Assembly: GCF_000739635.1 (NCBI RefSeq)
Contig: NZ_BATQ01000067.1
Location: 1-64,000, forward strand
DNA length: 64,000 bases
From: Verrucomicrobium sp. BvORR034
GTDB lineage: Bacteria; Verrucomicrobiota; Verrucomicrobiia; Verrucomicrobiales; Verrucomicrobiaceae
Direction: 5' to 3'
Part shown: positions 1 through 64,000 of the stretch, in pieces
Numbering within the stretch: the stretch's first letter is position 1
Layout of the letters: each line of letters opens with the position of its first letter
Made by a program: the position numbers and the translations under genes
The notes under the pieces: model-generated
The model's database searches: none
What the model was told of the DNA's origin: nothing
The model's input: only the letters and a program-made list of their open reading frames with translations

Positions 1-2
1 GC

Positions 3-3000
3 TTGACTGCCTTCCTTTCGCCAGCTTTGGCGGAGGATGAAATGAAAGTGACCATTCATGTCAAGACTGACTCCGGGAACTCACTCTATCCCGGGACGAC
101 TGCGGAGTGGACTAGTGCCAAAGTGACTCTCAATGGGAAGGAGCTAAATGCCTTGGCGGACGAGGTTGGTGATATTGAGCTTGTCATGGGGAAAGCCTAC
201 ACACTTGCGTTTAGCGGGGAGTACACTGGCACTGTTGACAATGGTATTCCCAACAGTCTTCCTTCAATTACTTGTCGAATCGAGACCTGTCACGTGGTCA
301 ATCTGGATGGAGTTATTGTTAAAAGGCTTCTCGGGGAAAATGTGAGGGTAATGACCTCAAAATCCGATCTTGGTTGGTATCCCAAGAGCACCTATATCTT
401 GAAGATCGCAAAGCCTGATTCTTCTGAAGACAACGATTTGGGAAGCTCCACGTCAGGGAGCAACAAAAGCTCCGAAAGCAGCTGCTGCGGTGGTTCTGGT
501 GGCGGGGGGGCGGGTCCGCCTACATCTTCTGAAGCTGTAAAGGTCCCTGAAGCGACTTTTCAATTTGGAGCTGGCAGAGAGGGTTCAGGCAAGAGTCTCG
601 GCCACTTGTTCCTTATTAAACCACTGGATTCAGCCGGTACGCTCAGTCGCCAAGATTTTGATGTAAATTCGCTGGACTCGACCATTGAGACTCCCATTGC
701 GGATGGCGGCGGTCTCCGGCAGATCCGCGTGCACGAAGGGCTGATTGACATTGTCGACGACAGTGGAGGCATCGTCCTGAAGTTTTACTCAAACTCAAAT
801 GTTGGGTCGAAAGATGGTGGTCTGTACACTACCACGGGGGCCGCATTTGTGAAGCATCGGTTGGAGGTGGGCATGAATACGGTCGCAGGAAGTGGAATTC
901 TGCATAGCACAACCAGAAATGGTGCTACTTCGACGGAAGGGTTCTACGGCTCCGGCAACACCGTCGGTTCCATCATGCGCACAGTGCATCTTGATGGGCG
1001 TATCAGTGAAACCATGAACGTGCTGGATGTGGATCCGCTTGATGATTCCATCTGGACGAGGACCGTGGAGAGTCGCGAATTGGTCGTTGACAACAGCGTG
1101 GAAGTTGAAACTTCGTACATCCGGCGGGAGTATGCCTCCCGTCCGTGGGGCGAAGTGTTGGAGCGCACGATTTCTGATCCTAGCGGAGCCAATCTGATCA
1201 CAGAGTATGCCTACTATGAGGACGAGATCAATGACGGAGCTGCCTATCGCAAACTGAAGTATGTGATTCAGCCGGACAGTTCGTGGACGAAGAGGGCTTA
1301 CGGTAGCACAGGTGGGTTGATCAAGACCTATCGCCCCTGGAAAGACCTGCCGGCGCATCCGGATGACGCCACAGACTCAAATTGTCAATACACGGAGATC
1401 GTTTCTGCTAGCAGTACCCGGAACTTCATTCTCGGAGTCCAGACTTCCAGATCTCAGACAATGTACAACTGGGGGAGCGAATTTGATGGGGAGCAGTCGT
1501 GGGACTTTAACATCGTTGAGAACTGGAGGTATCACGGGGGTGGCTTTGCGGGGTTGTCCACCAGCAGTGCCTATGTGTACCTGACGCAGTTCTATCGATC
1601 CGTGGCGGCCGATGGGACGGCGACGCGATATGTTGAAACGAAGGGGAACTTCAACGAAAGTACCGGTGTTTTTACGGAAAGCAGCGGTGGGGCGTACACT
1701 CGCAGTGTGAGCACGCAAGGCACCGTGACGGATGCTCCTGGCATTGCCAATAAAACCCGGCGAACGATCACAATCTCAGATGCCAAAGGGCCGCGTCGAA
1801 AGGAGGAGCAGGTCTACACAGGTGCCGACTATGAAAGGGTGAGTGCGACAACCTACGAATATGAAACAGGTTTGAGTCGGCGCTTACTTTCTGTCAGTCA
1901 GGATGGGGATGTGACGTCCAGTATTGTCTACACGAGTGCGACTGAGACCGCAGAGACAGACGCCTACGGTGTCACTACCAACAATACCTACGATGCTAGT
2001 GGAGAACTGCTTAGCGCGGTGAAAGTGGGTATTGGAGCGGGGGTTGACTATCAAGCCCAAGCCGACATCACCACAAGCCATGCCAATGATGTGCTAACCA
2101 GCACCACTACAATTACGGCCGGGGGCCTGACTCTCACGAGCAGTCAAACGTCTGACAAAGTTGGGCGAATGGTATCCCAGACAGATGAGCAAGGGCGTGT
2201 CACCACTTATGCCTTCACCAGCGGCGGTCGTGTGACCACGGAAACAGGTCCAGGGGGAGTCACCCGAATCACGACGAACTATCTCGATGGTCAGTTGAAG
2301 AGCGTCACCGGTACAGGAGTCATTCCTGAGTTTCATGACTACACGCTGGATGGCAGTGCAAATGTGGTGCACACTGTCTACTATGGTACTGGGGACAATG
2401 TCACGGCACGTTGGCGCAAGACTGTGACCAATGGGCTGGGTCAACTTCTGGAGGAATCTTCGCCGGGCCCTAATGGCAATCCCATCGTCACTCAGCACAC
2501 CTACAATGTACTGGGTCAGCGCATCAAGACCGTGCGTACAGGTTATGCGGATACGATCTATGTGTATGATGATCTCGGTGGGCTGATCAGGCAGGGGCAG
2601 GATTTGAACAACAATGGCAGTTTGGACTTGGTGTCGGCGGATCCAGTATCCGAGGTAGACACCTATTTTGAAAAAGACGTCAACAACGATTGGTGGCAAG
2701 TTAGTATCAATCGCCGCTATTTGAAGGATGATGACAATGGCGATGTCGCCGTTAGCCTGAGTAGGCAGAAGCTGGGTGCTGGTGTCGAATCAGTCGTGGA
2801 GAGCGTGAGCCACACTGGCGTCACGGCTGTCGGCACGACTGGTGTTGATCGTGCTAACAAGTCAACCGTAACCAGCGTTAGCAGTTCCACCTCGAATCTG
2901 TCTGCGGTGACGACGAGAGTTAATGGTCTTGTAGTCAAGAATAGTACGTTTACGGTAAGCAAACCCGTATTGTATCGCTACGACTCACTCGGTAGGCAGA

Positions 3001-5873
3001 TTGAGATGCTGGACCCACGCACAGACATAGCCATCGTTAACGTGTACGACAGTGTTGGGCAGGTGACCAGTGTCACCAATGGCGAGGGTGATGTCACAAC
3101 CTACGCGTACTATGGGAGCGCTCATGCCAACGCAGGCATGCTGGCGAGCCAGACCAACGACGAAGGGGAAGTCATCCGGTATGCCTATGACCATCTTGGC
3201 AGGCTGACGCATCAGTGGGGGGGCGGGAGCAGCCCATTGGCTTACAGCTACAACCTCACCGGTGAAATGGTTCAGCTCAAAACGTATCGTGCGTCAGGCG
3301 ACTGGACGAGTAGTTCACTCCCTTCCTCATTCCTTTCGGCGTCTCCTGCGGTCACAGCTTGGACCTATCACGCAGCGAGCGGGCTGCTTAGCTCCAAAAC
3401 GGATGCTGCATCCAAGGCCGTCTCCTACAGCTACTATGACAGCGGTTTGTTGGCATCGCGCACGTGGGCGCGCGGGGTGGTGACCAGCTATGGGTACGAC
3501 AATGCGGGGCGCATGAACAGCGTGGACTATTCTGACGCCACCCCGGACGTCACCTATTCCTACCGGCGAGATGGGCAAGTGGTCAATACCACAGATGGCC
3601 AGGCTCAGGCGGGCGGTGGCGTCAACGGGCATGAGTTTTCCTATCAGGCTGATACCGGCTTGCAGGTATTTGACAATCTTTTCAATGACCAACGCATCTC
3701 CAGGACCTATGATGGGCAGGGGCGGCTCACACAGTTCAGGGCTGACTACAACGCCGATCTGTTTATGACGGTGAACTACACCTATGATCCCAGTTCTCGC
3801 CTGGCTACGGTGAGTGAGGGCGATCAGGTCGCTGAGTATGGCTATGTCCCCAACAGTGACCTCCTCCAGAGCGTGACATTGAAAAACAGTGGCACCACCC
3901 GACTCACTGGAACGCGCAGCTACGATGATGTCGGACGTATCGGGTCAATCACCTGGGTGAACGCAGCTACTCAGACCGTGTCTTCTCACGCATACACCCA
4001 TGATGGAGCCGGGCGCAGATTGCGCGCTACACTTGCTGATGGTGCCTACTGGGCCTATACTTACAATGACAAGGGTGAGGTTGTTGCCGCTGTCAAGAAA
4101 GACGCTCTTGATGCAGTGTACCCTGGTTTGAGTCTGGGTTATACGTTTGATGAAATTGGCAATCGCCTTACTGCCAGCGTGGACGCGGAGGGCGGTGGTA
4201 ATCGGACACAGAGCTACGCCGGTAATGAACTCAACCAATACACAGGGATCAGCCATCCTTCCACCTTCGATGTCACGGGCTCTGCCCTAAGTGCCGCAAT
4301 AGTGAAGGTGAACACCCTTAGCGCGCAGCGGCAAGGTGAATACTTCCGCAAACAACTGCCCACCGCGAACAGCACGCAGCCAGTATGGGAGCCCGTGGAA
4401 TTGGAAGTACGACTGCCAGGGGCCGGTGTCGGAGGGGGGGATATCGTTACCCAGCGGCAGGGCAACTACTATGTCCCGAGTGCTGTAGAAACCCTGAGCT
4501 ATGATTTGGATGGTAATCTACTAGGCGATGGGCGCTGGAACTATACCTGGGATGGAGAGAATCGCCTTGTCTCGATGGAAACCACCAACGTGGCAGAGGT
4601 TGCAGGCGCGCCTAAGAAACGAATTCGCTATGTCTACGATGGCAGTCATCGGCGCTATTTGAAAGCCGAGGACAGTTGGAACGGTAGCGGTTGGGTAGAG
4701 TTGGCATACGTGTATTTCATCTATGATGGTTGGAATCTCATTGCGGAAATTAAACATAGATCTGGTGAAGCCGGGACCCGTGAGTTCTATGTGTGGGGTA
4801 TGGATGTTTCGCAGGCAGACCAGGGGGCTGGTGGGGTGGGTGGCTTGTTATGGCGGAATCACGTCACGGGGGACTATCCTGTATTCTCAACACAGTACAG
4901 TCACTATGCGACCTATGATGGGAACGGCAATACAACTGCACTGGTGAATGCGGCCGGCGGACAGGACGAGGCGCGCTATGAGTACGACGCTTTTGGGCGA
5001 ATCACATTGATAGAAGGGAGGGCCGTGGCTTATGAGAATCCGATTCGTTATAGCACGAAGTATCAGGACCATGAGACGGATCTCTTGTATTACGGTCATC
5101 GCTATTACGATGTTGTTCGAGGTCGGTGGACGTCTAGAGATCCGCTTGGAGAAAGTGGGTCATTGAATTTGAATGCAATGTGTCGGAATGATCTACTAAA
5201 TAGGTATGATCTACTTGGGTTGTTTGAAGGGCCGAGAACGATTGATCCGGGAACGGCTGGTCGTGCAGTGGCTTCAAGAACTGCAGTGGCTTCAAGAGCA
5301 TTGCCAGCCGTTGCCGGGGTGGCGTGCGCAGATGGTCCGTTGCCTTTTGCAGATGCGCTTGTGTTAGGTTCAGCATATGGACTTACCGTCTACTATCTAG
5401 CAATCCAGGTGACGGAGCCTCTGATCTATTCTGCAATACCTGATCCCAAGGGGCTTCCTTCGGCCCCATCTCCACAGCCAAAGATCACTAGAGTTCCGAC
5501 AAAACCGGGCAATCTTCCCAAGGTGAAAGACGAAAAGTGGGACAGGTGCAATGAACGGTACAAGCTGTACAAGAAACTTGAGAAGGATTTTGTTCAGGGA
5601 GCGAGGCAAACGAATAAGTTGCTGGATGATGCGAATAATCGTCGATTGACTGATTTTGACCCGCTTTGTAGAATGCTTGCTGATCAATTGTCTAAGCTTG
5701 AGAAGGCGCTGGATGGAAGAGATGCCTACAAAAACGACAACTGTGACGAATTTGATTGGTATAATGAAGGGTCGAGTGAAGCTGAAAGGGCAGCGAAGCA
5801 TCAAACGGCTATTGATGGTTTGACAAAAGCTGTAAATAACCTCAAAAAGAGTCTTGAGAGGTTTTGCAATTAG
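3..5873 (+). CDS. RHS/YD-repeat polymorphic toxin-like protein, 5' end outside window
   Basis: The reading frame is open from the window edge; the first residues (LTAFLSPALA, then ED) look like the end of a signal peptide, so the true start lies upstream. A Cys/Gly-rich linker (about residues 150-175, SSCCGGSGGGG) precedes a long run of YD repeats (for example YDSLGRQIE, YDHLGRLTHQW, YDGQGRLTQF, YDAFGRITLIE). The conserved RHS core ends near residue 1740 with YYGHRYYDVVRGRWTSRDPLG and NRYDLLGL. In this family the repeats build a hollow shell that encloses a C-terminal effector. About 216 residues follow the core: a hydrophobic stretch (ALVLGSAYGLTVYYLAIQV), a Pro-rich linker, and a charged, mostly helical domain with four cysteines, including DNCDEFDWYNEG and a final RFCN. 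The tail is not assigned to a known toxin family. The next gene starts directly at its stop codon. Confidence 0.9.
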   Translation: MTAFLSPALAEDEMKVTIHVKTDSGNSLYPGTTAEWTSAKVTLNGKELNALADEVGDIELVMGKAYTLAFSGEYTGTVDNGIPNSLPSITCRIETCHVVNLDGVIVKRLLGENVRVMTSKSDLGWYPKSTYILKIAKPDSSEDNDLGSSTSGSNKSSESSCCGGSGGGGAGPPTSSEAVKVPEATFQFGAGREGSGKSLGHLFLIKPLDSAGTLSRQDFDVNSLDSTIETPIADGGGLRQIRVHEGLIDIVDDSGGIVLKFYSNSNVGSKDGGLYTTTGAAFVKHRLEVGMNTVAGSGILHSTTRNGATSTEGFYGSGNTVGSIMRTVHLDGRISETMNVLDVDPLDDSIWTRTVESRELVVDNSVEVETSYIRREYASRPWGEVLERTISDPSGANLITEYAYYEDEINDGAAYRKLKYVIQPDSSWTKRAYGSTGGLIKTYRPWKDLPAHPDDATDSNCQYTEIVSASSTRNFILGVQTSRSQTMYNWGSEFDGEQSWDFNIVENWRYHGGGFAGLSTSSAYVYLTQFYRSVAADGTATRYVETKGNFNESTGVFTESSGGAYTRSVSTQGTVTDAPGIANKTRRTITISDAKGPRRKEEQVYTGADYERVSATTYEYETGLSRRLLSVSQDGDVTSSIVYTSATETAETDAYGVTTNNTYDASGELLSAVKVGIGAGVDYQAQADITTSHANDVLTSTTTITAGGLTLTSSQTSDKVGRMVSQTDEQGRVTTYAFTSGGRVTTETGPGGVTRITTNYLDGQLKSVTGTGVIPEFHDYTLDGSANVVHTVYYGTGDNVTARWRKTVTNGLGQLLEESSPGPNGNPIVTQHTYNVLGQRIKTVRTGYADTIYVYDDLGGLIRQGQDLNNNGSLDLVSADPVSEVDTYFEKDVNNDWWQVSINRRYLKDDDNGDVAVSLSRQKLGAGVESVVESVSHTGVTAVGTTGVDRANKSTVTSVSSSTSNLSAVTTRVNGLVVKNSTFTVSKPVLYRYDSLGRQIEMLDPRTDIAIVNVYDSVGQVTSVTNGEGDVTTYAYYGSAHANAGMLASQTNDEGEVIRYAYDHLGRLTHQWGGGSSPLAYSYNLTGEMVQLKTYRASGDWTSSSLPSSFLSASPAVTAWTYHAASGLLSSKTDAASKAVSYSYYDSGLLASRTWARGVVTSYGYDNAGRMNSVDYSDATPDVTYSYRRDGQVVNTTDGQAQAGGGVNGHEFSYQADTGLQVFDNLFNDQRISRTYDGQGRLTQFRADYNADLFMTVNYTYDPSSRLATVSEGDQVAEYGYVPNSDLLQSVTLKNSGTTRLTGTRSYDDVGRIGSITWVNAATQTVSSHAYTHDGAGRRLRATLADGAYWAYTYNDKGEVVAAVKKDALDAVYPGLSLGYTFDEIGNRLTASVDAEGGGNRTQSYAGNELNQYTGISHPSTFDVTGSALSAAIVKVNTLSAQRQGEYFRKQLPTANSTQPVWEPVELEVRLPGAGVGGGDIVTQRQGNYYVPSAVETLSYDLDGNLLGDGRWNYTWDGENRLVSMETTNVAEVAGAPKKRIRYVYDGSHRRYLKAEDSWNGSGWVELAYVYFIYDGWNLIAEIKHRSGEAGTREFYVWGMDVSQADQGAGGVGGLLWRNHVTGDYPVFSTQYSHYATYDGNGNTTALVNAAGGQDEARYEYDAFGRITLIEGRAVAYENPIRYSTKYQDHETDLLYYGHRYYDVVRGRWTSRDPLGESGSLNLNAMCRNDLLNRYDLLGLFEGPRTIDPGTAGRAVASRTAVASRALPAVAGVACADGPLPFADALVLGSAYGLTVYYLAIQVTEPLIYSAIPDPKGLPSAPSPQPKITRVPTKPGNLPKVKDEKWDRCNERYKLYKKLEKDFVQGARQTNKLLDDANNRRLTDFDPLCRMLADQLSKLEKALDGRDAYKNDNCDEFDWYNEGSSEAERAAKHQTAIDGLTKAVNNLKKSLERFCN

Positions 5874-6389
5874 ATGAAAAATGACGGCACCGAGTTTGAG
5901 GATCTTGCAACCAAGCTAAAGTTGGCCTGGCGAGAGTTGAGCGTTCCCTCTGTGGAGGATGTCCGTGGTTTGGAGTACGAATTTGGGGACTATTTTATGA
6001 AGTGCTTTGCGGGCCTATCGGTTGACATGATTGATCGTAAGGAGGTGACTTGCCTAGCGGGAATGGCGCTTGTGTTTATGAAGCCCAATGCCTCTGCCTA
6101 CTATCTTTGCGTATATTTGATTTTTATTGTGGAAACGCTTCCCACTAAGATCAAAGGAGGGTTGGCTCTTGATTTTTTCATATTCGCGCAAACGTACATT
6201 GCGCTCGGGGATGAGAGGTTTGTGACCGATGTTTGTGTGAAGTTTCTTCCGAAGAAACATCTTAAATTAGTAGTGGAATTTATAGATATCTCGTTGAGTT
6301 ATTGCGATGAGTTAGGTCTTGACTTGGAAGATGTTCGTAGACTGAATTCGAGTTGTGATATTTTGAGGCTGGTTATCAATAGAGAGTAA
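5874..6389 (+). CDS. hypothetical protein, candidate immunity protein for the RHS tail
   Basis: This 171-aa acidic protein has no signal peptide. Its ATG follows the TAG stop of the RHS gene with no spacer, so the two are almost certainly co-translated. It appears mainly helical with a hydrophobic middle (MALVFMKPNASAYYLCVYL) that loosely resembles small cytosolic families such as DUF6714 found beside polymorphic toxins. That resemblance is from memory and weak. Position, size and lower GC content fit an immunity protein neutralising the RHS C-terminal domain; this is inference from context. No catalytic motif is visible. Confidence 0.7.
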   Translation: MKNDGTEFEDLATKLKLAWRELSVPSVEDVRGLEYEFGDYFMKCFAGLSVDMIDRKEVTCLAGMALVFMKPNASAYYLCVYLIFIVETLPTKIKGGLALDFFIFAQTYIALGDERFVTDVCVKFLPKKHLKLVVEFIDISLSYCDELGLDLEDVRRLNSSCDILRLVINRE

Positions 6390-6613
6390 CAATTGACAAC
6401 GGTGTAAATAGGCCATCTTCCTGCAAAACTACAAGGAAGGTTCGTTGTGGGCATGTTGCCAGAAGTGTTGGTCGATTGACCAACGGGCAGGGCCGCCGGT
6501 TGACTTCCGGATAGTTTGAGAAGAGTGAACCTCTCGGATTTTAGTCACGTAGTTCGGAGGCTTTGAGTGCAAGGATCCTTGCCGTTGAATTCTATCAAAA
6601 TATGGAGGCCAAG
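6390..6613. other. intergenic region between RHS module and glycosyltransferase-like gene
   Basis: About 220 bases with no convincing ORF. A Shine-Dalgarno-like GGAGG at 6604-6608 lies five bases before the ATG at 6614 and decides the start of the next gene. I see no clear terminator after the candidate immunity gene. Confidence 0.5.
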
Positions 6614-7423
6614 ATGTTGCCGCACAATGTGCCCCAATCTGAAAATGCCAGATTTCCAACATCATCCATTCTGCTATACGGGCTGGTCCACCGCAGCCTT
6701 CGGCACACAGTCAAATCTCTGAGGGATCATGTCATAGCGCCGTTGCTCGTTCGAGGGCCAGTGCGGCTTTACTTTCACTCGTGGGACACAGCCCGTCTGC
6801 ATAATCCTAGAGCAAGTGAGGATGCGGAGATCGATGTGCGGGAGATTGCACGCCTACTGCCAGAAGCGCGTGGTGGAGTTGATTCAGAGGCCGAGTTTGA
6901 CTGCTCGGTGAATTGGAAAAGACTCGGGGCATGCAATTACAGTGAATTCCGCCAATCGACGTCGGGAGGCAAGGTGACGTTTCGCAATATCGTCCGGACA
7001 CTGGAGTCGTTAGAGCGTGTGTGGCGATTGTTTAACATGATTGACGATAGCGACAGAGGTCTAGTGATCGCGACGCGGGCTGACATTCGATTCATGCAGC
7101 CATTGCCGCTAAATTCACTGCGCGATGGCTGCATTGGCATCCCAAACTTTCATGGTTGGGGTGGGGTCAATGACCGCTTCGCTATTGGCTCACGGCAACA
7201 GATGGGGATCTATTGTCAAAGGCGCAGGTTCTACGAGGAGTCACTGGACCAGTCGCATCTCAGAAATCCCGAATCTGTGCTGGCAGCCTGGTTGGAAGAG
7301 AATCATGTACCCATCCAGTTGATGGACTTTAACTTCCAACGTATACGCGCCGATGGTCAAGTAGCATCGAGGGACCTCGAAATAGGCTCTGGACTCAACG
7401 GCGTCAATCGTGCTATCAGCTAG
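6614..7423 (+). CDS. glycosyltransferase-like protein of unassigned family
   Basis: 269-aa cytosolic protein. The frame is open from a TTG at 6563, but ATG 6614 has GGAGG (6604-6608) at good spacing and begins a natural N-terminus. Features: LLYGLVHRSLRHT near the start, VRLYFHSWDT, a central GLVIATRADIRFM that resembles the acidic nucleotide-sugar site of GT-A enzymes, and NDRFAIGS. These resemble the poorly characterised glycosyltransferase-like (DUF7796-type) proteins encoded in surface-polysaccharide loci; the assignment is by motif memory only. It converges with the two-domain glycosyltransferase at 7435-9240, separated by 11 bases, which suggests a shared role in surface glycan decoration. 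Confidence 0.6.
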   Translation: MLPHNVPQSENARFPTSSILLYGLVHRSLRHTVKSLRDHVIAPLLVRGPVRLYFHSWDTARLHNPRASEDAEIDVREIARLLPEARGGVDSEAEFDCSVNWKRLGACNYSEFRQSTSGGKVTFRNIVRTLESLERVWRLFNMIDDSDRGLVIATRADIRFMQPLPLNSLRDGCIGIPNFHGWGGVNDRFAIGSRQQMGIYCQRRRFYEESLDQSHLRNPESVLAAWLEENHVPIQLMDFNFQRIRADGQVASRDLEIGSGLNGVNRAIS

Positions 7424-7434
7424 AACTACGTGAT

Positions 7435-9240
7435 CTACGTGCTGGCATCCTCCTTGCGAGATGCAAAGTATTCTGCGACGGTCTGCCGGAGCTTGGCGGT
7501 GACATTGGGGCGCCATTGGAGCAATTGTTTGGCATCGCGCGAAAGGTGTTGGGTCGGCTCAAAGACGTGCTGGACAAGCAGGCGATCTCGTGAGCCATAC
7601 TGTCGACGGTGCACATGGCCATGAGGCAGGGACCTGATGTGAACGCCTTGATTGAAGCCGATCTTCATCTGTACAGCTTTCGACCATCGGGTTGCCCAGT
7701 CTAGTTTGTTTGTTTGATAGTCGGCTGATTGCGCGAGAGGGGGGAAGATCGAATCTGTCTTCAAGTAGTCGTGGAAGATGGCATTCCACATGATTTTGTC
7801 GCTGCCGCCTACAATGGCGTGATCATAAAGGTGGGCTGAGTTCCAGACTTCCCGGTGCATTGCCCAACCAAAGCCTGTAGTCGCACATCGCAGCGGATGC
7901 TGAGAGTGGGCGATCCACGAGGCTGCCGCACCATATTCCCTCTGATGGCCCCGATCTGGGAATGTGGTGTTCACTGTCTCAAATGCCTGGCATAGTCGTT
8001 TGGTCTGGAGTTCCTCCAAGAGGCGTTCTTGCCAACTCGTGGACTCGAAGATAATGTCGGCATCCAACCAGCCGAGGTGGGCAAAGCCCTGATCATGCAG
8101 CAGTTTGAGCCCATGGTTCAGGAGTGCTTCCTTTTGCCAACAGACAGTGTTGGTTCGTAGCCGGATCAGGTTGGGTGTATCATCTGGCAACTGCCAATCA
8201 TCGTCGTTGAAGGCAAGCTCGACTATGAGAAGATTGGTCTCCCGTATGGCGTCACGAAAACGCAAGAAATTTTCCAGTCTGGAGCGGTAGTGACAGGGAT
8301 TGAACCAACTGGTGGCAAATGCAAGAGGTAGACTGCTGGGAAAGCAAAAGGCTGAGGCGTGGGATAAGGTGGAGGAAGTTGATGGCTCCTGTTTGCTGCC
8401 TTCTGCGTGTGTGATGCAGCGCAGCCTCTGCTGCTTCACGGAGGGGAGTAACTCATCGGACTGAAACAGTGGTCGATGGGGAGTATAGCAGTTGATCAGG
8501 CGATCTTCATTGTCAGATGGATCTGTGCTTGCCGTAGGATGCAGAGTTTGCCAAATTTGTTGTCGACTCGACGGGTTGGCATGGAATCGCGCAAATGTCA
8601 TGAGTTGCACGTCGCACTCGAAGTGTAGAGGTCGCCAGGCTTGCAGCATCTTGCGTGCGCCGGAAGGAGTGACTAGATAGGCTTCCAAGCCATAGCCTCC
8701 TGTGACGGTGCGCCATTGGACTGAGGTGTGGTGCGTCGTCTCCACTGACATCGAAGTCGAAATACCCAAGACGCGATCATGCAGAAACAGGAGTTCGGCG
8801 TCCGCAGGCACCGTGATTTGCAGCGCTTCGGAGGTCAAGGATAGCAGCCACTCTGCTGGCCGGGCATCGTCTTCAAGAATCAGCGCCCATTGGCCTTGCT
8901 CATCTAAGGGCAGTTCGTGAAGAAAAGTTGTAAGGGCCCGCTGGTGACTGAGGCATAGGGCGGTGCGTACTGGATCAAGGGTGGGCTCACCCGTGAGATG
9001 TCCTTCGCGGCGCAGCTGATCGAGTGCTGAGGCGTTCCACTGCAAAGGGGGGGCGGGTTCTGAAAAGTCGCTTCCATCTATGGCAGGGATACGTTGAATA
9101 TTTTTGCTGCCGCACACGTTCGATACACGGCGAAAGCATTGTGCCCAGCGTTCTCGTGATTCCTCCAGATTGATGATGTAGACGGGTATGTCTGTGAGAG
9201 ATAGGGAAGGGCATTTTTGCATAAGCATGCACACTTTCAT
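7435..9240 (-). CDS. two-domain glycosyltransferase: GT25-like N-terminus fused to a second GT-A-like domain
   Basis: 601 aa. The N-terminal half (about residues 15-270) has GT25 (LPS beta-1,4-galactosyltransferase type) hallmarks: IPVYIINLEESRERW, IPAIDG, CLSHQRAL and ILEDDARP, the last holding the acidic metal/nucleotide-sugar site. The C-terminal half (about 310-600) has features of a different glycosyltransferase: LGWLDADIIFE (DxD-like), TTGFGWAMHREVW and GGSDKIMW. No signal peptide is present, so it should act in the cytoplasm on lipid-linked or LPS precursors. M1, M5 and M7 are all possible starts. Base composition is less GC-rich than the core genome, like its RHS neighbours. The fusion suggests sequential addition of two sugars; this is inference. 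Confidence 0.8.
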   Translation of the reverse strand: MKVCMLMQKCPSLSLTDIPVYIINLEESRERWAQCFRRVSNVCGSKNIQRIPAIDGSDFSEPAPPLQWNASALDQLRREGHLTGEPTLDPVRTALCLSHQRALTTFLHELPLDEQGQWALILEDDARPAEWLLSLTSEALQITVPADAELLFLHDRVLGISTSMSVETTHHTSVQWRTVTGGYGLEAYLVTPSGARKMLQAWRPLHFECDVQLMTFARFHANPSSRQQIWQTLHPTASTDPSDNEDRLINCYTPHRPLFQSDELLPSVKQQRLRCITHAEGSKQEPSTSSTLSHASAFCFPSSLPLAFATSWFNPCHYRSRLENFLRFRDAIRETNLLIVELAFNDDDWQLPDDTPNLIRLRTNTVCWQKEALLNHGLKLLHDQGFAHLGWLDADIIFESTSWQERLLEELQTKRLCQAFETVNTTFPDRGHQREYGAAASWIAHSQHPLRCATTGFGWAMHREVWNSAHLYDHAIVGGSDKIMWNAIFHDYLKTDSIFPPLAQSADYQTNKLDWATRWSKAVQMKIGFNQGVHIRSLPHGHVHRRQYGSRDRLLVQHVFEPTQHLSRDAKQLLQWRPNVTAKLRQTVAEYFASRKEDAST

Positions 9241-9726
9241 GTCTTGACGTGCCTATAGAAACACCGCTGTGGAAGTGACACGAATGGCACCTATTTAAGG
9301 CGTTTTCGAGCAAAGATCAAGCACCCGGGACGTATCGACTCAGTCGTTCAACACATGCCGCATCCGGCTTCTAGCCAAAATCTCGAAATGCAACAGCACT
9401 TGCCAATGGTGGTCAAAAGCAGGCTGTTGCCCTCTTCTCGTCCGTTCGTGGTGCTTTGCAACTACTGACCCAGGCCTGCACACTCATTGATACAACGCTC
9501 CTCCCGATCTCACGGGAGGTTCTTGTGCGGGGATCTTGACTAACAGTACGAGTCTTGAGTAATTCCGAGCGTCGGCTAAGATTGGTTCTTTGGCAGTTTC
9601 GGCAACGAGGCAAGACAGAACTGGCATCGTTTTTTTGATGAACAAGACAGTTTTGAGAGTGCGAGTCCATCTTTTGCGAAGCGACTTCTGGAATAGGTGT
9701 CCTTTTCTGTAAAGGTGAGGCTAATC
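9241..9726. other. gene-free stretch with one hairpin
   Basis: About 485 bases without a supportable gene. The only clear structure is a perfect 7-bp stem at 9500-9506/9513-9519 (CCTCCCG/CGGGAGG) followed by TTCTTG, a possible weak terminator on the + strand. The AT-richer composition matches the flanking island. It may be debris from the RHS locus, but I found no recognisable YD-repeat remnant in it. Confidence 0.4.
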
Positions 9727-10779
9727 ATGAACGCAGCATCTAGCGAAAGTAGCTCATCGGGAGGACCAGGTCCTTGGACCCGTGAGTATCCTTTACACGA
9801 CGGACTGCCGATGGGCCAGGGTGTTGTTGAATCAGCCCAGCTGCCCTCACAAGCTGAAAATGACTTGCACGTGTGTGTGATCGATGGGGATCTTTGGGTG
9901 CACTGTACAGGGTTGACCAGTCAGCTCGCTGGTGGTGTTTGGGTGCACGGGATTGCATTTGCGGCCCGCATGCAGCCGGGCAATCTCCATGGTGTGCTGG
10001 GGGCTGGATGGATCCTGTCAGATATTCCTTTTCTCGTTGTAGCGATGAATCCAGACGGGAACTTGGCTTTAGGTGTTGTAGGAGGCGGCGTGTCAGTGTC
10101 GTGGTTCAATTTGGGTGCGGGAGGTGGCTGGCTGGCTGGAACTGGTTCACAGGGAGGGTTGCATGACGATTTGGTGACGCGCTCTTTTCAGTTCACTCTA
10201 GGGGACAGCTATGGCTACACCTTTCATAGCTTCGATGATGAACTGCCGAGGCAAGTTCGTGGCAGGCTCAAGGAACTCACTGACCATGGGCAAAGAGCTG
10301 CCAAAGTTGCCTACGGCGATCATGATGAAGTATCCCGGGTAGCATGGCTCGACAGTAGAGGGACGACTGAAGTGCAATACGACTATGAAAGGTGTTTCGC
10401 GGGGACACCGAGGCTGGTCGCAGTGACCCTTACGGAGAATGGGGGGCTAGTCCGCAGGGTGCGATATGGGTACTCGGCGCTGGTTGCTTTGAATCAGGTG
10501 CGGCAAAACTTTCTGGAAACTTGGACGGGCACTGAGTGGGCGTTGATGCGTTTGATTTCTTTTGCCTACGGCCCACACAGTGCCGAGCCCAAGTGTGTTT
10601 CTCAGCTTCGCGAAATCTCTATTTATCTGCCTAGAGAGGGCGTTGACGCCGCCGTCCAAGAGGCTGAGGAGGTCGGAAAGTACAGAATTCAGTATGACCG
10701 TTCAGGTAGGGTGAAATCGATCAGGCACGCCGGGTTAGGTTCTCCGCCCGTCTTTTTGGCTGGGCGCAGCCCTACCTAA
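9727..10779 (+). CDS. RHS/YD-repeat N-terminal-like protein, truncated
   Basis: 350 aa from ATG 9727, chosen because AAAGGTGAGG lies about six bases upstream. The protein opens with a Ser/Gly-rich segment, then a beta-rich Gly/Val region (GVVGGGVSVSWFNLGAGGGW), then YD-repeat-like stretches (VQYDYERCFAGTPRLVAV, VRYGYSALVALNQV, YRIQYDRSGRVKSIRHAG). It stops abruptly at FLAGRSPT with no RHS core motif (RDPLG), no toxin tail and no signal peptide. This looks like the N-terminal part of a larger YD-repeat protein cut by deletion or frameshift. An independent short protein is possible but less likely. Confidence 0.6.
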   Translation: MNAASSESSSSGGPGPWTREYPLHDGLPMGQGVVESAQLPSQAENDLHVCVIDGDLWVHCTGLTSQLAGGVWVHGIAFAARMQPGNLHGVLGAGWILSDIPFLVVAMNPDGNLALGVVGGGVSVSWFNLGAGGGWLAGTGSQGGLHDDLVTRSFQFTLGDSYGYTFHSFDDELPRQVRGRLKELTDHGQRAAKVAYGDHDEVSRVAWLDSRGTTEVQYDYERCFAGTPRLVAVTLTENGGLVRRVRYGYSALVALNQVRQNFLETWTGTEWALMRLISFAYGPHSAEPKCVSQLREISIYLPREGVDAAVQEAEEVGKYRIQYDRSGRVKSIRHAGLGSPPVFLAGRSPT

Positions 10780-10802
10780 GTCGTGATGAACAAGGCAAGT
10801 CG

Positions 10803-12143
10803 CTAGGGAGCGGTACTCCCTGCCTCTAGCCAGAGCAGGATGGGCCGTTCACCCACCTTGAGGGCCCCTGAAGCTTCAGGCGCAGCGGTGGCGGGTGATT
10901 CATCCTTGGCGAGCGGCATGCGTTCCTGGCGGAGCACTTTTTTGCCGGCGAGATCCAGAGTCAGAGAGTGATCTTCTTTGGTAGGATGCCAGGCAGCCCA
11001 GATGATGGGATCGCCCGCTTTCTCAGGTGCGAACTCAAACACATAGCCGTCGTCGAGCGACTTTTTGACCGCCTTGGTGAAGCGGTAGTTCTCCAGTGAG
11101 CGGAGCATCCACGCCACCGCATGATAGGCTGGCTTGGGCTGGTAGTGTCGGGTGAGGCCGGAGGCGGCGTGCAGCTTGGCTTCGTCCTCGTCGTTGAAGA
11201 AGTAAACGAAGGCCTTGTCCACACCCATCTCGGCAAAGAGGAAGAAGGAGCGCACCAGCCAGCGGGCTTGTTCTTCGTCAGTGCTGTCCTGCCATTTGGC
11301 CCACTCACCCTTGGGGTCCGGGGTCTTGCTGCTGGCGTCCCAGCCAAACTCCGTGACCCACACGGGCTTGCCCGAGGCGTGAGCATTGCGCCAGTCGATC
11401 AGATCCTGGATGGCGCTCAGGTAAGGCACCTTAGGGTTCTCCGGGTAGGTGCGACGCCAGACCGGCCACTGCTCGGCGATGGCATAGCGGTGAATCTGCA
11501 GCACATCGTAGTGGCTGCCGAGATTCCGGAAGAGCTCCGCGCCCTTCCAGTAGCGATCGCTCTTGCCTCCCTCGACATTGCAGGTGGCGATTTTCATCTT
11601 GGGGTTGCCCTCCCGGATGCCCTTGGTCATGGCCTTGAAGAGCGTGATGTAGGTGGCGTCGTCGTACAGCCCCGGCTCATTCCCAATCTCCACCGTCTCC
11701 ACATAGGGCCACTTTCCGCCCGGACCGAAGTTTTCGGCAAAGCTGCGCGCGTAGGCCTCCGCGTCCTTGGCGAGGTCTTTCCACGTCGTGACCTTCATGT
11801 TGTCGAAGATGAGGCAGACGTTGATCTTCAGCCCCGCAGCGTGCCAGGAGCCGTACACCTTTTCCCAAGACACGCGGTTCTTGGCAAAGGGCCACTCGGG
11901 CAGGGTGCTGGTGTCGTCCTTCAGGTCCCACTCCACGGGGTGGTAGTCCCGTACCACCCGGCAGACGGGTTGGTAGAGGTCGGGCTTGAAGTTCACCGTG
12001 TGGCCGTTCAGTCCGACAAACTCCCGGAAAAGGGGGGCGGGTTCCTTCGCCTGAGCGGGGGCAACGGAGAGGGTGGTGAAGGCCGCCAGAGCAGCCAGCA
12101 GGGCGACGGACGGGCGGGGTGCCCGGGGGAGGGAGAGCTTCAT
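10803..12143 (-). CDS. exported clan GH-A glycoside hydrolase (GH39/GH5-like)
   Basis: 446 aa with a signal peptide ending near AQA|KEPAP. It shows the two glutamates of retaining clan-A hydrolases: VEIGNEPG (acid/base, about residue 152) and VWVTEFGWD (nucleophile, about residue 260). Other barrel features are VLQIHRYA and ARWLVRSFFLFAEMGVDKAFVYFF, followed by a small C-terminal beta domain (VLRQERMPL). Such proteins hydrolyse beta-linked polysaccharides outside the cytoplasm; substrate cannot be read from sequence. It is divergently placed from the DUF1552 gene. The + strand long ORF over the same bases is a codon-bias shadow. Confidence 0.82.
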   Translation of the reverse strand: MKLSLPRAPRPSVALLAALAAFTTLSVAPAQAKEPAPLFREFVGLNGHTVNFKPDLYQPVCRVVRDYHPVEWDLKDDTSTLPEWPFAKNRVSWEKVYGSWHAAGLKINVCLIFDNMKVTTWKDLAKDAEAYARSFAENFGPGGKWPYVETVEIGNEPGLYDDATYITLFKAMTKGIREGNPKMKIATCNVEGGKSDRYWKGAELFRNLGSHYDVLQIHRYAIAEQWPVWRRTYPENPKVPYLSAIQDLIDWRNAHASGKPVWVTEFGWDASSKTPDPKGEWAKWQDSTDEEQARWLVRSFFLFAEMGVDKAFVYFFNDEDEAKLHAASGLTRHYQPKPAYHAVAWMLRSLENYRFTKAVKKSLDDGYVFEFAPEKAGDPIIWAAWHPTKEDHSLTLDLAGKKVLRQERMPLAKDESPATAAPEASGALKVGERPILLWLEAGSTAP

Positions 12144-12286
12144 GCGATGTGAGTGAGGAAGAAGCGTAGCGGCCCATCAGGCAAATGGCGATGATCTGGG
12201 CACACCCGCTGCTACGTTGCGAATTGAGACTTTTTCGCAGTCACCTCCGCAACATTCGTCCTTCAAGGCACGTAGTTTCTCAGTCC

Positions 12287-13690
12287 ATGCCGAGTTTCAT
12301 CATCCCCCGTGAACCGCTTTCTCGCCGTCAGGTGCTTCGTGGCCTTGGCGCTACCATTGCGCTGCCTTTCCTGAATGCCATGGTGCCCACGGCTCGGGCG
12401 GCAGCGGCCACCGCTGGAAAACCTCCGGTGCGGATGGCGTTCATCTTTATGCCCAACGGCGTGCGCCAGGATCGCTGGACACCGGAAGGCGAAGGGGTTG
12501 ATTTCAAACTTTCGCCCATCCTCCAGCCGATTGATCGCCATCGGGGCGATATCAACATCCTCACGCACCTCGGTCACGAGAACTGCGAGGGCGGCGACGG
12601 GCACTACGCGAAGACGGCCAACTGGCTGACTGGGACGAAGATCGCCAAGACCACGGGCAAGGACCTGCACTGCGGCGTGAGCGTGGACCAGGCCTTTGCC
12701 CAGCAATTCGGGCACGAGACGCGGTTCTCCTCCCTGGAGCTGGGCACGGAGCCCATCCATACCGGCGTGGACTTCAACGTGAACTACACGATGCTGTATG
12801 GTTCACACATCGCCTGGCGCACGCCGACCTCGCCGCTGCCGCCGGAGATCAATCCGCGTTTTGTCTTTGATCGTCTCTTCCGCGAGAACGCCCAGCAGCG
12901 CCGTGCCTCGGCGCTGGAGAACAAGAGCGTGCTGGATTTGGTGCTCTCTGATGCCAAGACGCTGCGTTCCAAGGTGGGAACGGAGGATCAACAGAAGCTG
13001 GATCAGTATCTGGAAAGCATCCGTTCTGTGGAGCAACGCATCGAGGCGGACATCGCCCGCGTGGCCACGGGTGAAAACCTCGACCCCGGCTTGCAGGGGG
13101 AGATCAAAAATCTGGACGAGCGCATCAGCAAGATCATGGCGGGGAACAACGCCGACCCTGGCGGTCGTCTGCGGCTGGATCACACGGAGCACTCCCGCCT
13201 GATGATGGACCTCATCACGCTGGCCTTCTGGAGCGACAGCACCCGCGCCAGCACCTTCATGTTTGGCTGGGCGGTGAGCGGCAAGAACTTCTCATTCCTG
13301 CCCGGCGTGACCCAGAGTCACCACGAGCTGTCCCACCATGAGAACCGCCAGGAGAAGCTCGACCAGTACGAGAAGATCAACACCTGGCACGTGGACCAGT
13401 TTTCCTACATGCTGGACCGCATGAAGTCCATCAAGGAGGGCGAGGGGACGCTGCTGGACAACAGCATGGTCCTGTTTGGCTCCAGCCTGCGGGATGGCAA
13501 TTCCCACAACCCCAACAACCTGCCCCTCATTCTGGCGGGCAAGGGCGGCGGGAAGCTGGCGACGGGACGTCACCTGATGAATCCGAAGGACACGCCCATG
13601 TGCAATCTGTTCCTCAGCATGCTGCAGACGGCTGGCATGAAGACGGAGCGGTTTGGCGACAGCAAGGAGCCGTTGAAGGGGTTGGTGTAG
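12287..13690 (+). CDS. DUF1552 domain-containing protein, Tat-exported
   Basis: 467 aa from ATG 12287; the frame is open from 12185, but this start gives a clean twin-arginine leader (PLSRRQVLRGLGATIALPFL, cleavage near ARA|AAAA). Family signatures: RMAFIFMPNGVRQDRW, ILTHLGHENCEGGDGHYAKTA, SVDQAFAQQFGHETRF, SSLELGTE, DRLFRENA, DQYLESIRSVEQRI, SHHELSHHE and LFGSSLRDGNSHNPNNLP. DUF1552 proteins are widespread in Verrucomicrobia and Planctomycetes, resemble the alkaline-phosphatase/sulfatase-like DUF1501 proteins, and usually sit beside cytochrome-like DUF1592 proteins. No such partner is present here. Function unknown. Confidence 0.9.
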   Translation: MPSFIIPREPLSRRQVLRGLGATIALPFLNAMVPTARAAAATAGKPPVRMAFIFMPNGVRQDRWTPEGEGVDFKLSPILQPIDRHRGDINILTHLGHENCEGGDGHYAKTANWLTGTKIAKTTGKDLHCGVSVDQAFAQQFGHETRFSSLELGTEPIHTGVDFNVNYTMLYGSHIAWRTPTSPLPPEINPRFVFDRLFRENAQQRRASALENKSVLDLVLSDAKTLRSKVGTEDQQKLDQYLESIRSVEQRIEADIARVATGENLDPGLQGEIKNLDERISKIMAGNNADPGGRLRLDHTEHSRLMMDLITLAFWSDSTRASTFMFGWAVSGKNFSFLPGVTQSHHELSHHENRQEKLDQYEKINTWHVDQFSYMLDRMKSIKEGEGTLLDNSMVLFGSSLRDGNSHNPNNLPLILAGKGGGKLATGRHLMNPKDTPMCNLFLSMLQTAGMKTERFGDSKEPLKGLV

Positions 13691-14703
13691 GCCGCTGCGG
13701 GGGAGACACTAGACTGGAAGACTTGAGGTGATGACGTGATTTAGGAGGTGGGTTCGAGGAAATGGGAGGTATGTTGCGGAGGATGTCAAGGAGCGGCGAT
13801 TTGTGCTTTGAGCACCAATCGCCGAGCTGAAGCAGAGCGGGTCACCTGGCCCAGGAAGTAGAGGCCATCTCTGGCATCCCTTCAGGATGCAGGGTTCTTT
13901 TTGCCTTTCCCAGGGGTAAGGGCTCGTTTAACTCGCCTGACCCCTGGCTACCGTCTGGGATGCCTTCGGCATGGAGATGAAGCGATTTTGTTGGCGGAGA
14001 GCTGGGTTGCGGATGCCGTGTCGAGGACCGTGCGAGTGTGACGGGGGACTGTAGGGCAAGCGCTCCGCTTGCCGCAAGTGTCTCCTGATTGGGCCAACCG
14101 AGGGGGCGCCAAACAGGTGGGGATTTATGAAACGACACGCGTTCGGCTGGGTTGCACACCTTGGGCGGAAGACTCTGTGTAGTGCGAAGAGTGGTTTTGG
14201 AGTGACAGGGCGCTGAGGTGCTGATGCGTGTGCGAGGACCGTGCCAGTGCGACTCGGCCCCTGCCGGACTGCAGGCCCGACGTCATTCTGGGATGCTCAT
14301 CATAGGCAGGTTTGATGAGGCCGGGCCTTCAGCCCTCAAGGGTTAATGGGTCATCCATTCCTTGGGCGTTGCCCAAGGCTCCTATGAGGCGGGTCAATTG
14401 GTTTGTGAGGTGACTTGCGGTTTTCTTCGGCGTTGCTGCTCTTTGAGGGTGGAGGGTTCGTCGTGATTCTTTCTGTCGTCTGATCCTTGATGCAGCTCGG
14501 TCTACGACACGCGCTGTTGAGCAGCTTTACTCCTGCTCTCATGCTCCTATCCGCACAGGCCCTCAGGGCCGTGCATCTCGCCCTTGCGGGCTACAAGGAT
14601 CAGTCAGGAATCGATCATTCTGGTAATGCGGGCTAAACCTTGCGGCGGCCAAGCCTTGGGTCGATCAGATTCTCCGACTGAAAGTGTTTCAGCAGGGCGG
14701 CTC
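13691..14703. other. repeat-rich intergenic region upstream of the IS110 transposase stop
   Basis: About 1 kb with no real gene. It holds the dispersed repeat described at 13866-13985, then a second repeat type near 14270-14400 that reads GGGCCTTCAGCCCTCAAGGG and contains the palindrome CCTTGGGC-GTT-GCCCAAGG (14361-14379). Short ORFs here translate to 'HAEGIPDG' and 'LHPEGMPEM', the peptides typical of mis-annotated verrucomicrobial repeats. The part nearest 14704 may belong to the non-coding end of the IS element. Confidence 0.6.
13866..13985 (+). repeat. dispersed repeat family A, copy 1
   Basis: A roughly 120-bp unit bounded by two small hairpins: GCATCC-CTTCA-GGATGC (13874-13890) and ATGCC-TTC-GGCAT (13960-13972), with CCAGGGG/CCCCTGG between them. 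The same unit occurs inverted at 16095-16222; 21 bases around the first hairpin are identical between copies (13871-13891 against 16194-16214). It belongs to the 'HPEGMPE' class of intergenic repeats seen in this phylum. Confidence 0.75.
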
Positions 14704-15879
14704 TTAGGTGGTGGCTGGCTCCAAGCCCAGGCCTTCCAACGTTGCCGTTCCTACGTGCAATCTCCAAAGATCAACCATGAGCATCCGGGCGCAGGCCACG
14801 ATCGCCTTGCGCTTCCTGGCTCCACGGACCGTGGCCTCAGGCCCCAGTTCCTCGGGATATTTCCTCACCCCCCTCCAGTTCGGATTGAGCCTGCAGATCC
14901 TCCACGCCGCTTCCACCAGCGTCGTGCGGATCCGCGAGCTGCCCATGCGGTCAATCTGCCCCATCTTTTGACTTTCTCCGCTGCTGTACTCACTGGGGCA
15001 GCAGCCGATGAAGGAGCCGGGCTGACCCCGGTTCTTGAACCGGTTCCAGTCACCCACTTCCGAAGTGATAATGGCATAGCTGAGTTCACCCAGTCCTTTG
15101 GGGCGAACTTCGCCTGTCGGGGTTCTCTCCTGCGTCGCCTCAGATGCACCGGCCTTCACCGTCTTGAATTTGCTGATGGCCTTCTTTTTGAGCTCGTCGC
15201 TATCACTGTTTAGCTGCAGGCACATTCTCTGCATGGGCTCAAGCATGCCCACCAGCCACGTGCGGCAGGCGGCGAGCAAATCGGCTTTGAGCTGCTCCCA
15301 GTTCTTGGGCGTCCACCAGCCCTTGAGTTCCTTCAACCAGCCATGGTCCCACAGCAGGCTGCACCCTTGGGCCGCAATCTGACAACGCATCTTGATCAGC
15401 TGAGACCGTCGACGGTGATACCCTCGTTGTTGTTGTTTCTCCACCGAGGGGACCCTGACCGGGCGCAGACAGGCTCGGTTGCCCCGGCTCACATAGTCCC
15501 AGAGCAGGGAGGCCAGCATGCGGGCATCGCGTTTGTCGGTCTTGCGTTTGCCACTGAGCTCCTGGGGAGCAACCACCATGCTGCCGGCTCCGGCCCCTTC
15601 CAACTCGCGGTGGAACTCCCAGCCGAAGCCACAAGCCTCCTGGACGCAATGGACTTCACAGCCTTGCTTGATGAGCCAGCCAACCAGTTCAACCCAGAGG
15701 CTGCGAGGATGCTTGTCCAGATTGAGCGGTTGGCCTCCGGCGACGATCAGGGCGCCTGCGGGAGTGTTTAGCTCCAGGTCCAGGCCCAGGGTGACACGGC
15801 GTTCCTGGCCAGCAAGATTGAGGGCCTTGCAGATCGCTGCGTGACAAGGGATGGGGGTGTGCAAAGTATAGGTGGTCAT
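14704..15879 (-). mobile_element. IS110-family transposase (DEDD recombinase)
   Basis: 391 aa from ATG 15879 (an ATG at 15918 is also in frame). The N-terminal RuvC-like DEDD domain shows GLDLELN (first Asp), VQEACGFGWEFHREL and KTDKRDARMLA. The C-terminal transposase_20 domain shows PGSFIGCCPSEYSSGESQKM, with the candidate catalytic serine in EYSSG, and SRIRTTLVEAAW. IS110 recombinases move elements without conventional terminal inverted repeats, and known members use a bridge RNA encoded in a non-coding end. The gene is full length with no frameshift, so the element may be active. Exact ends cannot be set; two inverted copies of repeat family A lie outside it at 13866-13985 and 16095-16222. 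Confidence 0.88.
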
Positions 15880-16094
15880 GATGGTGTGGGTCAGTGCCTT
15901 TCGCGTGGCACCAGGCACGCTGCCTGTTGTTTGCTGATCCCGCCATCATGGCGTCTGGCATGACGCCGGACCTTCGGCCCTCCTGAAGTGGCATCCGTGC
16001 CACTGGCCAGGCGGATATCCCATCGCGACTCCGGAACTCACCAGCGCAAAACAGCAAGACTATCCTTTTCCCTGATGGCATTGCCCTATTGGTG

Positions 16095-16222
16095 GGTATT
16101 CATGAAACTACAATGCCGAAGGCATGATAGAGGGTAGCCAGGGGCCGGGCGAGCTTTGCGAGTCCATGCCCCTGGAAAGGGGCGAAAAGCGCATGCATCC
16201 TGAAGGGATGCCAGAATCGTTC
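16095..16222 (-). repeat. dispersed repeat family A, copy 2 (inverted)
   Basis: Reverse-complement copy of 13866-13985. It contains ATGCC-GAA-GGCAT (16113-16125), GTAGCCAGGGG (16134-16144), a CCCCTGGAAAGGGG palindrome and GCATCC-TGAAG-GGATGC. The two copies face each other across the IS110 transposase. Confidence 0.75.
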
Positions 16223-16280
16223 GCGCCGGCGGGATAGAGGAGTCAAATGACACCGCTCTGGCGGACCAACTCACCGCCAC

Positions 16281-16319
16281 AAAATAAAAATCCCAGACGG
16301 GACGTTGCCAGCCTGGGAT
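16281..16319 (-). terminator. rho-independent terminator of phoU
   Basis: On the minus strand ATCCCAG pairs with CTGGGAT (16313-16319 with 16290-16296) and is followed by TTTTTATTTT. It lies about 30 bases beyond the phoU stop. Confidence 0.75.
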
Positions 16320-16350
16320 GAATTCGGGAGATGCTCCTGCCGGGCAGCTC

Positions 16351-17019
16351 TTAGTGCTCGTGGCGGATGTCACGGGCCACGCCGGCGTACACGGCGTCTT
16401 CGCCGATGTTCACGGAGTGGTCGCCAGCACGCTCGAGGAAGCGGGCGATGAACACAAGGTCAATGTAATCCTTGAGGCGGGAGGTATCTTCCTCCATGCG
16501 CTTGGTGAGGCGGATGATGAACTCGTTCTGCTGGTGGTCCAGCTCCTTGTCGCGGGCCTTGAGGCTCGTCGCCAAAGGCACGTCTTCCACGCTGAATGCC
16601 TGCACGGAGTCCTTGAGGAGCGCCATGGCCTGGGCGTGGATCGGCTCGATCATGCGGGTCTCTGGCAGATCCAGGCTCTGAAGGATGCGCTTGGCACGGC
16701 GGGCAATGTTCACGGCCTGATCGCTGATGCGCTCCAGATTGCTGGATGCCTTCATAGTGCTGACCACGCGGCGGAGGTCCTGCGCAAGGGGGGTGAAGCG
16801 GGTCAGGATGGCGATGCCGGTGGCGTCGATTTTCTTCTCATACTGATCTACCTGCTCATCTTCGGCGATGACCTGATTGCAGAGGTCAGTGTCACGTTCA
16901 ATCAAGCCACGCACAGCATCGTTCAGGTTCTGTGTGGTGACGCTGGCCATATGAAACAGATCCTGGCGCAGTTGATCGAGGGCTTGGTCAAAGCTGGAGA
17001 GGATATGGCGGTCGTTCAT
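16351..17019 (-). CDS. phoU: phosphate signalling complex protein PhoU
   Basis: 222 aa from ATG 17019, which gives the normal PhoU N-terminus (MNDRHILSSFDQALDQLRQD). The frame extends further upstream without plausible protein. Two three-helix PhoU repeats are visible: NDAVRGLIERDTDLCNQVIAEDEQVDQYEKKI with LRRVVSTMKASSNLERISDQAVNIA, and later DYIDLVFIARFLERAGDHSVNIGED. The two E/D-rich stretches carry the metal-binding acidic residues. PhoU links the Pst phosphate transporter to the PhoR/PhoB sensor system and restrains phosphate uptake. No pst or pho genes are adjacent. Confidence 0.93.
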   Translation of the reverse strand: MNDRHILSSFDQALDQLRQDLFHMASVTTQNLNDAVRGLIERDTDLCNQVIAEDEQVDQYEKKIDATGIAILTRFTPLAQDLRRVVSTMKASSNLERISDQAVNIARRAKRILQSLDLPETRMIEPIHAQAMALLKDSVQAFSVEDVPLATSLKARDKELDHQQNEFIIRLTKRMEEDTSRLKDYIDLVFIARFLERAGDHSVNIGEDAVYAGVARDIRHEH

Positions 17020-17171
17020 GATGACGGAAGACGTACTGAGATGGAATGGTGGAATTTGTGCACCACCCAACATCACAGGGGGGCTGCAAGCGAATGGTGG
17101 CATGTGAAGTTTGCGTCACATTACCCGGTTCCAACGGGTAAAATGCGATAGAAACTTCCACGGACACTGAA

Positions 17172-17525
17172 TCATAACCTCACCCCGGCGACACGCAACA
17201 ACCACATGGTGAGGAGGTAGAGGAGAAAGGTGCCGAGGATGCAGAGTCCCAGTCCGGGCCAGAATCCCCAGCCGCGTCGCAACAGGATGGGCAGCACCAG
17301 GAACATCGGCAGAGTGGGAAGCACGAACCAAAAGGTGCCGAAGGCGTGGCTCGCGATCAGCTCGGTGTCTTTCTTCTCCGTATAGAGCCAGATGAAGGCG
17401 AGCAGGGAGGTGAGAGGAAGTGAATGGATGATGGAGGCGGCGAAATTATTGCGCTTGGCAACTTCTGTCACTACAACGATCACCGCTGCACTGAGAAGAA
17501 ACTTCAGAATCTGGAAGGCGGTCAT
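17172..17525 (-). CDS. DUF3147 family small membrane protein
   Basis: 117 aa with four predicted membrane segments: ILKFLLSAAVIVVVTEVA, SIIHSLPLTSLLAFIWLY, FGTFWFVLPTLPMFLVLPIL, and LGLCILGTFLLYLLTMWLL. Length, SLPLTS motif and topology match DUF3147, inner-membrane proteins of unknown function. It follows the metal efflux operon on the same strand but beyond a strong terminator (17599-17634), so it is probably transcribed separately. Confidence 0.82.
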   Translation of the reverse strand: MTAFQILKFLLSAAVIVVVTEVAKRNNFAASIIHSLPLTSLLAFIWLYTEKKDTELIASHAFGTFWFVLPTLPMFLVLPILLRRGWGFWPGLGLCILGTFLLYLLTMWLLRVAGVRL

Positions 17526-17598
17526 GAGGATGAAGAGTTTGAAGTTTTCAGTGTTTAGTTTTCAGGCGGCTGAGTTGTTGCAGGAATCCGCTGCCTTC

Positions 17599-17634
17599 AA
17601 AAAAACACCCTCCATGCAAGGAGCAGGGAGGGTG
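17599..17634 (-). terminator. rho-independent terminator of the metal efflux operon
   Basis: On the minus strand CACCCTCC (reverse complement of 17627-17634) pairs with GGAGGGTG (reverse complement of 17606-17613), followed by seven to eight T. It lies 36 bases beyond the last gene of the operon. Confidence 0.8.
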
Positions 17635-17669
17635 CCGTGGATCAGAAGGGACGAGAGGGGAACACCCGA

Positions 17670-18140
17670 CTACTTCTTCTTTTCTTTCGTTTCGCCTTCA
17701 GGGGCGCATTTGCAGAGCCATTCGGCGGCCTTGCATTCTTCGCAGATCTCCGCGTTGTAGTGAAGGCGGGCGGTCACGGGCTTGGCCTTGGCGCTGGCTT
17801 TGAACTGGAAGATGACCCAGTAGGCTTCGCCTTTCTGCATGGGCACCACGAACTTGCCATCGGCCTTGGTGACTTCCACTTTGGTGGGTTTGTCGCGATC
17901 ACCTGCCGTGACGGTTAGGACTTGGTCGCCCAGAGCGACTGGCTTCATGTCCTTGTCGAGCAGCGCGATCTGGAACTTGCCGTCCTTGGCAGTGACTTCG
18001 CCGTGCATGGTTTCGTCCTTGCTGAACTCCAGAATGCGGCCGCCGTTGGGGCCCAGTTCCACGCCGCCATGGGCGAAGAGGGAGTTGGCAGCAAGCAGCA
18101 CAGCAGCGAAGAGGGAGGCGATTTTCAATTGGGTTTTCAT
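17670..18140 (-). CDS. small exported protein of the metal efflux operon with C-terminal Cys motif
   Basis: 156 aa with a signal peptide (MKTQLKIASLFAAVLLAANSLFA|HGGVELG). The mature protein begins HGG, contains GPNGGRILEF, a beta-rich central domain, and a Cys-rich end (AEICEECKAAEWLCKCAPEG) followed by a Lys-rich tail. The HGG start and the CxxC/CxC cluster suggest periplasmic metal binding. Last gene after the RND pump, 142 bases downstream, followed by a strong terminator. I read it as a metal-binding accessory to the efflux system; family name not known to me. Confidence 0.75.
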   Translation of the reverse strand: MKTQLKIASLFAAVLLAANSLFAHGGVELGPNGGRILEFSKDETMHGEVTAKDGKFQIALLDKDMKPVALGDQVLTVTAGDRDKPTKVEVTKADGKFVVPMQKGEAYWVIFQFKASAKAKPVTARLHYNAEICEECKAAEWLCKCAPEGETKEKKK

Positions 18141-18282
18141 GTTCGTTCTGGTTTGGCTCAGGGTTGTGAGGTGGTTGGACTCGGTTTGATTTGAATCGAT
18201 TCGATTCGGTTTCTGTTGGTTTGTCTTTTGACTATCGTCGGTCCCCTGGAATTCAGGGGAAAGGGGCTAAAATTGCAGGGAA

Positions 18283-21200
18283 TCAATGAGCGGCGGGTGC
18301 CTCCAGCCGGATGGCTTGCTCGGCAGCCTTCCGGCCGAAGAGGGAGAAGGCGGCAGGTGTGACGAGCAGATCGAGGAGTGTGGAGCTAACCAGACCGCCC
18401 ACGATGACCACAGCCACCGGGTGGAGGATTTCCTTGCCCGGCTCACCAGCAGCCAGCACCAGCGGGATAAGGGCGATGCCAGCGCTGAGGGCGGTCATGA
18501 GCACGGGTACAAGGCGCTCCAGCGTGCCGCGGATGATCATCTCCCGGGTGAACCCTTCGCCTTCATGTTTCATGAGGTGGAGGTAGTGGGAGATCATCAT
18601 GATGCCGTTGCGGGCGGCGACGCCACCCACGGCGATGAAGCCCACAAGCGTGGCGATTGAGATGTTGTTCACCACCTGCCACGTGAGCACCAGACCACCC
18701 ATGAGGGCCAGGGGAATGTTCACCAGCACCTGGAGCGCCAGAGAGGCGCTCTTGAAGTACCCGTAGAGAAGCACGCTCACCACGGCGAGAACGAGGGTGA
18801 ACAGCATTGTGATGCGCTGGGCCGCCTCCTGCTGGGCCTGGAACTCCCCTTCAAAGCTCACGAAGTAGCCGGTGGGGAGGTTGAGCTTTTCCCTGACCTC
18901 TTTTTGCAGACGAGTCACGATGGACTCCAGATCGCGCTCGCTGGTGTTGGCTCCTATGACGATGCGGCGTTGGGTGTTCTCGCGGTTGATGACATTGGGA
19001 CCTTTGGAGTCTCTCACGTCGGCGATGAGATGCAGCGGAATGCGCCGACCGGTGCTGGTTTCGATGGGCAGGTCCCGGATTTTTTCCGGGGAATCCCGCC
19101 ATGATTCCGGCAGCCTCAAGACGAGGTCCATCGTGCGCTGACCTTCCCGCAACTCGGTCACTGTGGTGCCGCCCACCAGTGCGGAAAGCTGGGCGTTGAG
19201 CTCACCTGGTTGCATCCCGTAGGCATGGGCCCGCTCGCGGTTCACTTCGATCTTGAGCTGGGGGATCGGCACCTGGGCCTCCAGGTTCACATCGGTAAGC
19301 CCGGGAATCCCACGGGCTATCGCCTCCACCTGCTTGCCGTATTCGCGCAGTTTCTGCAGGTCGGGGCCATAGATTTTGACCGCGATCTTTGCGCTGACTC
19401 CGCTCAACATGTGGGACAGGCGATGGCTGATGGGCTGCCCCACGTTCACAAAGGTGCCCGGGATGGTGCCCAGCTTCTCGCGGATCTCCTTGAAAACCTC
19501 GTTGCGATGACGCCCGTCTTTGTTGAACTCGACATCGAACTCGTTGACCGAAACCGGGACCACGTGGTCGTCGCGTTCCGCTCGTCCCGCCCGGCGCCCC
19601 ACGCTTTTCACCTCGGGAATGCTTTGAAGAATGCGCACGCCCACTTCACCGATCTCATTGGACTGGCGGAGTCCCGTGCCGGGTGGTCCGGCCAGGGAGA
19701 TGGTGGCGCTGCCCTCGTTGAAGGTGGGCAGGAACTCCTTGCCCATGCTGGGGTAGAGCATGAAGGAGCCCATGAGCAGCACCGCGGTGACACCTAGAAC
19801 CAGGAGCGGATTGCCCAGAGCCACCTTGAGCAGCGTATGTTTCACGCCATTCTTGAGCAGGCGCACGAGCCAGCCATCGTGGGAGCCGTGGGCTTCCTTG
19901 GTTGGCTTGGGATTGAGCACCAGAGAGCAGAGCACCGGGATGACGGTCAGTGAGACCACGAAGGACGCGATCATGCTGGTGATGGTCGCGATGGCAATGG
20001 GGGTGAAGAGGCGACCTTCCAGGCCTTCCAGTCCCATGAGGGGCAAGAAGACCAGTACAATGAGCACGGTGGCGTAGAGGATGGAGTTTCGCACCTCACC
20101 CGAGGCGGTGGCGATGACCTCCAGCTTGGGCTTGGGAGCGGAAGAGGAGGCGTTTTCCTGAAGCCGACGCCAGACGTTTTCCACATCCACGATGGCGTCA
20201 TCCACCACCATGCCGATGGCCACGGCCAGGCCACCAAGAGTCATGGAATTCACGCTGACTCCCTGCCACTGGAACACGAGCAGCGTGATGCCAAAGGAGA
20301 GGGGCATGGCCGCGAGAGTGATGAGGGTGGTGCGGACGCTCAGCAAGAACAGCAGCAAAACTACGGCGACCATGACAGCCCCTTCGAGGATGGCTTGCTT
20401 GAGGTTGTCCACAGCACTCTGGATGAAGTCTCCCTGGCGGAAAAGAATCTCCAGCTCGACATCCTCGGGGAGGGAGGGTTTCAGGTCCTTCAAGGCCTTC
20501 TCAATGCTGGCGCTCAGTTTGAGCGTGTCAAAGCCGGGTGCTTTGTCGATGCTGAGGATGACTCCCATGGTGCCATCGATGCTGGCATCGCCACGCATGA
20601 GCTGGGGGCCGTACTGGAGCGTTGCCACATCCCGGATGAGCACGGGGCGATGGTCGAGCTGCTTGACCACGGTGCGCCCGAGTTCATCGAGGTCTGTGGT
20701 CATGCCCAGATTGCGCACCATGATTTCCCGGGTGTCGGTCGTCAGGTAGCCGCTCGTGGAATTGTCAGCAGCGCGGGTGGCCGCCTGTTGTAATTCCTCG
20801 AACGTGATGCCGTATGCGGCCAGCTTTTGCGGATCTGGCAGGATCTGGGCCTGCTTTACACCACCACCGATGGCCAGCACTTCCGCCACGCCGTTGATGC
20901 TTTGCAGTCGCCTGCGGACGGTCCAGTCGGCGAGCGTGCGAAGGTCCATGGGGACCGTCTTGTTGTCCTTGCTGCGGATGCCCACCAGCAGGATCTCACC
21001 CATGAGGGAGGACACGGGCGTCATCCCTGGTTGGGTGCCTTCTGGCAGAGTGTTGAGCACGGCCTGCATGCGCTCCTGCACGAGCTGACGCGCGCGGTAG
21101 ATGTCTGTGCCCCACTTGAACTCCGCAAAGACCAGGGAGAGGCTGACGTCTGAGCTGGAACGCAAGCGGTCCAAACCGCCCACACCCTGGAGCGCGGATT

Positions 21201-21408
21201 CGATGGGCTGGGTGACGAGGGTTTCCACCTCCTCAGGAGCAAGGCCCGGAGATTCCGTGAGGATGGTCACGGTTGGTTTGGTCATGTCTGGCAAGACTTC
21301 CACCGGCAGGTTTTTCAAGACCTGCCATCCAGACACCAAGATCAACAGCGCTGCCGCCAGAATGATGGGGCGGTGTCGCAGCGAGAATCGTATGAGATGA
21401 TTCAGCAT
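18283..21408 (-). CDS. heavy-metal RND efflux pump, CusA/CzcA family
   Basis: 1041 aa, the normal length for the HME subfamily of RND transporters. It shows an N-terminal membrane helix (PIILAAALLILVSGWQVL), PDMTKPTVTILTESPGLAPEEVE, a first block of helices with GMVVDDAIVDVENVWRRL (the TM4 proton-relay aspartates), and a second with FIAVGGVAARNGIMMISHYLH and GEPGKEILHPVAVVIVGGL. These motifs are diagnostic of CusA/CzcA. It exports metal cations across both membranes using proton motive force with the adaptor and TolC-like genes upstream. Ion specificity (Cu/Ag or Co/Zn/Cd/Ni) cannot be fixed from the motifs. The adaptor stop is nine bases upstream. Confidence 0.93.
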   Translation of the reverse strand: MLNHLIRFSLRHRPIILAAALLILVSGWQVLKNLPVEVLPDMTKPTVTILTESPGLAPEEVETLVTQPIESALQGVGGLDRLRSSSDVSLSLVFAEFKWGTDIYRARQLVQERMQAVLNTLPEGTQPGMTPVSSLMGEILLVGIRSKDNKTVPMDLRTLADWTVRRRLQSINGVAEVLAIGGGVKQAQILPDPQKLAAYGITFEELQQAATRAADNSTSGYLTTDTREIMVRNLGMTTDLDELGRTVVKQLDHRPVLIRDVATLQYGPQLMRGDASIDGTMGVILSIDKAPGFDTLKLSASIEKALKDLKPSLPEDVELEILFRQGDFIQSAVDNLKQAILEGAVMVAVVLLLFLLSVRTTLITLAAMPLSFGITLLVFQWQGVSVNSMTLGGLAVAIGMVVDDAIVDVENVWRRLQENASSSAPKPKLEVIATASGEVRNSILYATVLIVLVFLPLMGLEGLEGRLFTPIAIATITSMIASFVVSLTVIPVLCSLVLNPKPTKEAHGSHDGWLVRLLKNGVKHTLLKVALGNPLLVLGVTAVLLMGSFMLYPSMGKEFLPTFNEGSATISLAGPPGTGLRQSNEIGEVGVRILQSIPEVKSVGRRAGRAERDDHVVPVSVNEFDVEFNKDGRHRNEVFKEIREKLGTIPGTFVNVGQPISHRLSHMLSGVSAKIAVKIYGPDLQKLREYGKQVEAIARGIPGLTDVNLEAQVPIPQLKIEVNRERAHAYGMQPGELNAQLSALVGGTTVTELREGQRTMDLVLRLPESWRDSPEKIRDLPIETSTGRRIPLHLIADVRDSKGPNVINRENTQRRIVIGANTSERDLESIVTRLQKEVREKLNLPTGYFVSFEGEFQAQQEAAQRITMLFTLVLAVVSVLLYGYFKSASLALQVLVNIPLALMGGLVLTWQVVNNISIATLVGFIAVGGVAARNGIMMISHYLHLMKHEGEGFTREMIIRGTLERLVPVLMTALSAGIALIPLVLAAGEPGKEILHPVAVVIVGGLVSSTLLDLLVTPAAFSLFGRKAAEQAIRLEAPAAH

Positions 21409-21417
21409 GGCCGGGGC

Positions 21418-22587
21418 TTACAGGCTGCGTTTGCGGAAGATGAAACTCAGCGCGAGCATGCAAAAAAGCAGCGCACTGGTCCCGGCGAAGAAGGTGGTCA
21501 GGCGGGTCCAACCGCCTTCGCCACCACCGTCGTGGTCATGATCGTGGCCGCCTTTACCGCCCGCCGCGATCTGCTCCTTGGTCATCTCTGTGCCGTCCTC
21601 ATTGTGAGGATGGCCGTGGGCGGCGTCGAGCGCCTCACGCAGGGAGACGCTGCCCGCTCCGGCAAAGCTCAAGGCATACGCTCCCTTGGTCACCACCTGG
21701 TCTCCGGGAAGGAGGCCACTGAGAATCTCCACACGCTCATCGTTCTGGGCGCCGATCTGCACCGGTGTTTTTACAAAGGCATGCTTCAACTCGTAGTCCG
21801 CGATGAAGACATACCTTTCCCCGGCATCACCCTGGAGGGCAGAGCGGGGGATGGAGAGAACGGCGTCGCGTTTGCTGGTGACAATGCTGAACTCCGCCCG
21901 CATGCCGGGACGCAGCAATTTGTCTGGATTGGGCACGTGAAAGGCCGCTTCCACCGTGCCAGCAGTCTCATCTGCATAGGCACCAAGGTGGTTGAGCTGG
22001 GCCTCAAACACCTTGTCAGGGTAGGCGGCAATGCGGATGCGCGCGTGTTGCTCCTTGGCAAGCCTGCCAGCCAGATGCTCAGGTACGCGGGCAGCCGCTT
22101 CCACCTGGGAAAGGTCCACAATCTCGATGAGGGACTGGTCCGGGCTGATGGGCTGGCCCTGAGCGATGTCCACCTTGGCAATGGTACCAGCAATGGGTGA
22201 CTCCAGCCGCACTGTGGGCGGGGGATCGCCCGGTTGACGGCTCTCCACCCACATCAGTTCCTCGCCCTCGTCCACTTCCTGGTCTGGCAGGGCCAGCACA
22301 GAGAAGGCGCGACCGGGGATGCGGCTGCTCACCACGGCTTTCTTGCCAGGCAGCACCTCGATGCCGCCGAGGGCGAAGATGGTTTCCTCGAATTCTGTTT
22401 CCTCGGTCTCCGCAAGTTCCAGGCCCAGGTTTTTGATCCGGGTCTCGTCAAGAATGATGGTGCTGTCCTTGCGGTTGCCGCCTCCTTCTGCGGCGTGAGC
22501 AGGAAGGGCGTGCAGCAGCATCAGGCAGACCGCAAGCAGAAGCAGGCGCAATCCGCGCCAGGCGGAGGTGAAAATAGATGGGGTCAT
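21418..22587 (-). CDS. RND efflux periplasmic adaptor with His-rich C-terminus and C-terminal membrane helix
   Basis: 389 aa from ATG 22587; the open frame continues upstream into out-of-frame coding DNA of the TolC-like gene and is not real. A signal sequence (LLLLAVCLMLLHALPAHA) leads into a membrane-fusion protein: two lipoyl/barrel-sandwich halves (IEVLPGKKAVVSSRIPGRA and VRLESPIAGTIAKVDIAQGQ) and a beta-barrel (LLRPGMRAEFSIV, IPRSALQ). After the usual MFP fold come HGHPHNED and GGHDHDHDGGGEGG, then a membrane helix (TSALLFCMLALSFIF) and a basic FRKRSL end. That tail is unusual for this family. It joins the pump to the outer-membrane channel and may bind metal. Confidence 0.88.
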   Translation of the reverse strand: MTPSIFTSAWRGLRLLLLAVCLMLLHALPAHAAEGGGNRKDSTIILDETRIKNLGLELAETEETEFEETIFALGGIEVLPGKKAVVSSRIPGRAFSVLALPDQEVDEGEELMWVESRQPGDPPPTVRLESPIAGTIAKVDIAQGQPISPDQSLIEIVDLSQVEAAARVPEHLAGRLAKEQHARIRIAAYPDKVFEAQLNHLGAYADETAGTVEAAFHVPNPDKLLRPGMRAEFSIVTSKRDAVLSIPRSALQGDAGERYVFIADYELKHAFVKTPVQIGAQNDERVEILSGLLPGDQVVTKGAYALSFAGAGSVSLREALDAAHGHPHNEDGTEMTKEQIAAGGKGGHDHDHDGGGEGGWTRLTTFFAGTSALLFCMLALSFIFRKRSL

Positions 22588-22621
22588 GTAACGAAAAGTA
22601 TGAAAAGGGGGAGCGAGGAAA

Positions 22622-23881
22622 TTATTTGCTGCTGCCACTGCTGCGCAGGGCAGGCTGGGTGGCGGTGGCGGCCTCATGCCGTGCCCGGGCGAGGTGGTAG
22701 CTCTGGAGTGCATCCAGTGCAGCCGTCTCGGCGTGCAGCTTCTGTTCTCTGGATCGCAACAACGCCATGGCGTCCGCTTCCCCGACACTGTAGGCCTTCT
22801 CGATGGTCTGGGAGTGTCGCTCGATCGTGGGGAGGAGTTTGGTCTTGGTCTCGCTATAGAGGCGGGCGCTGGCGGCCATCTCCGCGCGGGCGGCGGCGGC
22901 TTCACTCTGGATGCGGGACTCGAGCGCCTTGGTCTCAAGGACGGCCCGCTGTTGGGCGGCCTCTTTCTCGGCGATCAATCCTTTCTGCTTGTTCCAGAGG
23001 GGGAGAGGTAGGCTGATGCGGAAGCCGACGAAGCTGTCGCCTCGGATGCCTTCAGGAGCGTCCTCGCTCTTCTCATGCTCGACGGTCAGACCCACGCCGA
23101 TGTCTTCCCATCGGGATGACTTGGCGAGATCCACCTCACTCTGCGCGACGGATTGAGCGATCCGGGAGGAGTTCAGATCGGGACGACCCTGCACGTCGAT
23201 GCCCTTGGCCCCATTGCTGATGGCCGGGAGCGATCCGGTGAGCGTCAGGCCATTCGTCGCACTCACGCCCAGCAAGGGCTTGAGCTCATTCACAAGGACT
23301 GCTTTTTGTCCGGTGATCTGCTGCAACTCCAGCAGACGGTTTTGGTTGTCGATCGCCAGTTGGGCGGCATCGCTGGCGGCAATTTCTCCCGCTTGCGTGC
23401 GTTTCTCGACCACCTCGACGAGCGAGTTGGAGACCTTCAATTGGGCTTCCACGAGGGCCAGTTTTTGGTCGGCCACGAGGAGTTTGATCGCTGCGGCATT
23501 GACCTCGGCGATGAGCTTGCGCTCTTCGTTGCGGACTTCCGCCTCGGCCTGCGCCAGTTGCTGGCGGCTCAGGGTCTTCTCCTGGCTGAGCCGGGCAGTG
23601 AGGGGGAACTTCTGGTTGAAGGCGACCCCGACATTTCGTTCTGAGCTCCGCGGGTTCTTGTTGTTGTCGAACTCCAGCTCGGGGTTGGAGAGGCGGCCGG
23701 CCTGATGGAGGCGGCCCTGCGCCTCCACGATGCGCATGCGGGCGGCAGCGATGTCAGGATTGTGTTTCAGCGCGTAGGAAGGCGCGCCGTTGATTGAGAT
23801 CTGGACGTCGCCCCTTAGCAGGGCGGGGCACAGCAGGAGGCTGGAAAAAAGCAGGGAAGTGAAATAGGAACGTGGTTGCAT
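22622..23881 (-). CDS. TolC-family outer membrane efflux protein, CzcC/CusC-like
   Basis: 419 aa from ATG 23881, which begins a signal peptide (MQPRSYFTSLLFSSLLLCPALLRG). It has two OEP repeats rich in long coiled-coil helices: YALKHNPDIAAARMRIVEAQGRLHQAGRLSNPELE, the typical TolC opening, and KYDLA-like DLAKSSRWEDIGVGLTVEHEK with FVGFRISLPLPLWNKQKGLIAEKEA, the mid-protein PLFN/K signature. It forms the outer-membrane exit duct for the pump encoded downstream. 34 bases separate it from the adaptor. Confidence 0.9.
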   Translation of the reverse strand: MQPRSYFTSLLFSSLLLCPALLRGDVQISINGAPSYALKHNPDIAAARMRIVEAQGRLHQAGRLSNPELEFDNNKNPRSSERNVGVAFNQKFPLTARLSQEKTLSRQQLAQAEAEVRNEERKLIAEVNAAAIKLLVADQKLALVEAQLKVSNSLVEVVEKRTQAGEIAASDAAQLAIDNQNRLLELQQITGQKAVLVNELKPLLGVSATNGLTLTGSLPAISNGAKGIDVQGRPDLNSSRIAQSVAQSEVDLAKSSRWEDIGVGLTVEHEKSEDAPEGIRGDSFVGFRISLPLPLWNKQKGLIAEKEAAQQRAVLETKALESRIQSEAAAARAEMAASARLYSETKTKLLPTIERHSQTIEKAYSVGEADAMALLRSREQKLHAETAALDALQSYHLARARHEAATATQPALRSSGSSK

Positions 23882-23973
23882 GACGGGTGCATGAAGCAGG
23901 TGATGCGCGAGCATGACGAAGCTGCGCAGGTTTTATTGCGTAGAAGGTGGTATGATCACCACCACGTTCCGGC

Positions 23974-24414
23974 TCAAACGAGCAGGACGACGCACTCCTT
24001 GACCTGGAGTGCCGCCGGGGGGCTCTCCGCCAGATGATGCGGCGGACGAGAGTCGATTTGATCTTCTGCAATCAAAAGAGGAATGACTGGCCGCGCAAAG
24101 TCGGGCAGGTCGAAAAGCATCACAGGTGCGGGGGCCTGAATGGTAACCGTGGCAGACGTCTTGTTCTGCGCCTTGAACTCCTTCTTCAGCGGAGTGTGCG
24201 GCTGGGAGTCATGATGGTCGGCATGTTCATGGTGACTGCCTTCTTCATCCGTGGCCACCTGGCTCCCGTGGGCGTGGCAGTGGTCAGAGGCCACTTCCAC
24301 CGGTTCCCCGGTGCAGACACAGACATAGTGGTGATTGAGGCCCGCCACCTGCGCCCAGCCCACCGCGACGAACGCGAGGAAGAGAATGCAGAAGTTGGTG
24401 ACGGACTTGTTCAC
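23974..24414 (-). CDS. exported His/Cys-rich protein, first gene of the metal efflux operon
   Basis: 146 aa with an N-terminal hydrophobic segment (ILFLAFVAVGWAQVAGLNHH). The segment HHYVCVCTG is followed by a His/Asp/Glu-rich stretch (DHCHAHGSQ, SHHEHADHHDSQPH), then a conserved-looking C-terminal half ending KECVVLLV. The His clusters suggest periplasmic metal binding or sensing. It lies 92 bases upstream of the TolC-like gene, so it is probably the operon leader. Function inferred from composition and context only. Confidence 0.75.
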   Translation of the reverse strand: MNKSVTNFCILFLAFVAVGWAQVAGLNHHYVCVCTGEPVEVASDHCHAHGSQVATDEEGSHHEHADHHDSQPHTPLKKEFKAQNKTSATVTIQAPAPVMLFDLPDFARPVIPLLIAEDQIDSRPPHHLAESPPAALQVKECVVLLV

Positions 24415-24749
24415 GACGGATAGTTAGCGACAGGGAGCGCCGAATGTCAATTCTTCGCTTCAACCCGTGCTTGCGGTGACGATGAGACGAAGGGTGTGGG
24501 GGTTTTGTTCAACGCACTGTGTGGAAACGCAATGAGCAGCGCAGATTGGCAATTCGCTTTGCCGCCGCTTGGCAATCGGAAGGGAGGGGGCAAAGGGCTT
24601 GGAGGTTGCCATGAGGCGATGCCTAAATCGGCTCATCTGGCGATCCCGGGTTGGGTGATCCGTCGCGTTGCTCACGTTCGGCGGTTGTGCTTGAGGCACA
24701 AACTGCCGCTCCCTTGGACTATCGTCGATTCAGCCCGTGGGGCAGGAAC
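24415..24749. other. intergenic region carrying a repeat family B copy
   Basis: About 335 bases between the divergent ends of the metal operon and the ABC-F gene. No gene; short ORFs encode 'SSADWQFALPPLGNR', a signature of a dispersed repeat (24535-24579). The remainder shows nothing I can interpret, though it must hold the promoter of the metal operon near 24415-24500. Confidence 0.5.
24535..24579 (+). repeat. dispersed repeat family B, copy 1
   Basis: Unit reading GCGCAGATTGGCAAT ... GCCGCC ... TTGGCAATCGG. An inverted homologous copy lies at 44628-44674. The unit pairs two GATTGGCAAT-like half-sites around a GCCGCC core and translates into the 'SADWQ...GNR' peptide. Confidence 0.7.
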
Positions 24750-26657
24750 TCACGCTGTCGCTGCCTGCTGAACCTGCTCCAATTCTTCCCAGCGAGCATA
24801 GAGACGGGCGACCTCTGCTCGGGCCTTTTCCAGGGCCGCGATCTTGGCGGGAGCCTCAAGCGAGCGGGTGACGAAGAATTCGGGATCGTTCAGGGTGCGG
24901 TCCAGCTCCTCGACCTTGCCCTCTGCCTCCATGATGAGGGCTTCCATGCCTTCCAGTTCCTTTTGCTCCTTGTAGGTGAGCTTGCGAGGCTTCGCGGCAG
25001 CGGACGCAGTGGGTTTGCGGGCAGCCTTGCCCGGCTCTGCCCAGGAGGGACGTGCGAGCAGGTCGCGTTCCTTTTTCTTCTCCAGATAGTAGGAGTAGTT
25101 CCCTGGCTGGACAAACACACCGCCGTTTTCAAAGGCGACGATCTGGTCGCACACGCGGTCGAGGAAATAGCGGTCGTGGCTCACCACAAGCACACTGCCT
25201 TCGAAGTCCACGAGGGCCTCCTCAAGCATGCGCAGGCTGGGCAGGTCGAGGTCGTTGGTGGGTTCATCCAGCACGACGATGTTGCCACCCCGCTTCAGCA
25301 CCTTGGCCAGCATGAGCCGGGCGCGTTCACCGCCGGACATGAGGTCGATGCGCTCGCGGAGCCGGTCGTCATTGAACAGGAAGCGGCGCAGGTAGGTGCG
25401 CACCCCCATCTTCTGGCCACCGAAGGAGACGGTCTCATCCATGTCTGCAATTTCCTCGATGACAGTCTTGCTGCCGTCGAGCTGCATGCGGTTCTGGTCA
25501 ATATAGTTGAAGCTGACTTTCTTGCCGATGGTGACGGAGCCCTCATCCGGCTGGCGTTCACCGAGACACAGGCGCAGTAGCGTGGTTTTGCCCACCCCGT
25601 TGCGGCCCACCACGCCGGTGCACTGGCCGGGTTTCAGGGACATGGTCAGGTGACGGAAGAGCCAGCGGGCTTCGTCTCCCTCGCCCACGCGGGCGGAAGC
25701 GTTGAGCAGGTCCACTCCGATGTTCCCCATCTCCGGGGCCGGGGGGATGAGCACATCCATCTCGCGCTCCTCCACCGGCGCGTCCTGCCCGGCGATGGAG
25801 TAGTACTGGTCCATGCGATGGCGGGACTTGGTGCCGCGGGCTTTGACCCCGGAGCGCACCCATGCCAGCTCCACCTTGAGGAAGCGCTGGCGCCGCCGCT
25901 CGGTCTGCTCGGAGATCTCCTGCCGCAGAGCCTTGGACTCCAGATAGGCAGTGTAGTTTCCCGGATGCGAATAGGCCTTGCCGTCAAAAATCTCGATGAT
26001 GCGGGTGGCGATGACGTCGAGGAAATAACGGTCGTGCGTGACGAAGATGACGGCTCCTGCGAAGGTGCGCAGGTAGTCTTCCAGCCAGCGGATGGACTCG
26101 GCATCCAGGTGGTTGGTGGGCTCGTCCAGCAGCAGGAGATCCGGCTGTGTGACGAGCGCCCGGCAAAGGGCCACACGACGCTTCTCTCCACCGGAAAGGG
26201 GGCCGACTGGTGCATCCAGGGGAGGAACATCCAGAGCGGTGGCATCGGCCTTGATGCGGGCTTCCAGATTCCAGCCATCGGCGGCCTCAATGAGATGGTG
26301 CAATTCCGCGAGTTCCGCCTCGCTGCCCTCGCCGGCTTCATAGCGCTGGAGCCAGCCCATCAGATCGGCGACGCCGGACTCGATGTTCTCCCGGACGGTC
26401 TTGGTGCCGTCGAGCACGAACTCCTGGGGGAGGTAGCCCACGCGCAGACCACGTCGGCGGGAGATGATCCCACTGTCGGCCTGGTGCTCCTCCGCCAGAA
26501 TCTTGAGCAGGCTCGTTTTGCCGCAACCATTGCGGCCCACGAGGCCCACTTTCTCTCCCGGGGCCACAGCCAAGGTCACGCCCTCCAGCAGGTGTTGCTG
26601 TCCGTAGGACAGGAACAGGTCGGTGGCGGAGATCAGGGCAGGGACGACGGCGCTCAT
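24750..26657 (-). CDS. ABC-F family ATPase, Uup-like
   Basis: 635 aa from ATG 26657 (in-frame ATG at 26717 gives an unnatural extension). Two ABC domains without membrane segments. Domain 1: Walker A GRNGCGKTS, signature LSGGEKRRVALCRAL, Walker B LLLLDEPTNHLD. Domain 2: GRNGVGKTT, MSGGERARLMLAKVL, VVLDEPTNDLD. The inter-domain linker carries the charged pattern typical of ABC-F proteins, and the C-terminus is Ala/Lys-rich with a coiled coil (YKEQKELEGMEALIMEAEGKV). ABC-F proteins act on ribosomes, and Uup-type ones also affect transposon excision. Divergent from the glycerophosphodiesterase gene. Confidence 0.92.
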   Translation of the reverse strand: MSAVVPALISATDLFLSYGQQHLLEGVTLAVAPGEKVGLVGRNGCGKTSLLKILAEEHQADSGIISRRRGLRVGYLPQEFVLDGTKTVRENIESGVADLMGWLQRYEAGEGSEAELAELHHLIEAADGWNLEARIKADATALDVPPLDAPVGPLSGGEKRRVALCRALVTQPDLLLLDEPTNHLDAESIRWLEDYLRTFAGAVIFVTHDRYFLDVIATRIIEIFDGKAYSHPGNYTAYLESKALRQEISEQTERRRQRFLKVELAWVRSGVKARGTKSRHRMDQYYSIAGQDAPVEEREMDVLIPPAPEMGNIGVDLLNASARVGEGDEARWLFRHLTMSLKPGQCTGVVGRNGVGKTTLLRLCLGERQPDEGSVTIGKKVSFNYIDQNRMQLDGSKTVIEEIADMDETVSFGGQKMGVRTYLRRFLFNDDRLRERIDLMSGGERARLMLAKVLKRGGNIVVLDEPTNDLDLPSLRMLEEALVDFEGSVLVVSHDRYFLDRVCDQIVAFENGGVFVQPGNYSYYLEKKKERDLLARPSWAEPGKAARKPTASAAAKPRKLTYKEQKELEGMEALIMEAEGKVEELDRTLNDPEFFVTRSLEAPAKIAALEKARAEVARLYARWEELEQVQQAATA

Positions 26658-26761
26658 GGGGCGGGCAATAGACCCCGCTCCGGGGCGGGTGTCCAGTGCG
26701 GACAGGATGTCACTCAATGTCTCTTGAAAGGATCGGGTGTCCGTGGCCCGTTTTGCTCGCT

Positions 26762-27571
26762 ATGACGTTGACGTTGAATCGCCTGCTTCCACTCCTGGCC
26801 GCCAGTCTGGCGTTGCCCCTCTCCGCCACCGAGATTGTCGGCCACCGCGGAGCCTCCCACGACGCCCCTGAAAACTCCCTTTCTGCCATGAAAGAGGCCT
26901 GGAAGCAGGGGGCCGATGGCGCGGAACTGGATCTCTGGCTTTCCAAAGACGGGCGACTGGTGGTGATGCATGACGGCACCACCAAACGAATTGGCGGAGT
27001 GGACAAGAAGATCGTCGACCAGACCTGGGAGGAGCTTCAGAAGCTGGATGTGGGCAGTTGGAAGGATCCCAAATTTACGGGGGAGAGAATCCCCACTCTG
27101 GAGTCCATTTTTGACGCGACCCCGGCAGGGAAGAAGATGGTGCTGGAGATCAAATGCGGACCCGAGATCCTGCCGGAACTGGCAAAGGTGATCAAGACCT
27201 CCCCGCTGTACCCCAAGCAACTGGTGATCATCTCCTTCAACTACGAGGTCATGAAGCAGTCCAAGCCCCTCTTCCCCGAGGTGGAGCACTATCTGCTGGC
27301 CGGCTACAAGAAGGACAAGGAGACCGGCAAACTGCCTGAGCTGTCTGAGTTCGTGGAAAAAGCCAAGGCTGCCAAGCTGGATGGTCTGGACCTCAACCAT
27401 GGCTGGCCGATTGATGCGGCCTTTGTGAAAGGCTTGAAGGATCAGGGGCTGAAGCTCATCACCTGGACGGTGGATGATCCCGAAATCGCCAAGCGGCACG
27501 TGAAGGCCGGGGTGGATGCGATCACAACGGACCGCCCGGCGTATCTGCGGGAGAATGCGCTGGGGAAGTAG
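26762..27571 (+). CDS. exported glycerophosphodiester phosphodiesterase
   Basis: 269 aa from ATG 26762, which starts a signal peptide (MTLTLNRLLPLLAASLALPLSA). Catalytic features of the GDPD TIM barrel: IVGHRGASHDAPENSL (two catalytic His and a metal Glu), AELDLWLSKDGRLVVMHD (metal Glu/Asp and His), VLEIKCG and LDLNHGWPIDAAFV, ending ITTDRPAYL. It hydrolyses glycerophosphodiesters to glycerol-3-phosphate and an alcohol, probably in the periplasm. Confidence 0.92.
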   Translation: MTLTLNRLLPLLAASLALPLSATEIVGHRGASHDAPENSLSAMKEAWKQGADGAELDLWLSKDGRLVVMHDGTTKRIGGVDKKIVDQTWEELQKLDVGSWKDPKFTGERIPTLESIFDATPAGKKMVLEIKCGPEILPELAKVIKTSPLYPKQLVIISFNYEVMKQSKPLFPEVEHYLLAGYKKDKETGKLPELSEFVEKAKAAKLDGLDLNHGWPIDAAFVKGLKDQGLKLITWTVDDPEIAKRHVKAGVDAITTDRPAYLRENALGK

Positions 27572-27582
27572 GCGACTCTCGA

Positions 27583-27622
27583 GACAGGATTGACAAGATT
27601 TAGCACAGATTAACAAGATGGT
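27583..27622. repeat. short imperfect direct repeat of ACAGATTxACAAGAT type
   Basis: ACAGGATTGACAAGATT (27584-27600) is followed by a degenerate second copy CACAGATTAACAAGAT. This motif is common as a scattered intergenic repeat in Verrucomicrobia. A single two-unit instance is all that is visible here. Confidence 0.4.
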
Positions 27623-27684
27623 GAAAAGGGGATGGGTCTCGGGCCTGTCCCCTCTTATAGTTTTTGGGGGTGGGGGAAGATGGA

Positions 27685-27716
27685 CTGAGCCGCGTTTACG
27701 CGGCTCAGTTAGTTCT
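27685..27716 (+). terminator. probable terminator downstream of glycerophosphodiesterase
   Basis: Perfect 10-bp stem CTGAGCCGCG-TTTA-CGCGGCTCAG (27685-27708) followed by TTAGTTCTT. The T-run is interrupted, so strength is uncertain. Confidence 0.55.
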
Positions 27717-27744
27717 TAGACAGAGAGCATAAACCCCCAAACAA

Positions 27745-27778
27745 AAAGCCCGCTGGAATGATCCAGCGGGCTTTTGTA
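27745..27778 (-). terminator. rho-independent terminator of the fatty-acid hydroxylase gene
   Basis: Stem AGCCCGCTGG/CCAGCGGGCT with a 6-base loop, flanked by A-runs on the + strand that become a T-run (TTTTTG) on the minus strand. It lies about 30 bases beyond the stop at 27805; the + strand TTTTG means it may also serve as a bidirectional terminator. Confidence 0.8.
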
Positions 27779-27804
27779 TTTGAAATCGGGATGCGAGGCG
27801 GGCT

Positions 27805-28404
27805 CTACGCGGCAGCCATGGTGCCGGAGGGCTGCTTGGGCTGAACGTCTGGGACGGAGGGGCCGCGGGCTTGGGCGAAGTGGGTCTTGGCGCGCAGCAT
27901 CAGAGTGCCGAGGACGAGATCCGCCAGGGGGAACACCACGTTGAAATTCTTGTGCATGTAGCGGTGGTGCAGCAGGTGGTGGCCGTTCAAGCGCTGGAAG
28001 ATCCAGGGCTTCTCCACGCGGCGGTTCTTCGGGAGGTGCATGCACCAGTGAAGGTACTCGTAGATGCCGTAGTAGGCACCTGCGGCGAGCACGCCGCCCA
28101 AGGCCAGCGGCCAGATGCCAAACACCAAGGCACTGAGAGTGGTGGGCAGGGAGCAAAGCAGGATCAGAACTGGGCCGTTCCACCATTCCATGGGGATCTT
28201 CTCCTTGTCCTTCTCATTTACCAGATGGTAGGTGTGGTCTGCCTTGAAAATGTGGTGATGGACGACCGCGTGGGCCTCGAAGGCGTAGCGGAACTTTCCA
28301 ACCGGGCGGTGCATCACGTACTTGTGCAAGTACCATTCAAAAAACGAGGCAAAGGCGAAATTGGCGACAAAGCCGGCAAGGCACCAGAGAAGGATTTCGA
28401 TCAT
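27805..28404 (-). CDS. fatty acid hydroxylase / sterol desaturase family membrane protein
   Basis: 199 aa with an N-terminal membrane helix (LLWCLAGFVANFAFASFFEW) and two central hydrophobic segments. Histidine boxes of the di-iron hydroxylase superfamily are present: HKYVMH, HAVVHHHIF, HWCMH and NGHHLLHHRYMH. Members hydroxylate lipids such as carotenoids, fatty acids or sterols at the membrane. The short length matches the FA_hydroxylase (carotenoid hydroxylase-like) group; substrate unknown. A strong terminator follows. Confidence 0.85.
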   Translation of the reverse strand: MIEILLWCLAGFVANFAFASFFEWYLHKYVMHRPVGKFRYAFEAHAVVHHHIFKADHTYHLVNEKDKEKIPMEWWNGPVLILLCSLPTTLSALVFGIWPLALGGVLAAGAYYGIYEYLHWCMHLPKNRRVEKPWIFQRLNGHHLLHHRYMHKNFNVVFPLADLVLGTLMLRAKTHFAQARGPSVPDVQPKQPSGTMAAA

Positions 28405-28746
28405 AGGGAGGGGATGGGCGCCCCGGAGGGCTGGAGCCGGAGAGCCTCCATCCTCGCGTCAAATCCTCAAGCGGGATTTTGCAAATTTCTTGCGAATGTG
28501 ACGGAGGGTGGGGGAGTCCGGCAACTCCCGATGTCGCGATTGCTCTTTCTTGGCCTCCCGCGAATGTCTCCTGATGTGGCCACCGAAGCGGTCACCCTGC
28601 AACCCAGCGTGTTTGGCGCCGAAGAGTTTGACGGGCTTGCCACCGATTGAACACGAAGGGCTTCAGATTTCGCCTTTTGGCATGGCATGCGCGCAAACAG
28701 CCGCGGTCCGCGATTCAGCAGCAACTCATCCACCAAACAGTAATCC
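28405..28746. other. intergenic region, no features seen
   Basis: About 340 bases between divergent genes. No supportable ORF, repeat or hairpin. It presumably contains the promoters of the hydroxylase and of the small membrane-protein gene at 28747. Confidence 0.4.
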
Positions 28747-28902
28747 ATGAAGCTCAACACCAGCATCGGCACCCTCCTTCTCGCCATCTATCTCATTCTC
28801 ATTGGCGTCAGTGCCCTGTTTGGCCTGAGGCTGGGACAGGCGGAAATTGTGAAGCCCATTCTGGCACTGATTGCCGGAGTGTTGTTGCTGGTTGGGAGGT
28901 AG
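28747..28902 (+). CDS. 51-aa small membrane protein
   Basis: A short ORF (ATG 28747, TAG 28900-28902) encoding two hydrophobic helices: LLLAIYLILIGVSALFG and ILALIAGVLLLVG, linked by RLGQAEIVKP and ending VGR. This pattern (Met-Lys start, IYLILIG, LALIAGVLLL-GR end) matches small conserved proteins I have seen in Verrucomicrobia genomes. Function unknown. No strong ribosome-binding site is visible, which is common in this phylum. Confidence 0.6.
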   Translation: MKLNTSIGTLLLAIYLILIGVSALFGLRLGQAEIVKPILALIAGVLLLVGR

Positions 28903-29032
28903 GGTTCTGAGGCTGGGGAGGGATGGCTTGAGCGCGCGTCCCCGCGGCAACTGAGCCGACGGGTGATGGGTTCTCTGTGGGGCACTGTTGGTTATTTCAT
29001 ATGCCGCCCTTCTCCAACGCTGCGAACACAAA

Positions 29033-29063
29033 AAAGAGCCGCCTTCTCAGGCGGCTCTTGATG
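29033..29063 (-). terminator. rho-independent terminator downstream of the 175-aa exported protein gene
   Basis: Stem GAGCCGCC/GGCGGCTC with a 6-base loop; on the minus strand it is followed by TTTTTT. It lies about 40 bases beyond the stop at 29103. Confidence 0.82.
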
Positions 29064-29102
29064 CATTAAAACTAAGGCAGTGCAGTTCCCGGGGAACTTT
29101 CC

Positions 29103-29630
29103 TCACTTCTTGAACGGACTGGCCACGAGCTTCTTGAAGGAGTCGGTGGCGGCGGCGGTGGCGGCTTTCGGGCCGGTCAGCTTGATGAAGACGGGAGCGT
29201 CTTTGCCCACCAGGATCGCGCCCAGCATGGTGTAGTCCGCACGGGGAGTTTTGGTGCCACCGAAGGGAGGGCCGTCGAGGTAGGTGCCGTGGATGGTCAC
29301 GAGCGTCACCTTGGTGCCGCTGTAGTCCAGGTCTTCCTTCTTCACCTCAGGCGTGCCTTCGAACTGACCGATCCAGCGCTTTACATTGGCGTCCACATCA
29401 CCGCCCTGGCCAGTGCCGAAGTGATAAAACTTGGCCTCAAGCGGAGTGCCGCCTTCCACGGGATGGGAGAGTACGGCCTTGGTCATCATGCCGGTGTTCT
29501 GGGCCTCAGTCCACGGGGCGGCGACGGCAAAGCTGAAGTCACCGACGGCGACGGTCTTGTCTTCCGCCTGAACAGAGGCAGTGACGGCGGTGAAGAGGAG
29601 GGCGGCAGCGGCGAAGAGTGCGGTTTTCAT
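29103..29630 (-). CDS. exported protein of unknown function
   Basis: 175 aa from ATG 29630 (in-frame ATG at 29711 gives a non-natural extension). Signal peptide MKTALFAAAALLFTAVTASVQA|EDKT. The mature part is a compact alpha/beta domain: VGDFSFAVAAPWTEA, AVLSHPVEGGTPLEAKFYHFGTGQGGDV, WIGQFEG, VTLVTIHGTYLDGPPFGG and YTMLGAILVG. This pattern is seen in periplasmic proteins of Planctomycetes and Verrucomicrobia, but I know no function. It lies downstream of the azurin-like gene on the same strand but has its own upstream terminator between them. Confidence 0.75.
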   Translation of the reverse strand: MKTALFAAAALLFTAVTASVQAEDKTVAVGDFSFAVAAPWTEAQNTGMMTKAVLSHPVEGGTPLEAKFYHFGTGQGGDVDANVKRWIGQFEGTPEVKKEDLDYSGTKVTLVTIHGTYLDGPPFGGTKTPRADYTMLGAILVGKDAPVFIKLTGPKAATAAATDSFKKLVASPFKK

Positions 29631-29699
29631 AGGGTGATGACGGAGCTTCTTTAACGGAGCAAAGGGGATGTTCGCAGGGGTTTTCCTGCCACTGGGCAG

Positions 29700-29745
29700 A
29701 AAAAAGGACAAGGGCGGAAGCAGAAACTGCTGCTGACCCTTGTCC
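29700..29745 (-). terminator. rho-independent terminator of the azurin-like gene
   Basis: GGACAAGGG (29706-29714) pairs with CCCTTGTCC (29737-29745); on the minus strand a run of T (TTTTTT) follows. It lies about 20 bases beyond the stop at 29766. Confidence 0.75.
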
Positions 29746-29765
29746 TGTACGGAGATCGGAGTGGC

Positions 29766-30218
29766 TTATTTCTCGACCTTCATGTTGCCCTGCATGAGCA
29801 TCCAGTGGCCAGGGAAGGTGCAAAGGTAGGGGTAGTCGCCAGCCTCGGCGGGGGCGGTGAACTCAAGGGACTCGGTCTGGCCGGGCTGAATGAGCTTCGT
29901 GTGGAAAAGGATGTCCGTGGACTCGGGGATGTAGTTCTTGGTCATCGCCTGGGGGTCGCTCAGCATGCCGTTGGCAAGGGCACCCACCTTCATCAGGGTG
30001 CCGGGCTTCACCACGAGGAAGTTGTGCGGCTGGGGCACAGCGCTCTTGTTCTCAAAGGTCACCTTCACCTTCTGGCCGGCTTTCACCGTGAAGGTCTTGG
30101 TGTCGTACATGAGGGGGTTGGCGTTGTCCGGCTTGATGGTGACGGAAACATCCTGGGCGCGGGCCACAGTGGAGAGCAGCGTCAGTGCGCAGGCGGCGGT
30201 AAGCAGAGTACGGATCAT
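29766..30218 (-). CDS. azurin/plastocyanin-like type 1 copper protein
   Basis: 150 aa from ATG 30218, starting a signal peptide (MIRTLLTAACALTLLSTVARA|QDVS). Copper ligands are visible: His in PQPHNFLV, then Cys, His and Met in YLCTFPGHWMLMQG near the C-terminus. These are the blue copper (azurin-type) site. It probably shuttles electrons in the periplasm to a terminal oxidase or c-type system. Transcribed on its own with a terminator; divergent from the second DUF1552 gene. Confidence 0.88.
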   Translation of the reverse strand: MIRTLLTAACALTLLSTVARAQDVSVTIKPDNANPLMYDTKTFTVKAGQKVKVTFENKSAVPQPHNFLVVKPGTLMKVGALANGMLSDPQAMTKNYIPESTDILFHTKLIQPGQTESLEFTAPAEAGDYPYLCTFPGHWMLMQGNMKVEK

Positions 30219-30494
30219 TATTTCGGCAATGGTGGGTGTTGGTCGCCCTTTCCCGCGGCAGGCACGGCAAAGGGGAGACAACAAACGGACTCACTGGGAG
30301 GGCTTTTGCAAACGAAAAGGCGGGAGAGCTCTCTCAAAAATTTGCCGCGTTCGAAACAATTTGCCCCTGTCGGTGCGGCATGGTGCCTGCTGAGATTCTT
30401 TTGCAGCAGGACCGGGAAGCACGAAAGTTTTCGGTCCCGGCAGGCGTATCTTGAAGAGAACCAACCCTTTCAAATCCCCCTTAACTCAGCAACC

Positions 30495-31838
30495 ATGTCC
30501 ACATCTGCATCACAAGTTTCCCGCCGGGCGTTTCTTCGCAGCGCCAGCACGCTGCTGGCTTTGCCTGCTTTGGAATCTTTCGGATTCAGGGCATTCGCGG
30601 CGGAGAAGGCCCCTGAGGCGATCTCACGGATGGCGTTCCTCTACATTCCCAACGGGGTGAACGTGCACAAGTGGAACGTGAAAGGCGAGGGTGCAGGGTA
30701 CGAGCTTTCCCCGACGCTGCAGCCGTTGGCGGGCCTGCGGAATGATTTTTCGGTCATTTCCAATCTTGCCCACGACAAGGCGGAATCCAACGGGGACGGT
30801 GCTGGCGACCACGCCCGGGCCACGGCCACCTTCCTGACCGGCTGCCAGGCGAAGAAGACCGCTGGCAACGACATCCGCATCGGCCAGAGCGTGGACCAGA
30901 TCGCTGCCACCCAGCTGGGGCACCTCACTCGTCTCTCCTCATTGGAGTTGAGCACGGACGGCGACCGTAGCTCTGGCAAGTGCGACTCCGGGTACAGCTG
31001 CGCCTACCAGTTCAACCTTTCCTGGAAGACGGAGTCCATGCCGATGGCTCCAGAGATGGACCCGCGCCTGGTGTTCGAGCGTCTCTTCGGTACCATTGCC
31101 GCTGGTGGGAACTCCGCAGAGGCCCAGCGCCGCATGAAGTACCAGAAGAGCATTCTGGACTTCGTCATGGCCGACGCCAAGAGCCTGCAAAAGCGTCTTT
31201 CCGGAAACGACAATCGCAAGCTGGATGAGTACTTCTCCTCCGTGCGTGACATCGAACAGCGCATCCAGAAGTCAGAGACCATGAAGGTCGAGTTGCCTTC
31301 CGGGGTGCAGGTGCCGGCTGGAGTGCCCTCCACGACGCAGGAGCACATCCGCCTCATGTTTGATCTCCTGCTGCTGGCCTTCCAGACGGACTCCACCCGC
31401 ATCGCCACCTTCCTGATGGCGCATGACGGCAGCAACCGCAGCTTCCCTGAGATCGGCGTGCCGGACTCTCACCACAACATTTCCCACCACCAGAACAACC
31501 CGGAGAAGCTGGAGAAGATCGCGAAGATTGACCAGTTCTATGTGCAGCAGTTTGCCTACTTCCTGGAGCGCATGAAGGCCTCCAAGGAAGGGGACAAGTC
31601 CCTGCTCGACACTTCCATGATTGTGTACGGTGGCGGCATCAGCGATGGCAACGCGCACGACCATGACCGTCTGCCCGTGCTGGTGGCCGGTCGCGCGAAT
31701 GGTACGCTCAATCCTGGACGTCACATTGCCCTGAAGGACAAGGTGCCAATGACCAACCTCTACCTTTCCATGCTGGATCGCATGGGCGTCAACGCCGAGC
31801 GCGTGGGCGACAGCACAGGTGTGCTGCAGGGGATTTGA
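30495..31838 (+). CDS. DUF1552 domain-containing protein, Tat-exported (second copy)
   Basis: 447 aa from ATG 30495 with a twin-arginine leader (VSRRAFLRSASTLLALPALESFG). It shares the family signatures of the copy at 12287: RMAFLYIPNGVNVHKWN, ISNLAHDKAESNGDGAGDHARA, TFLTGCQAKKT, SVDQIAATQLGHLTRLSSLELSTD, DEYFSSVRDIEQRI, SHHNISHHQNNPEKL and YGGGISDGNAHDHDRLPVL. The long frame upstream to 29805 is not coding. Function unknown. As with the first copy, no DUF1592 partner is adjacent. A strong terminator follows at 31871. Confidence 0.9.
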   Translation: MSTSASQVSRRAFLRSASTLLALPALESFGFRAFAAEKAPEAISRMAFLYIPNGVNVHKWNVKGEGAGYELSPTLQPLAGLRNDFSVISNLAHDKAESNGDGAGDHARATATFLTGCQAKKTAGNDIRIGQSVDQIAATQLGHLTRLSSLELSTDGDRSSGKCDSGYSCAYQFNLSWKTESMPMAPEMDPRLVFERLFGTIAAGGNSAEAQRRMKYQKSILDFVMADAKSLQKRLSGNDNRKLDEYFSSVRDIEQRIQKSETMKVELPSGVQVPAGVPSTTQEHIRLMFDLLLLAFQTDSTRIATFLMAHDGSNRSFPEIGVPDSHHNISHHQNNPEKLEKIAKIDQFYVQQFAYFLERMKASKEGDKSLLDTSMIVYGGGISDGNAHDHDRLPVLVAGRANGTLNPGRHIALKDKVPMTNLYLSMLDRMGVNAERVGDSTGVLQGI

Positions 31839-31870
31839 GGAGTGGGCCAGGCCAATTCGAATCACCAAGA

Positions 31871-31897
31871 AGGAGCCTCTGCGGAGGCTCCTTTTTT
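31871..31897 (+). terminator. rho-independent terminator of the second DUF1552 gene
   Basis: Stem AGGAGCCTC-TGCG-GAGGCTCCT followed by TTTTTT, 33 bases beyond the stop at 31838. Confidence 0.85.
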
Positions 31898-31933
31898 ATG
31901 CCGGCGTATCTGTGTTTGTTTTGGGGTGTATTG

Positions 31934-32566
31934 TTATTTCCTTGATTCAAACGCCATGCGCACCGCCAGTCCGGCCAGAACGGTGCCCATGAACCACCTC
32001 TGAAATCGGGCCCAGAGGGGACGGCGGGACAAGTGGACTGCAACGGCCCCTGCCGTGAAGACGATGAGCGTGTTCACGGTGACGCTGACGATGATTTGAG
32101 CGGTGCCAAGTGCCAGAGCCTGTGTGAGCACGCTGCCGCGTTGCACCTCGATAAACTGCGGGAGGAGGGAAAGGTACATCACTGCGATTTTGGGATTGAG
32201 CAGGTTTGTGATGAAGCCCATGGTGATCAACTTCGCCGGGCCCTGCTTTGGCAGATTCTGCACTTCAAACACGGATCGTGCACCAGGTCTCACCGCCTGC
32301 CAGGCGAGATAGAGAAGATACATGGCCCCGCCAAAGCGCAGTGTGTCGTAGGCGTAAGGGACAGCCATGACCAGGGACGTGATGCCCAATGCAGCGCACA
32401 GCATGTAGAACAGAAATCCCAGCGCCACGCCTATGAGTGAGATTAATCCTGCTGGCTGCCCCTGGCAGATCGTACGCGAGACCAGATAGATCATGTTGGG
32501 CCCCGGTGTCAGCACCATGCCCAAGGCGACGAGACTGAACGCGATCAAGCTGGATGTGGCAGGCAT
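31934..32566 (-). CDS. LysE/RhtB family amino-acid exporter
   Basis: 210 aa from ATG 32566. Six predicted membrane helices and the family signature GMVLTPGPNMIYLVSRTI at the start of helix 2, plus GFLFYMLCAALGI and FITNLLNPKIAVMYLSLLPQF. These transporters export amino acids or homoserine lactones using proton motive force; substrate not readable. Convergent with the DUF1552 gene. Confidence 0.9.
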   Translation of the reverse strand: MPATSSLIAFSLVALGMVLTPGPNMIYLVSRTICQGQPAGLISLIGVALGFLFYMLCAALGITSLVMAVPYAYDTLRFGGAMYLLYLAWQAVRPGARSVFEVQNLPKQGPAKLITMGFITNLLNPKIAVMYLSLLPQFIEVQRGSVLTQALALGTAQIIVSVTVNTLIVFTAGAVAVHLSRRPLWARFQRWFMGTVLAGLAVRMAFESRK

Positions 32567-32810
32567 CAGAGGGGAGTGTGGCTGCAAAGATGAGAGTTGT
32601 CTATGAAGTGCGTGGGCTAGTGGCATGCATCCCGCGCCAAGTTCGTGGGGTGCCTAAGTCTGTCGAAACTTGGCGACATCGGCGGGGAGGCGAAGCTTGC
32701 AGACGCTTTAGCGAGTGCCTGCCAAAGAACCTGGGGAGCGCACGCATCTTGCGTGCTGTTTCCGGCATCTTGCCGGGAACGTCAGCCAGCGGGTGGCCTC
32801 GCGAGGTGCA

Positions 32811-32858
32811 ACCCAACATTCGTGCAATATCGCAACCCAACATTCGTGCAATATCGCA
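32811..32858 (+). repeat. perfect 24-bp tandem repeat, two units
   Basis: Two identical adjacent units, each ACCCAACATT-CGTGCAATAT-CGCA, at 32811-32834 and 32835-32858. Located just upstream of the CCAACGTTG repeat units and sharing their ACCCAAC start. Confidence 0.9.
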
Positions 32859-33059
32859 TTCGAGCGACGTGGAGGTGTTGATGGCAGTGGGGAGAAAGCA
32901 GATGCTGCTGGCCTTCCCACCTGATCATCTTCCGCGGTGGTACCCAACGTTGACTCGCTTAGGGCTCGTCCAACGTTGGGCTGTGTTAGAGATCCCGCTA
33001 GGGATCAGCTTCGGACTGTGGTGGCCGCCAAGGAACCGGTGCCATCCACTCGCTCAGTC

Positions 33060-33190
33060 GAAGTTCTTCCTCGAAGAGGATGGGGCGACAAGCCCAACGT
33101 TGACGAGCTTTCAGCGAGTCTACGTTGGGTACGGGTGTTGGAGGTTTTTACTCCGAAGGAGTTGTGGCGGTCGGAGTGCCTTTCGCATCC
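33060..33190 (+). repeat. dispersed repeat family C, copy 1
   Basis: Modules in order: TTCCTCGAAGAGGA palindrome (33067-33080), an inverted pair CCCAACGTTGACGAGCT ... AGTCTACGTTGGG (33093-33129), and CTCCGAAGGAGTTGTGGCGG. The same order occurs inverted at 49030-49165, with high identity over each module. A shorter relative lies at 32943-32980. Confidence 0.75.
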
Positions 33191-33328
33191 AGGTTCCTTG
33201 GCAGGCACTAGCTTCTCCGTCTGCGATAGCTGAATCGTAGGGTGCGGCCGCGTGCTTAAGGGGAACTCCATAACCGCGAGGGGAACCCGTATCGAATGCC
33301 CTTGGGTGTGTAGAAGTTTTCCTCCTGC

Positions 33329-34012
33329 TCACGCATACGCCACCCATCCACGGAAGGTGAACCCCGTATAAAACAGGCTGACACCTGTGAAACCTGCCTC
33401 GCGCAGCAGCGCTTCTTCTTCTGCCGGGTCCAGAATGTCGAGTTTGGCCTGGATGGCTGGCACCGCCTTCTCGGCCATGGCGGGCTCAACTCCGGAGGCC
33501 ACGGCAAAGGAGACATAGCGTGAAAACCAAAGCGAGCGTTCTGGCTCAGCTTGCGGAAAGCTGAGATGGGCCACGACGAATGGCGCGCCGCTTTTGAGCC
33601 GCTGGTGCACCTGCCGCAGGGTTGCGAGCCGTTCCTCCCGTGGCACAAAATGAAGCGTGAGCAGGCAGGACGCGGAATCAAAAGGGCCCGCGGGAGCTGT
33701 ATCGATGTAGCCTTGGTGAAGTCGGACTCGTGTCCCCAGAGTTCCCAAGGTATCGCTGGCCAGCTTCAACATCTCTGCGGAAGGATCGACGCCGTCGAAC
33801 TCCCAACCGGGATGCGCGGTGGCGAACTCCTTGAGCTCCAGTCCGCCGCCCGCCCCAAGCACCAGAACCCGTCCGGTGGCGGGGGTGCGCTCCGCAAGCA
33901 GCAGAGCGGTCATGCGTTGCAGACTGGCAAATCCCGGGACCAGACGGGGAGGTTTGGCGGCATAGTCTGCTACGGCTTTGGGGTCGGAAAAGGGGCTTTC
34001 AGGGTGGTTCAT
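33329..34012 (-). CDS. class I SAM-dependent methyltransferase
   Basis: 227 aa from ATG 34012. The Rossmann motif I is VLVLGAGGGLELKEFA, motif II EFDGVDPSAEML, and motif IV/post-I FDSASCLLTLHFVPREERLATL, typical of the methyltransf_25/UbiE-like superfamily. Substrate unknown. No signal peptide. It is divergent from the HU gene. Confidence 0.85.
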   Translation of the reverse strand: MNHPESPFSDPKAVADYAAKPPRLVPGFASLQRMTALLLAERTPATGRVLVLGAGGGLELKEFATAHPGWEFDGVDPSAEMLKLASDTLGTLGTRVRLHQGYIDTAPAGPFDSASCLLTLHFVPREERLATLRQVHQRLKSGAPFVVAHLSFPQAEPERSLWFSRYVSFAVASGVEPAMAEKAVPAIQAKLDILDPAEEEALLREAGFTGVSLFYTGFTFRGWVAYA

Positions 34013-34170
34013 GGTGGAGTGACTGCCGCTAGGTACGTCTCTCCCCAGACTGGCTGATGCGGTGCCAAATCGTGAATTCTGCACCCAAGACCGTGTTTTC
34101 CAGCAGAAATAGCGCCTTACCCCGCGGTTGGAGCCTTGACTCTACGGAGATTTTTGCACAATTTCTTCCC

Positions 34171-34500
34171 ATGGCGAAAAAAGCAGCAACCATCAAAGAT
34201 CGTTTCTCCAAAACTCAGATTCTGGAGCAAATCACGCAGGACACGGAACTCAGCCGCAAGCAAGTCTCCGCCGTCTTGGACAGCCTCACGGAGATTATCA
34301 GCTCCCACCTGAAGAAAAACTCCGTCGGTGAGTTCGTTCTTCCCGGCCTCTTGCAGATCAAAACCGTCCGCAAGCCGGCGGTCAAGGCTCGCAAGGGAAT
34401 CAACCCGTTCACCAAGGAGCCGACCGTCTTCAAGGCCAAGCCTGCCTCCACCGTGGTGAAGGTTCGCCCCTTGAAGAAGCTGAAGGACATGGTCGCCTAG
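34171..34500 (+). CDS. HU-family DNA-binding protein
   Basis: 109 aa from ATG 34171. It begins MAKKAATIKDRFSKTQILEQ and has the HU/IHF fold: helical dimerisation region (SRKQVSAVLDSLTEIISSHLKKN), then the beta-arm GEFVLPGLLQIKTVRKP with the variant arm motif ARKGINPFTKEP, and a basic tail. The GINPF arm variant is typical of HU paralogues in Verrucomicrobia and Planctomycetes. It bends and compacts DNA as a dimer. A strong terminator follows. Confidence 0.92.
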   Translation: MAKKAATIKDRFSKTQILEQITQDTELSRKQVSAVLDSLTEIISSHLKKNSVGEFVLPGLLQIKTVRKPAVKARKGINPFTKEPTVFKAKPASTVVKVRPLKKLKDMVA

Positions 34501-34532
34501 ACCCCGGCTCCTCCGCACTGAAAGTAGCATTC

Positions 34533-34574
34533 TTGGCCAGCCTCGACGCACTAGCGTCAGGCTGGCCAACTTGT
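34533..34574 (+). terminator. terminator downstream of HU gene
   Basis: TTGGCCAGCCT (34533-34543) pairs with AGGCTGGCCAA (34559-34569), with an inner GACGC/GCGTC stem, followed by CTTGTTTT. Lies 33 bases beyond the HU stop. Confidence 0.75.
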
Positions 34575-34579
34575 TTTCG

Positions 34580-36784
34580 TCAGGGTTTCGATTTCCCATA
34601 GGCAAATCCTGCACTGGCAAATCCGACGTAAACCTGGCCGAAGTTGTCTTTGTCTCCGTCAATCGCATCGATGGAGTCGAAGATGCCCAATGGATACTCG
34701 GCGATCCGGTCCCAGCTCGCGCCCTTGTCTGTGGAGCGATGGATGCCGTGGACTCCTGAAACCGTGCCGACGAGGAAGAGAGTGGGGTAGCCACCAGGCT
34801 GGGCGGGTTTTCCAAGGCCGATGTTGTGCGCGGCATTCACGCCAGCAATCTCCTGCCAGGTGACGCCTCCATCACTGGAGTGCAGCAACCCTGTGCCGGG
34901 GCCGGAGGCAAACCAGAGATCTCCGGCAAGGCCGGGAGTGGACTTCAGGATTGCGTTCCAGCGATTGGCCATGGGGTTGCCCACCTTGGCAAAATGTCCG
35001 CCGCCATCGCTGGAGCGGAAAAGGCCCTCCTGCGGGGTGTAGAAGTAGAAGGTGTCTGGCGCCACCCGGTCGGCACAGAGCGGCTTCAAGGATGTGTAGG
35101 GGGCATGAAGTCCCGTCTCGCGTGGGCCGCCAAAATCTGAAGGCTGCCAGGTGGTGCCGCGATCCCTGGTAAAGTAGGGGAGCTTGCCCGCCGTGGGGCA
35201 CCAGACGATGTTGTCTGTTTGATTCGCGGATACCGCAATGACTCCGTAGTCGAGTTCCTTCGGCACCGTGGCTTTTTCCACGGCGGGGAATCGGGTCCAG
35301 GTCCTGCCGCCATCCGTCGAGAAGCCGCTAGACTTGGCATTCGGCACGAAGTCGAGATGACTGCGGAAGACGGAGACGAGGAACTTGGGATCGGCCGGGC
35401 ACCAGTCGAGAGACCACGCGGACATGAAGGTGGGCTGGGATCGTTGGGCATCATACGCATCCACATTCCCGAAGTGGAAGACTCCGGTGTCCCACATGGC
35501 GGCCACCGGCTTCCCACCGGGAGGTGAGATGACGTCATTGCCACAGACTTCTTCAATGCCTTCACTCGCGGCTTGCCAGGGGACCTGGGCAGGAGACAGG
35601 TCGCGAGTCCACCAGACGCCAAAACCTTCCGCATACCAGACCTTCCCTTGCTCATGAGGATCAAAGGCCAGCTCACCGGTACTGAGGAAATAATTCGTCT
35701 GCGTGCCCAGCCATCCGATGTTCGGGCTGTTCAGGGCGAAGTGGTGCAGGCTCCACGTTGCGCCCTGGTCATGGGAGACAAAGGTCTTGCCACCATGGAT
35801 CATGGCGACGACGTGAGTGGCATCGAAAGGATCCACTGCGATGGCCCAGTAGGACTGTTTTTTCCCACCTTCCTGGCCAGGAGGGGTGAGCTCCGTCCAC
35901 TTGCCTTCTGGGCTGCACTTCCAGACGCCACCGGTGGCCCCTTTTTCATGATCATACACGACGTAGTAGGTGCCATCCGGTCCCACCGTGGCATCGCGGG
36001 GCTTGCCACCATCACCGAAACCGGAATCAGAGATCTTGCGCCAGGTCTTGCCCGTATCGATGGTCTTGAAGATGCCGCCTTCTTCCACGCTGGCGTAGAT
36101 CACGTTTGTCTTTGAAGTGCCATCGGGCCCCTTGGTGGTGCCTCCTGTCGGGTCGAAGACGATGGTGGACACCCCGTGGGGCGCTTTGCCCGGTGGGATT
36201 GCATCCACCTTGAGCCATTTGTTTCCTCCGTTCTCCGTCGTCCACAATCCGTCGGCAATCGATCCAAAGTACACGACCTGACTGTTGGTCGGATCCACGG
36301 CAAGCCGTTCGCCATCCTGTCGGCCTTCACCGTTCGCCTCGACTTTCACGCCGGTGGCTTTGAACTGGGTGGCGGTCCAGGCCTCGCCGCGATTCTCGCT
36401 GCGAAAGACCTGTCCCACCGTCAGCGCATAGGGCTGACTGCCCAGCACCATGTAAGCGACATTGGCGTCGCCCGGCGCACCGACGATGCTGTCCACCCCG
36501 AGATAGCGACCATAACCCACAGAGTCTGGGGGAAGGCTGGAAGAGGTGACGACCTGTTTCCAGACAGCTTTGGCGGCATCCCATCGATAGGCCCCTGATA
36601 CATCAGTGCGAGCATAGATCAGGCCCTTCTCCGCGGGGCTGGCACTCAGACCAACCACCCAGCCGCCCCCGCCAATCTTCATGGGGTTCCACTCATAACT
36701 TTCTCTCAGATCAGCGGCCCTTCCTTGAGACAGCAGGAGCAGCAGAGTTGTGGACAGGCTGGCGAGTCGCGGAGCAGAAATCAT
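34580..36784 (-). CDS. exported GH74-like glycoside hydrolase (xyloglucanase-type double beta-propeller)
   Basis: 734 aa from ATG 36784 with a signal peptide (MISAPRLASLSTTLLLLLSQGRA). The N-terminus carries the classical GH74 opening: WNPMKIGGGGWVVGLSASP, then YARTDVSGAYRWD. Many BNR/sialidase-type repeats follow (for example SENRGEAWTA, TENGGNKWLKV, DTGKTWRKI, DQGATWSLH, TDGGRTWTRF, DRGTTWQPS, SDGGVTWQE, DKGASWDRI). Length and layout match GH74 xyloglucanases without accessory modules. It is secreted or periplasmic and probably cleaves beta-1,4-glucan backbones of xyloglucan; specificity is inferred. Confidence 0.87.
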   Translation of the reverse strand: MISAPRLASLSTTLLLLLSQGRAADLRESYEWNPMKIGGGGWVVGLSASPAEKGLIYARTDVSGAYRWDAAKAVWKQVVTSSSLPPDSVGYGRYLGVDSIVGAPGDANVAYMVLGSQPYALTVGQVFRSENRGEAWTATQFKATGVKVEANGEGRQDGERLAVDPTNSQVVYFGSIADGLWTTENGGNKWLKVDAIPPGKAPHGVSTIVFDPTGGTTKGPDGTSKTNVIYASVEEGGIFKTIDTGKTWRKISDSGFGDGGKPRDATVGPDGTYYVVYDHEKGATGGVWKCSPEGKWTELTPPGQEGGKKQSYWAIAVDPFDATHVVAMIHGGKTFVSHDQGATWSLHHFALNSPNIGWLGTQTNYFLSTGELAFDPHEQGKVWYAEGFGVWWTRDLSPAQVPWQAASEGIEEVCGNDVISPPGGKPVAAMWDTGVFHFGNVDAYDAQRSQPTFMSAWSLDWCPADPKFLVSVFRSHLDFVPNAKSSGFSTDGGRTWTRFPAVEKATVPKELDYGVIAVSANQTDNIVWCPTAGKLPYFTRDRGTTWQPSDFGGPRETGLHAPYTSLKPLCADRVAPDTFYFYTPQEGLFRSSDGGGHFAKVGNPMANRWNAILKSTPGLAGDLWFASGPGTGLLHSSDGGVTWQEIAGVNAAHNIGLGKPAQPGGYPTLFLVGTVSGVHGIHRSTDKGASWDRIAEYPLGIFDSIDAIDGDKDNFGQVYVGFASAGFAYGKSKP

Positions 36785-36999
36785 GGTATGTGGAAGTGGG
36801 GAACACTCTTCGCCAGATATAGTGCGGCGCGCAGGCGGGTCGCAAGAACCAATGATGCGATGGAGACAATCTCCAAAGGACCCACGTTCTCTGGGATGAC
36901 TTGTGCATTCCTGAAACCAAAGCCAAAGACCAGCTGGGCGACGTTCAGTGGGGCAGGGTGTCTGCTGCCAAAACTCTTCCAACTAAAATGGGAAGAAAG

Positions 37000-37072
37000 T
37001 GGCTCGGGACGGAATCGAACCGCCGACACGAGGATTTTCAATCCTCTGCTCTACCGACTGAGCTACCGAGCC
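37000..37072 (-). tRNA. tRNA-Phe (anticodon GAA)
   Basis: 73-nt cloverleaf on the minus strand. Acceptor GGCTCGG/CCGAGCC, D-arm AGCTCAGTCGGTAGAGC, anticodon loop TTGAAAA giving GAA, T-arm with GGTTCGATTCC. CCA is not encoded; the discriminator is A. Confidence 0.95.
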
Positions 37073-37177
37073 TTTCGTTTGAGGGACTGCTAGTATGCCG
37101 AGCACTCGAAATCGTGCAACTGGAAAGTGCTGTTTCTTGCGCTTGATCCTCATTTTTTTCTTCGCTAGCCTTTGAGG

Positions 37178-37906
37178 ATGATGGGCATTGACCGACGGAG
37201 CTGGATGACGGGCATATGGTCAGCAGTATGGCTGCTGATTTGCCTGACGGGAGGTCTGCGGGCGGTGGAGGTGACCCAGGGACCGGACGCGGTGGTGGCA
37301 GCCTCAGGAACGCAAGTGACGCTGAGCTGGCGGACAGACGCTGAATGTGGCACCCGCGTCCGTTACGGACTGGCACCGGACAAACTGGAGTGGAAAGCGG
37401 GGGATGGGGTGGCCGTGCAGCACTCGGTGGCTTTGGAGGGCCTGACTCCCGGCACCACCTACTACTACACGGTAGGCACTGCCAAGGTCCGGCTCAAGTC
37501 CGGGCAGTTCACCTTGCCGGTGAAAGAGGCGACCCCTGAGGGGCCTGTCCTCAAGAAGAAGCCCCCAGCCGAATCCCCGGCAGCCCCACGGGCTCCACCG
37601 GCCAAGGTGACATGGGGGTACCTGCCCAGTCTGCGGGATCACTTTGAGCGGCATGGTCCCGACTTCGGTGCGAAGAGTGAGGAGGACTATGCGCGGCAGG
37701 CGTGGGAATTCCTCCAGCATGCCATGGCCGAGGGGTTGCCAGCGAAGCAGGATTCGTCGGACGGGACATTGCGCGTTTACGATCCTGCCAGCGGGGCATT
37801 CGCCGCCTACAATCGCGACGGTACCACGAAGACTTACTTCAAACCCGGCAGCTCCGGGTACTGGGACCGGCAGCCTGGCCGCCCGGTACGACTGAGAAAA
37901 CCCTGA
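37178..37906 (+). CDS. exported protein: FN3/purple-acid-phosphatase-N-like domain fused to a toxin-like C-terminal domain
   Basis: 242 aa from ATG 37178 (an adjacent ATG at 37181 is also possible). Signal peptide: MTGIWSAVWLLICLTGGLRA|VEVT. Residues about 30-110 are an FN3-like beta sandwich (VTLSWRTDAECGTRVRYGL, HSVALEGLTPGTTYYYTVG), as at the N-terminus of purple acid phosphatases. A Pro-rich linker follows. The last ~95 residues (SLRDHFERHGPDFGAKSEED, ARQAWEFLQ, RVYDPASGAFAAYNRDGT, TYFKPGS) match from memory a domain found at C-termini of RHS and CdiA-type polymorphic toxins and thought to be a BECR-fold RNase. No phosphatase domain is present. The gene 24 bases downstream encodes a Cys-rich protein that may be its partner or immunity factor. 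Confidence 0.7.
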   Translation: MMGIDRRSWMTGIWSAVWLLICLTGGLRAVEVTQGPDAVVAASGTQVTLSWRTDAECGTRVRYGLAPDKLEWKAGDGVAVQHSVALEGLTPGTTYYYTVGTAKVRLKSGQFTLPVKEATPEGPVLKKKPPAESPAAPRAPPAKVTWGYLPSLRDHFERHGPDFGAKSEEDYARQAWEFLQHAMAEGLPAKQDSSDGTLRVYDPASGAFAAYNRDGTTKTYFKPGSSGYWDRQPGRPVRLRKP

Positions 37907-37930
37907 CCCTCCCAATCTCTTCGATCTCCC

Positions 37931-38224
37931 ATGAACACCTGTCCTGTATGCGGCTATCCGGCCTTGCGTGAGCCTCCTCGTGCCCCTTCCAGCGGCGGTT
38001 CTTATGAAATATGTCCCAGCTGTGGTTTCCAGTTTGGAGTGGATGATGATGACAAGGGCATCACCTATGAAGACGCCAGAAAACGATGGGTGACGGCGGG
38101 ACATCGGTGGCACAGCCGCGGGGTGCCGACTCCATTGGGGTGGGATGCTGTGGCACAATTGCAAAAGCTCGTCGAGGCTGGTGATTCTGATGCGAGGCAG
38201 AAAGCACCCCATCCCCCGCGGTGA
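37931..38224 (+). CDS. CPCC/zinc-ribbon small protein, candidate immunity or partner
   Basis: 97 aa from ATG 37931. Two CxxC pairs (NTCPVCGYPAL and YEICPSCGFQFG) form a zinc ribbon, followed by GVDDDDKGITYEDARKRWVTAGHRWHSRG and a helical tail. This family of small cytosolic proteins is often seen beside polymorphic toxin genes, and I associate it with the DHFERHG-type toxin domain. Only 24 bases separate it from the FN3/toxin-like gene, so they are probably co-transcribed. Immunity function is inference. Confidence 0.65.
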   Translation: MNTCPVCGYPALREPPRAPSSGGSYEICPSCGFQFGVDDDDKGITYEDARKRWVTAGHRWHSRGVPTPLGWDAVAQLQKLVEAGDSDARQKAPHPPR

Positions 38225-38339
38225 TGGAAGAGGGTGACGCTGGTCGATTGCCAACTGCCTATTGGACGTTGGTGTTGAGCGAACAAAGCGTTTCGATATT
38301 CAGCTTTCTCAGAAGGCAGGGTGGACATTGTCTATTGGT

Positions 38340-38579
38340 ATGGAGAAAATTGTTCTATCACTATTGGTAAGTGTGTCGGTGGTGGGAGGTCTCCTGGCTG
38401 AGGACATTCTGCCGGGCAAGACGGGCGCGGGGTTGGTGCAAGAGCTCCGTTCCGGCTATCAGCCAACACGTTCCCTAAGATCGTGGAGCGCGGAAACAGT
38501 GGCGCGAGAAGCATCTCGAGACACGATCCGACCACTGCTGATCTGGACGGATGTCTCCATCCGTGCGGATGACGATTGA
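38340..38579 (+). CDS. small exported protein of unknown function
   Basis: 79 aa from ATG 38340, with a signal peptide (MEKIVLSLLVSVSVVGGLLA|EDIL). The mature part reads LPGKTGAGLVQELRSGYQP then SLRSWSAETVAREASRD and a hydrophilic end. The 'L..LR..Y.P' pattern weakly recalls the start of extracellular nucleases of the endonuclease I type found in this phylum, which would make it a truncated copy; this is a weak guess. Its own terminator at 38600-38645 supports expression. Confidence 0.5.
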   Translation: MEKIVLSLLVSVSVVGGLLAEDILPGKTGAGLVQELRSGYQPTRSLRSWSAETVAREASRDTIRPLLIWTDVSIRADDD

Positions 38580-38599
38580 TGCGACGTTACATTCGAAAG

Positions 38600-38645
38600 T
38601 GGCCAATCCGTTACCTGTATAAACAGGGGATGGATTGGCCATTTT
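38600..38645 (+). terminator. terminator of the 79-aa exported protein gene
   Basis: TGGCCAATCC (38600-38609) pairs with GGATTGGCCA (38632-38641), followed by TTTTATTTC. The loop is long (22 bases) but contains a small inner stem (CCTGT/ACAGG). Confidence 0.7.
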
Positions 38646-38825
38646 ATTTCGACTGGCGCGAGGTCATGGCTAGCGGTCGGAGTTGATGGCCTGATCCTGC
38701 CCGTCATCATCGTTTCGCGTGGAGAAGCTGTTTTTCGCGAAGGATTTTGGAGGGGGTGACGTGTCTCGGAATGAAGTCGCCACCACAATCATCCGCGCGG
38801 CTGCCACTTATCAGCAAACTCACCT

Positions 38826-38988
38826 ATGATTCACCTCATTGCGCGCTCCCTATTGATTGGCATCTACTATGCCGGTGCGAGCGTGCGCGGTCTCGCAGCC
38901 AGTGAAGGCACTAGCGAAAAGTCTATTGAGTCCCGCTTGACCCGCGCGCGCCCGCCTGCGAGATGAACTCCTGCGTCACCTGCGATGA
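38826..38988 (+). pseudogene. remnant of an ECF sigma-70 factor (region 4 only, frameshifted)
   Basis: From ATG 38826 the frame reads IGIYYAGASVRGLAASEGTSE then KSIESRLTRAR, which matches sigma region 4 (helix-turn-helix, SxxxVxxRLxRAR). It then runs PPAR and stops at 38964-38966. Shifting frame at about 38953 restores the expected end LRDELLRHLR followed by TGA (38956-38988). The N-terminal sigma domain is missing entirely. This is a decayed gene and not a functional sigma factor. Confidence 0.7.
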
Positions 38989-39457
38989 TGAAACCGTCCC
39001 ATCCGATCTATTGCTCGACGCAGCCTTGCCGTCCGCTGCTTTCGCCGCCTCCCTGGCCGCAACACGTCAGGCGGCCCGTCGTCGAAGTCAACGGCGACTT
39101 GTGCGCGCCAGTGTCATACCGATGGCGCTGATTGCGTTGCTGTGGTGGTAATTGGCTCCATCCTCATCTCCACCGCCACCTGCCCACGCTGTGATGCAAA
39201 GAGCAAAGAACGATACCGTGGTCCAGCCTGCCTTCGTCGGGGTCGTATCCCAGCCCTCAGTCTCAACGGTCCAAACTCAACCACAACCCTATCTTGTCGT
39301 CCAGACAACCCGCAAGGTCGATCATGTGGTCACTACCGTCGTTACACCTCGCATTACCACGGAAGAACTTTTCGCTCTGGCTGGCCCTCGTCCCATGGCT
39401 TTGCAGTATTTGCCCAATGGGGAGGCCCGCTGGCTACCCATCCCCGCATCGCCGTGA
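38963..39457 (+). pseudogene. anti-sigma-like membrane protein interrupted by an in-frame TAA
   Basis: ATG 38963 encodes 62 aa: SDLLLDAALPSAAFAASLAA, a basic stretch (ARRRSQRR), and a membrane segment (ASVIPMALIALLWW), then TAA at 39149-39151. The same frame stays open for 101 codons: a Pro-rich linker, beta-rich Val/Thr/Gln sequence, and ITTEELFALAGPRPMALQYL. Together they form a typical anti-sigma-like partner of the sigma remnant: cytosolic N-terminus, one helix, linker, C-terminal domain. A C-to-T change (CAA to TAA) would explain the stop. The upstream sigma gene is also broken, so the pair is decaying. Confidence 0.65.
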
Positions 39458-39570
39458 TCGTTGCCTGCGGGCTTTACTTTGGTGGTGCGGAAACTTCTGT
39501 AAAAAACTAGGAGACGAATAGAAATCCCGGGTAAACTGTACCTTCCGTCGGATGGAGATTTCTCCCTCAC

Positions 39571-39643
<73 letters not shown>

Positions 39644-39723
39644 CTGAACTTTTCCAGGATTGAAGGGGCCAGAAGCTGCCTCTCCACCGCTTGTGCTCGA
39701 TTTGAGTCTCCTCGCGCCACGCC

Positions 39724-40458
39724 ATGCCCCGCTATGAATCAAAACACTGTGAAGCTTCCGGCGGTCAAAATATCGACCCTCGCAGACTCCTTGAGCGCCT
39801 ACGCAGCGGTGCCGGTGGAGGAGTCCCTGGAGGCGCTGAAGGCGCAGCACGGGGTGAATCCAGCTTCGCCGGATCCCGCAGCGGCGGCCCTGGAGTTCTT
39901 GAATTCCTCGAACCGAGAGCCTTCCTGAGCCATATCGTTCCCCTGATCCGTGCCGCAGGGGCGGAGCACGAGGTGAGGTTTGACCTGGCAGCAGACCGGG
40001 TGGTCAAGTTCACCCTGCATCCGATGGAGGATGTCAACGACTCGGAGATCGAGCTTTATCTGGAGCGGTTGGCGCTCACCAATGAGGTCTTTGGTGATGA
40101 TTACAGAGTGGCTGGTTGGGTCGAGTTTCCCGGGGAGCAGGGAGTGCGGCTGGTGGTCACGCAGCCATGGTATCGCACCCGCAACGGCGCGGCGGTGCAT
40201 CCCGATGATCTGCAGATCTGGTCGTACATGACGACGCTGGGCTTTTTGCGGGTGGGAGAGGGGATGTATCACCATCCCGGGCTGCAACTGGCTGTATCGG
40301 ATGCGGTGGGGAAGAACTTCGTCCTGGACCTTGCAGGTGTTGTGAAGCCGGTGGACCTGCAGGTGATGCGGTCTGATGCCTCCATGCGATCGACTCTGGA
40401 GCGCCTCGCCGAAGCGCAACCCGCCGTGAGGGTGATGACTGCAACCGAGATCGAATAA
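39724..40458 (+). CDS. polyvalent-protein-kinase-like protein; N-terminal coding appears frame-disrupted
   Basis: Frame 1 from ATG 39724 encodes 244 aa. The reliable part starts near 39900 (FLEPRAFLSHIVPLIRAAGA): HEVRFDLAADRVVKFTLHP, YLERLALTNEVFGDDYRVAGW, RLVVTQPWYRT, LGFLRVGEGMYHHPGL and DLAGVVKPVDLQVM. This matches the kinase-like domain of phage/plasmid polyvalent proteins, with VVKFT as the beta-3 lysine region and NEVFGDD typical. The first 60 residues in this frame are Gly/Arg-rich and unnatural, whereas the other frame (39734-39928) reads like protein. No ATG/GTG/TTG exists in frame 1 between 39800 and 39950. Either an indel split one gene or the two frames overlap. Confidence 0.6.
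   Translation: MPRYESKHCEASGGQNIDPRRLLERLRSGAGGGVPGGAEGAARGESSFAGSRSGGPGVLEFLEPRAFLSHIVPLIRAAGAEHEVRFDLAADRVVKFTLHPMEDVNDSEIELYLERLALTNEVFGDDYRVAGWVEFPGEQGVRLVVTQPWYRTRNGAAVHPDDLQIWSYMTTLGFLRVGEGMYHHPGLQLAVSDAVGKNFVLDLAGVVKPVDLQVMRSDASMRSTLERLAEAQPAVRVMTATEIE
39734..39928 (+). CDS. 64-aa ORF, probable original N-terminus of the kinase-like gene
   Basis: From ATG 39734 the frame reads NQNTVKLPAVKISTLADSLS, AYAAVPVEESLEALKAQHGV and NPASPDPAAAALEFLNSS, then stops at 39926-39928. Composition is natural, and the segment precedes the kinase-like frame as expected for its N-terminal region. It starts about 90 bases downstream of tRNA-Ile2. It may be a separate small gene translated with overlap, or the broken 5' part of the next frame. 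Confidence 0.45.
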   Translation: MNQNTVKLPAVKISTLADSLSAYAAVPVEESLEALKAQHGVNPASPDPAAAALEFLNSSNREPS

Positions 40459-40607
40459 GATGTCCGGTCCGATAGTAGGGGCGGCATTGGCTGAATCTTT
40501 TTCGCAACGCCGCACGGGCAGGAGTTGTCTCAAGAACGGATGGGGTGAACAGGCTTGGCCTGTCCGCCATGGGATGCTTGCCACCTGCGACCCGTCTCCG
40601 CCTTGTC

Positions 40608-42140
40608 ATGAAGCTGCCATTCTCCGGATTACCGGCGCGGACCGGTCGGAGAGCTGTTTTCCATCCTCTAGCGCTGGTCCTTGTGGCGGGGGGCTTCTTT
40701 CTGGTCGGCGGAGGGCGTGCATCTGCGCGTGAGGCCGGGAATCGGCCACCCGTGATCAGCGTCTGGGTGAATGACAAGCAGGTGCCGGTGATTGAGCATT
40801 GGGTAGGGGGGCGGCTTAACTGCACCTACGCACCCGTCACCCTCCCAGGTTCTGCAGAGGTGGAGGTGGAAGTCCCTGGTGGAGTGAGGCATTGGACGAT
40901 GAGCCCTGAGAAATGCGATGTCCCCACGCGGATGGAGCATGGTCGCCTGAAGTTCACCATGCTGACCTCCCGCTATATGGTGGTGACAGTGAACGGGTTG
41001 CGACTGTTGCTGTTAGCGGATCCGCCAGAGGACGAGTTGCCAGAGGGCCAAAAAGTGCTGGATGTGACCGCTCCGCCCTACAATCTAGACCGCTCGGGGG
41101 CCAAGCATGGGACCGCCGTGCTGCAGAAGGCCTGTGACGATGCGGGAGCCTTGGCTAACGAAGCCGTTGTCATGCTGCCCCCTGGGCTCTACACCACTAC
41201 GGGGATCCACCTGAGGAGCCGCACCCAGCTCTATCTGGCACCTGGCGCGGTGCTGCAAGGCAGCGACGATGCCGAGAGCTACCCGGACTATCCTACCACT
41301 CCCGGCAAGACGGGAACCGCCGCCTTGGTCAAGGTGGACGGGGTGGAGCATGTGCGCATCTTTGGGCGTGGCACGCTGGATGCCCGCGGGTTGGCTCTCG
41401 CTGGTGCGGCCAGCAGCCGGGAGGGGCAGAGGCTGCTTGCCAGTTGCGTGGTGGTAGAGCGGTCGCGGTGCGTGACCTTGGAGGGGGTGATTTGCAAGGA
41501 AGCTACGGCGGTGGCGCTGCCCGTGACACACTGCCAGGACGTGGCCATGCGGCGGGTGAAGGTGATCAATGACCTGAGCAGTGAGGACCGGGTGGATGGG
41601 ATCCGGCTCGCTGGCACCCAGCGCGCCTTGGTCGAGGACTGTCTTGTTCACACCACCGAGGATGCCTTTGCTGTGACTTCACCAGAAGATGCGGTGAGTG
41701 AGCAGGTCGTGATGCGCCGCCTTATCGCGCTGACCAGTGCGCGGGCGCTCCGCTGTGGGCCTCCGGCCCATTCTGCGCTCCAACGCATTCGTTTTGAGGA
41801 CGTCGATATCGTTCACTGCCGGGATGCCATGAATGTGATGCACGGGGAGGGCAAGGGAGAGTGGGGAGAGATCGTTTTCAAGGACATCCGCGTGGAGAAC
41901 TGTGGCAGGAACGGCATCGTGATTCAGCTACTGGATGGAGGGGGCGTAAAAGGGGTGCGGTTTGAGAATGTAAGCTTCAAGCAATTCCGCCCCGGTTTTC
42001 TGCGGGGCCTGGGGGCGGACCATTGCATCCAAGGGGTAACTTTCGCCGGGCTGGAAGTCGCTGGATTGCCCGTTGTCACCGCAGAAGGATCGGGGCTGAA
42101 AGTGGGGGAATTTGTCGAGGACGTCCGCTTTGATGACTAA
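40608..42140 (+). CDS. exported right-handed beta-helix protein, GH28 (polygalacturonase)-related
   Basis: 510 aa from ATG 40608 with a signal/anchor segment (AVFHPLALVLVAGGFFLVGG). An N-terminal beta domain precedes a pectinase-fold region: LPPGLYTTTGIHLRSRTQLYLAPGAVLQGSDD, VRIFGRGTLDARG, VTLEGVICKEATA, VKVINDLSSEDRVDGIRLAG, LVEDCLVHTTEDAFAV, FEDVDIVHCRDAMNV, FKDIRVENCGRNGIVI. The GH28/GH49 order is kept, but the usual 'DDC' catalytic pair is TEDAF here and 'N.DGI' is SEDRVDGI, so activity may be altered or lost. It probably acts on polysaccharides at the cell surface. Confidence 0.8.
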   Translation: MKLPFSGLPARTGRRAVFHPLALVLVAGGFFLVGGGRASAREAGNRPPVISVWVNDKQVPVIEHWVGGRLNCTYAPVTLPGSAEVEVEVPGGVRHWTMSPEKCDVPTRMEHGRLKFTMLTSRYMVVTVNGLRLLLLADPPEDELPEGQKVLDVTAPPYNLDRSGAKHGTAVLQKACDDAGALANEAVVMLPPGLYTTTGIHLRSRTQLYLAPGAVLQGSDDAESYPDYPTTPGKTGTAALVKVDGVEHVRIFGRGTLDARGLALAGAASSREGQRLLASCVVVERSRCVTLEGVICKEATAVALPVTHCQDVAMRRVKVINDLSSEDRVDGIRLAGTQRALVEDCLVHTTEDAFAVTSPEDAVSEQVVMRRLIALTSARALRCGPPAHSALQRIRFEDVDIVHCRDAMNVMHGEGKGEWGEIVFKDIRVENCGRNGIVIQLLDGGGVKGVRFENVSFKQFRPGFLRGLGADHCIQGVTFAGLEVAGLPVVTAEGSGLKVGEFVEDVRFDD

Positions 42141-42166
42141 GTACCTCTTCGGATAAAAAGGTACTG
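42141..42166 (+). terminator. possible hairpin terminator after the GH28-like gene
   Basis: GTACCT (42141-42146) pairs with AGGTAC (42159-42164), immediately after the stop codon. No T-run follows, so this is weak. Confidence 0.35.
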
Positions 42167-42390
42167 AGAACCTGTTTGGATAAAAACCTCCGGGTGTGGC
42201 AGGTTCAATTAAGGGAATGAGATAGGAGCGGCTTCGCCGAGCCTGAGAACTGCCCCCTCCGGATTGCGGTCCTTTTGAGCCTGGACGGCGTTGCTTATCG
42301 GTTGTGAATCTCGATTCACGCCCTCTTCACGCCTTGTCCAGACTCAAAATGCCTCGCAACACACCCAGCGTTTTTATCCAAACAGGTTCT
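42167..42390. mobile_element. 224-bp MITE with perfect 21-bp terminal inverted repeats
   Basis: The ends AGAACCTGTTTGGATAAAAA+C (42167-42187) and G+TTTTTATCCAAACAGGTTCT (42370-42390) are perfect inverted repeats of 21 bp, extending imperfectly through CCGGGTGTGG/AACACACCC. A second internal inverted pair is CTTTTGAGCCTGGACGG and TTGTCCAGACTCAAAA. No transposase is encoded. The size, TIRs and lack of ORF define a non-autonomous element; ends resemble IS5-superfamily termini. A target-site duplication is not obvious. Confidence 0.8.
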
Positions 42391-42562
42391 AAGTGGCGAA
42401 GATGTCACCCGACCAGTCGGTATGTCCTGGCATGAAGGACCTTTCATACAGGAAAGGTAACAGGCTTGTTCCTTGACTCTTTCGGCGCGCCCACCACCGT
42501 TGCCGCCGTGTTCCGGCCGCACCTTCAACCCCCAACGCCTTTACCTGGCCGACGCACATCGC
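42391..42562. other. short intergenic segment between the MITE and the acyltransferase gene
   Basis: 170 bases. The acyltransferase frame is open from 42473 but the protein before ATG 42563 (Pro/Arg-rich) is not natural. No promoter motif is convincingly visible. Confidence 0.35.
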
Positions 42563-44428
42563 ATGGTCATTGATCTTTCCTCACGTTTGCAGGGTCCCCT
42601 TAAGCGGAATCTCTACAAACTCGCAGCTCCTGTCGTAGAGCGCGGACTCGCCATCCGTTCGTTCAACCACTTGTATGAACGCACTCGCGACCGCTACCTG
42701 AAGCACCCGGACTACCCTTCCGCACGGGCGTGGTTCTCATCGGGACTTCAGGAGATCGGCACGAAGTATGAGGTGGATCTGCCTCAGAACTTTACCTTCC
42801 CCGCGGAAGGACCGCTGATCATTGTTTCGAATCACCCCTTTGGCATTCTCGATCCGGTGATTCTGGGGGATCTGATCTCCCAGTATCGTCCCTATGTGAG
42901 GTTCATGACGAACTTCCTTCTGGGTGAGATCGAGGAGATGCGTCCCTGGATCATTCCGGTGGATCCTTTCAACGGGGAGAACAGTGCCCAGCGCAACCTC
43001 GGTCCTATGAAAGAGGCGTTGCGCTTCCTCAAGCAGGGGGGTGCGCTTGCCATCTTCCCGAGCGGAGAAGTGGCCCACTTCAAGATGGGCCGCGGCGTGG
43101 AGGAGAGCCCCTGGAGCTCCCATGTGGGGGCTCTCGTTCGTCGCACAAAGGCCACCGTCCTGCCGGTCTATTTTGAGGGGCAGAACAGCATGTTGTTTCA
43201 TGGGGCCGGTCTGGTGCATCCCATGTTGCGCACCGGTCTGATCTTTCGCGAGTTATTTCATAATGACCAGGGCGTGGTGTCTGTGAAGGTGGGGCAGCCC
43301 ATACCCTTCAACCGCCTGCGCAAGTTTGAGGACGATGAGAGTCTCACCCGCTACCTCAGGCTTCACACTTTCATCTTGAGCCAGCGACCCAAGGCGCCGC
43401 TCAGAGGGCCCGGTGCAGTCGCGGCACCTGACGCTGACGCTCCGGCTCCGACTGGGGCTCCCGCGCTGACGCTTTCTCCTGACAGCCCGAAGTTGCAGCA
43501 GGTCTTTGAGGCCGAGATCGCCGCCCTTCGGCAGGCGGGCGGGCCCATTGCGCAGCAGGGCAACTTCAGCGTGTTTATTGCCGCGGCTCCGGAGATTCCC
43601 AACCTTCTGCGGGAAATTGGCCGGTTGCGCGAGGTGAGTTTCCGTCTTGTGGGAGAGGGGACCGGTGAGGATGTGGATCTCGACAAGTTTGATGACTACT
43701 ACCTGCACGTCTTCCTATGGGATGAGAAAGAGCGCCGCGTCGCGGGAGCCTATCGTCTTGGCCGTGCAGATATGATCATGCGTCGCTATGGCGCCAAGGG
43801 GCTCTACACGAGCACTCTGTTCAAGTTCCAGAAGCCTTTCCTGAAACACCTTGAGCAGGCGCTGGAGATGGGGCGCAGTTTTGTGGCCCCGAATTATCAG
43901 CGGAGCGTCTCGGCATTGCCACTCTTGTGGAAAGGCGTGCTGACCTGGGTGTGCCAGAATCCCCACTACACCAAGCTCTACGGACCTGTCAGCATCAGCC
44001 AGGCTTATCAGGGGCTCTCACGCAAGCTCATGGTGGAGTTCCTGCGGGAGAACAACTTTCATCCCGATCTGGCCACCCTGGTGAAGCCGCGGAAGCCCTT
44101 CCGCTATGGGAAGAATCGCAAGCTGCTGCGGGAGTTTATTTCCGCAGACCTGGGCAACGTGGATGACTTCTCCGCCCTCATCTCCAGCCTGGAGGAGGAC
44201 GGCAAGGGCATCCCGGTGTTGCTTAAGCACTACCTGCGTCTGAATGGCACGCTGCTGAGTTTCAACGTGGACAAGGACTTCGGCTCTTGTCTTGATGGCT
44301 TGATCCTCGTGGACGTGACGGAAACGGATCCCAAGCTGCTCTGCAAGTACATGGGGGAAGAAGCCTGCGCCAAGTATCTCAAGCACCACGGTGTGGGGAT
44401 TGAGGTGAAGGAGGAGGGGGAGAGTTAG
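42563..44428 (+). CDS. PlsC acyltransferase fused to OlsB-type GNAT acyltransferase (aminolipid synthase candidate)
   Basis: 621 aa from ATG 42563. The N-terminal half is a PlsC/LPLAT domain: VSNHPFGILDP (HX4D motif), PVDPFNGENSAQRNLG, IFPSGEVAHF (substrate-binding FPSG-E), VLPVYFEGQNS. After an Ala/Pro linker, the C-terminal half (about 330-620) is the OlsB/hemolysin-like GNAT domain: FRLVGEGTGEDVDLDKFDDY, HVFLWDEKERRVAGAYRLG, YTSTLFKF, GRSFVAPNYQRSVSALPLLWKG. In OlsF-type bifunctional ornithine-lipid synthases the order is the reverse (OlsB then OlsA). This enzyme probably makes an N-acyl then O-acyl amino acid lipid (ornithine or glycine type); the amino acid is not known. Confidence 0.85.
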   Translation: MVIDLSSRLQGPLKRNLYKLAAPVVERGLAIRSFNHLYERTRDRYLKHPDYPSARAWFSSGLQEIGTKYEVDLPQNFTFPAEGPLIIVSNHPFGILDPVILGDLISQYRPYVRFMTNFLLGEIEEMRPWIIPVDPFNGENSAQRNLGPMKEALRFLKQGGALAIFPSGEVAHFKMGRGVEESPWSSHVGALVRRTKATVLPVYFEGQNSMLFHGAGLVHPMLRTGLIFRELFHNDQGVVSVKVGQPIPFNRLRKFEDDESLTRYLRLHTFILSQRPKAPLRGPGAVAAPDADAPAPTGAPALTLSPDSPKLQQVFEAEIAALRQAGGPIAQQGNFSVFIAAAPEIPNLLREIGRLREVSFRLVGEGTGEDVDLDKFDDYYLHVFLWDEKERRVAGAYRLGRADMIMRRYGAKGLYTSTLFKFQKPFLKHLEQALEMGRSFVAPNYQRSVSALPLLWKGVLTWVCQNPHYTKLYGPVSISQAYQGLSRKLMVEFLRENNFHPDLATLVKPRKPFRYGKNRKLLREFISADLGNVDDFSALISSLEEDGKGIPVLLKHYLRLNGTLLSFNVDKDFGSCLDGLILVDVTETDPKLLCKYMGEEACAKYLKHHGVGIEVKEEGES

Positions 44429-44746
44429 GAGTTATGGATGATGGGTTAGGCGAGATCTAATGTGGGGTGCACAGGGCGTGCACTCAGAAAGGGGCTCGCT
44501 GAGGGATCTTGGCGAGTTACGGGGCCAGCTCCTTTTCGCCTGAAGCTAGCTGTTCGGAGCACAGTTTCAGTCTGCTCGATCGAGCGTCGCGGCAGCTTCT
44601 CCAATCTTCCTCCGCTCCCACCTTGTGCCGATTGCCAATGGGCGGCACAGCAGATTGCCAATCTGCGCTGCCGGTCAACTGTCTCCGCCTCGCGTGCTGC
44701 GGTTCGAGCTTCACACAGGCGTCCCGAAAGCGGCATTTCGGCCGCC
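44429..44746. other. intergenic region carrying a repeat family B copy
   Basis: 318 bases between convergent genes. No gene. It carries repeat family B copy 2 (44628-44674). Short ORFs here translate 'GSADWQSAVPPIGNR' in the repeat. Confidence 0.5.
44628..44674 (-). repeat. dispersed repeat family B, copy 2
   Basis: Reverse complement reads GCGCAGATTGGCAATCTG ... GCCGCCC ATTGGCAATCGG, homologous to 24535-24579. Two GATTGGCAAT-like half-sites flank a GCCGCC core. Confidence 0.7.
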
Positions 44747-45394
44747 TCACATCCACTCTTGCAGTGCGTCCAGCAACTCCCGGCCGTCTGTCTCGCCGTG
44801 CATGATGTCTGCCACCACTGGGGCGAGGTCCATGGATTCCAGCACCATGCGGTTGGAGATGCTGGCGGCATCTCGCTCTTCATGGGCGTAGTTCAGCACC
44901 AAGCCTGCGCACTTGAGCCCTCTGGCCTGGATGTTCTTTACTGTCAGGATGGTGTGGTTAAGGGCTCCGAGACGGTTGTTGACCACCACCAGTACAGGCC
45001 AGCCAATTTCCTGCGCGTAGTCCGCCAGGGTGTATCCTGGAGCGAGTGGTACTTCCCAACCGCCGGCACCTTCAATGAGCACGTGATCGACTCGGGAGGT
45101 GAGGTTGTCCAGGCTGCGCTTCAAATCGGCGAAGTCTAGCTTGCGGTTCTCAATCAGTGCCGCGGTGAACGGTGAGGCGGGCGTCTTGAGCCAGATCGGG
45201 TTGATCTCCTCCAGTGTGAATCCCGGCCCTTCGGCGCTGCCTTGGTGGAGCAGGATGGAATCCTGCCGACCCCCACAGCAAAAAGGCTTGAAGCCCGCCG
45301 CCTGAATGCCGCTCTGTTTCAGTGCATCCAATAGCAGGCGGGTTACATAGGTCTTGCCTGCGTCAGTATCGGTGCCGGTGATGAACAAGTTCAA
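44747..45394 (-). CDS. bioD: ATP-dependent dethiobiotin synthetase
   Basis: 215 aa. P-loop-like start MNLFITGTDTDAGKTYVTRL, diaminopelargonate-binding GFKPFCCGGRQDS, NPIWLKTPASPFTAA, and LIEGAGGWEVPLAPGYTLADYA are BioD signatures. It closes the ureido ring of dethiobiotin from 7,8-diaminopelargonate, CO2 and ATP in biotin synthesis. No other bio gene is in the window, so the pathway is scattered. Confidence 0.95.
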   Translation of the reverse strand: MNLFITGTDTDAGKTYVTRLLLDALKQSGIQAAGFKPFCCGGRQDSILLHQGSAEGPGFTLEEINPIWLKTPASPFTAALIENRKLDFADLKRSLDNLTSRVDHVLIEGAGGWEVPLAPGYTLADYAQEIGWPVLVVVNNRLGALNHTILTVKNIQARGLKCAGLVLNYAHEERDAASISNRMVLESMDLAPVVADIMHGETDGRELLDALQEWM

Positions 45395-45412
45395 GGGGAG
45401 AGGAGCGAGGGA

Positions 45413-45489
45413 GTTGAGGCGCTGCGCTGGTTGAGGTGGGCCGCAAGCGGGCCGTTGAGGCGCTACGCTGGTTTAGGCGCTACGCTTGG
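45413..45489 (-). repeat. repeat family E, tandem GTTGAGGCGCTxCGCTGG units, copy set 1
   Basis: Three related units: GTTGAGGCGCTGCGCTGG (45413-45430), GTTGAGGCGCTACGCTGG (45454-45471), and a degenerate TTTAGGCGCTACGCTTGG (45472-45489), with a GGCCGCAAGCGGGCC palindrome between the first two. Related units occur at 48917-48950 on the other side of the autotransporter-repeat gene. Strand assignment is arbitrary. Confidence 0.7.
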
Positions 45490-45539
45490 GGCAGGCAAGG
45501 GGCAATCTTTGATAGGTGGCGTGCCCGGCGGTGCCCTCA

Positions 45540-48500
45540 TCAACCCTGGGCGCGCTTCCGCCTCAAAACCAAGGCTGCAAACCCCAGGAAGAACAGTATC
45601 ATCCGTGATGGCTCGGGCACGGCGATGGCGATGATGCCTTCGGAGGCGAAGCGTGTGGTGTCCCATTGGTATCCGGATGAGAGGCTGGGCAGTACGAGGT
45701 CGCCCAAGCTGTCGGGGTTGAAGCCATTGAGGGCGATGGAACTGGCGTCAATGATGTCAAAGACTTCTGTGCCAGTGGGGGTGAATGCACCGAGACTGAT
45801 GTTGATCACGGTATTGGCATCCAGGCTCAAAAGTCCGCCCACGCTCAGTTTGTCGAAAACGGTGCTGGAAGCGAGATCGAAGTTGATCGTGCCTGAGACC
45901 GTGAGGTCTGACGCGAAGCTCAAGGTGCCGGTACCGAAGTCTGTGCCCACGGCGGCGGTATCCGCACCCATGATGAGCCTTCCTCCCACGCTGATGACGG
46001 TGCTGCCCGCGATGCGGCCAGTGCCACCCAGGCTGCCACCGCTGGCAACCGTGACAGCGCCCGTGCCCGTGCCGGAGCCGGAGAGGTTGGTCACCAGCAG
46101 GGTGCCTTGGGTGACGGTGGTCGGTCCATCATAGGTGTTGGCATTGCTCAGGGTGAGGATGCCGACGCCGGTTTTATTTAGGCTGTTGGATACCTGCGTG
46201 CGCAGCAGCGTGCCGGAGCCATCGTCCTGGAGTTTGAGGTAATCGCTCGCATTGAAGGAGACGACCGGAGTCCCACTTGCCATCGGATTGTAGCCGAATC
46301 CGAAGGTGGAGGTCCATCCTGACCCCACCACGGGTCCGGCCCCGCCGCCACCATTGCCAAAGCGGATCTCAATCGTGTGCCAACCATCGTTATTGGTCCC
46401 CATGCCGAAATCGGAAGTGATGTTGCCAGCTGGAGCGCCGTTGGCCGTCGTCGAGTTGGTGGTGGTGACGACGTTGTAGGTTGAGTTCGTCAAGACGACT
46501 TTGCCATCGACGATGATCTGTACGGAGTCGTCAATGTTCTCGGCAAAGGCAAACTTCCCATCGGCATCAAAAAACTGACCAGTGTAAACCCATGTCTCCT
46601 GATCGGCCCATTTTCCGGCAGTCGTCTTGTCTGCCGAGTACCCTGCAATGGCTGAGAGCACTTGGGCTCCGCCGGGGTTGGCCGTGGTGGTGTTGAACGA
46701 TGATCCAGCTGTGACGCGCCCCTCCCTCAGGCCTGCCACATACCCCGTCTGGCCTGAGACGACGCCGCTGATGGTGGTGTTGCCTGCTCCCGTGATGGTG
46801 AGGGTGTAGTCGGCCTTCACATTCCCGGCCAATGTAAGCGTCTGGCCGGCAGTGGCAGAATTCACCGTGGCGGCAGAACCGAGTGTCACGGGACCGCTCA
46901 CTGTGTTGTTTCCTCCGGAACTTTTGAGGGCTCCGGCACTCGCGACGCCTGTACCATTGATGATGATCTCCTCAGGTGTGGTGATGTTGTTCTGCAACTC
47001 CAGCGTGGCCCCTGAGACCACGCCTGTGCCTAAGGTGACGCCCGTCGTGCCTGTGCCCAGTGCATTGTTGTGTCGGGCTACCAAGGTGGTGTTCGCGCTC
47101 ACCTGGGTGTAGCCGCGGTAGGTGTTGTTTCCTCCTAGCACCACTGTGCCCGTGCCCGTACTGCTGGTGTACACGGAGGAGTCGCCGTCGAAGTTGTTGT
47201 TGGAGTTGCCACTGATGTTGCCGTTGAACGCTACGATGCTTGTCCCTTCGGCCCGCAGGGCGAGTTGCTGGCTGCTGCCACTGTTGTTGTGGGTAATGTT
47301 CCCGTTAAAGGTCGTGGTGCCAGTGGTCGCCTGCGTGCCCAGCGTGGTGGTGCCACCCGAGGCGTTGATCTGGACGCCCCGACTGATGGTGTAACTGCCG
47401 CTCGTAACCAGGCTTGCGGATGCCACCTGGATGGCAGCAGTGCTGTTGCCCAACTGCCCAGCCCCGCCGCCGCTGGCGATGTCCTGGTCCACCCGGAGCG
47501 TGCCACCCGTGACAATGGTGGTGCCAGTGTAGGTGTTGGCGTTGCCCAGAATCAAGGTGCCAGCGTCAGCCTTCATTAGGTTGCCTGAGCCCGAGATGAC
47601 CATGGTATTTGCCAGGGTGAGGGTGGCACCAGAGTTTACATCCAGTGTTCCGCCACTGCTTCCCAAGGTGATGCCACGATTGGCGTCATCCAAGGTGAAG
47701 CTGGCGCTGGCTTCGAGACCACCCCCGTTCAGAGTCAGTTGGTCCGCTGCGTAGGCTGCCGGATTTGCTCCCAGTCTATCTTCTGCGCCAACGCTTAGCA
47801 GGCCTCCATTGACCGTTGTCTTGCCGCCATAGCTGTTGGCCACCGTGAGGGTGAGCCGCCCGTTGCCGTTCTTGATCAAGTTGCGGGCGGTGCCGTCGTT
47901 GGTGATGGCCCCCAAGCTGACGGTGGTGTTGCCACCGGTTGCCGTTGAGTTCACGATGTTGAATGTAGCGTCAGCCGAGAAGGTGGTTGCGCCAAAGGTC
48001 AGGGTGGTCGCCGCATTGTTCGCCACATTCAACGTCGTGCTGTCGGCATTGACGGTGAGCGTGGCGCTGCCCATGGCGAGCGTGCCCATCCCAAACGTCT
48101 GCGAGCCACTGCCAGCGGTGGCGCGGCCCAGGGTGATTGTTGTCGCGGCGGAGACGGTGGTGTTCCGGTTGAAGGCGAGGCTGGTGTCATTGGCCAGCCA
48201 GAGCGTGCCACCATTGAGATTCACCGTGGCGGCACCGGTCCCCAAGGCATTGACGTTCGCTGTGGCACGCAGTGTTCCCACGTTGGTAGTCATAGTGCCT
48301 GTGAAGGTGTTGTTGCCACTGAGGACCAAAGTGCCCGTGCCGGTCTTCGTCAAAGCGCCCGTGCCACTCACCACGGAGCTGATGGTGCTGGTGCCTGACG
48401 CTACGGAAACCGTGTCTCCGCCCAGATCAAGCGTGCCGCCGGAGAGATTTACGGTGCCTTCTTCAATGGTGATCCCCAAAGGATTGATGGTGCCCGTGAC

Positions 48501-48818
48501 GGTAATGGCCTGGATGCCTGTACCATCCGCGCCAGCGCTGAAGACAGCGATATTGCCATCTGCCCACAGGCCCGGTGCGGCGGCTCCCGTGGCGTCGGTG
48601 TTCCAGTTCGAGGTTGTCGTGTCCCAAGTGCTGCTGCTGGCAGCACCCGTGCCTGCAGTGGTACCGTTGGCATCCCAATACAAAGACTGGGCCTGAACCT
48701 GTGCGGCGGGCGTTAGCGAGAGGCCGACTGTTGCTGCCAGGACGTTCAGGATGAGACTCATCCCACGACGAAGCAGGCGGACATTTCCCGTTGAAGGGGC
48801 CGAAGTATGAAAGCGCAT
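45540..48818 (-). CDS. autotransporter-strand repeat surface protein with PEP-CTERM anchor
   Basis: 1092 aa from ATG 48818. After a signal region (GMSLILNVLAATVGLSLTPA|AQVQAQ) come autotransporter-associated beta-strand repeats: ALTKTGTGTLVLSGNNTFTG, NLIKNGNGRLTLTVANSYGG, LMKADAGTLILGNANTYTG, LNKTGVGILTLSNANTYDG. Around residues 660-880 a PA14-like domain is inserted (GKWADQETWVYTGQFFDADG, FAENIDDSVQIIVDGKVVL, DGWHTIEIRFGNGGGGAG). The C-terminus is a PEP-CTERM tail: AVPEPSRMILFFLGFAALVL then RRKRAQG, for exosortase sorting. It should be a large surface adhesin or matrix protein. Strong codon bias produces many antisense ORFs. Confidence 0.88.
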   Translation of the reverse strand: MRFHTSAPSTGNVRLLRRGMSLILNVLAATVGLSLTPAAQVQAQSLYWDANGTTAGTGAASSSTWDTTTSNWNTDATGAAAPGLWADGNIAVFSAGADGTGIQAITVTGTINPLGITIEEGTVNLSGGTLDLGGDTVSVASGTSTISSVVSGTGALTKTGTGTLVLSGNNTFTGTMTTNVGTLRATANVNALGTGAATVNLNGGTLWLANDTSLAFNRNTTVSAATTITLGRATAGSGSQTFGMGTLAMGSATLTVNADSTTLNVANNAATTLTFGATTFSADATFNIVNSTATGGNTTVSLGAITNDGTARNLIKNGNGRLTLTVANSYGGKTTVNGGLLSVGAEDRLGANPAAYAADQLTLNGGGLEASASFTLDDANRGITLGSSGGTLDVNSGATLTLANTMVISGSGNLMKADAGTLILGNANTYTGTTIVTGGTLRVDQDIASGGGAGQLGNSTAAIQVASASLVTSGSYTISRGVQINASGGTTTLGTQATTGTTTFNGNITHNNSGSSQQLALRAEGTSIVAFNGNISGNSNNNFDGDSSVYTSSTGTGTVVLGGNNTYRGYTQVSANTTLVARHNNALGTGTTGVTLGTGVVSGATLELQNNITTPEEIIINGTGVASAGALKSSGGNNTVSGPVTLGSAATVNSATAGQTLTLAGNVKADYTLTITGAGNTTISGVVSGQTGYVAGLREGRVTAGSSFNTTTANPGGAQVLSAIAGYSADKTTAGKWADQETWVYTGQFFDADGKFAFAENIDDSVQIIVDGKVVLTNSTYNVVTTTNSTTANGAPAGNITSDFGMGTNNDGWHTIEIRFGNGGGGAGPVVGSGWTSTFGFGYNPMASGTPVVSFNASDYLKLQDDGSGTLLRTQVSNSLNKTGVGILTLSNANTYDGPTTVTQGTLLVTNLSGSGTGTGAVTVASGGSLGGTGRIAGSTVISVGGRLIMGADTAAVGTDFGTGTLSFASDLTVSGTINFDLASSTVFDKLSVGGLLSLDANTVINISLGAFTPTGTEVFDIIDASSIALNGFNPDSLGDLVLPSLSSGYQWDTTRFASEGIIAIAVPEPSRMILFFLGFAALVLRRKRAQG

Positions 48819-48916
48819 TGGGGGTTTTGATTTTTCGGGGTGAAATTTATCAAACCCGAGCGGCAAAACCTAGAAGAATTGCACCTTCTAAAGAAGTTGC
48901 TTAGTACATACAAGAA

Positions 48917-48950
48917 GTTGAGACGCGGCGCTGGTTGAGACGCGGCGCTG
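48917..48950 (+). repeat. repeat family E, copy set 2: two perfect 17-bp units
   Basis: GTTGAGACGCGGCGCTG occurs twice in tandem (48917-48933, 48934-48950). It is related to the units at 45413-45489 and lies 5' of the autotransporter-repeat gene, while the other set lies 3' of it. Confidence 0.75.
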
Positions 48951-49029
48951 GTGCAACATGTGGTTTGCGAGGCCGCAGTTTGCTTGCGTCCATCCATGGC
49001 TCCCGGCCACGTGTGTATGTGGTAGCCGC

Positions 49030-49165
49030 TTAGTCGGAGCGCGGAAGACCGCCGCAACTCCTTTGGAGTAGGGTTCGTCTTCTGGTCACCCCAACGTAGA
49101 CTCGCTGGAAGCTCGTTAACGTTGGGCTTTTAGCAGCATCCTCTTCGAGGAAGAGCTTCTAATGA
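49030..49165 (-). repeat. dispersed repeat family C, copy 2 (inverted)
   Basis: Same module order as 33060-33190 in reverse complement: CCTCTTCGAGGAAGAGCTT (49140-49158), CCCCAACGTAGACTCGC ... GTTAACGTTGGGC (49089-49127), and GACCGCCGCAACTCCTTTGG (49047-49066). Confidence 0.75.
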
Positions 49166-49311
49166 GGTCGGCCTGACTTGAGGCGGAACGGCGGCGCAAA
49201 CTCACCAGCCGTCCAAGCGACATTCACTGACGCACTGCCCACTGATTTACTTGGCCCGGAGACCAAGCTCATCCAGCAGGATCAAAAATCCTCCAATTCT
49301 CTTCAACGCGC

Positions 49312-50112
49312 CTAGCCGCCACCTTCACCCTTGCCTTTGCCCACGGGGGCGAGGAGGGCTTCGTGAGTCACGGCCATGGCGTAGTCGCGATTGAGCTTGG
49401 TGATCCAGCGCACGCTGATCTCCTTGGGGCAGGCGGCTTCGCACTCGTACTGGTTCGTGCAGTTGCCGAAGCCAGCTTCGTCCATGGTTTTCACCATGCC
49501 GAGCACGCGGCGGTGTTTCTCGGGCTGACCCTGAGGAAGGCTGTTGAGCTGGCCGGCCTTGGCCGAGACGAAGAGCATGGCGCTCGCGTTCTTGCAGGAG
49601 GCGACGCAAGCACCGCAGCCGATGCACTCGGCAGCGTCCATGGCGGCATCGGCCGCTTCTTTGGAAATGGGCAGCGAGTTGGCGTCTTGAGCGGAGCCCG
49701 TACGCACACTGATGAAACCGCCTGCGGCCTGGATGCGGTCGAAGGCGCTGCGATCCACCGCCAGGTCCTTGATCACCGGGAAAGCCTTGGCGCGGAAGGG
49801 CTCGATCCAGATGGTGTCGCCATCATGGAACTTCCGCATGTGCAGCTGGCAGGTGGTGGTGGCGCGCTCCGGACCATGGGGGATACCGTTGATCACCATG
49901 GAACAGGTGCCGCAGATGCCCTCGCGACAGTCGTGGTCAAAGGAAACCGGATCACCACCGGATTCGATGATGCGCTGGTTCACAATGTCCAGCATCTCCA
50001 GGAAGGAGGCGGTTTCCGGGATGTTGGTGGCTTCAATATCCTGGAAACTACCTTTGGCGTTGGCACTTGCCTGGCGCCAGACCTTGATGTGGAGATTGAG
50101 AGAGCGGGCCAT
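49312..50112 (-). CDS. sdhB: succinate dehydrogenase iron-sulfur subunit
   Basis: 266 aa from ATG 50112 ([14 protein letters not shown]). The plant-type 2Fe-2S site is [20 protein letters not shown], the 4Fe-4S site [15 protein letters not shown], and the 3Fe-4S site [16 protein letters not shown]. It passes electrons from SdhA FAD to the membrane haem/quinone subunit. The start is 49 bases after the sdhA stop. Third gene of the sdhCAB operon. Confidence 0.95.
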
Positions 50113-50161
50113 GGTGGGGACGGGGAAAAAGGATGCGAAAAGACGAGGAACGGGGCGGGGA

Positions 50162-52180
<2,019 letters not shown>

Positions 52181-52249
52181 GGCAGGCAGCGGAGAAAGGT
52201 CGTGGTCAGAAAAGGGGATCGGAGCGGGAAAAGGGGTGGTGAATCGCGC

Positions 52250-52945
52250 TTACTTCACCCAGCCGAACATGACAGCGAGGGGGATGGAGCAGTTGCCGAT
52301 GAAGATGAGTCCGGCGTAGGCAAGACCCAGGCCCTTGAATACCGGCCAAGAGCGAGCGGTGGCCAGACCGAGCGTCTGGAACATGCTGGAGACCCCGTGG
52401 CTCAGGTGGGAGCAGAGCAGACCCATCGCAAAGATGTAGAAAATGGAGGCCGGAATCCAGGAAAAGCCGTGAATTACCATGGTGTACACGTCATGCACGG
52501 TCTCGCCATGGAGGTTGGCATGAAGGTCGCCGTAGTTGTTCCCCACATGCAGCGTGAAGTGGAGGATGTGGTAAACGATGAACGCCAGGACGGTGAGCCC
52601 GCTGAAGATCATGTAGCGGGAGGACTTGGAGGCCTGGATGGTGGCCTGGTAACCGTAGCGGTCCGCGCGGGCCACGCGATTCTCACGCGTGAGCTTGATG
52701 GTAAAGATAATATGGATGGCCACTGTGACGAGCAGGCCGATGCGGGCGATCCACAGCAGAGCTCCCATGCTTTGCAGCTTGTGCCCATAGGCATTCAGTG
52801 CGTCCGGCCCCAAGAAGACCAGGAGATTTCCGAGCATGTGGCCCAAAATGAAGATGACCAGAGCTGCCCCGGTGAGGGCTACAAGAAATTTCTTGCCAAT
52901 GGATGAACAAACAAACGCGGAAAGGGACTTAGTCAGGGCGCTCAT
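52250..52945 (-). CDS. sdhC: succinate dehydrogenase cytochrome b subunit (B-type, single membrane subunit)
   Basis: 231 aa from ATG 52945. About five membrane helices; haem-ligand histidine candidates in FILGHMLGNLLVFLG, IVYHILHFTLHVGNN, and FAMGLLCSHLSHGVSSMFQT. The absence of sdhD and the order C-A-B match the B. subtilis/Bacteroidota class with two haems b in one subunit. First gene of the operon. Confidence 0.9.
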   Translation of the reverse strand: MSALTKSLSAFVCSSIGKKFLVALTGAALVIFILGHMLGNLLVFLGPDALNAYGHKLQSMGALLWIARIGLLVTVAIHIIFTIKLTRENRVARADRYGYQATIQASKSSRYMIFSGLTVLAFIVYHILHFTLHVGNNYGDLHANLHGETVHDVYTMVIHGFSWIPASIFYIFAMGLLCSHLSHGVSSMFQTLGLATARSWPVFKGLGLAYAGLIFIGNCSIPLAVMFGWVK

Positions 52946-53068
52946 AGGCAGATATTCCAAGATGGCGATACGCCGCCGTTTGGCAAGAAGAGGCAAAAGA
53001 AAGTCTCAATTGTCTTGTCAAAATCAGCCACGGCGGAGGGGGTGTATTGAGGTTTTGTCGGTTAAAAA

Positions 53069-54310
53069 TTAGGTTTGTGGCTCGTTGGCGCATTCGAAAA
53101 ACGGCCAGTTGGCGGTGGGGTGCCCGAGGCTTTCCTGCTCAAAACGGCCTTTTCGGCCAGAGGATCGCAGCGCCGTTAGGCTTTTCCGGACATCCGCGAG
53201 TTGCGGACTCACAAGCAATCGCTCAAGCAGGCGAATCTCTTGAGACGTGAGGCATGGTGAATCTTCGTCTTCGCGAAAATTCATGTGCAAAGGCTGAATG
53301 GGCCGGGCGATGCGTGTTCTCAGGTCCCTGAGGATGTCAAATCCAGCAGGGTCGGTATCGCCAAAGTGCCAGAATTCCAATTCAGCAGGCAGCCGTTCAT
53401 AGAGGCGCAACACACCAGAACCCGGGTAGCTGGTGTGAATCAGCAGCACGCCGCTCTGAAGGCGGGCGAGGCCGTGGAAGGTGGTTTCATTCTCCACACT
53501 GAGGCAGCGGGTGGCGCTGGTCGCCAACGTGATGGCGTTTTCTATGTCTGCAGCAGAGATGCGGGAAGCTTCCTTGAGCGGTCCCAGATCCACGACGCCC
53601 GCTGTCGTATGAATCTGAAGGGGGCCGTGAAGCAGTACGGATCGCGGCGTCTCCATCAGGCCCATGTCGGCCAGACTCGAGCATTGTCCTCCGGTGATCT
53701 GGTCCAAGGCCTGGCCAAGGCGGGGGGCCATTCTTTCTAGTTGCTTGGAATCACCACAGAGCGTGCAGCTCGCCACTCGCACAAGCGTCGGGGTTTGCCA
53801 GTTCAGCACGCCCTTCAAGATCATCAGCAATTCCGCAGCGGTATCCTGGTTGTTGAACGCGAAGGGCGCGATCGACTGTCCCTGGTGAGCGGCGCTTGCC
53901 AGCCTGGTGCACCATCGGTCCCATCTTTCTTGCCATAGCGCTGGCAGGTCGGACACGTCTTTAGCCGCATGGTGAAAAAAGGCAGCCCATTGGGCACGAA
54001 GAGCCGTGGGGGTTGGCTGCCCGAGCACTTCAAAGAGCCAGCTTTCGCCTCCGTCAGCCAGCAGACGAACCTGCCAGATGATGGAGGGATCACGTGGATG
54101 GCGCTCCAGAACCAGTTTGCTGCCTGGCAGTCCAGAAGCGGCGTTCAGTTCCTTTTCTGCCTGGACTCGGGAATCTCCGTCGGTGCAGCCAGCCAGTTTT
54201 AACAGATCGGGGTAGTCCACCAAAAAATCCCGTACTCCGGTCCCTGTGCGCCCCTGCTTGGAGGCGTGATAGCGCCTCGCAAGAGCTTCAAGAACGGGAA
54301 AGGAGGGCAT
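53069..54310 (-). CDS. JetD-like (DUF2220) TOPRIM-domain protein, without JetABC
   Basis: 413 aa from ATG 54310; the frame extends further upstream without natural sequence. The N-terminal region (about 1-120) is a probable winged-helix part (VLEALARRYHASKQGRTGTG). The C-terminal part matches the TOPRIM/DUF2220 module of Wadjet JetD: RCLSVENETTFHGLARLQSG (Glu at about residue 273), VLLIHTSYPGSGVLRLYERL, and LEFWHFGDTDPAGFDILRDL (DxD at about 318-320). In Wadjet systems JetD is the nuclease that cleaves plasmid DNA trapped by the JetABC SMC complex. No jetA, jetB or jetC lies nearby. It may be a housekeeping TOPRIM protein, a remnant, or a stand-alone defence nuclease. Confidence 0.72.
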   Translation of the reverse strand: MPSFPVLEALARRYHASKQGRTGTGVRDFLVDYPDLLKLAGCTDGDSRVQAEKELNAASGLPGSKLVLERHPRDPSIIWQVRLLADGGESWLFEVLGQPTPTALRAQWAAFFHHAAKDVSDLPALWQERWDRWCTRLASAAHQGQSIAPFAFNNQDTAAELLMILKGVLNWQTPTLVRVASCTLCGDSKQLERMAPRLGQALDQITGGQCSSLADMGLMETPRSVLLHGPLQIHTTAGVVDLGPLKEASRISAADIENAITLATSATRCLSVENETTFHGLARLQSGVLLIHTSYPGSGVLRLYERLPAELEFWHFGDTDPAGFDILRDLRTRIARPIQPLHMNFREDEDSPCLTSQEIRLLERLLVSPQLADVRKSLTALRSSGRKGRFEQESLGHPTANWPFFECANEPQT

Positions 54311-54465
54311 GGAATGGGGTCGCAAGTTAGAAGAGGGAGGGAGGCGGGTCGAGCGGGGATTTCGAATTAAGGTTGTTTCCTGCATGCGAGACAGGCCAGC
54401 GTCCGGCCAGCGTCCGGCCCGTTTGCACCTCGACGTTGGGGAGGCGGCAGGGTAAAATGGGCCAC

Positions 54466-54990
54466 ATGAAAGCCCTCCTCCTGTCATTGTCGATCCTCCT
54501 GGCTATCGTGTGCTCCCGGGTTCAGGCCACCACGCTGGGTCTTGGAACCCTCAAGCTGCCCGTGTACCTTCACGGCTCGGACAGCGACACCTACCTCCAG
54601 GTCATCGATGTGCCTTTTGTCGCTGGAGGTGCTTCACCTGAGTGGTGGGTGCATGCACTAGGGCTCCCCTTTGTGCCGCCTTCAGACCAGTTTTGGCGGG
54701 AGAAAGGCGATGTGAACATGGTCTCACGGTACGGCCTCTCCATTACCTGCCACGTAGGCAATTTCGATGAGGATTTCGTGGTGACCATTGATGCTGCGAA
54801 GGCAAAAGTCCCCGAGGGCTATCCGTTCACCATCGAGCAGGTGGTGGACTCGGCCGCCACGTGTGTGCGGCTCATGTATCCCGACCGTCCCAAAACCGAA
54901 GGGAGGCTGGTTATCAAGATCATTCCTGCGCCGGCCAACCCAGAGTCACCCGCCAAGACGGCGGTACCAGCATCAGAGCAAGCCAGGTGA
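54466..54990 (+). CDS. exported protein of unknown function
   Basis: 174 aa from ATG 54466 (ATG 54457 also in frame; the second gives a cleaner signal peptide, MKALLLSLSILLAIVCSRVQA|TT). Mature part: TLKLPVYLHGSDSDTYLQV, GGASPEWWVHALGLPFVPP, a central beta region (YGLSITCHVGNFDEDFVV), and a conserved-looking VVDSAATCVRLMYPDRPKTE. Two cysteines may pair. Divergent from the JetD-like gene and followed 43 bases later by another small exported protein gene. Function unknown. Confidence 0.7.
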   Translation: MKALLLSLSILLAIVCSRVQATTLGLGTLKLPVYLHGSDSDTYLQVIDVPFVAGGASPEWWVHALGLPFVPPSDQFWREKGDVNMVSRYGLSITCHVGNFDEDFVVTIDAAKAKVPEGYPFTIEQVVDSAATCVRLMYPDRPKTEGRLVIKIIPAPANPESPAKTAVPASEQAR

Positions 54991-55033
54991 TGATGGGTGA
55001 ACATGACTGGAGGGACTGGCGTCTGTGTCACCT

Positions 55034-55627
55034 ATGAAAATACTCCTGGCGGATACAGCGTCAGTTCTTCGTCGTGCTGCGCTCGCGATTTTGATTTGCG
55101 GAGGCATGGCATGGAGTATGGCCATGGGGGAGGGCGCAGAGGCTCCGGTGGTGCAGCCAAAGGTCATGCTCAAGGTGGTCGGTGCTCTGGAAAGTTCCGG
55201 GGTGGATGAACTGACCTCAGGTGAGCACCAGGAAGGTGGTGTCCGCACAACGTATCATCTGAAGGAGGCCAGATATCTGGGTACCTTGAGCTGGAAGGAC
55301 GAGACGGTCGTGCTCGTGACGGCATTCTACATCCGCTCTCGAAATCATGGAAGCGATGTGCCGCCGGCCAGAGGGCACTTTTCCCTAGTTTGCCTGGATG
55401 CTGCCGCCAGCAAAGTAGTTGCCTATACTCGGCAGGAGCTCGCGGATTACCAACTCGATGGCGAGGTCTTGAAGCTGGACAGTGCGACCATCATCGACTT
55501 TGGCAACCATGATGAGCTCACGCGGTATCGCGGCTATCTGGTGGACGGCGCCTTGTTGCCCTACCCATTTAAAGATCGGATCACAGAGGCGGATTGGGAG
55601 TCTGGCGCATTCAAGAAACGGCCGTAG
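55034..55627 (+). CDS. exported protein of unknown function
   Basis: 197 aa from ATG 55034. N-terminal hydrophobic segment (AALAILICGGMAWSMAMG) and a soluble domain with VMLKVVGALESSGVDELTSG, YHLKEARYLGTLSWKDETVV, VVAYTRQELADY and YRGYLVDGALLPYPFKD. No motif I recognise. Likely co-transcribed with the preceding gene. Converges on the lipoprotein gene with an eight-base gap. Confidence 0.65.
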   Translation: MKILLADTASVLRRAALAILICGGMAWSMAMGEGAEAPVVQPKVMLKVVGALESSGVDELTSGEHQEGGVRTTYHLKEARYLGTLSWKDETVVLVTAFYIRSRNHGSDVPPARGHFSLVCLDAAASKVVAYTRQELADYQLDGEVLKLDSATIIDFGNHDELTRYRGYLVDGALLPYPFKDRITEADWESGAFKKRP

Positions 55628-55635
55628 CTGGCCGA

Positions 55636-56118
55636 TCAAGGCAGTTCCAGCGCAGCTTGCTTGCCATTGACCGTGATGACGGCGGTGCCGGGAGGCAGAC
55701 CTGCGAGATCGACTTCCACCGTGCGCTCAAAGGGGATGATGGCCAAGGTGGCCATGGCATCGCGAGGTCTGGAAGTGATCACCGTGATGAACACTCCTCC
55801 AGAGATGCGCTGCTGCTTGACCTCGTGCAGGCTGGTGGCTCCATCGTGTAGCAGGCCGGAAACAGTCACCGTGGCCTGGCGGGTCTGGCCGGGAGCGAGG
55901 GTGGCGGCGACGGACTCAACGTCGGCCATTTTGTAGATGAACCGGGCATCCGTGGGAGTGGGGGGCGCAGGGGCCGAGACTGGCGGAGAGTTCGTGGTTT
56001 GGTCACCCTCCTTCTTCTGAGCCAGATTCTGGCAGGAAAGCAGGGCAGTGGTGGCGAGGAGAAGGCCAGCCTTTGGGAGGGCCGACAGGAAACGGGAAGG
56101 GCGGGGGGCTCCGGTCAT
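55636..56118 (-). CDS. predicted lipoprotein
   Basis: 160 aa from ATG 56118. The leader LSALPKAGLLLATTALLSCQN has a lipobox (ALLSC), so it should be lipidated. A Pro/Thr linker is followed by a beta-rich domain with YKMADVESVAATLAPGQTRQATVTVSGLLHDG and VEVDLAGLPPGTAVITVNGK. Function unknown. It is divergent from the pseudokinase gene. Confidence 0.7.
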   Translation of the reverse strand: MTGAPRPSRFLSALPKAGLLLATTALLSCQNLAQKKEGDQTTNSPPVSAPAPPTPTDARFIYKMADVESVAATLAPGQTRQATVTVSGLLHDGATSLHEVKQQRISGGVFITVITSRPRDAMATLAIIPFERTVEVDLAGLPPGTAVITVNGKQAALELP

Positions 56119-56355
56119 GGCTGGGTGCGGATATCCATTCAATACCAATACGGGATGAAGGTTGTCCAACCTTTGCGCGCTTTTGTGCGAGGCGTGCCGT
56201 TTTCGGGAGAGAATTTTTCGTAACAAGGTGCTTGCGGACGCGAATGTGCGTGGCAGTAGGCCAGCAAGATGGTACATTAAGTGCCTCGAAATTCAGGAAA
56301 TCACAAGCGGCACCCCCGGCGCAAACGCGGATCTGGAAGGGGATCGTGATCGGTC
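56119..56355. other. intergenic region between lipoprotein and pseudokinase genes
   Basis: 237 bases, divergent promoters expected. No ORF or repeat that I can support. Confidence 0.35.
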
Positions 56356-58266
56356 ATGCGGCACATTGGAAGTTTCAAACACTACGAACTGGCGATGAGC
56401 GCGGGGGAGGCCCCCATGCCTTTGTTTAGGGCGTCGTGCGAGGATGTGTACCTGGCGGTGGACCGGCGGCACCGCCAGCTCGTAGAGGTGCATCTTGTTG
56501 CTGAAACCGCACCTGAGTTCCAGATTTACCTCCCAGCGGGGAGTGAGCAGGGCGGGGACCCCGTGCTGGATTCGGGTGAGGCTCAAGGCACTGCTTTTTA
56601 TGTCACCGCCTTCCGCGATGGCGAACTGCTGGAGCACTATATTTCCCGTCGCGGGGCTCTCATTGCCCCCACGGCCTTCAGTCTCGTCCTGCATCTCCTG
56701 GACGAACTTCTGGAACTGGAAAAAGTGCGCGGGAACTTACAAGGGGTGAGCCTGGAGCGGGTATTGGTCTGTCTGGAGGATGACAGCTTGTTGCGGCTGC
56801 GCATTCTGGACTATGGCCACTGTCGCTCGTCAGGGGGCAATCCGCCCGATGAAATGGCCCGCCAGGTGCGTGAGGTTTCCCTGGTGCTGAGCCGTCTGCT
56901 CACCGGACCACTGCGAGCTGGCATTCATCCAGATCGAGTGGCCGTACTGAATACTCTGCCGGGTCGGTTGCGGAACAGTCTGCGGGCCTGCCTGGGGGTG
57001 CCGGGCGAGGTGCCAGCGACGCTGGAAGCCCTCCGTGCCCAAGTGCTGGAGTCCTTCCTGGCGCAGAGTCGTGATCTTCATGGCAAGGACACCCGCCGGC
57101 ATGTCGTGGCGCTGGAGAGCATGGTGCCGCATTCCTCGCTGAGGGATTTGTTGTTTCCTAATCCCCCCAACATGGAGGTGCTGGCCAGGCGGTATCAACT
57201 GGAGGATGTGGGAGGCGAGCGACATCCCTTTTCGCTTCCAGTGACGGAGATTCCATCCGGTAGGAAGCTGACCGTGCAGCTGCTGCCACCTCCAGGAGTG
57301 ATGACGGTGCTCAACCCTTCATGCCTCGCTCCGCAGCTGGGGGACCTGCAGACGGATGCGCACCCCAACATCATGCGATGCGCAGGGGCCTGGGAGGGGG
57401 GGAGTCTTGCCTTTCTGTTGGAAGAGCGCGCTCATGACCTGCCGCTGCTGAATGTGTTGCGAGAGCGGGGCTGCCTGAAGCCAGTAGAAGTACGCCTGGT
57501 GCTGGCCCAGGTGAAACAGGCGATCGAACAGTCCTTGTCCGTCGGGCTGCACGGTCTGGATCTGCGTCCTGGCAATTTGGTTCTGAGAGTGACGGCCAGA
57601 GTCTCTGATCGGGAGGTGGAGAAGCTGGCTCACCGCCACCTCGATGCCTGGCCCAGCTTCCTTGTCCTTGCCCGGCCTCACGCGACCCTGCGTTGCCTGA
57701 TGGAGCCCCCCTTGGAGCGTCAGCCATCGGATGCGGGCGAGGAGGCTGACAGCACCCGGGAATTTGCCGCTCTGGCGGTTGCGTTGTTTGACGGCGCCCG
57801 AAGCATTTCAAACCAGCCAATCAAGGAGCGTGACGCGTGGTCCGTAGAACTGAAGGAACTGGTCTGCGGCCTGCAGAAGGCGCTCACGGGGGCAGCAACG
57901 CTGCCCACCCCGGCTGAAATCGTGAGCCGGGTGGAGAGCCTCGTGCCACTGCCTGCCTTTGCCGAAGGCGATGATGATTTCTCCGGGGATCCGCATGGTG
58001 CCATGCATCGGACTGACCCACGCGCGGCGCTGAGGGAGCGCCTGCGGGGCCAGCATCCGGTGGACGAGCCCATGGAAAGCATGGGCTCCGTCTCCGACTT
58101 TGATGAAGACTTTGCCTTGCCTGAGCCCGACCCGACGGAGTCGGATGAGGCATCTCGCGAACCAGGCCGGGGTTCAGGGAAATCCTCGTTCACGGACTTT
58201 GGCAAAAAGTCGTTCCTGAAGGGTTTGTGGACCTTGGTTTCACTTGTGGGTGTCTCCTGGTGGTAA
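56356..58266 (+). CDS. tandem pseudokinase-like protein with C-terminal membrane anchor
   Basis: 636 aa. Two kinase-like modules. Module 1 (about 1-210): YLAVDRRHRQLVEVHLVAE where the beta-3 Lys is missing, an Asp-Tyr-Gly in place of Asp-Phe-Gly (RILDYGHCR, about residue 150), no HRD loop. Module 2 (about 280-480): TDAHPNIMRCAGAWEGGSLAFLLEER and an HRD-like loop GLHGLDLRPGNLVL (about 397-410), but the DFG segment reads VLARPH. An acidic, Asp/Glu/Ser/Pro-rich stretch (about 560-620) leads to a C-terminal helix (FLKGLWTLVSLVGVSWW), a tail anchor. Predicted catalytically dead and acting as a scaffold or sensor; this is inference. A TPR gene follows. Confidence 0.7.
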   Translation: MRHIGSFKHYELAMSAGEAPMPLFRASCEDVYLAVDRRHRQLVEVHLVAETAPEFQIYLPAGSEQGGDPVLDSGEAQGTAFYVTAFRDGELLEHYISRRGALIAPTAFSLVLHLLDELLELEKVRGNLQGVSLERVLVCLEDDSLLRLRILDYGHCRSSGGNPPDEMARQVREVSLVLSRLLTGPLRAGIHPDRVAVLNTLPGRLRNSLRACLGVPGEVPATLEALRAQVLESFLAQSRDLHGKDTRRHVVALESMVPHSSLRDLLFPNPPNMEVLARRYQLEDVGGERHPFSLPVTEIPSGRKLTVQLLPPPGVMTVLNPSCLAPQLGDLQTDAHPNIMRCAGAWEGGSLAFLLEERAHDLPLLNVLRERGCLKPVEVRLVLAQVKQAIEQSLSVGLHGLDLRPGNLVLRVTARVSDREVEKLAHRHLDAWPSFLVLARPHATLRCLMEPPLERQPSDAGEEADSTREFAALAVALFDGARSISNQPIKERDAWSVELKELVCGLQKALTGAATLPTPAEIVSRVESLVPLPAFAEGDDDFSGDPHGAMHRTDPRAALRERLRGQHPVDEPMESMGSVSDFDEDFALPEPDPTESDEASREPGRGSGKSSFTDFGKKSFLKGLWTLVSLVGVSWW

Positions 58267-58359
58267 GCTGCGGTTGCGACGGTCGGAGATTGATGGAAGG
58301 ATGGCGACTCTTCCCTTCGTGGGAGTCAACGCCCCCTCCCAAGCCCCGACAGATCAGCA

Positions 58360-59229
58360 TTGCACCCTCAGAGCCCAGAGTTTGAGCAGGAGTTTGCCTT
58401 CCAGAATGAACTGGTGGAGGAATTGCGCCCCAAGGCTTACCGCGACCCGTCGCGCATGGGGCAGTTGATGGTCGAGGTGCATGTGCTGGCTGAGCTTTGG
58501 TTGTGCAAGGGGGCCTTTCATCAGGCGGAAGCGCTGTACCGTCGCATATTATACCGCTTGCTGGATGCTCCTGTCATGGACGGGGAACTGATCTTGGGGA
58601 TCAGCTCGCTCCTGGCAGAGCTTCAGGTGAGATGGGGTGAACCCCAGGGGGGCAGGGAGCTGTATGAAAAGGCGGCTGAACTGGCGGCCAGACTTGGAAT
58701 CTCCTCCTCACCGACGCTCTCTCTTCTCATGAACAATCTCGGCCACATCTGCAAAGGCCAGGGAGACTTTGAGAAAGCGGCCTTCTGCTACGAGGAGGCC
58801 TTGGCAGGGTATGTCACCCATCGTGGAGCCGTTTCCGCAGAAGTGGCAAATGTCTCAGACAACGTGGGCGCATTGAACTACCGCATGATGCGGCTGGAAG
58901 AGTCGTTGGAGATGCACCAGAAGGCCCATGTCATTCGCGTGGAACTCGGTACAACCGAGGATGAAGCGGCAGCTGCCTATGCCCGCACGTGCCGGCTGAT
59001 GGTGCTCAGTCATCGCTCTCTGGGTCAGTTTCAGGAGGCGGGAGCACTGGCGCAGGAAGCTGAGGAAATCACCACCAAGCTGGGGCCGCTGCCTCCGCCG
59101 TCACGCGGACTCCACGCCGCGCTCGCGGTGGATGACTCAGTGCAGACCATCTCGCAGGCTGTTCCCAGCACGCTGGCGCATGACAGCCATGATCTCCGCA
59201 AGGATGCTGACGGCGATCTCCATGGGTGA
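58360..59229 (+). CDS. TPR-repeat protein
   Basis: 289 aa from TTG 58360 (MHPQSPEFEQEFAFQ); no ATG precedes in frame and the first downstream ATG (residue 33) would delete the first helix. Tetratricopeptide helices: MVEVHVLAELWLCKGAFHQA, EALYRRILYRLL, GRELYEKAAELAARLGI, NNLGHICKGQGDFEKAAFCYEEAL, and DNVGALNYRMMRLEESLEMHQKAHVIR. Follows the pseudokinase by 93 bases on the same strand and may be its scaffold partner. Its 3' end overlaps the convergent xdhC gene by 93 bases. Confidence 0.75.
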   Translation: MHPQSPEFEQEFAFQNELVEELRPKAYRDPSRMGQLMVEVHVLAELWLCKGAFHQAEALYRRILYRLLDAPVMDGELILGISSLLAELQVRWGEPQGGRELYEKAAELAARLGISSSPTLSLLMNNLGHICKGQGDFEKAAFCYEEALAGYVTHRGAVSAEVANVSDNVGALNYRMMRLEESLEMHQKAHVIRVELGTTEDEAAAAYARTCRLMVLSHRSLGQFQEAGALAQEAEEITTKLGPLPPPSRGLHAALAVDDSVQTISQAVPSTLAHDSHDLRKDADGDLHG

Positions 59230-59940
59230 ATCGGCATGGATGTCCAGGCCCACTGGGGCATGAACCGCGGCCAGAGCCTCTGGGGCCAATCCTTGGGCTT
59301 GCAGTTCCTCAAAGACGGCCCGCACTTTTTTCTTGCTGCCCATCATGCCCAGATAACCGGCGCCGGGATGCACCAGCAGGGCCGCCAGGGCGTCGCGGTC
59401 CTGGTGAAAATTCCGCGCCACCAGAACCGCAGCATCATTTTTTCTCCATGCTCGTGAGGCGATGTATCCTGCGGCGCATCCCTCATGCAGTACATTCGCC
59501 GCTCCGTCCTGCAGGAGGTCCGGCCGGTCATCCACCAGAGTGACGTGCCAGCCGCAGTCCATGGCCAGCCGGGCGAGCGCCTGGCCGCAATGTCCTCCGC
59601 CAAAGATGTGCAGCCACTCGCCCAGCGCTTGGGGTTCTAGGAAGATGGTTGCTTCGCCCCCGCAGATGGCACCGAAGGAGTCCGGGCTGGCTTCGTGAAG
59701 CGGGTAGGTTTTCAACACGGGCTGGCCGTCTGCCAGGGTGCTGAGGGCATCGGCAATGACCAGCGCCTCCATCTTGCCTCCACCGATGGAGCCTAGGATG
59801 CGTCCATCCTCGAAGATCAATGCCTTTGCCCCTTTTTCCCGTGGGACAGAGCCCCGGACGGCGGCCACGGTGGCAACCACGCAGGGTTCCCGTCGCGCAC
59901 GGGCGGCGAGGAGTTCTCGGAGCAGGCCGTCAGTGGTCAT
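59137..59940 (-). CDS. xdhC: XdhC-family xanthine dehydrogenase maturation factor
   Basis: 267 aa from ATG 59940. XdhC N-terminal motif VVATVAAVRGSVPREKGAKA and GSIGGGKMEALVI, then Rossmann domain LHIFGGGHCGQALARLAMDC, HVTLVDDRP, and C-terminal LGMMGSKKKVRAVFEEL with HAPVGLDIHADSPMEIAVSI. XdhC inserts sulfurated molybdenum cofactor into xanthine dehydrogenase. It is the last gene of the urate operon (20 bases after the uricase stop), but no xdhA/B genes are here. Confidence 0.93.
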   Translation of the reverse strand: MTTDGLLRELLAARARREPCVVATVAAVRGSVPREKGAKALIFEDGRILGSIGGGKMEALVIADALSTLADGQPVLKTYPLHEASPDSFGAICGGEATIFLEPQALGEWLHIFGGGHCGQALARLAMDCGWHVTLVDDRPDLLQDGAANVLHEGCAAGYIASRAWRKNDAAVLVARNFHQDRDALAALLVHPGAGYLGMMGSKKKVRAVFEELQAQGLAPEALAAVHAPVGLDIHADSPMEIAVSILAEIMAVMRQRAGNSLRDGLH

Positions 59941-59960
59941 GGTGGAGGCGCAATCAGGCG

Positions 59961-60800
59961 TCAATTGCGGGAAAGGGTCGCCTCGATCTGACCGTGCGGT
60001 TCCTCGGAGGGCAGCATCAGCACGTTCGTGTTGTCGATGCCGAACGCCCGCAGATTCTGGGTAAAGTAGTGGAGGTTGGGCAGGGTGAGGGTGATTTCCT
60101 GAATCTCGGGGCAGGCGTCAAAGGCGGCCGCCGCCATTTCCCAGAGGGTGGCCTGGACAGAGGGGCTGTGATTCTGGGCAAACGGCACGACCACGGCCTT
60201 CAGGAAGGCGTCTGTGGTGGCCTGATAGCTGGCAGGTACGGCGTTCCAGGTCCAGCGGGCCTTCAGTGTGGTCGCCAGCAAGCGGTCTTCCGTGGGGGGC
60301 AGCGTGGTGTGCTCACAGGTGGCAAAGCCGCTGAAGCCGGATCCGGTGGTTTTCAGCAGGGTAAAGTCCTGGACGCCTGACTCCAGAGACGTGGAGGTGC
60401 GGGTCTGCACGAGTTTCACCAGCGGTGTGGCGCGCTGGGTTTGGGCAAAGCTGTGGGGATGGGGCACTCCGCCCACCACCAGCCGATTCCAGGAACGTTC
60501 CTCAAGCTCCACCACTACCTTGGTGACCTGGGCATAGCGGTTCAGGAAATGATCTCCCACCACCTGTGCAAAGGGCTCGTTGTCCTCCCCCAGGTGATGG
60601 TAGGCGAGGACGTTGATCGCGTTCTTCATCGAGTCCGTCGGCACGATGCAGGAGTTGTCCCCGGACTGGTAACTGGCGGCGAACTCGCCCTCCAGCGCGA
60701 TGCGCACGGTGAGCTCTTTGACGGAATGCACGGGGCCGTCACGGAGGACCTTGCAGAGGCGCACCCGGGCTTTGCCGTAGTTTTGCGAGACAAGTTTCAT
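59961..60800 (-). CDS. urate oxidase (uricase)
   Basis: 279 aa from ATG 60800 (MKLVSQNYGKARVRLCKVLR). Uricase signatures: VRIALEGEF, SCIVPTDSMKNAINVLAYHH (with the catalytic Thr in PTDSMKN), FAQVVGDHFLNRYAQVT, and C-terminal PNLHYFTQNL. It oxidises urate to 5-hydroxyisourate. The ATG overlaps the puuE stop (ATGA-type overlap at 60797-60800), indicating translational coupling. Confidence 0.95.
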   Translation of the reverse strand: MKLVSQNYGKARVRLCKVLRDGPVHSVKELTVRIALEGEFAASYQSGDNSCIVPTDSMKNAINVLAYHHLGEDNEPFAQVVGDHFLNRYAQVTKVVVELEERSWNRLVVGGVPHPHSFAQTQRATPLVKLVQTRTSTSLESGVQDFTLLKTTGSGFSGFATCEHTTLPPTEDRLLATTLKARWTWNAVPASYQATTDAFLKAVVVPFAQNHSPSVQATLWEMAAAAFDACPEIQEITLTLPNLHYFTQNLRAFGIDNTNVLMLPSEEPHGQIEATLSRN

Positions 60801-61747
60801 GATGGAGCGCCTGAGGTCGTGCTGGAAAAGGGATGATGCTGGTGCCAGTGGCGGGCGATATCGACGCGCCGGGTGATCCACACCCGGTCGTGCTTGGCCA
60901 GGTGATCCAGGAACCGCTGCAAAGCCAGGAACCGGCCTGGACGGCCCAAAAGACGGCAGTGCATGCCGATCGACATCATCTTGGGAAACTCCGCCCCTTC
61001 CTCGTAGAGCACGTCGAAGGTGTCCCGCAGGTAGGTGTAGAAGTGCTCGGCCGTATTGAAGCCCTGCGGCGTGGCAAAGCGCATGTCATTGGCATCGAGC
61101 GTGTACGGCACAATCAGATGCGGCTTGCTTCCTCCAGTGGCAGTTTCCACGGAGGTCCAGAAGGGGAGATCATCGCCGTAGTAGTCGGAATCGTAGAGGA
61201 AGCCACCGTTCTCCACCACCAGCCTGCGGGTGTTGGGGCTGTCCCGTCCGGTGTACCAACCAAGGGGACGGCTGCCGGTGATTTCCTCGATGATCTGCGT
61301 TGCCTCCTCCAGATGGGTGCGCTCCGTGGCCTCATCCACTTGCTGGTAGCTGATCCAGCGGAGGCCGTGGCTGGCGATCTCGTGCTTCTGCTCCATGACG
61401 GCGAGGGCCACTTCAGGGTGACGCTGCAGTGCCATGGCCACGGCAAAAACGGTGAGGGGCAAGTTGCGCTTTTCGAACTCTTTCAGGATGCGCCAGACTC
61501 CGCTGCGGCTGCCGTACTCGTAGATCGACTCCATGCTGAGATGGCGATCGGGAAAGCTGGGCGCGCCGATGATTTCAGAGAGAAAGGTCTCAGAGCCCGG
61601 ATCACCATGCAGCACGCTGTTCTCGCCGCCTTCCTCATAGTTGAGGACGAACTGGACGGCGATGCGGGCCTTGCCTGGCCACGCGGCGTGCACGGGCTGG
61701 CGTCCATAGCCAACCAGGTCGCGCGGGTAGGAGGAATCTGATTTCAT
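60797..61747 (-). CDS. puuE: allantoinase PuuE (polysaccharide deacetylase family)
   Basis: 316 aa from ATG 61747. NodB-fold motifs: RDLVGYGRQPVHAAWPGKAR, VQFVLNYEEGGENSVLHGD, YEYGSRSGVWRIL, HEIASHGLRWISYQQV, GWYTGRDSPNTRRLV, YDSDYYGDDLPFW and MMSIGMHCRLLGRPGR match PuuE. It hydrolyses allantoin to allantoate. Overlaps the uricase start by four bases. Confidence 0.93.
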   Translation of the reverse strand: MKSDSSYPRDLVGYGRQPVHAAWPGKARIAVQFVLNYEEGGENSVLHGDPGSETFLSEIIGAPSFPDRHLSMESIYEYGSRSGVWRILKEFEKRNLPLTVFAVAMALQRHPEVALAVMEQKHEIASHGLRWISYQQVDEATERTHLEEATQIIEEITGSRPLGWYTGRDSPNTRRLVVENGGFLYDSDYYGDDLPFWTSVETATGGSKPHLIVPYTLDANDMRFATPQGFNTAEHFYTYLRDTFDVLYEEGAEFPKMMSIGMHCRLLGRPGRFLALQRFLDHLAKHDRVWITRRVDIARHWHQHHPFSSTTSGAPS

Positions 61748-61822
61748 GGCACCTGCGATTGTGCCTCGGCCCCGTCCAAAGGGCAAGCCGTTGGTTGCGA
61801 TAGACCCGCCAACAACTGTGAT

Positions 61823-62179
61823 TCAACTCCCGCGATAGGTGCTGTACGACCATGGTCCCACCAGCAGGGGCACATGGTAGGCCGCCTGCGGGCTCTCGAC
61901 TCCGAAACGCACGGGCACAAGATCCAGAAAGGGAGGATGGGAGACGGCCACGCCGGAGTCTTTGAAATAATCTCCGGTGTGAAAAAGCAGCTCATACACT
62001 CCGGTGGTGATTTCCTCGGCATCCACCATGCTTTCGTCCAGACGACCGTCGGCGTTCGTGCGGGCGGTGAACAAAGGCTCCCGATACTCTCCGGTCAGGC
62101 GGTGCAGTTCCACCAGCATGCCGGCGGCGGGCTTGCCGTGATAGGTGTCCAGGACGTGTGTGGAAATGCGGCCGGGCAT
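61823..62179 (-). CDS. uraH: 5-hydroxyisourate hydrolase (transthyretin-like)
   Basis: 118 aa. ISTHVLDTYHGKPAAGMLVE carries the catalytic His, FHTGDYFKD the arginine/loop region, and the protein ends YSTYRGS, the diagnostic C-terminal tetrapeptide. It hydrolyses 5-hydroxyisourate to OHCU. Between uraD and puuE on the same strand. Confidence 0.95.
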   Translation of the reverse strand: MPGRISTHVLDTYHGKPAAGMLVELHRLTGEYREPLFTARTNADGRLDESMVDAEEITTGVYELLFHTGDYFKDSGVAVSHPPFLDLVPVRFGVESPQAAYHVPLLVGPWSYSTYRGS

Positions 62180-62199
62180 GGAGAAACGTGTGCTTGGGG

Positions 62200-62700
62200 C
62201 TAGCTTGAGAATAGCTGGTCCAGGCGCAGTCTGGCAATCTTTTCGATCTCGGCCAGCGCGGTGGCGATTTCCGTTTCGTGGTCGTTGGGGAGACGGGATT
62301 CAAACGCTCTGAGCATGCTCTCGGGGTCATTGAGCCGGGCACAGAGAATGAAAGGGAAGTCAAAGCGCTCCTTGTAGCTGGCGTTGAAGGACTGAAAGCG
62401 CGCCTGCTCGGATTCGGTCAATGACTTCAAACCGGAGGCCTGCTGCTCTGCGGCGGACTCGGGTGAAAGAGCGGCCAGCCGGTCGCCCAGGTCAGGGTGG
62501 GCGCGGATGAGAGTGAGCTTTTCAGCATCTGATGCCTCATGCATGACGGCGCACATGGCCGCGTGCAAGGTGCCGATATCAGCGAACGGCCGACGCGTCC
62601 AAGCTCGGAACCCCACCCAGTCGGAGTGCTCGAAGATCCCGGCCAAAGCGGCTGTGAAGGAGTCTTGGGGAAGCGTGTTGAGTTCCGACAGGGAAGGCAT
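62200..62700 (-). CDS. uraD: OHCU decarboxylase
   Basis: 166 aa from ATG 62700 (MPSLSELNTLPQDSF). Signatures: IFEHSDWV, LIRAHPDLGDRLA with the catalytic His, FQSFNASYKERFDFPFILC and a helical C-terminus (LAEIEKIARLRLDQLF). It decarboxylates OHCU to S-allantoin. First gene of the urate operon. Confidence 0.94.
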   Translation of the reverse strand: MPSLSELNTLPQDSFTAALAGIFEHSDWVGFRAWTRRPFADIGTLHAAMCAVMHEASDAEKLTLIRAHPDLGDRLAALSPESAAEQQASGLKSLTESEQARFQSFNASYKERFDFPFILCARLNDPESMLRAFESRLPNDHETEIATALAEIEKIARLRLDQLFSS

Positions 62701-62851
62701 GTCCGAAGTGGGACGATGGAGGCCACTCAGGCAACCGAAAGATACGACGGACAGTGTGCGACGCGGGATCTGTAGCGTTTGGTAATTTGTTTTGTCTTTT
62801 CCAAAATGACCCCAGTCACTATAAAACCTCCTAAACAGGTGGGCGCGACAA

Positions 62852-63634
62852 TTGAATAGGTCTCCACCAAACCCCGGGAGTGACAAGGAATCTGAAGACG
62901 CGCTGAACCAATCCGTGCCTCAAGACGTGAGGGATCTGCCAGTGGCGGCGGATGGCCCTTCTCGATGGAAGATCCTTGCCGAGTTTGTCCTCTTCGGGGC
63001 CATGTTCCTTTCAGACCGCTGGATTCAGGCCATCACCACCATCTCGTGGGGGCGGGTTGAGATCTCTCTCACCAATCTTCATAGCAACCCGCCCTGTCTG
63101 GCGATCATCGCGGTACTGTTGCTTTGGCTCAACGGTGGGCTGGGCAGCCTCAACTTCGAATGGCCTGCCAACTGGAGACGTTGCCTGTGGCAGCTGGCGG
63201 TGGTGTTGGTTGTCGCCTTTCTCGCTACAGAGATTTTCGCCCGTGTCAGCCATGCCTTGTGGGGAACAGCTCCCGAGGCAAACGCGATCAAGACGATGAT
63301 TGGACATCCCCAGGTGAGATACCTTTTTGCCTTTCTCATCTTTCCGATCTGGGCGGTCGTGGAAGAGGTTCTCTATCGCGCCTACTTCCTTCAGCGGATC
63401 GAGTGGCTGGCCCGGCCGTGGCGCTACGCGCTGCCCTTGGCTATGTTGATTTCGTCTGCCATCTTTGCAATGAGACACCTGAACTACGGCGTGCAGGAAT
63501 TCCCGTATTATGTCTTCGCTGGCATGATGTTTTCAGCCATCTTTCTCTACACCAAACGCAGCATCTGGTTTGTCTCCGTCATTCACTATCTGAAAAACAC
63601 AGCGCTTTTGGTGTGGCTCAATTTGGCGGGATGA
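62852..63634 (+). CDS. CPBP family intramembrane metalloprotease
   Basis: 260 aa from a TTG at 62852; no in-frame ATG gives the full N-terminal region. About seven membrane helices. CPBP motifs: VVEEVLYRAYFLQRIEW (EExxxR), IFAMRHLNYG, and FVSVIHYLKNTALLV. These are Abi-related putative proteases or bacteriocin-processing proteins. Divergent from the urate operon. Confidence 0.78.
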   Translation: MNRSPPNPGSDKESEDALNQSVPQDVRDLPVAADGPSRWKILAEFVLFGAMFLSDRWIQAITTISWGRVEISLTNLHSNPPCLAIIAVLLLWLNGGLGSLNFEWPANWRRCLWQLAVVLVVAFLATEIFARVSHALWGTAPEANAIKTMIGHPQVRYLFAFLIFPIWAVVEEVLYRAYFLQRIEWLARPWRYALPLAMLISSAIFAMRHLNYGVQEFPYYVFAGMMFSAIFLYTKRSIWFVSVIHYLKNTALLVWLNLAG

Positions 63635-63636
63635 GG

Positions 63637-64000
63637 TCAATGCAAGAGCCAGAAAGTCGTGGCTTCGATCAACAAGATGCCTGCTATCATGCCAAGGCCT
63701 TTGAGGGTGCCTTTGGAAAGGTGGGCTGTTTCTCCCGTTGCGGGCATCAACCACCAACTGAATCGCCCGACCAAAAACGGCATGGTGATATAGGTCGTGG
63801 CGGCGACGGTAAGGATGTTGAGCATGAGGGTGACGAGCGTGATGTCCAGACTGCCAAACAGGGGGCGGACGTAGCTGAGATTGATCATCACCAGGGGATA
63901 GAGACCGACCAGGACGAGGAGTCCGGTCTTCCAGCGGGGTGGAGCGGCTCCGGTCTTGGGATCAATGGGAGTCCAGCCGGGGAAGGGAGACTTGAGGCGG
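63637..64000 (-). CDS. partial gene: C-terminal membrane domain of an antibiotic-biosynthesis-monooxygenase-type protein
   Basis: The minus-strand frame is open to the window edge and continues outside. Residues in the window: RLKSPFPGWTPIDPKTG and APPRWKTG, then membrane helices (GLLVLVGLYPLVMINL, LDITLVTLMLNILTVAATTY, LIEATTFWLL). The FPGWTP ... PPRWKT pattern matches the linker between an N-terminal ABM domain and C-terminal helices in known ABM membrane proteins. The ABM domain itself is not visible here. Any start inside the window (for example 63891) would give a truncated protein. Confidence 0.7.
   Translation of the reverse strand, partial: RLKSPFPGWTPIDPKTGAAPPRWKTGLLVLVGLYPLVMINLSYVRPLFGSLDITLVTLMLNILTVAATTYITMPFLVGRFSWWLMPATGETAHLSKGTLKGLGMIAGILLIEATTFWLLH

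What the first reader, a model, noticed from the sequence alone, without database searches (positions are those of the whole stretch)
53069..54310. JetD-like TOPRIM protein with no JetABC neighbours
The C-terminal part carries the JetD/DUF2220 signature (VENETTF, then HFGDTDPAGFDIL), but the neighbours are sdhCAB and small exported protein genes. Wadjet nucleases normally work with an SMC complex. A lone copy may be a stand-alone plasmid defence nuclease, a housekeeping topoisomerase-like enzyme, or a remnant.
Basis: partly seen in the sequence, partly recalled or inferred. Interest (0 to 1): 0.65.

Follow-up and report, generated by a model that had tools for sequence, protein, structure and literature searches.

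The report
Plasmid-defence nuclease parted from its operon
The lone JetD gene is the cutting subunit of a type I Wadjet anti-plasmid system whose other three genes sit elsewhere in the same genome (2.5 million bases away in a related finished genome), so a system that looks incomplete at either place is complete when the whole genome is read.

Summary
Window 53069-54310, minus strand, is an intact 413-aa JetD: Pfam JetD_C, PADLOC JetD1, and a confident model matching solved JetD and MksG along the chain. "No JetABC neighbours" is true locally. But the same genome holds intact type I jetABC on another contig, with no jetD after jetC. A finished congeneric genome has jetABC near 2.79 Mb and jetD near 5.30 Mb; a third species is also split. 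Related genera have ordinary jetABCD operons, and JetC and JetD trees agree at clade level, so this is the operon's own jetD moved beside sdhCAB. JetD is under purifying selection and keeps its active-site residues; JetC keeps its ATPase motifs. In 280 order genomes at least 90% complete, 88 have type I JetA: 54 linked to JetD, 8 split (six apparent lineages), 6 contig-edge, 20 without JetD_C. Split JetDs keep the active site; the one full-length JetD without JetA in its genome lost both metal ligands. Most likely a working Wadjet encoded in two places; cooperation is inferred, not shown. I found no published split Wadjet in the papers searched.

The parts
53069..54310 (-). jetD: 413-aa type I Wadjet nuclease subunit; N-terminal winged-helix/CAP part plus C-terminal Toprim domain
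53477..53497 (-). codons for residues 272-278, VENETTF, with Toprim metal-ligand glutamate E273
   Evidence: translation; E in 48 of 49 aligned JetDs; role by analogy with MksG E236 (PMC10123090)
53330..53368 (-). codons for residues 315-327, HFGDTDPAGFDIL, with D318 and D320
   Evidence: translation; D318 in 48/49 and D320 in 49/49; role by analogy with MksG D279 (PMC10123090)
53126..53149 (-). codons for residues 388-395, GRFEQESL, with the paired glutamates E391 and E393
   Evidence: 48/49 each; glutamates proposed as alternative nucleophiles in JetD (PMC10123090)
54311..54441 (.). intergenic stretch between jetD and the divergent exported-protein ORF; start region conserved in three species; no 9-mer or longer shared with the jetA upstream region
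   Evidence: promoter scan found no minus-strand site
52250..52945 (-). sdhC, the gene after jetD on the same strand (123-bp gap); context, not part of Wadjet
   Evidence: jetD lies beside sdhC only in this genus among relatives examined

Best explanation
The gene is the nuclease subunit of a type I Wadjet system encoded in two unlinked places. JetABC (SMC motor JetC, kleisin JetA, KITE JetB) is made from a three-gene cluster on contig C65. JetD is made from the window, beside sdhCAB. The proteins would meet in trans and work as in known Wadjet: JetABC extrudes small circular DNA, and when extrusion is complete the JetD dimer is activated and cuts it. SHOWN: the gene is JetD; intact type I jetABC is in the same genome without an adjacent jetD; the split is conserved in three species of the genus; JetC and JetD share a history at clade level; the active-site and ATPase motifs are intact; jetD is under purifying selection. 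INFERRED: that this JetD binds and serves this JetABC, that the system restricts plasmids, and that jetD left an ancestral jetABCD operon in an ancestor of the genus.
For: JetD identity: Pfam, PADLOC, and an AF2 model (pLDDT 93.6) matching P. aeruginosa JetD 7TIL (Z 14.6, model residues 4-409) and C. glutamicum MksG 8B7F (Z 14.2, residues 4-410). Partner genes: PADLOC JetA1 3e-35, JetB1 2e-9, JetC1 6e-160; Pfam JetA 3e-46, DUF4194 2.5e-11, SbcC_Walker_B 6e-17, all on C65 in order jetA-jetB-jetC, then an FAD oxidoreductase gene instead of jetD. JetC keeps Walker A (GLTGSGKS), signature (SGGEN) and Walker B (PIDEAF). Split conserved: G003, one contig of 8.22 Mb, jetABC at 2.78-2.79 Mb and jetD at 5.29-5.30 Mb; G002 (Verrucomicrobium sp. 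BvORR106) C111 and C48. Ancestral linkage: jetABCD operons in G008, G029, G062, G142, G116, G004, G033. Shared history: in both trees the genus falls in one clade with G008, the G029 group and the G142 group, apart from the G004 group. Selection: jetD dN/dS 0.15-0.17, jetABC 0.025-0.077. Split JetDs with JetABC elsewhere in the genome keep all five catalytic residues; L138, with no JetA found, has VQK and GNSD.
Against: No physical, expression or phenotype data. No shared sequence of 9 or more bases between the jetA and jetD upstream regions, so no sign of co-regulation. Within the genus JetD changes 5 to 17 times faster than the JetC C-terminus; but pairs from linked systems also show ratios of 3 to 35 at short distances, so this is not special to the split. 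Other genomes of the order keep JetABC with no JetD found, so JetABC can persist without it. The decayed-orphan contrast rests on one full-length case in a MAG of unknown completeness.
Confidence: 0.77

Rival explanations
1. JetABC has become a MksBEF-like chromosome condensin, and the displaced JetD is a stand-alone nuclease with another role, such as repair or stress, perhaps expressed with sdh.
For: JetABC evolves as slowly as sdhA. Several relatives keep JetABC with no JetD found, including single-contig G072 and G200. A review holds that P. [quoted passage not shown]
Against: JetABC-retaining genomes with split jetD all keep the JetD active site, while the one full-length JetD without JetA has lost it. 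Of the JetD loci fetched, the two checked genomes where no JetA was found hold one JetD with an altered active site and one fragment. JetD alone cuts only at artificially high concentration and without circular-DNA specificity (PMC10586767).
Confidence: 0.13
2. Decaying remnant left after the operon broke up.
For: Fast protein divergence within the genus (78-85% identity) and no operon neighbours.
Against: Open frame of 413 codons in three species, dN/dS about 0.16, active site intact, and speed typical of linked JetDs too.
Confidence: 0.05
3. The JetD serves the genome's other Wadjet, the type II system on contig C160.
For: That system is present (JetB2, JetC2, JetD2).
Against: It has its own JetD2 after jetC2 (PADLOC 2.6e-111), while the window protein matches JetD1 (2.8e-32) and JetD2 only at 0.0017.
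Confidence: 0.02
4. Housekeeping topoisomerase of the Topo VI-A/Spo11 kind.
For: Toprim and CAP folds match Topo VI-A 1d3y (Z 18.9).
Against: No column with 50% or more tyrosine in 49 JetD sequences, so no conserved catalytic tyrosine; match to JetD and MksG along the whole chain; the family co-occurs with JetABC.
Confidence: 0.01
5. Assembly artefact: the split is a false join or contig break.
For: The window genome is in 200 contigs.
Against: Both genes lie inside contigs with conserved flanking genes in three species, one of them a single 8.22-Mb contig.
Confidence: 0.02

Closest known systems
Type I Wadjet (JetABCD, also MksBEFG/EptABCD)
   Same: All four subunits match type I profiles; Toprim active site, SMC ATPase motifs and overall JetD fold are as in solved examples.
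   Different: jetD is not in the operon: it lies next to sdhCAB, on another contig from jetABC, about 2.5 Mb away in the finished congeneric genome.
MksBEF condensin without MksG (P. aeruginosa) and jetABC loci lacking jetD (S. maltophilia, PMC11680222)
   Same: A jetABC cluster with no nuclease gene beside it.
   Different: Here the nuclease gene is kept intact elsewhere in the genome. In S. maltophilia such loci were called probably inactive.
Topoisomerase VI A subunit / Spo11
   Same: Toprim domain and CAP-like domain, same overall fold.
   Different: No conserved catalytic tyrosine.
Type II Wadjet of the same genome (contig C160)
   Same: Another Wadjet with its own JetD2.
   Different: Different subunit families, compact, with its nuclease gene in place.

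Membership tests
JetD (type I Wadjet nuclease) | JetD_C / JetD1 profile match | tested here: met
   Pfam 47.1 bits against 22; PADLOC JetD1 2.8e-32
JetD (type I Wadjet nuclease) | Toprim metal-binding acidic residues and paired glutamates | tested here: met
   E273, D318, D320, E391, E393 present
JetD (type I Wadjet nuclease) | N-terminal CAP/winged-helix part plus Toprim, similar to solved JetD/MksG along the chain | tested here: met
   Z 14.6 to 7TIL, 14.2 to 8B7F, model residues 4-410; rmsd is high (12.0 and 7.1), probably because the two domains can be oriented differently
JetD (type I Wadjet nuclease) | JetABC-dependent cutting of circular DNA | not testable with these tools
   needs purified proteins or a plasmid assay
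Type I Wadjet system | JetA, JetB and JetC of type I in the same genome | tested here: met
   contig C65, (JetA is PF18982, not DUF3375)
Type I Wadjet system | SMC ATPase motifs in JetC | tested here: met
   Walker A, signature and Walker B present
Type I Wadjet system | jetABCD in one operon (the usual organisation) | tested here: not met
   jetABC on C65, jetD on C134; same split in G002 and G003. Claimed therefore as a variant in organisation, not as a standard operon.
Type I Wadjet system | restriction of plasmids in the cell | not tested
   experiment proposed
Topoisomerase VI-A/Spo11 | conserved catalytic tyrosine in the CAP domain | tested here: not met
   no column with 50% or more Tyr among 49 JetDs

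The most novel reading that the evidence does not exclude
Unlinking of the nuclease from its motor is a recurrent and selected state, not an accident: jetD has been moved about six times in this order so that motor and nuclease are expressed separately, letting JetABC act on the chromosome all the time as a condensin while JetD is supplied only when needed, a living intermediate between Wadjet and MksBEF.
Probability: 0.2. Interest if true: 0.68.

Novelty: new variant of a known kind. Interest (0 to 1): 0.47.

Why it matters
Wadjet is usually recognised from genes that lie together, so a split system can be scored as incomplete or missed; a published survey called jetABC without adjacent jetD probably inactive (PMC11680222). 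If split systems work, such calls need a whole-genome check. Wadjet is also the likely source of the condensin MksBEF (PMC10586767), and this order shows linked, split and nuclease-less states side by side, so the order of steps in that change can be studied. The genus includes a species with working gene deletion and, so far, no replicative plasmids (V. spinosum, PMC12283558), so the idea can be tested directly.

Tried and rejected
Phmmer of the single protein against PDB gave only chance hits; a family profile reached Topo VI-A, not JetD, by sequence, and fold comparison was needed for JetD itself. NCBIfam had no model that matched. DUF3375 was tried as the JetA marker and is absent from the genome; the type I JetA there is PF18982. 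The idea that fast JetD evolution shows relaxed selection after the split was rejected, because linked JetDs evolve as fast relative to JetC. The idea that jetD beside sdhC is ancient was rejected: other genera have other genes upstream of sdhC. A shared regulatory motif upstream of jetA and jetD was sought and not found. The sdhB row is in the wrong frame and is not used. Apparent splits in G026, G037, G227 and G217 proved to be operons cut by contig ends, or are best read so; G066 and G101 are left unresolved.

Full report
WHAT IS THERE. The window encodes on its minus strand, 53069-54310, a 413-aa protein. Pfam JetD_C matches with E=2.2e-12 and PADLOC JetD1 with 2.8e-32. A model from an alignment of 49 relatives has mean pLDDT 93.6. 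It matches solved P. aeruginosa JetD (7TIL, Z 14.6, model residues 4-409), C. glutamicum MksG (8B7F, Z 14.2) and Topo VI-A (1d3y, Z 18.9). The Toprim acidic residues E273, D318, D320 and the paired glutamates E391, E393 are present and almost invariant among 49 relatives. MksG E236 and D279 are needed for full cutting activity, and two glutamates have been proposed as nucleophiles in JetD (PMC10123090). No column with half or more tyrosine exists, so this is unlikely to be a Topo VI-type enzyme.

THE PARTNERS ARE IN THE SAME GENOME. The genome (8.58 Mb, 200 contigs, 99.96% complete) has one JetD_C match above cut-off, the window gene. Type I jetA, jetB and jetC lie together on contig C65 (L049 8313-9794, 9855-10550, 10586-14044), matching JetA1, JetB1 and JetC1 and Pfam JetA and DUF4194. 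After jetC comes an FAD oxidoreductase gene, with no jetD. JetC has its Walker A, signature and Walker B motifs. A separate and intact-looking type II Wadjet (JetB2, JetC2, JetD2) is on contig C160.

THE SPLIT IS A GENUS TRAIT, NOT AN ASSEMBLY GAP. In G003, one contig of 8,220,857 bases (the size I recall for V. spinosum DSM 4136; not checked), jetABC is at 2.78-2.79 Mb and jetD at 5.29-5.30 Mb. In G002, which the matching contig length and JetA coordinates identify as Verrucomicrobium sp. BvORR106, they are on contigs C111 and C48. Both flanks are conserved in all three species. JetD beside sdhC is seen in this genus only; in the other relatives examined sdhC has other neighbours.

IT IS THE SYSTEM'S OWN JETD. 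Relatives G008, G029, G062, G142, G116, G004 and G033 have ordinary jetA-jetB-jetC-jetD clusters. JetC and JetD trees agree at clade level and put the genus in the same clade with the same relatives. The simplest reading is that jetD left an ancestral operon. I infer this; no breakpoint survives in this genus.

IT IS STILL UNDER SELECTION. Across the genus dN/dS is 0.15-0.17 for jetD and 0.025-0.077 for jetA, jetB and jetC. JetD changes 5 to 17 times faster than the JetC C-terminus, but in pairs from mostly linked systems the ratio is also 3 to 35 at short distances, so the split did not cause it.

HOW COMMON. Among 280 genomes of the order at least 90% complete, 88 have type I JetA above cut-off. 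JetD_C lies within 12 kb in 54; in 14 it is on another contig or far away; in 20 none was found. Of the 14, inspection shows 8 genuine splits: the three genus members, G074, G039, G290 (Akkermansiaceae UBA956, by its matching JetA coordinates), G190 and G268. The other six are contig ends or unresolved. The eight fall into six apparent lineages; the tree covered three of them and required three changes; the rest is inferred from different genera and contexts. G039 is a MAG and its split could still be a misassembly, although homology to the linked copy in G040 stops at the jetC and jetD gene ends. In G268 jetC reaches a contig end, so that case rests on jetD having other genes upstream. A look at 67 JetD loci from named genomes gave 56 operons and few exceptions. 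JetD-less jetABC includes single-contig G072 and G200, and G054 and G058, where yicC follows jetC directly or nearly so while G033 has jetD between them. Absence rests on profile searches and may include missed or unassembled genes.

A NATURAL CONTROL. Every split JetD with JetABC elsewhere in its genome that I checked keeps the five active-site residues. The one full-length JetD from a genome with no JetA found (L138) has VQK and GNSD in place of VEN and GDTD, and another (L175) is a fragment. This fits JetD being kept active because JetABC is there. It is one case, from a MAG of unknown completeness.

MECHANISM. By established knowledge of type I Wadjet, JetABC extrudes a small circle fully and then JetD cuts it; JetD alone lacks this specificity (PMC10586767). 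I propose the same here with subunits made at two loci and meeting in trans. Identity, presence, conservation and motif integrity are shown; binding, cutting and plasmid restriction are not. V. spinosum lacks replicative plasmids in current practice (PMC12283558), which fits active restriction but has many other possible causes.

NOVELTY. Loss of jetD from jetABC is known (PMC10586767; PMC11680222 calls such loci probably inactive). I found no report of a jetD kept at a distance; the library holds only open-licence papers and no preprints, so this is weak evidence of absence. I file it as a new variant in gene organisation of a known kind.

Noticed in passing
G000 contig C160, L059:83-6706: A second, type II Wadjet (JetB2, JetC2, JetD2) in the same genome; JetA2 would lie at or beyond the edge examined.
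   Followed up: partly
L049:6530-7511 (G000 contig C65): A SoFic-like Fic gene just upstream of jetABC looks frameshifted in this genome but is one 335-aa frame in G003 (L050:12639-13646).
   Followed up: no
L069, L113, L111, L108 compared with L063 and L114: In related genera jetD is missing between jetC and the next conserved gene (a 499-aa exported protein gene or yicC) that follows jetD in linked relatives, suggesting clean losses of jetD.
   Followed up: partly
L052, L060, L065 in genus g8: Two divergent type I Wadjet clades (JetC about 28% identical) have genes at the same chromosomal neighbourhood, near an NYN-domain-like gene, as if systems were swapped in place.
   Followed up: no
L072 (G036): jetD of an otherwise linked operon appears broken by a frameshift into two pieces.
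   Followed up: no
G000 contig C82:59676-60371: A second sdhC-like gene, 65% identical to the one in the window.
   Followed up: no
window 45540-48866: A 1108-aa repeat-rich autotransporter-like protein ending in a PEP-CTERM-like segment.
   Followed up: no
L175:9296-10465: A JetD C-terminal fragment in a genome (Verrucomicrobia Tous-C9LFEB) where no JetA was found.
   Followed up: partly
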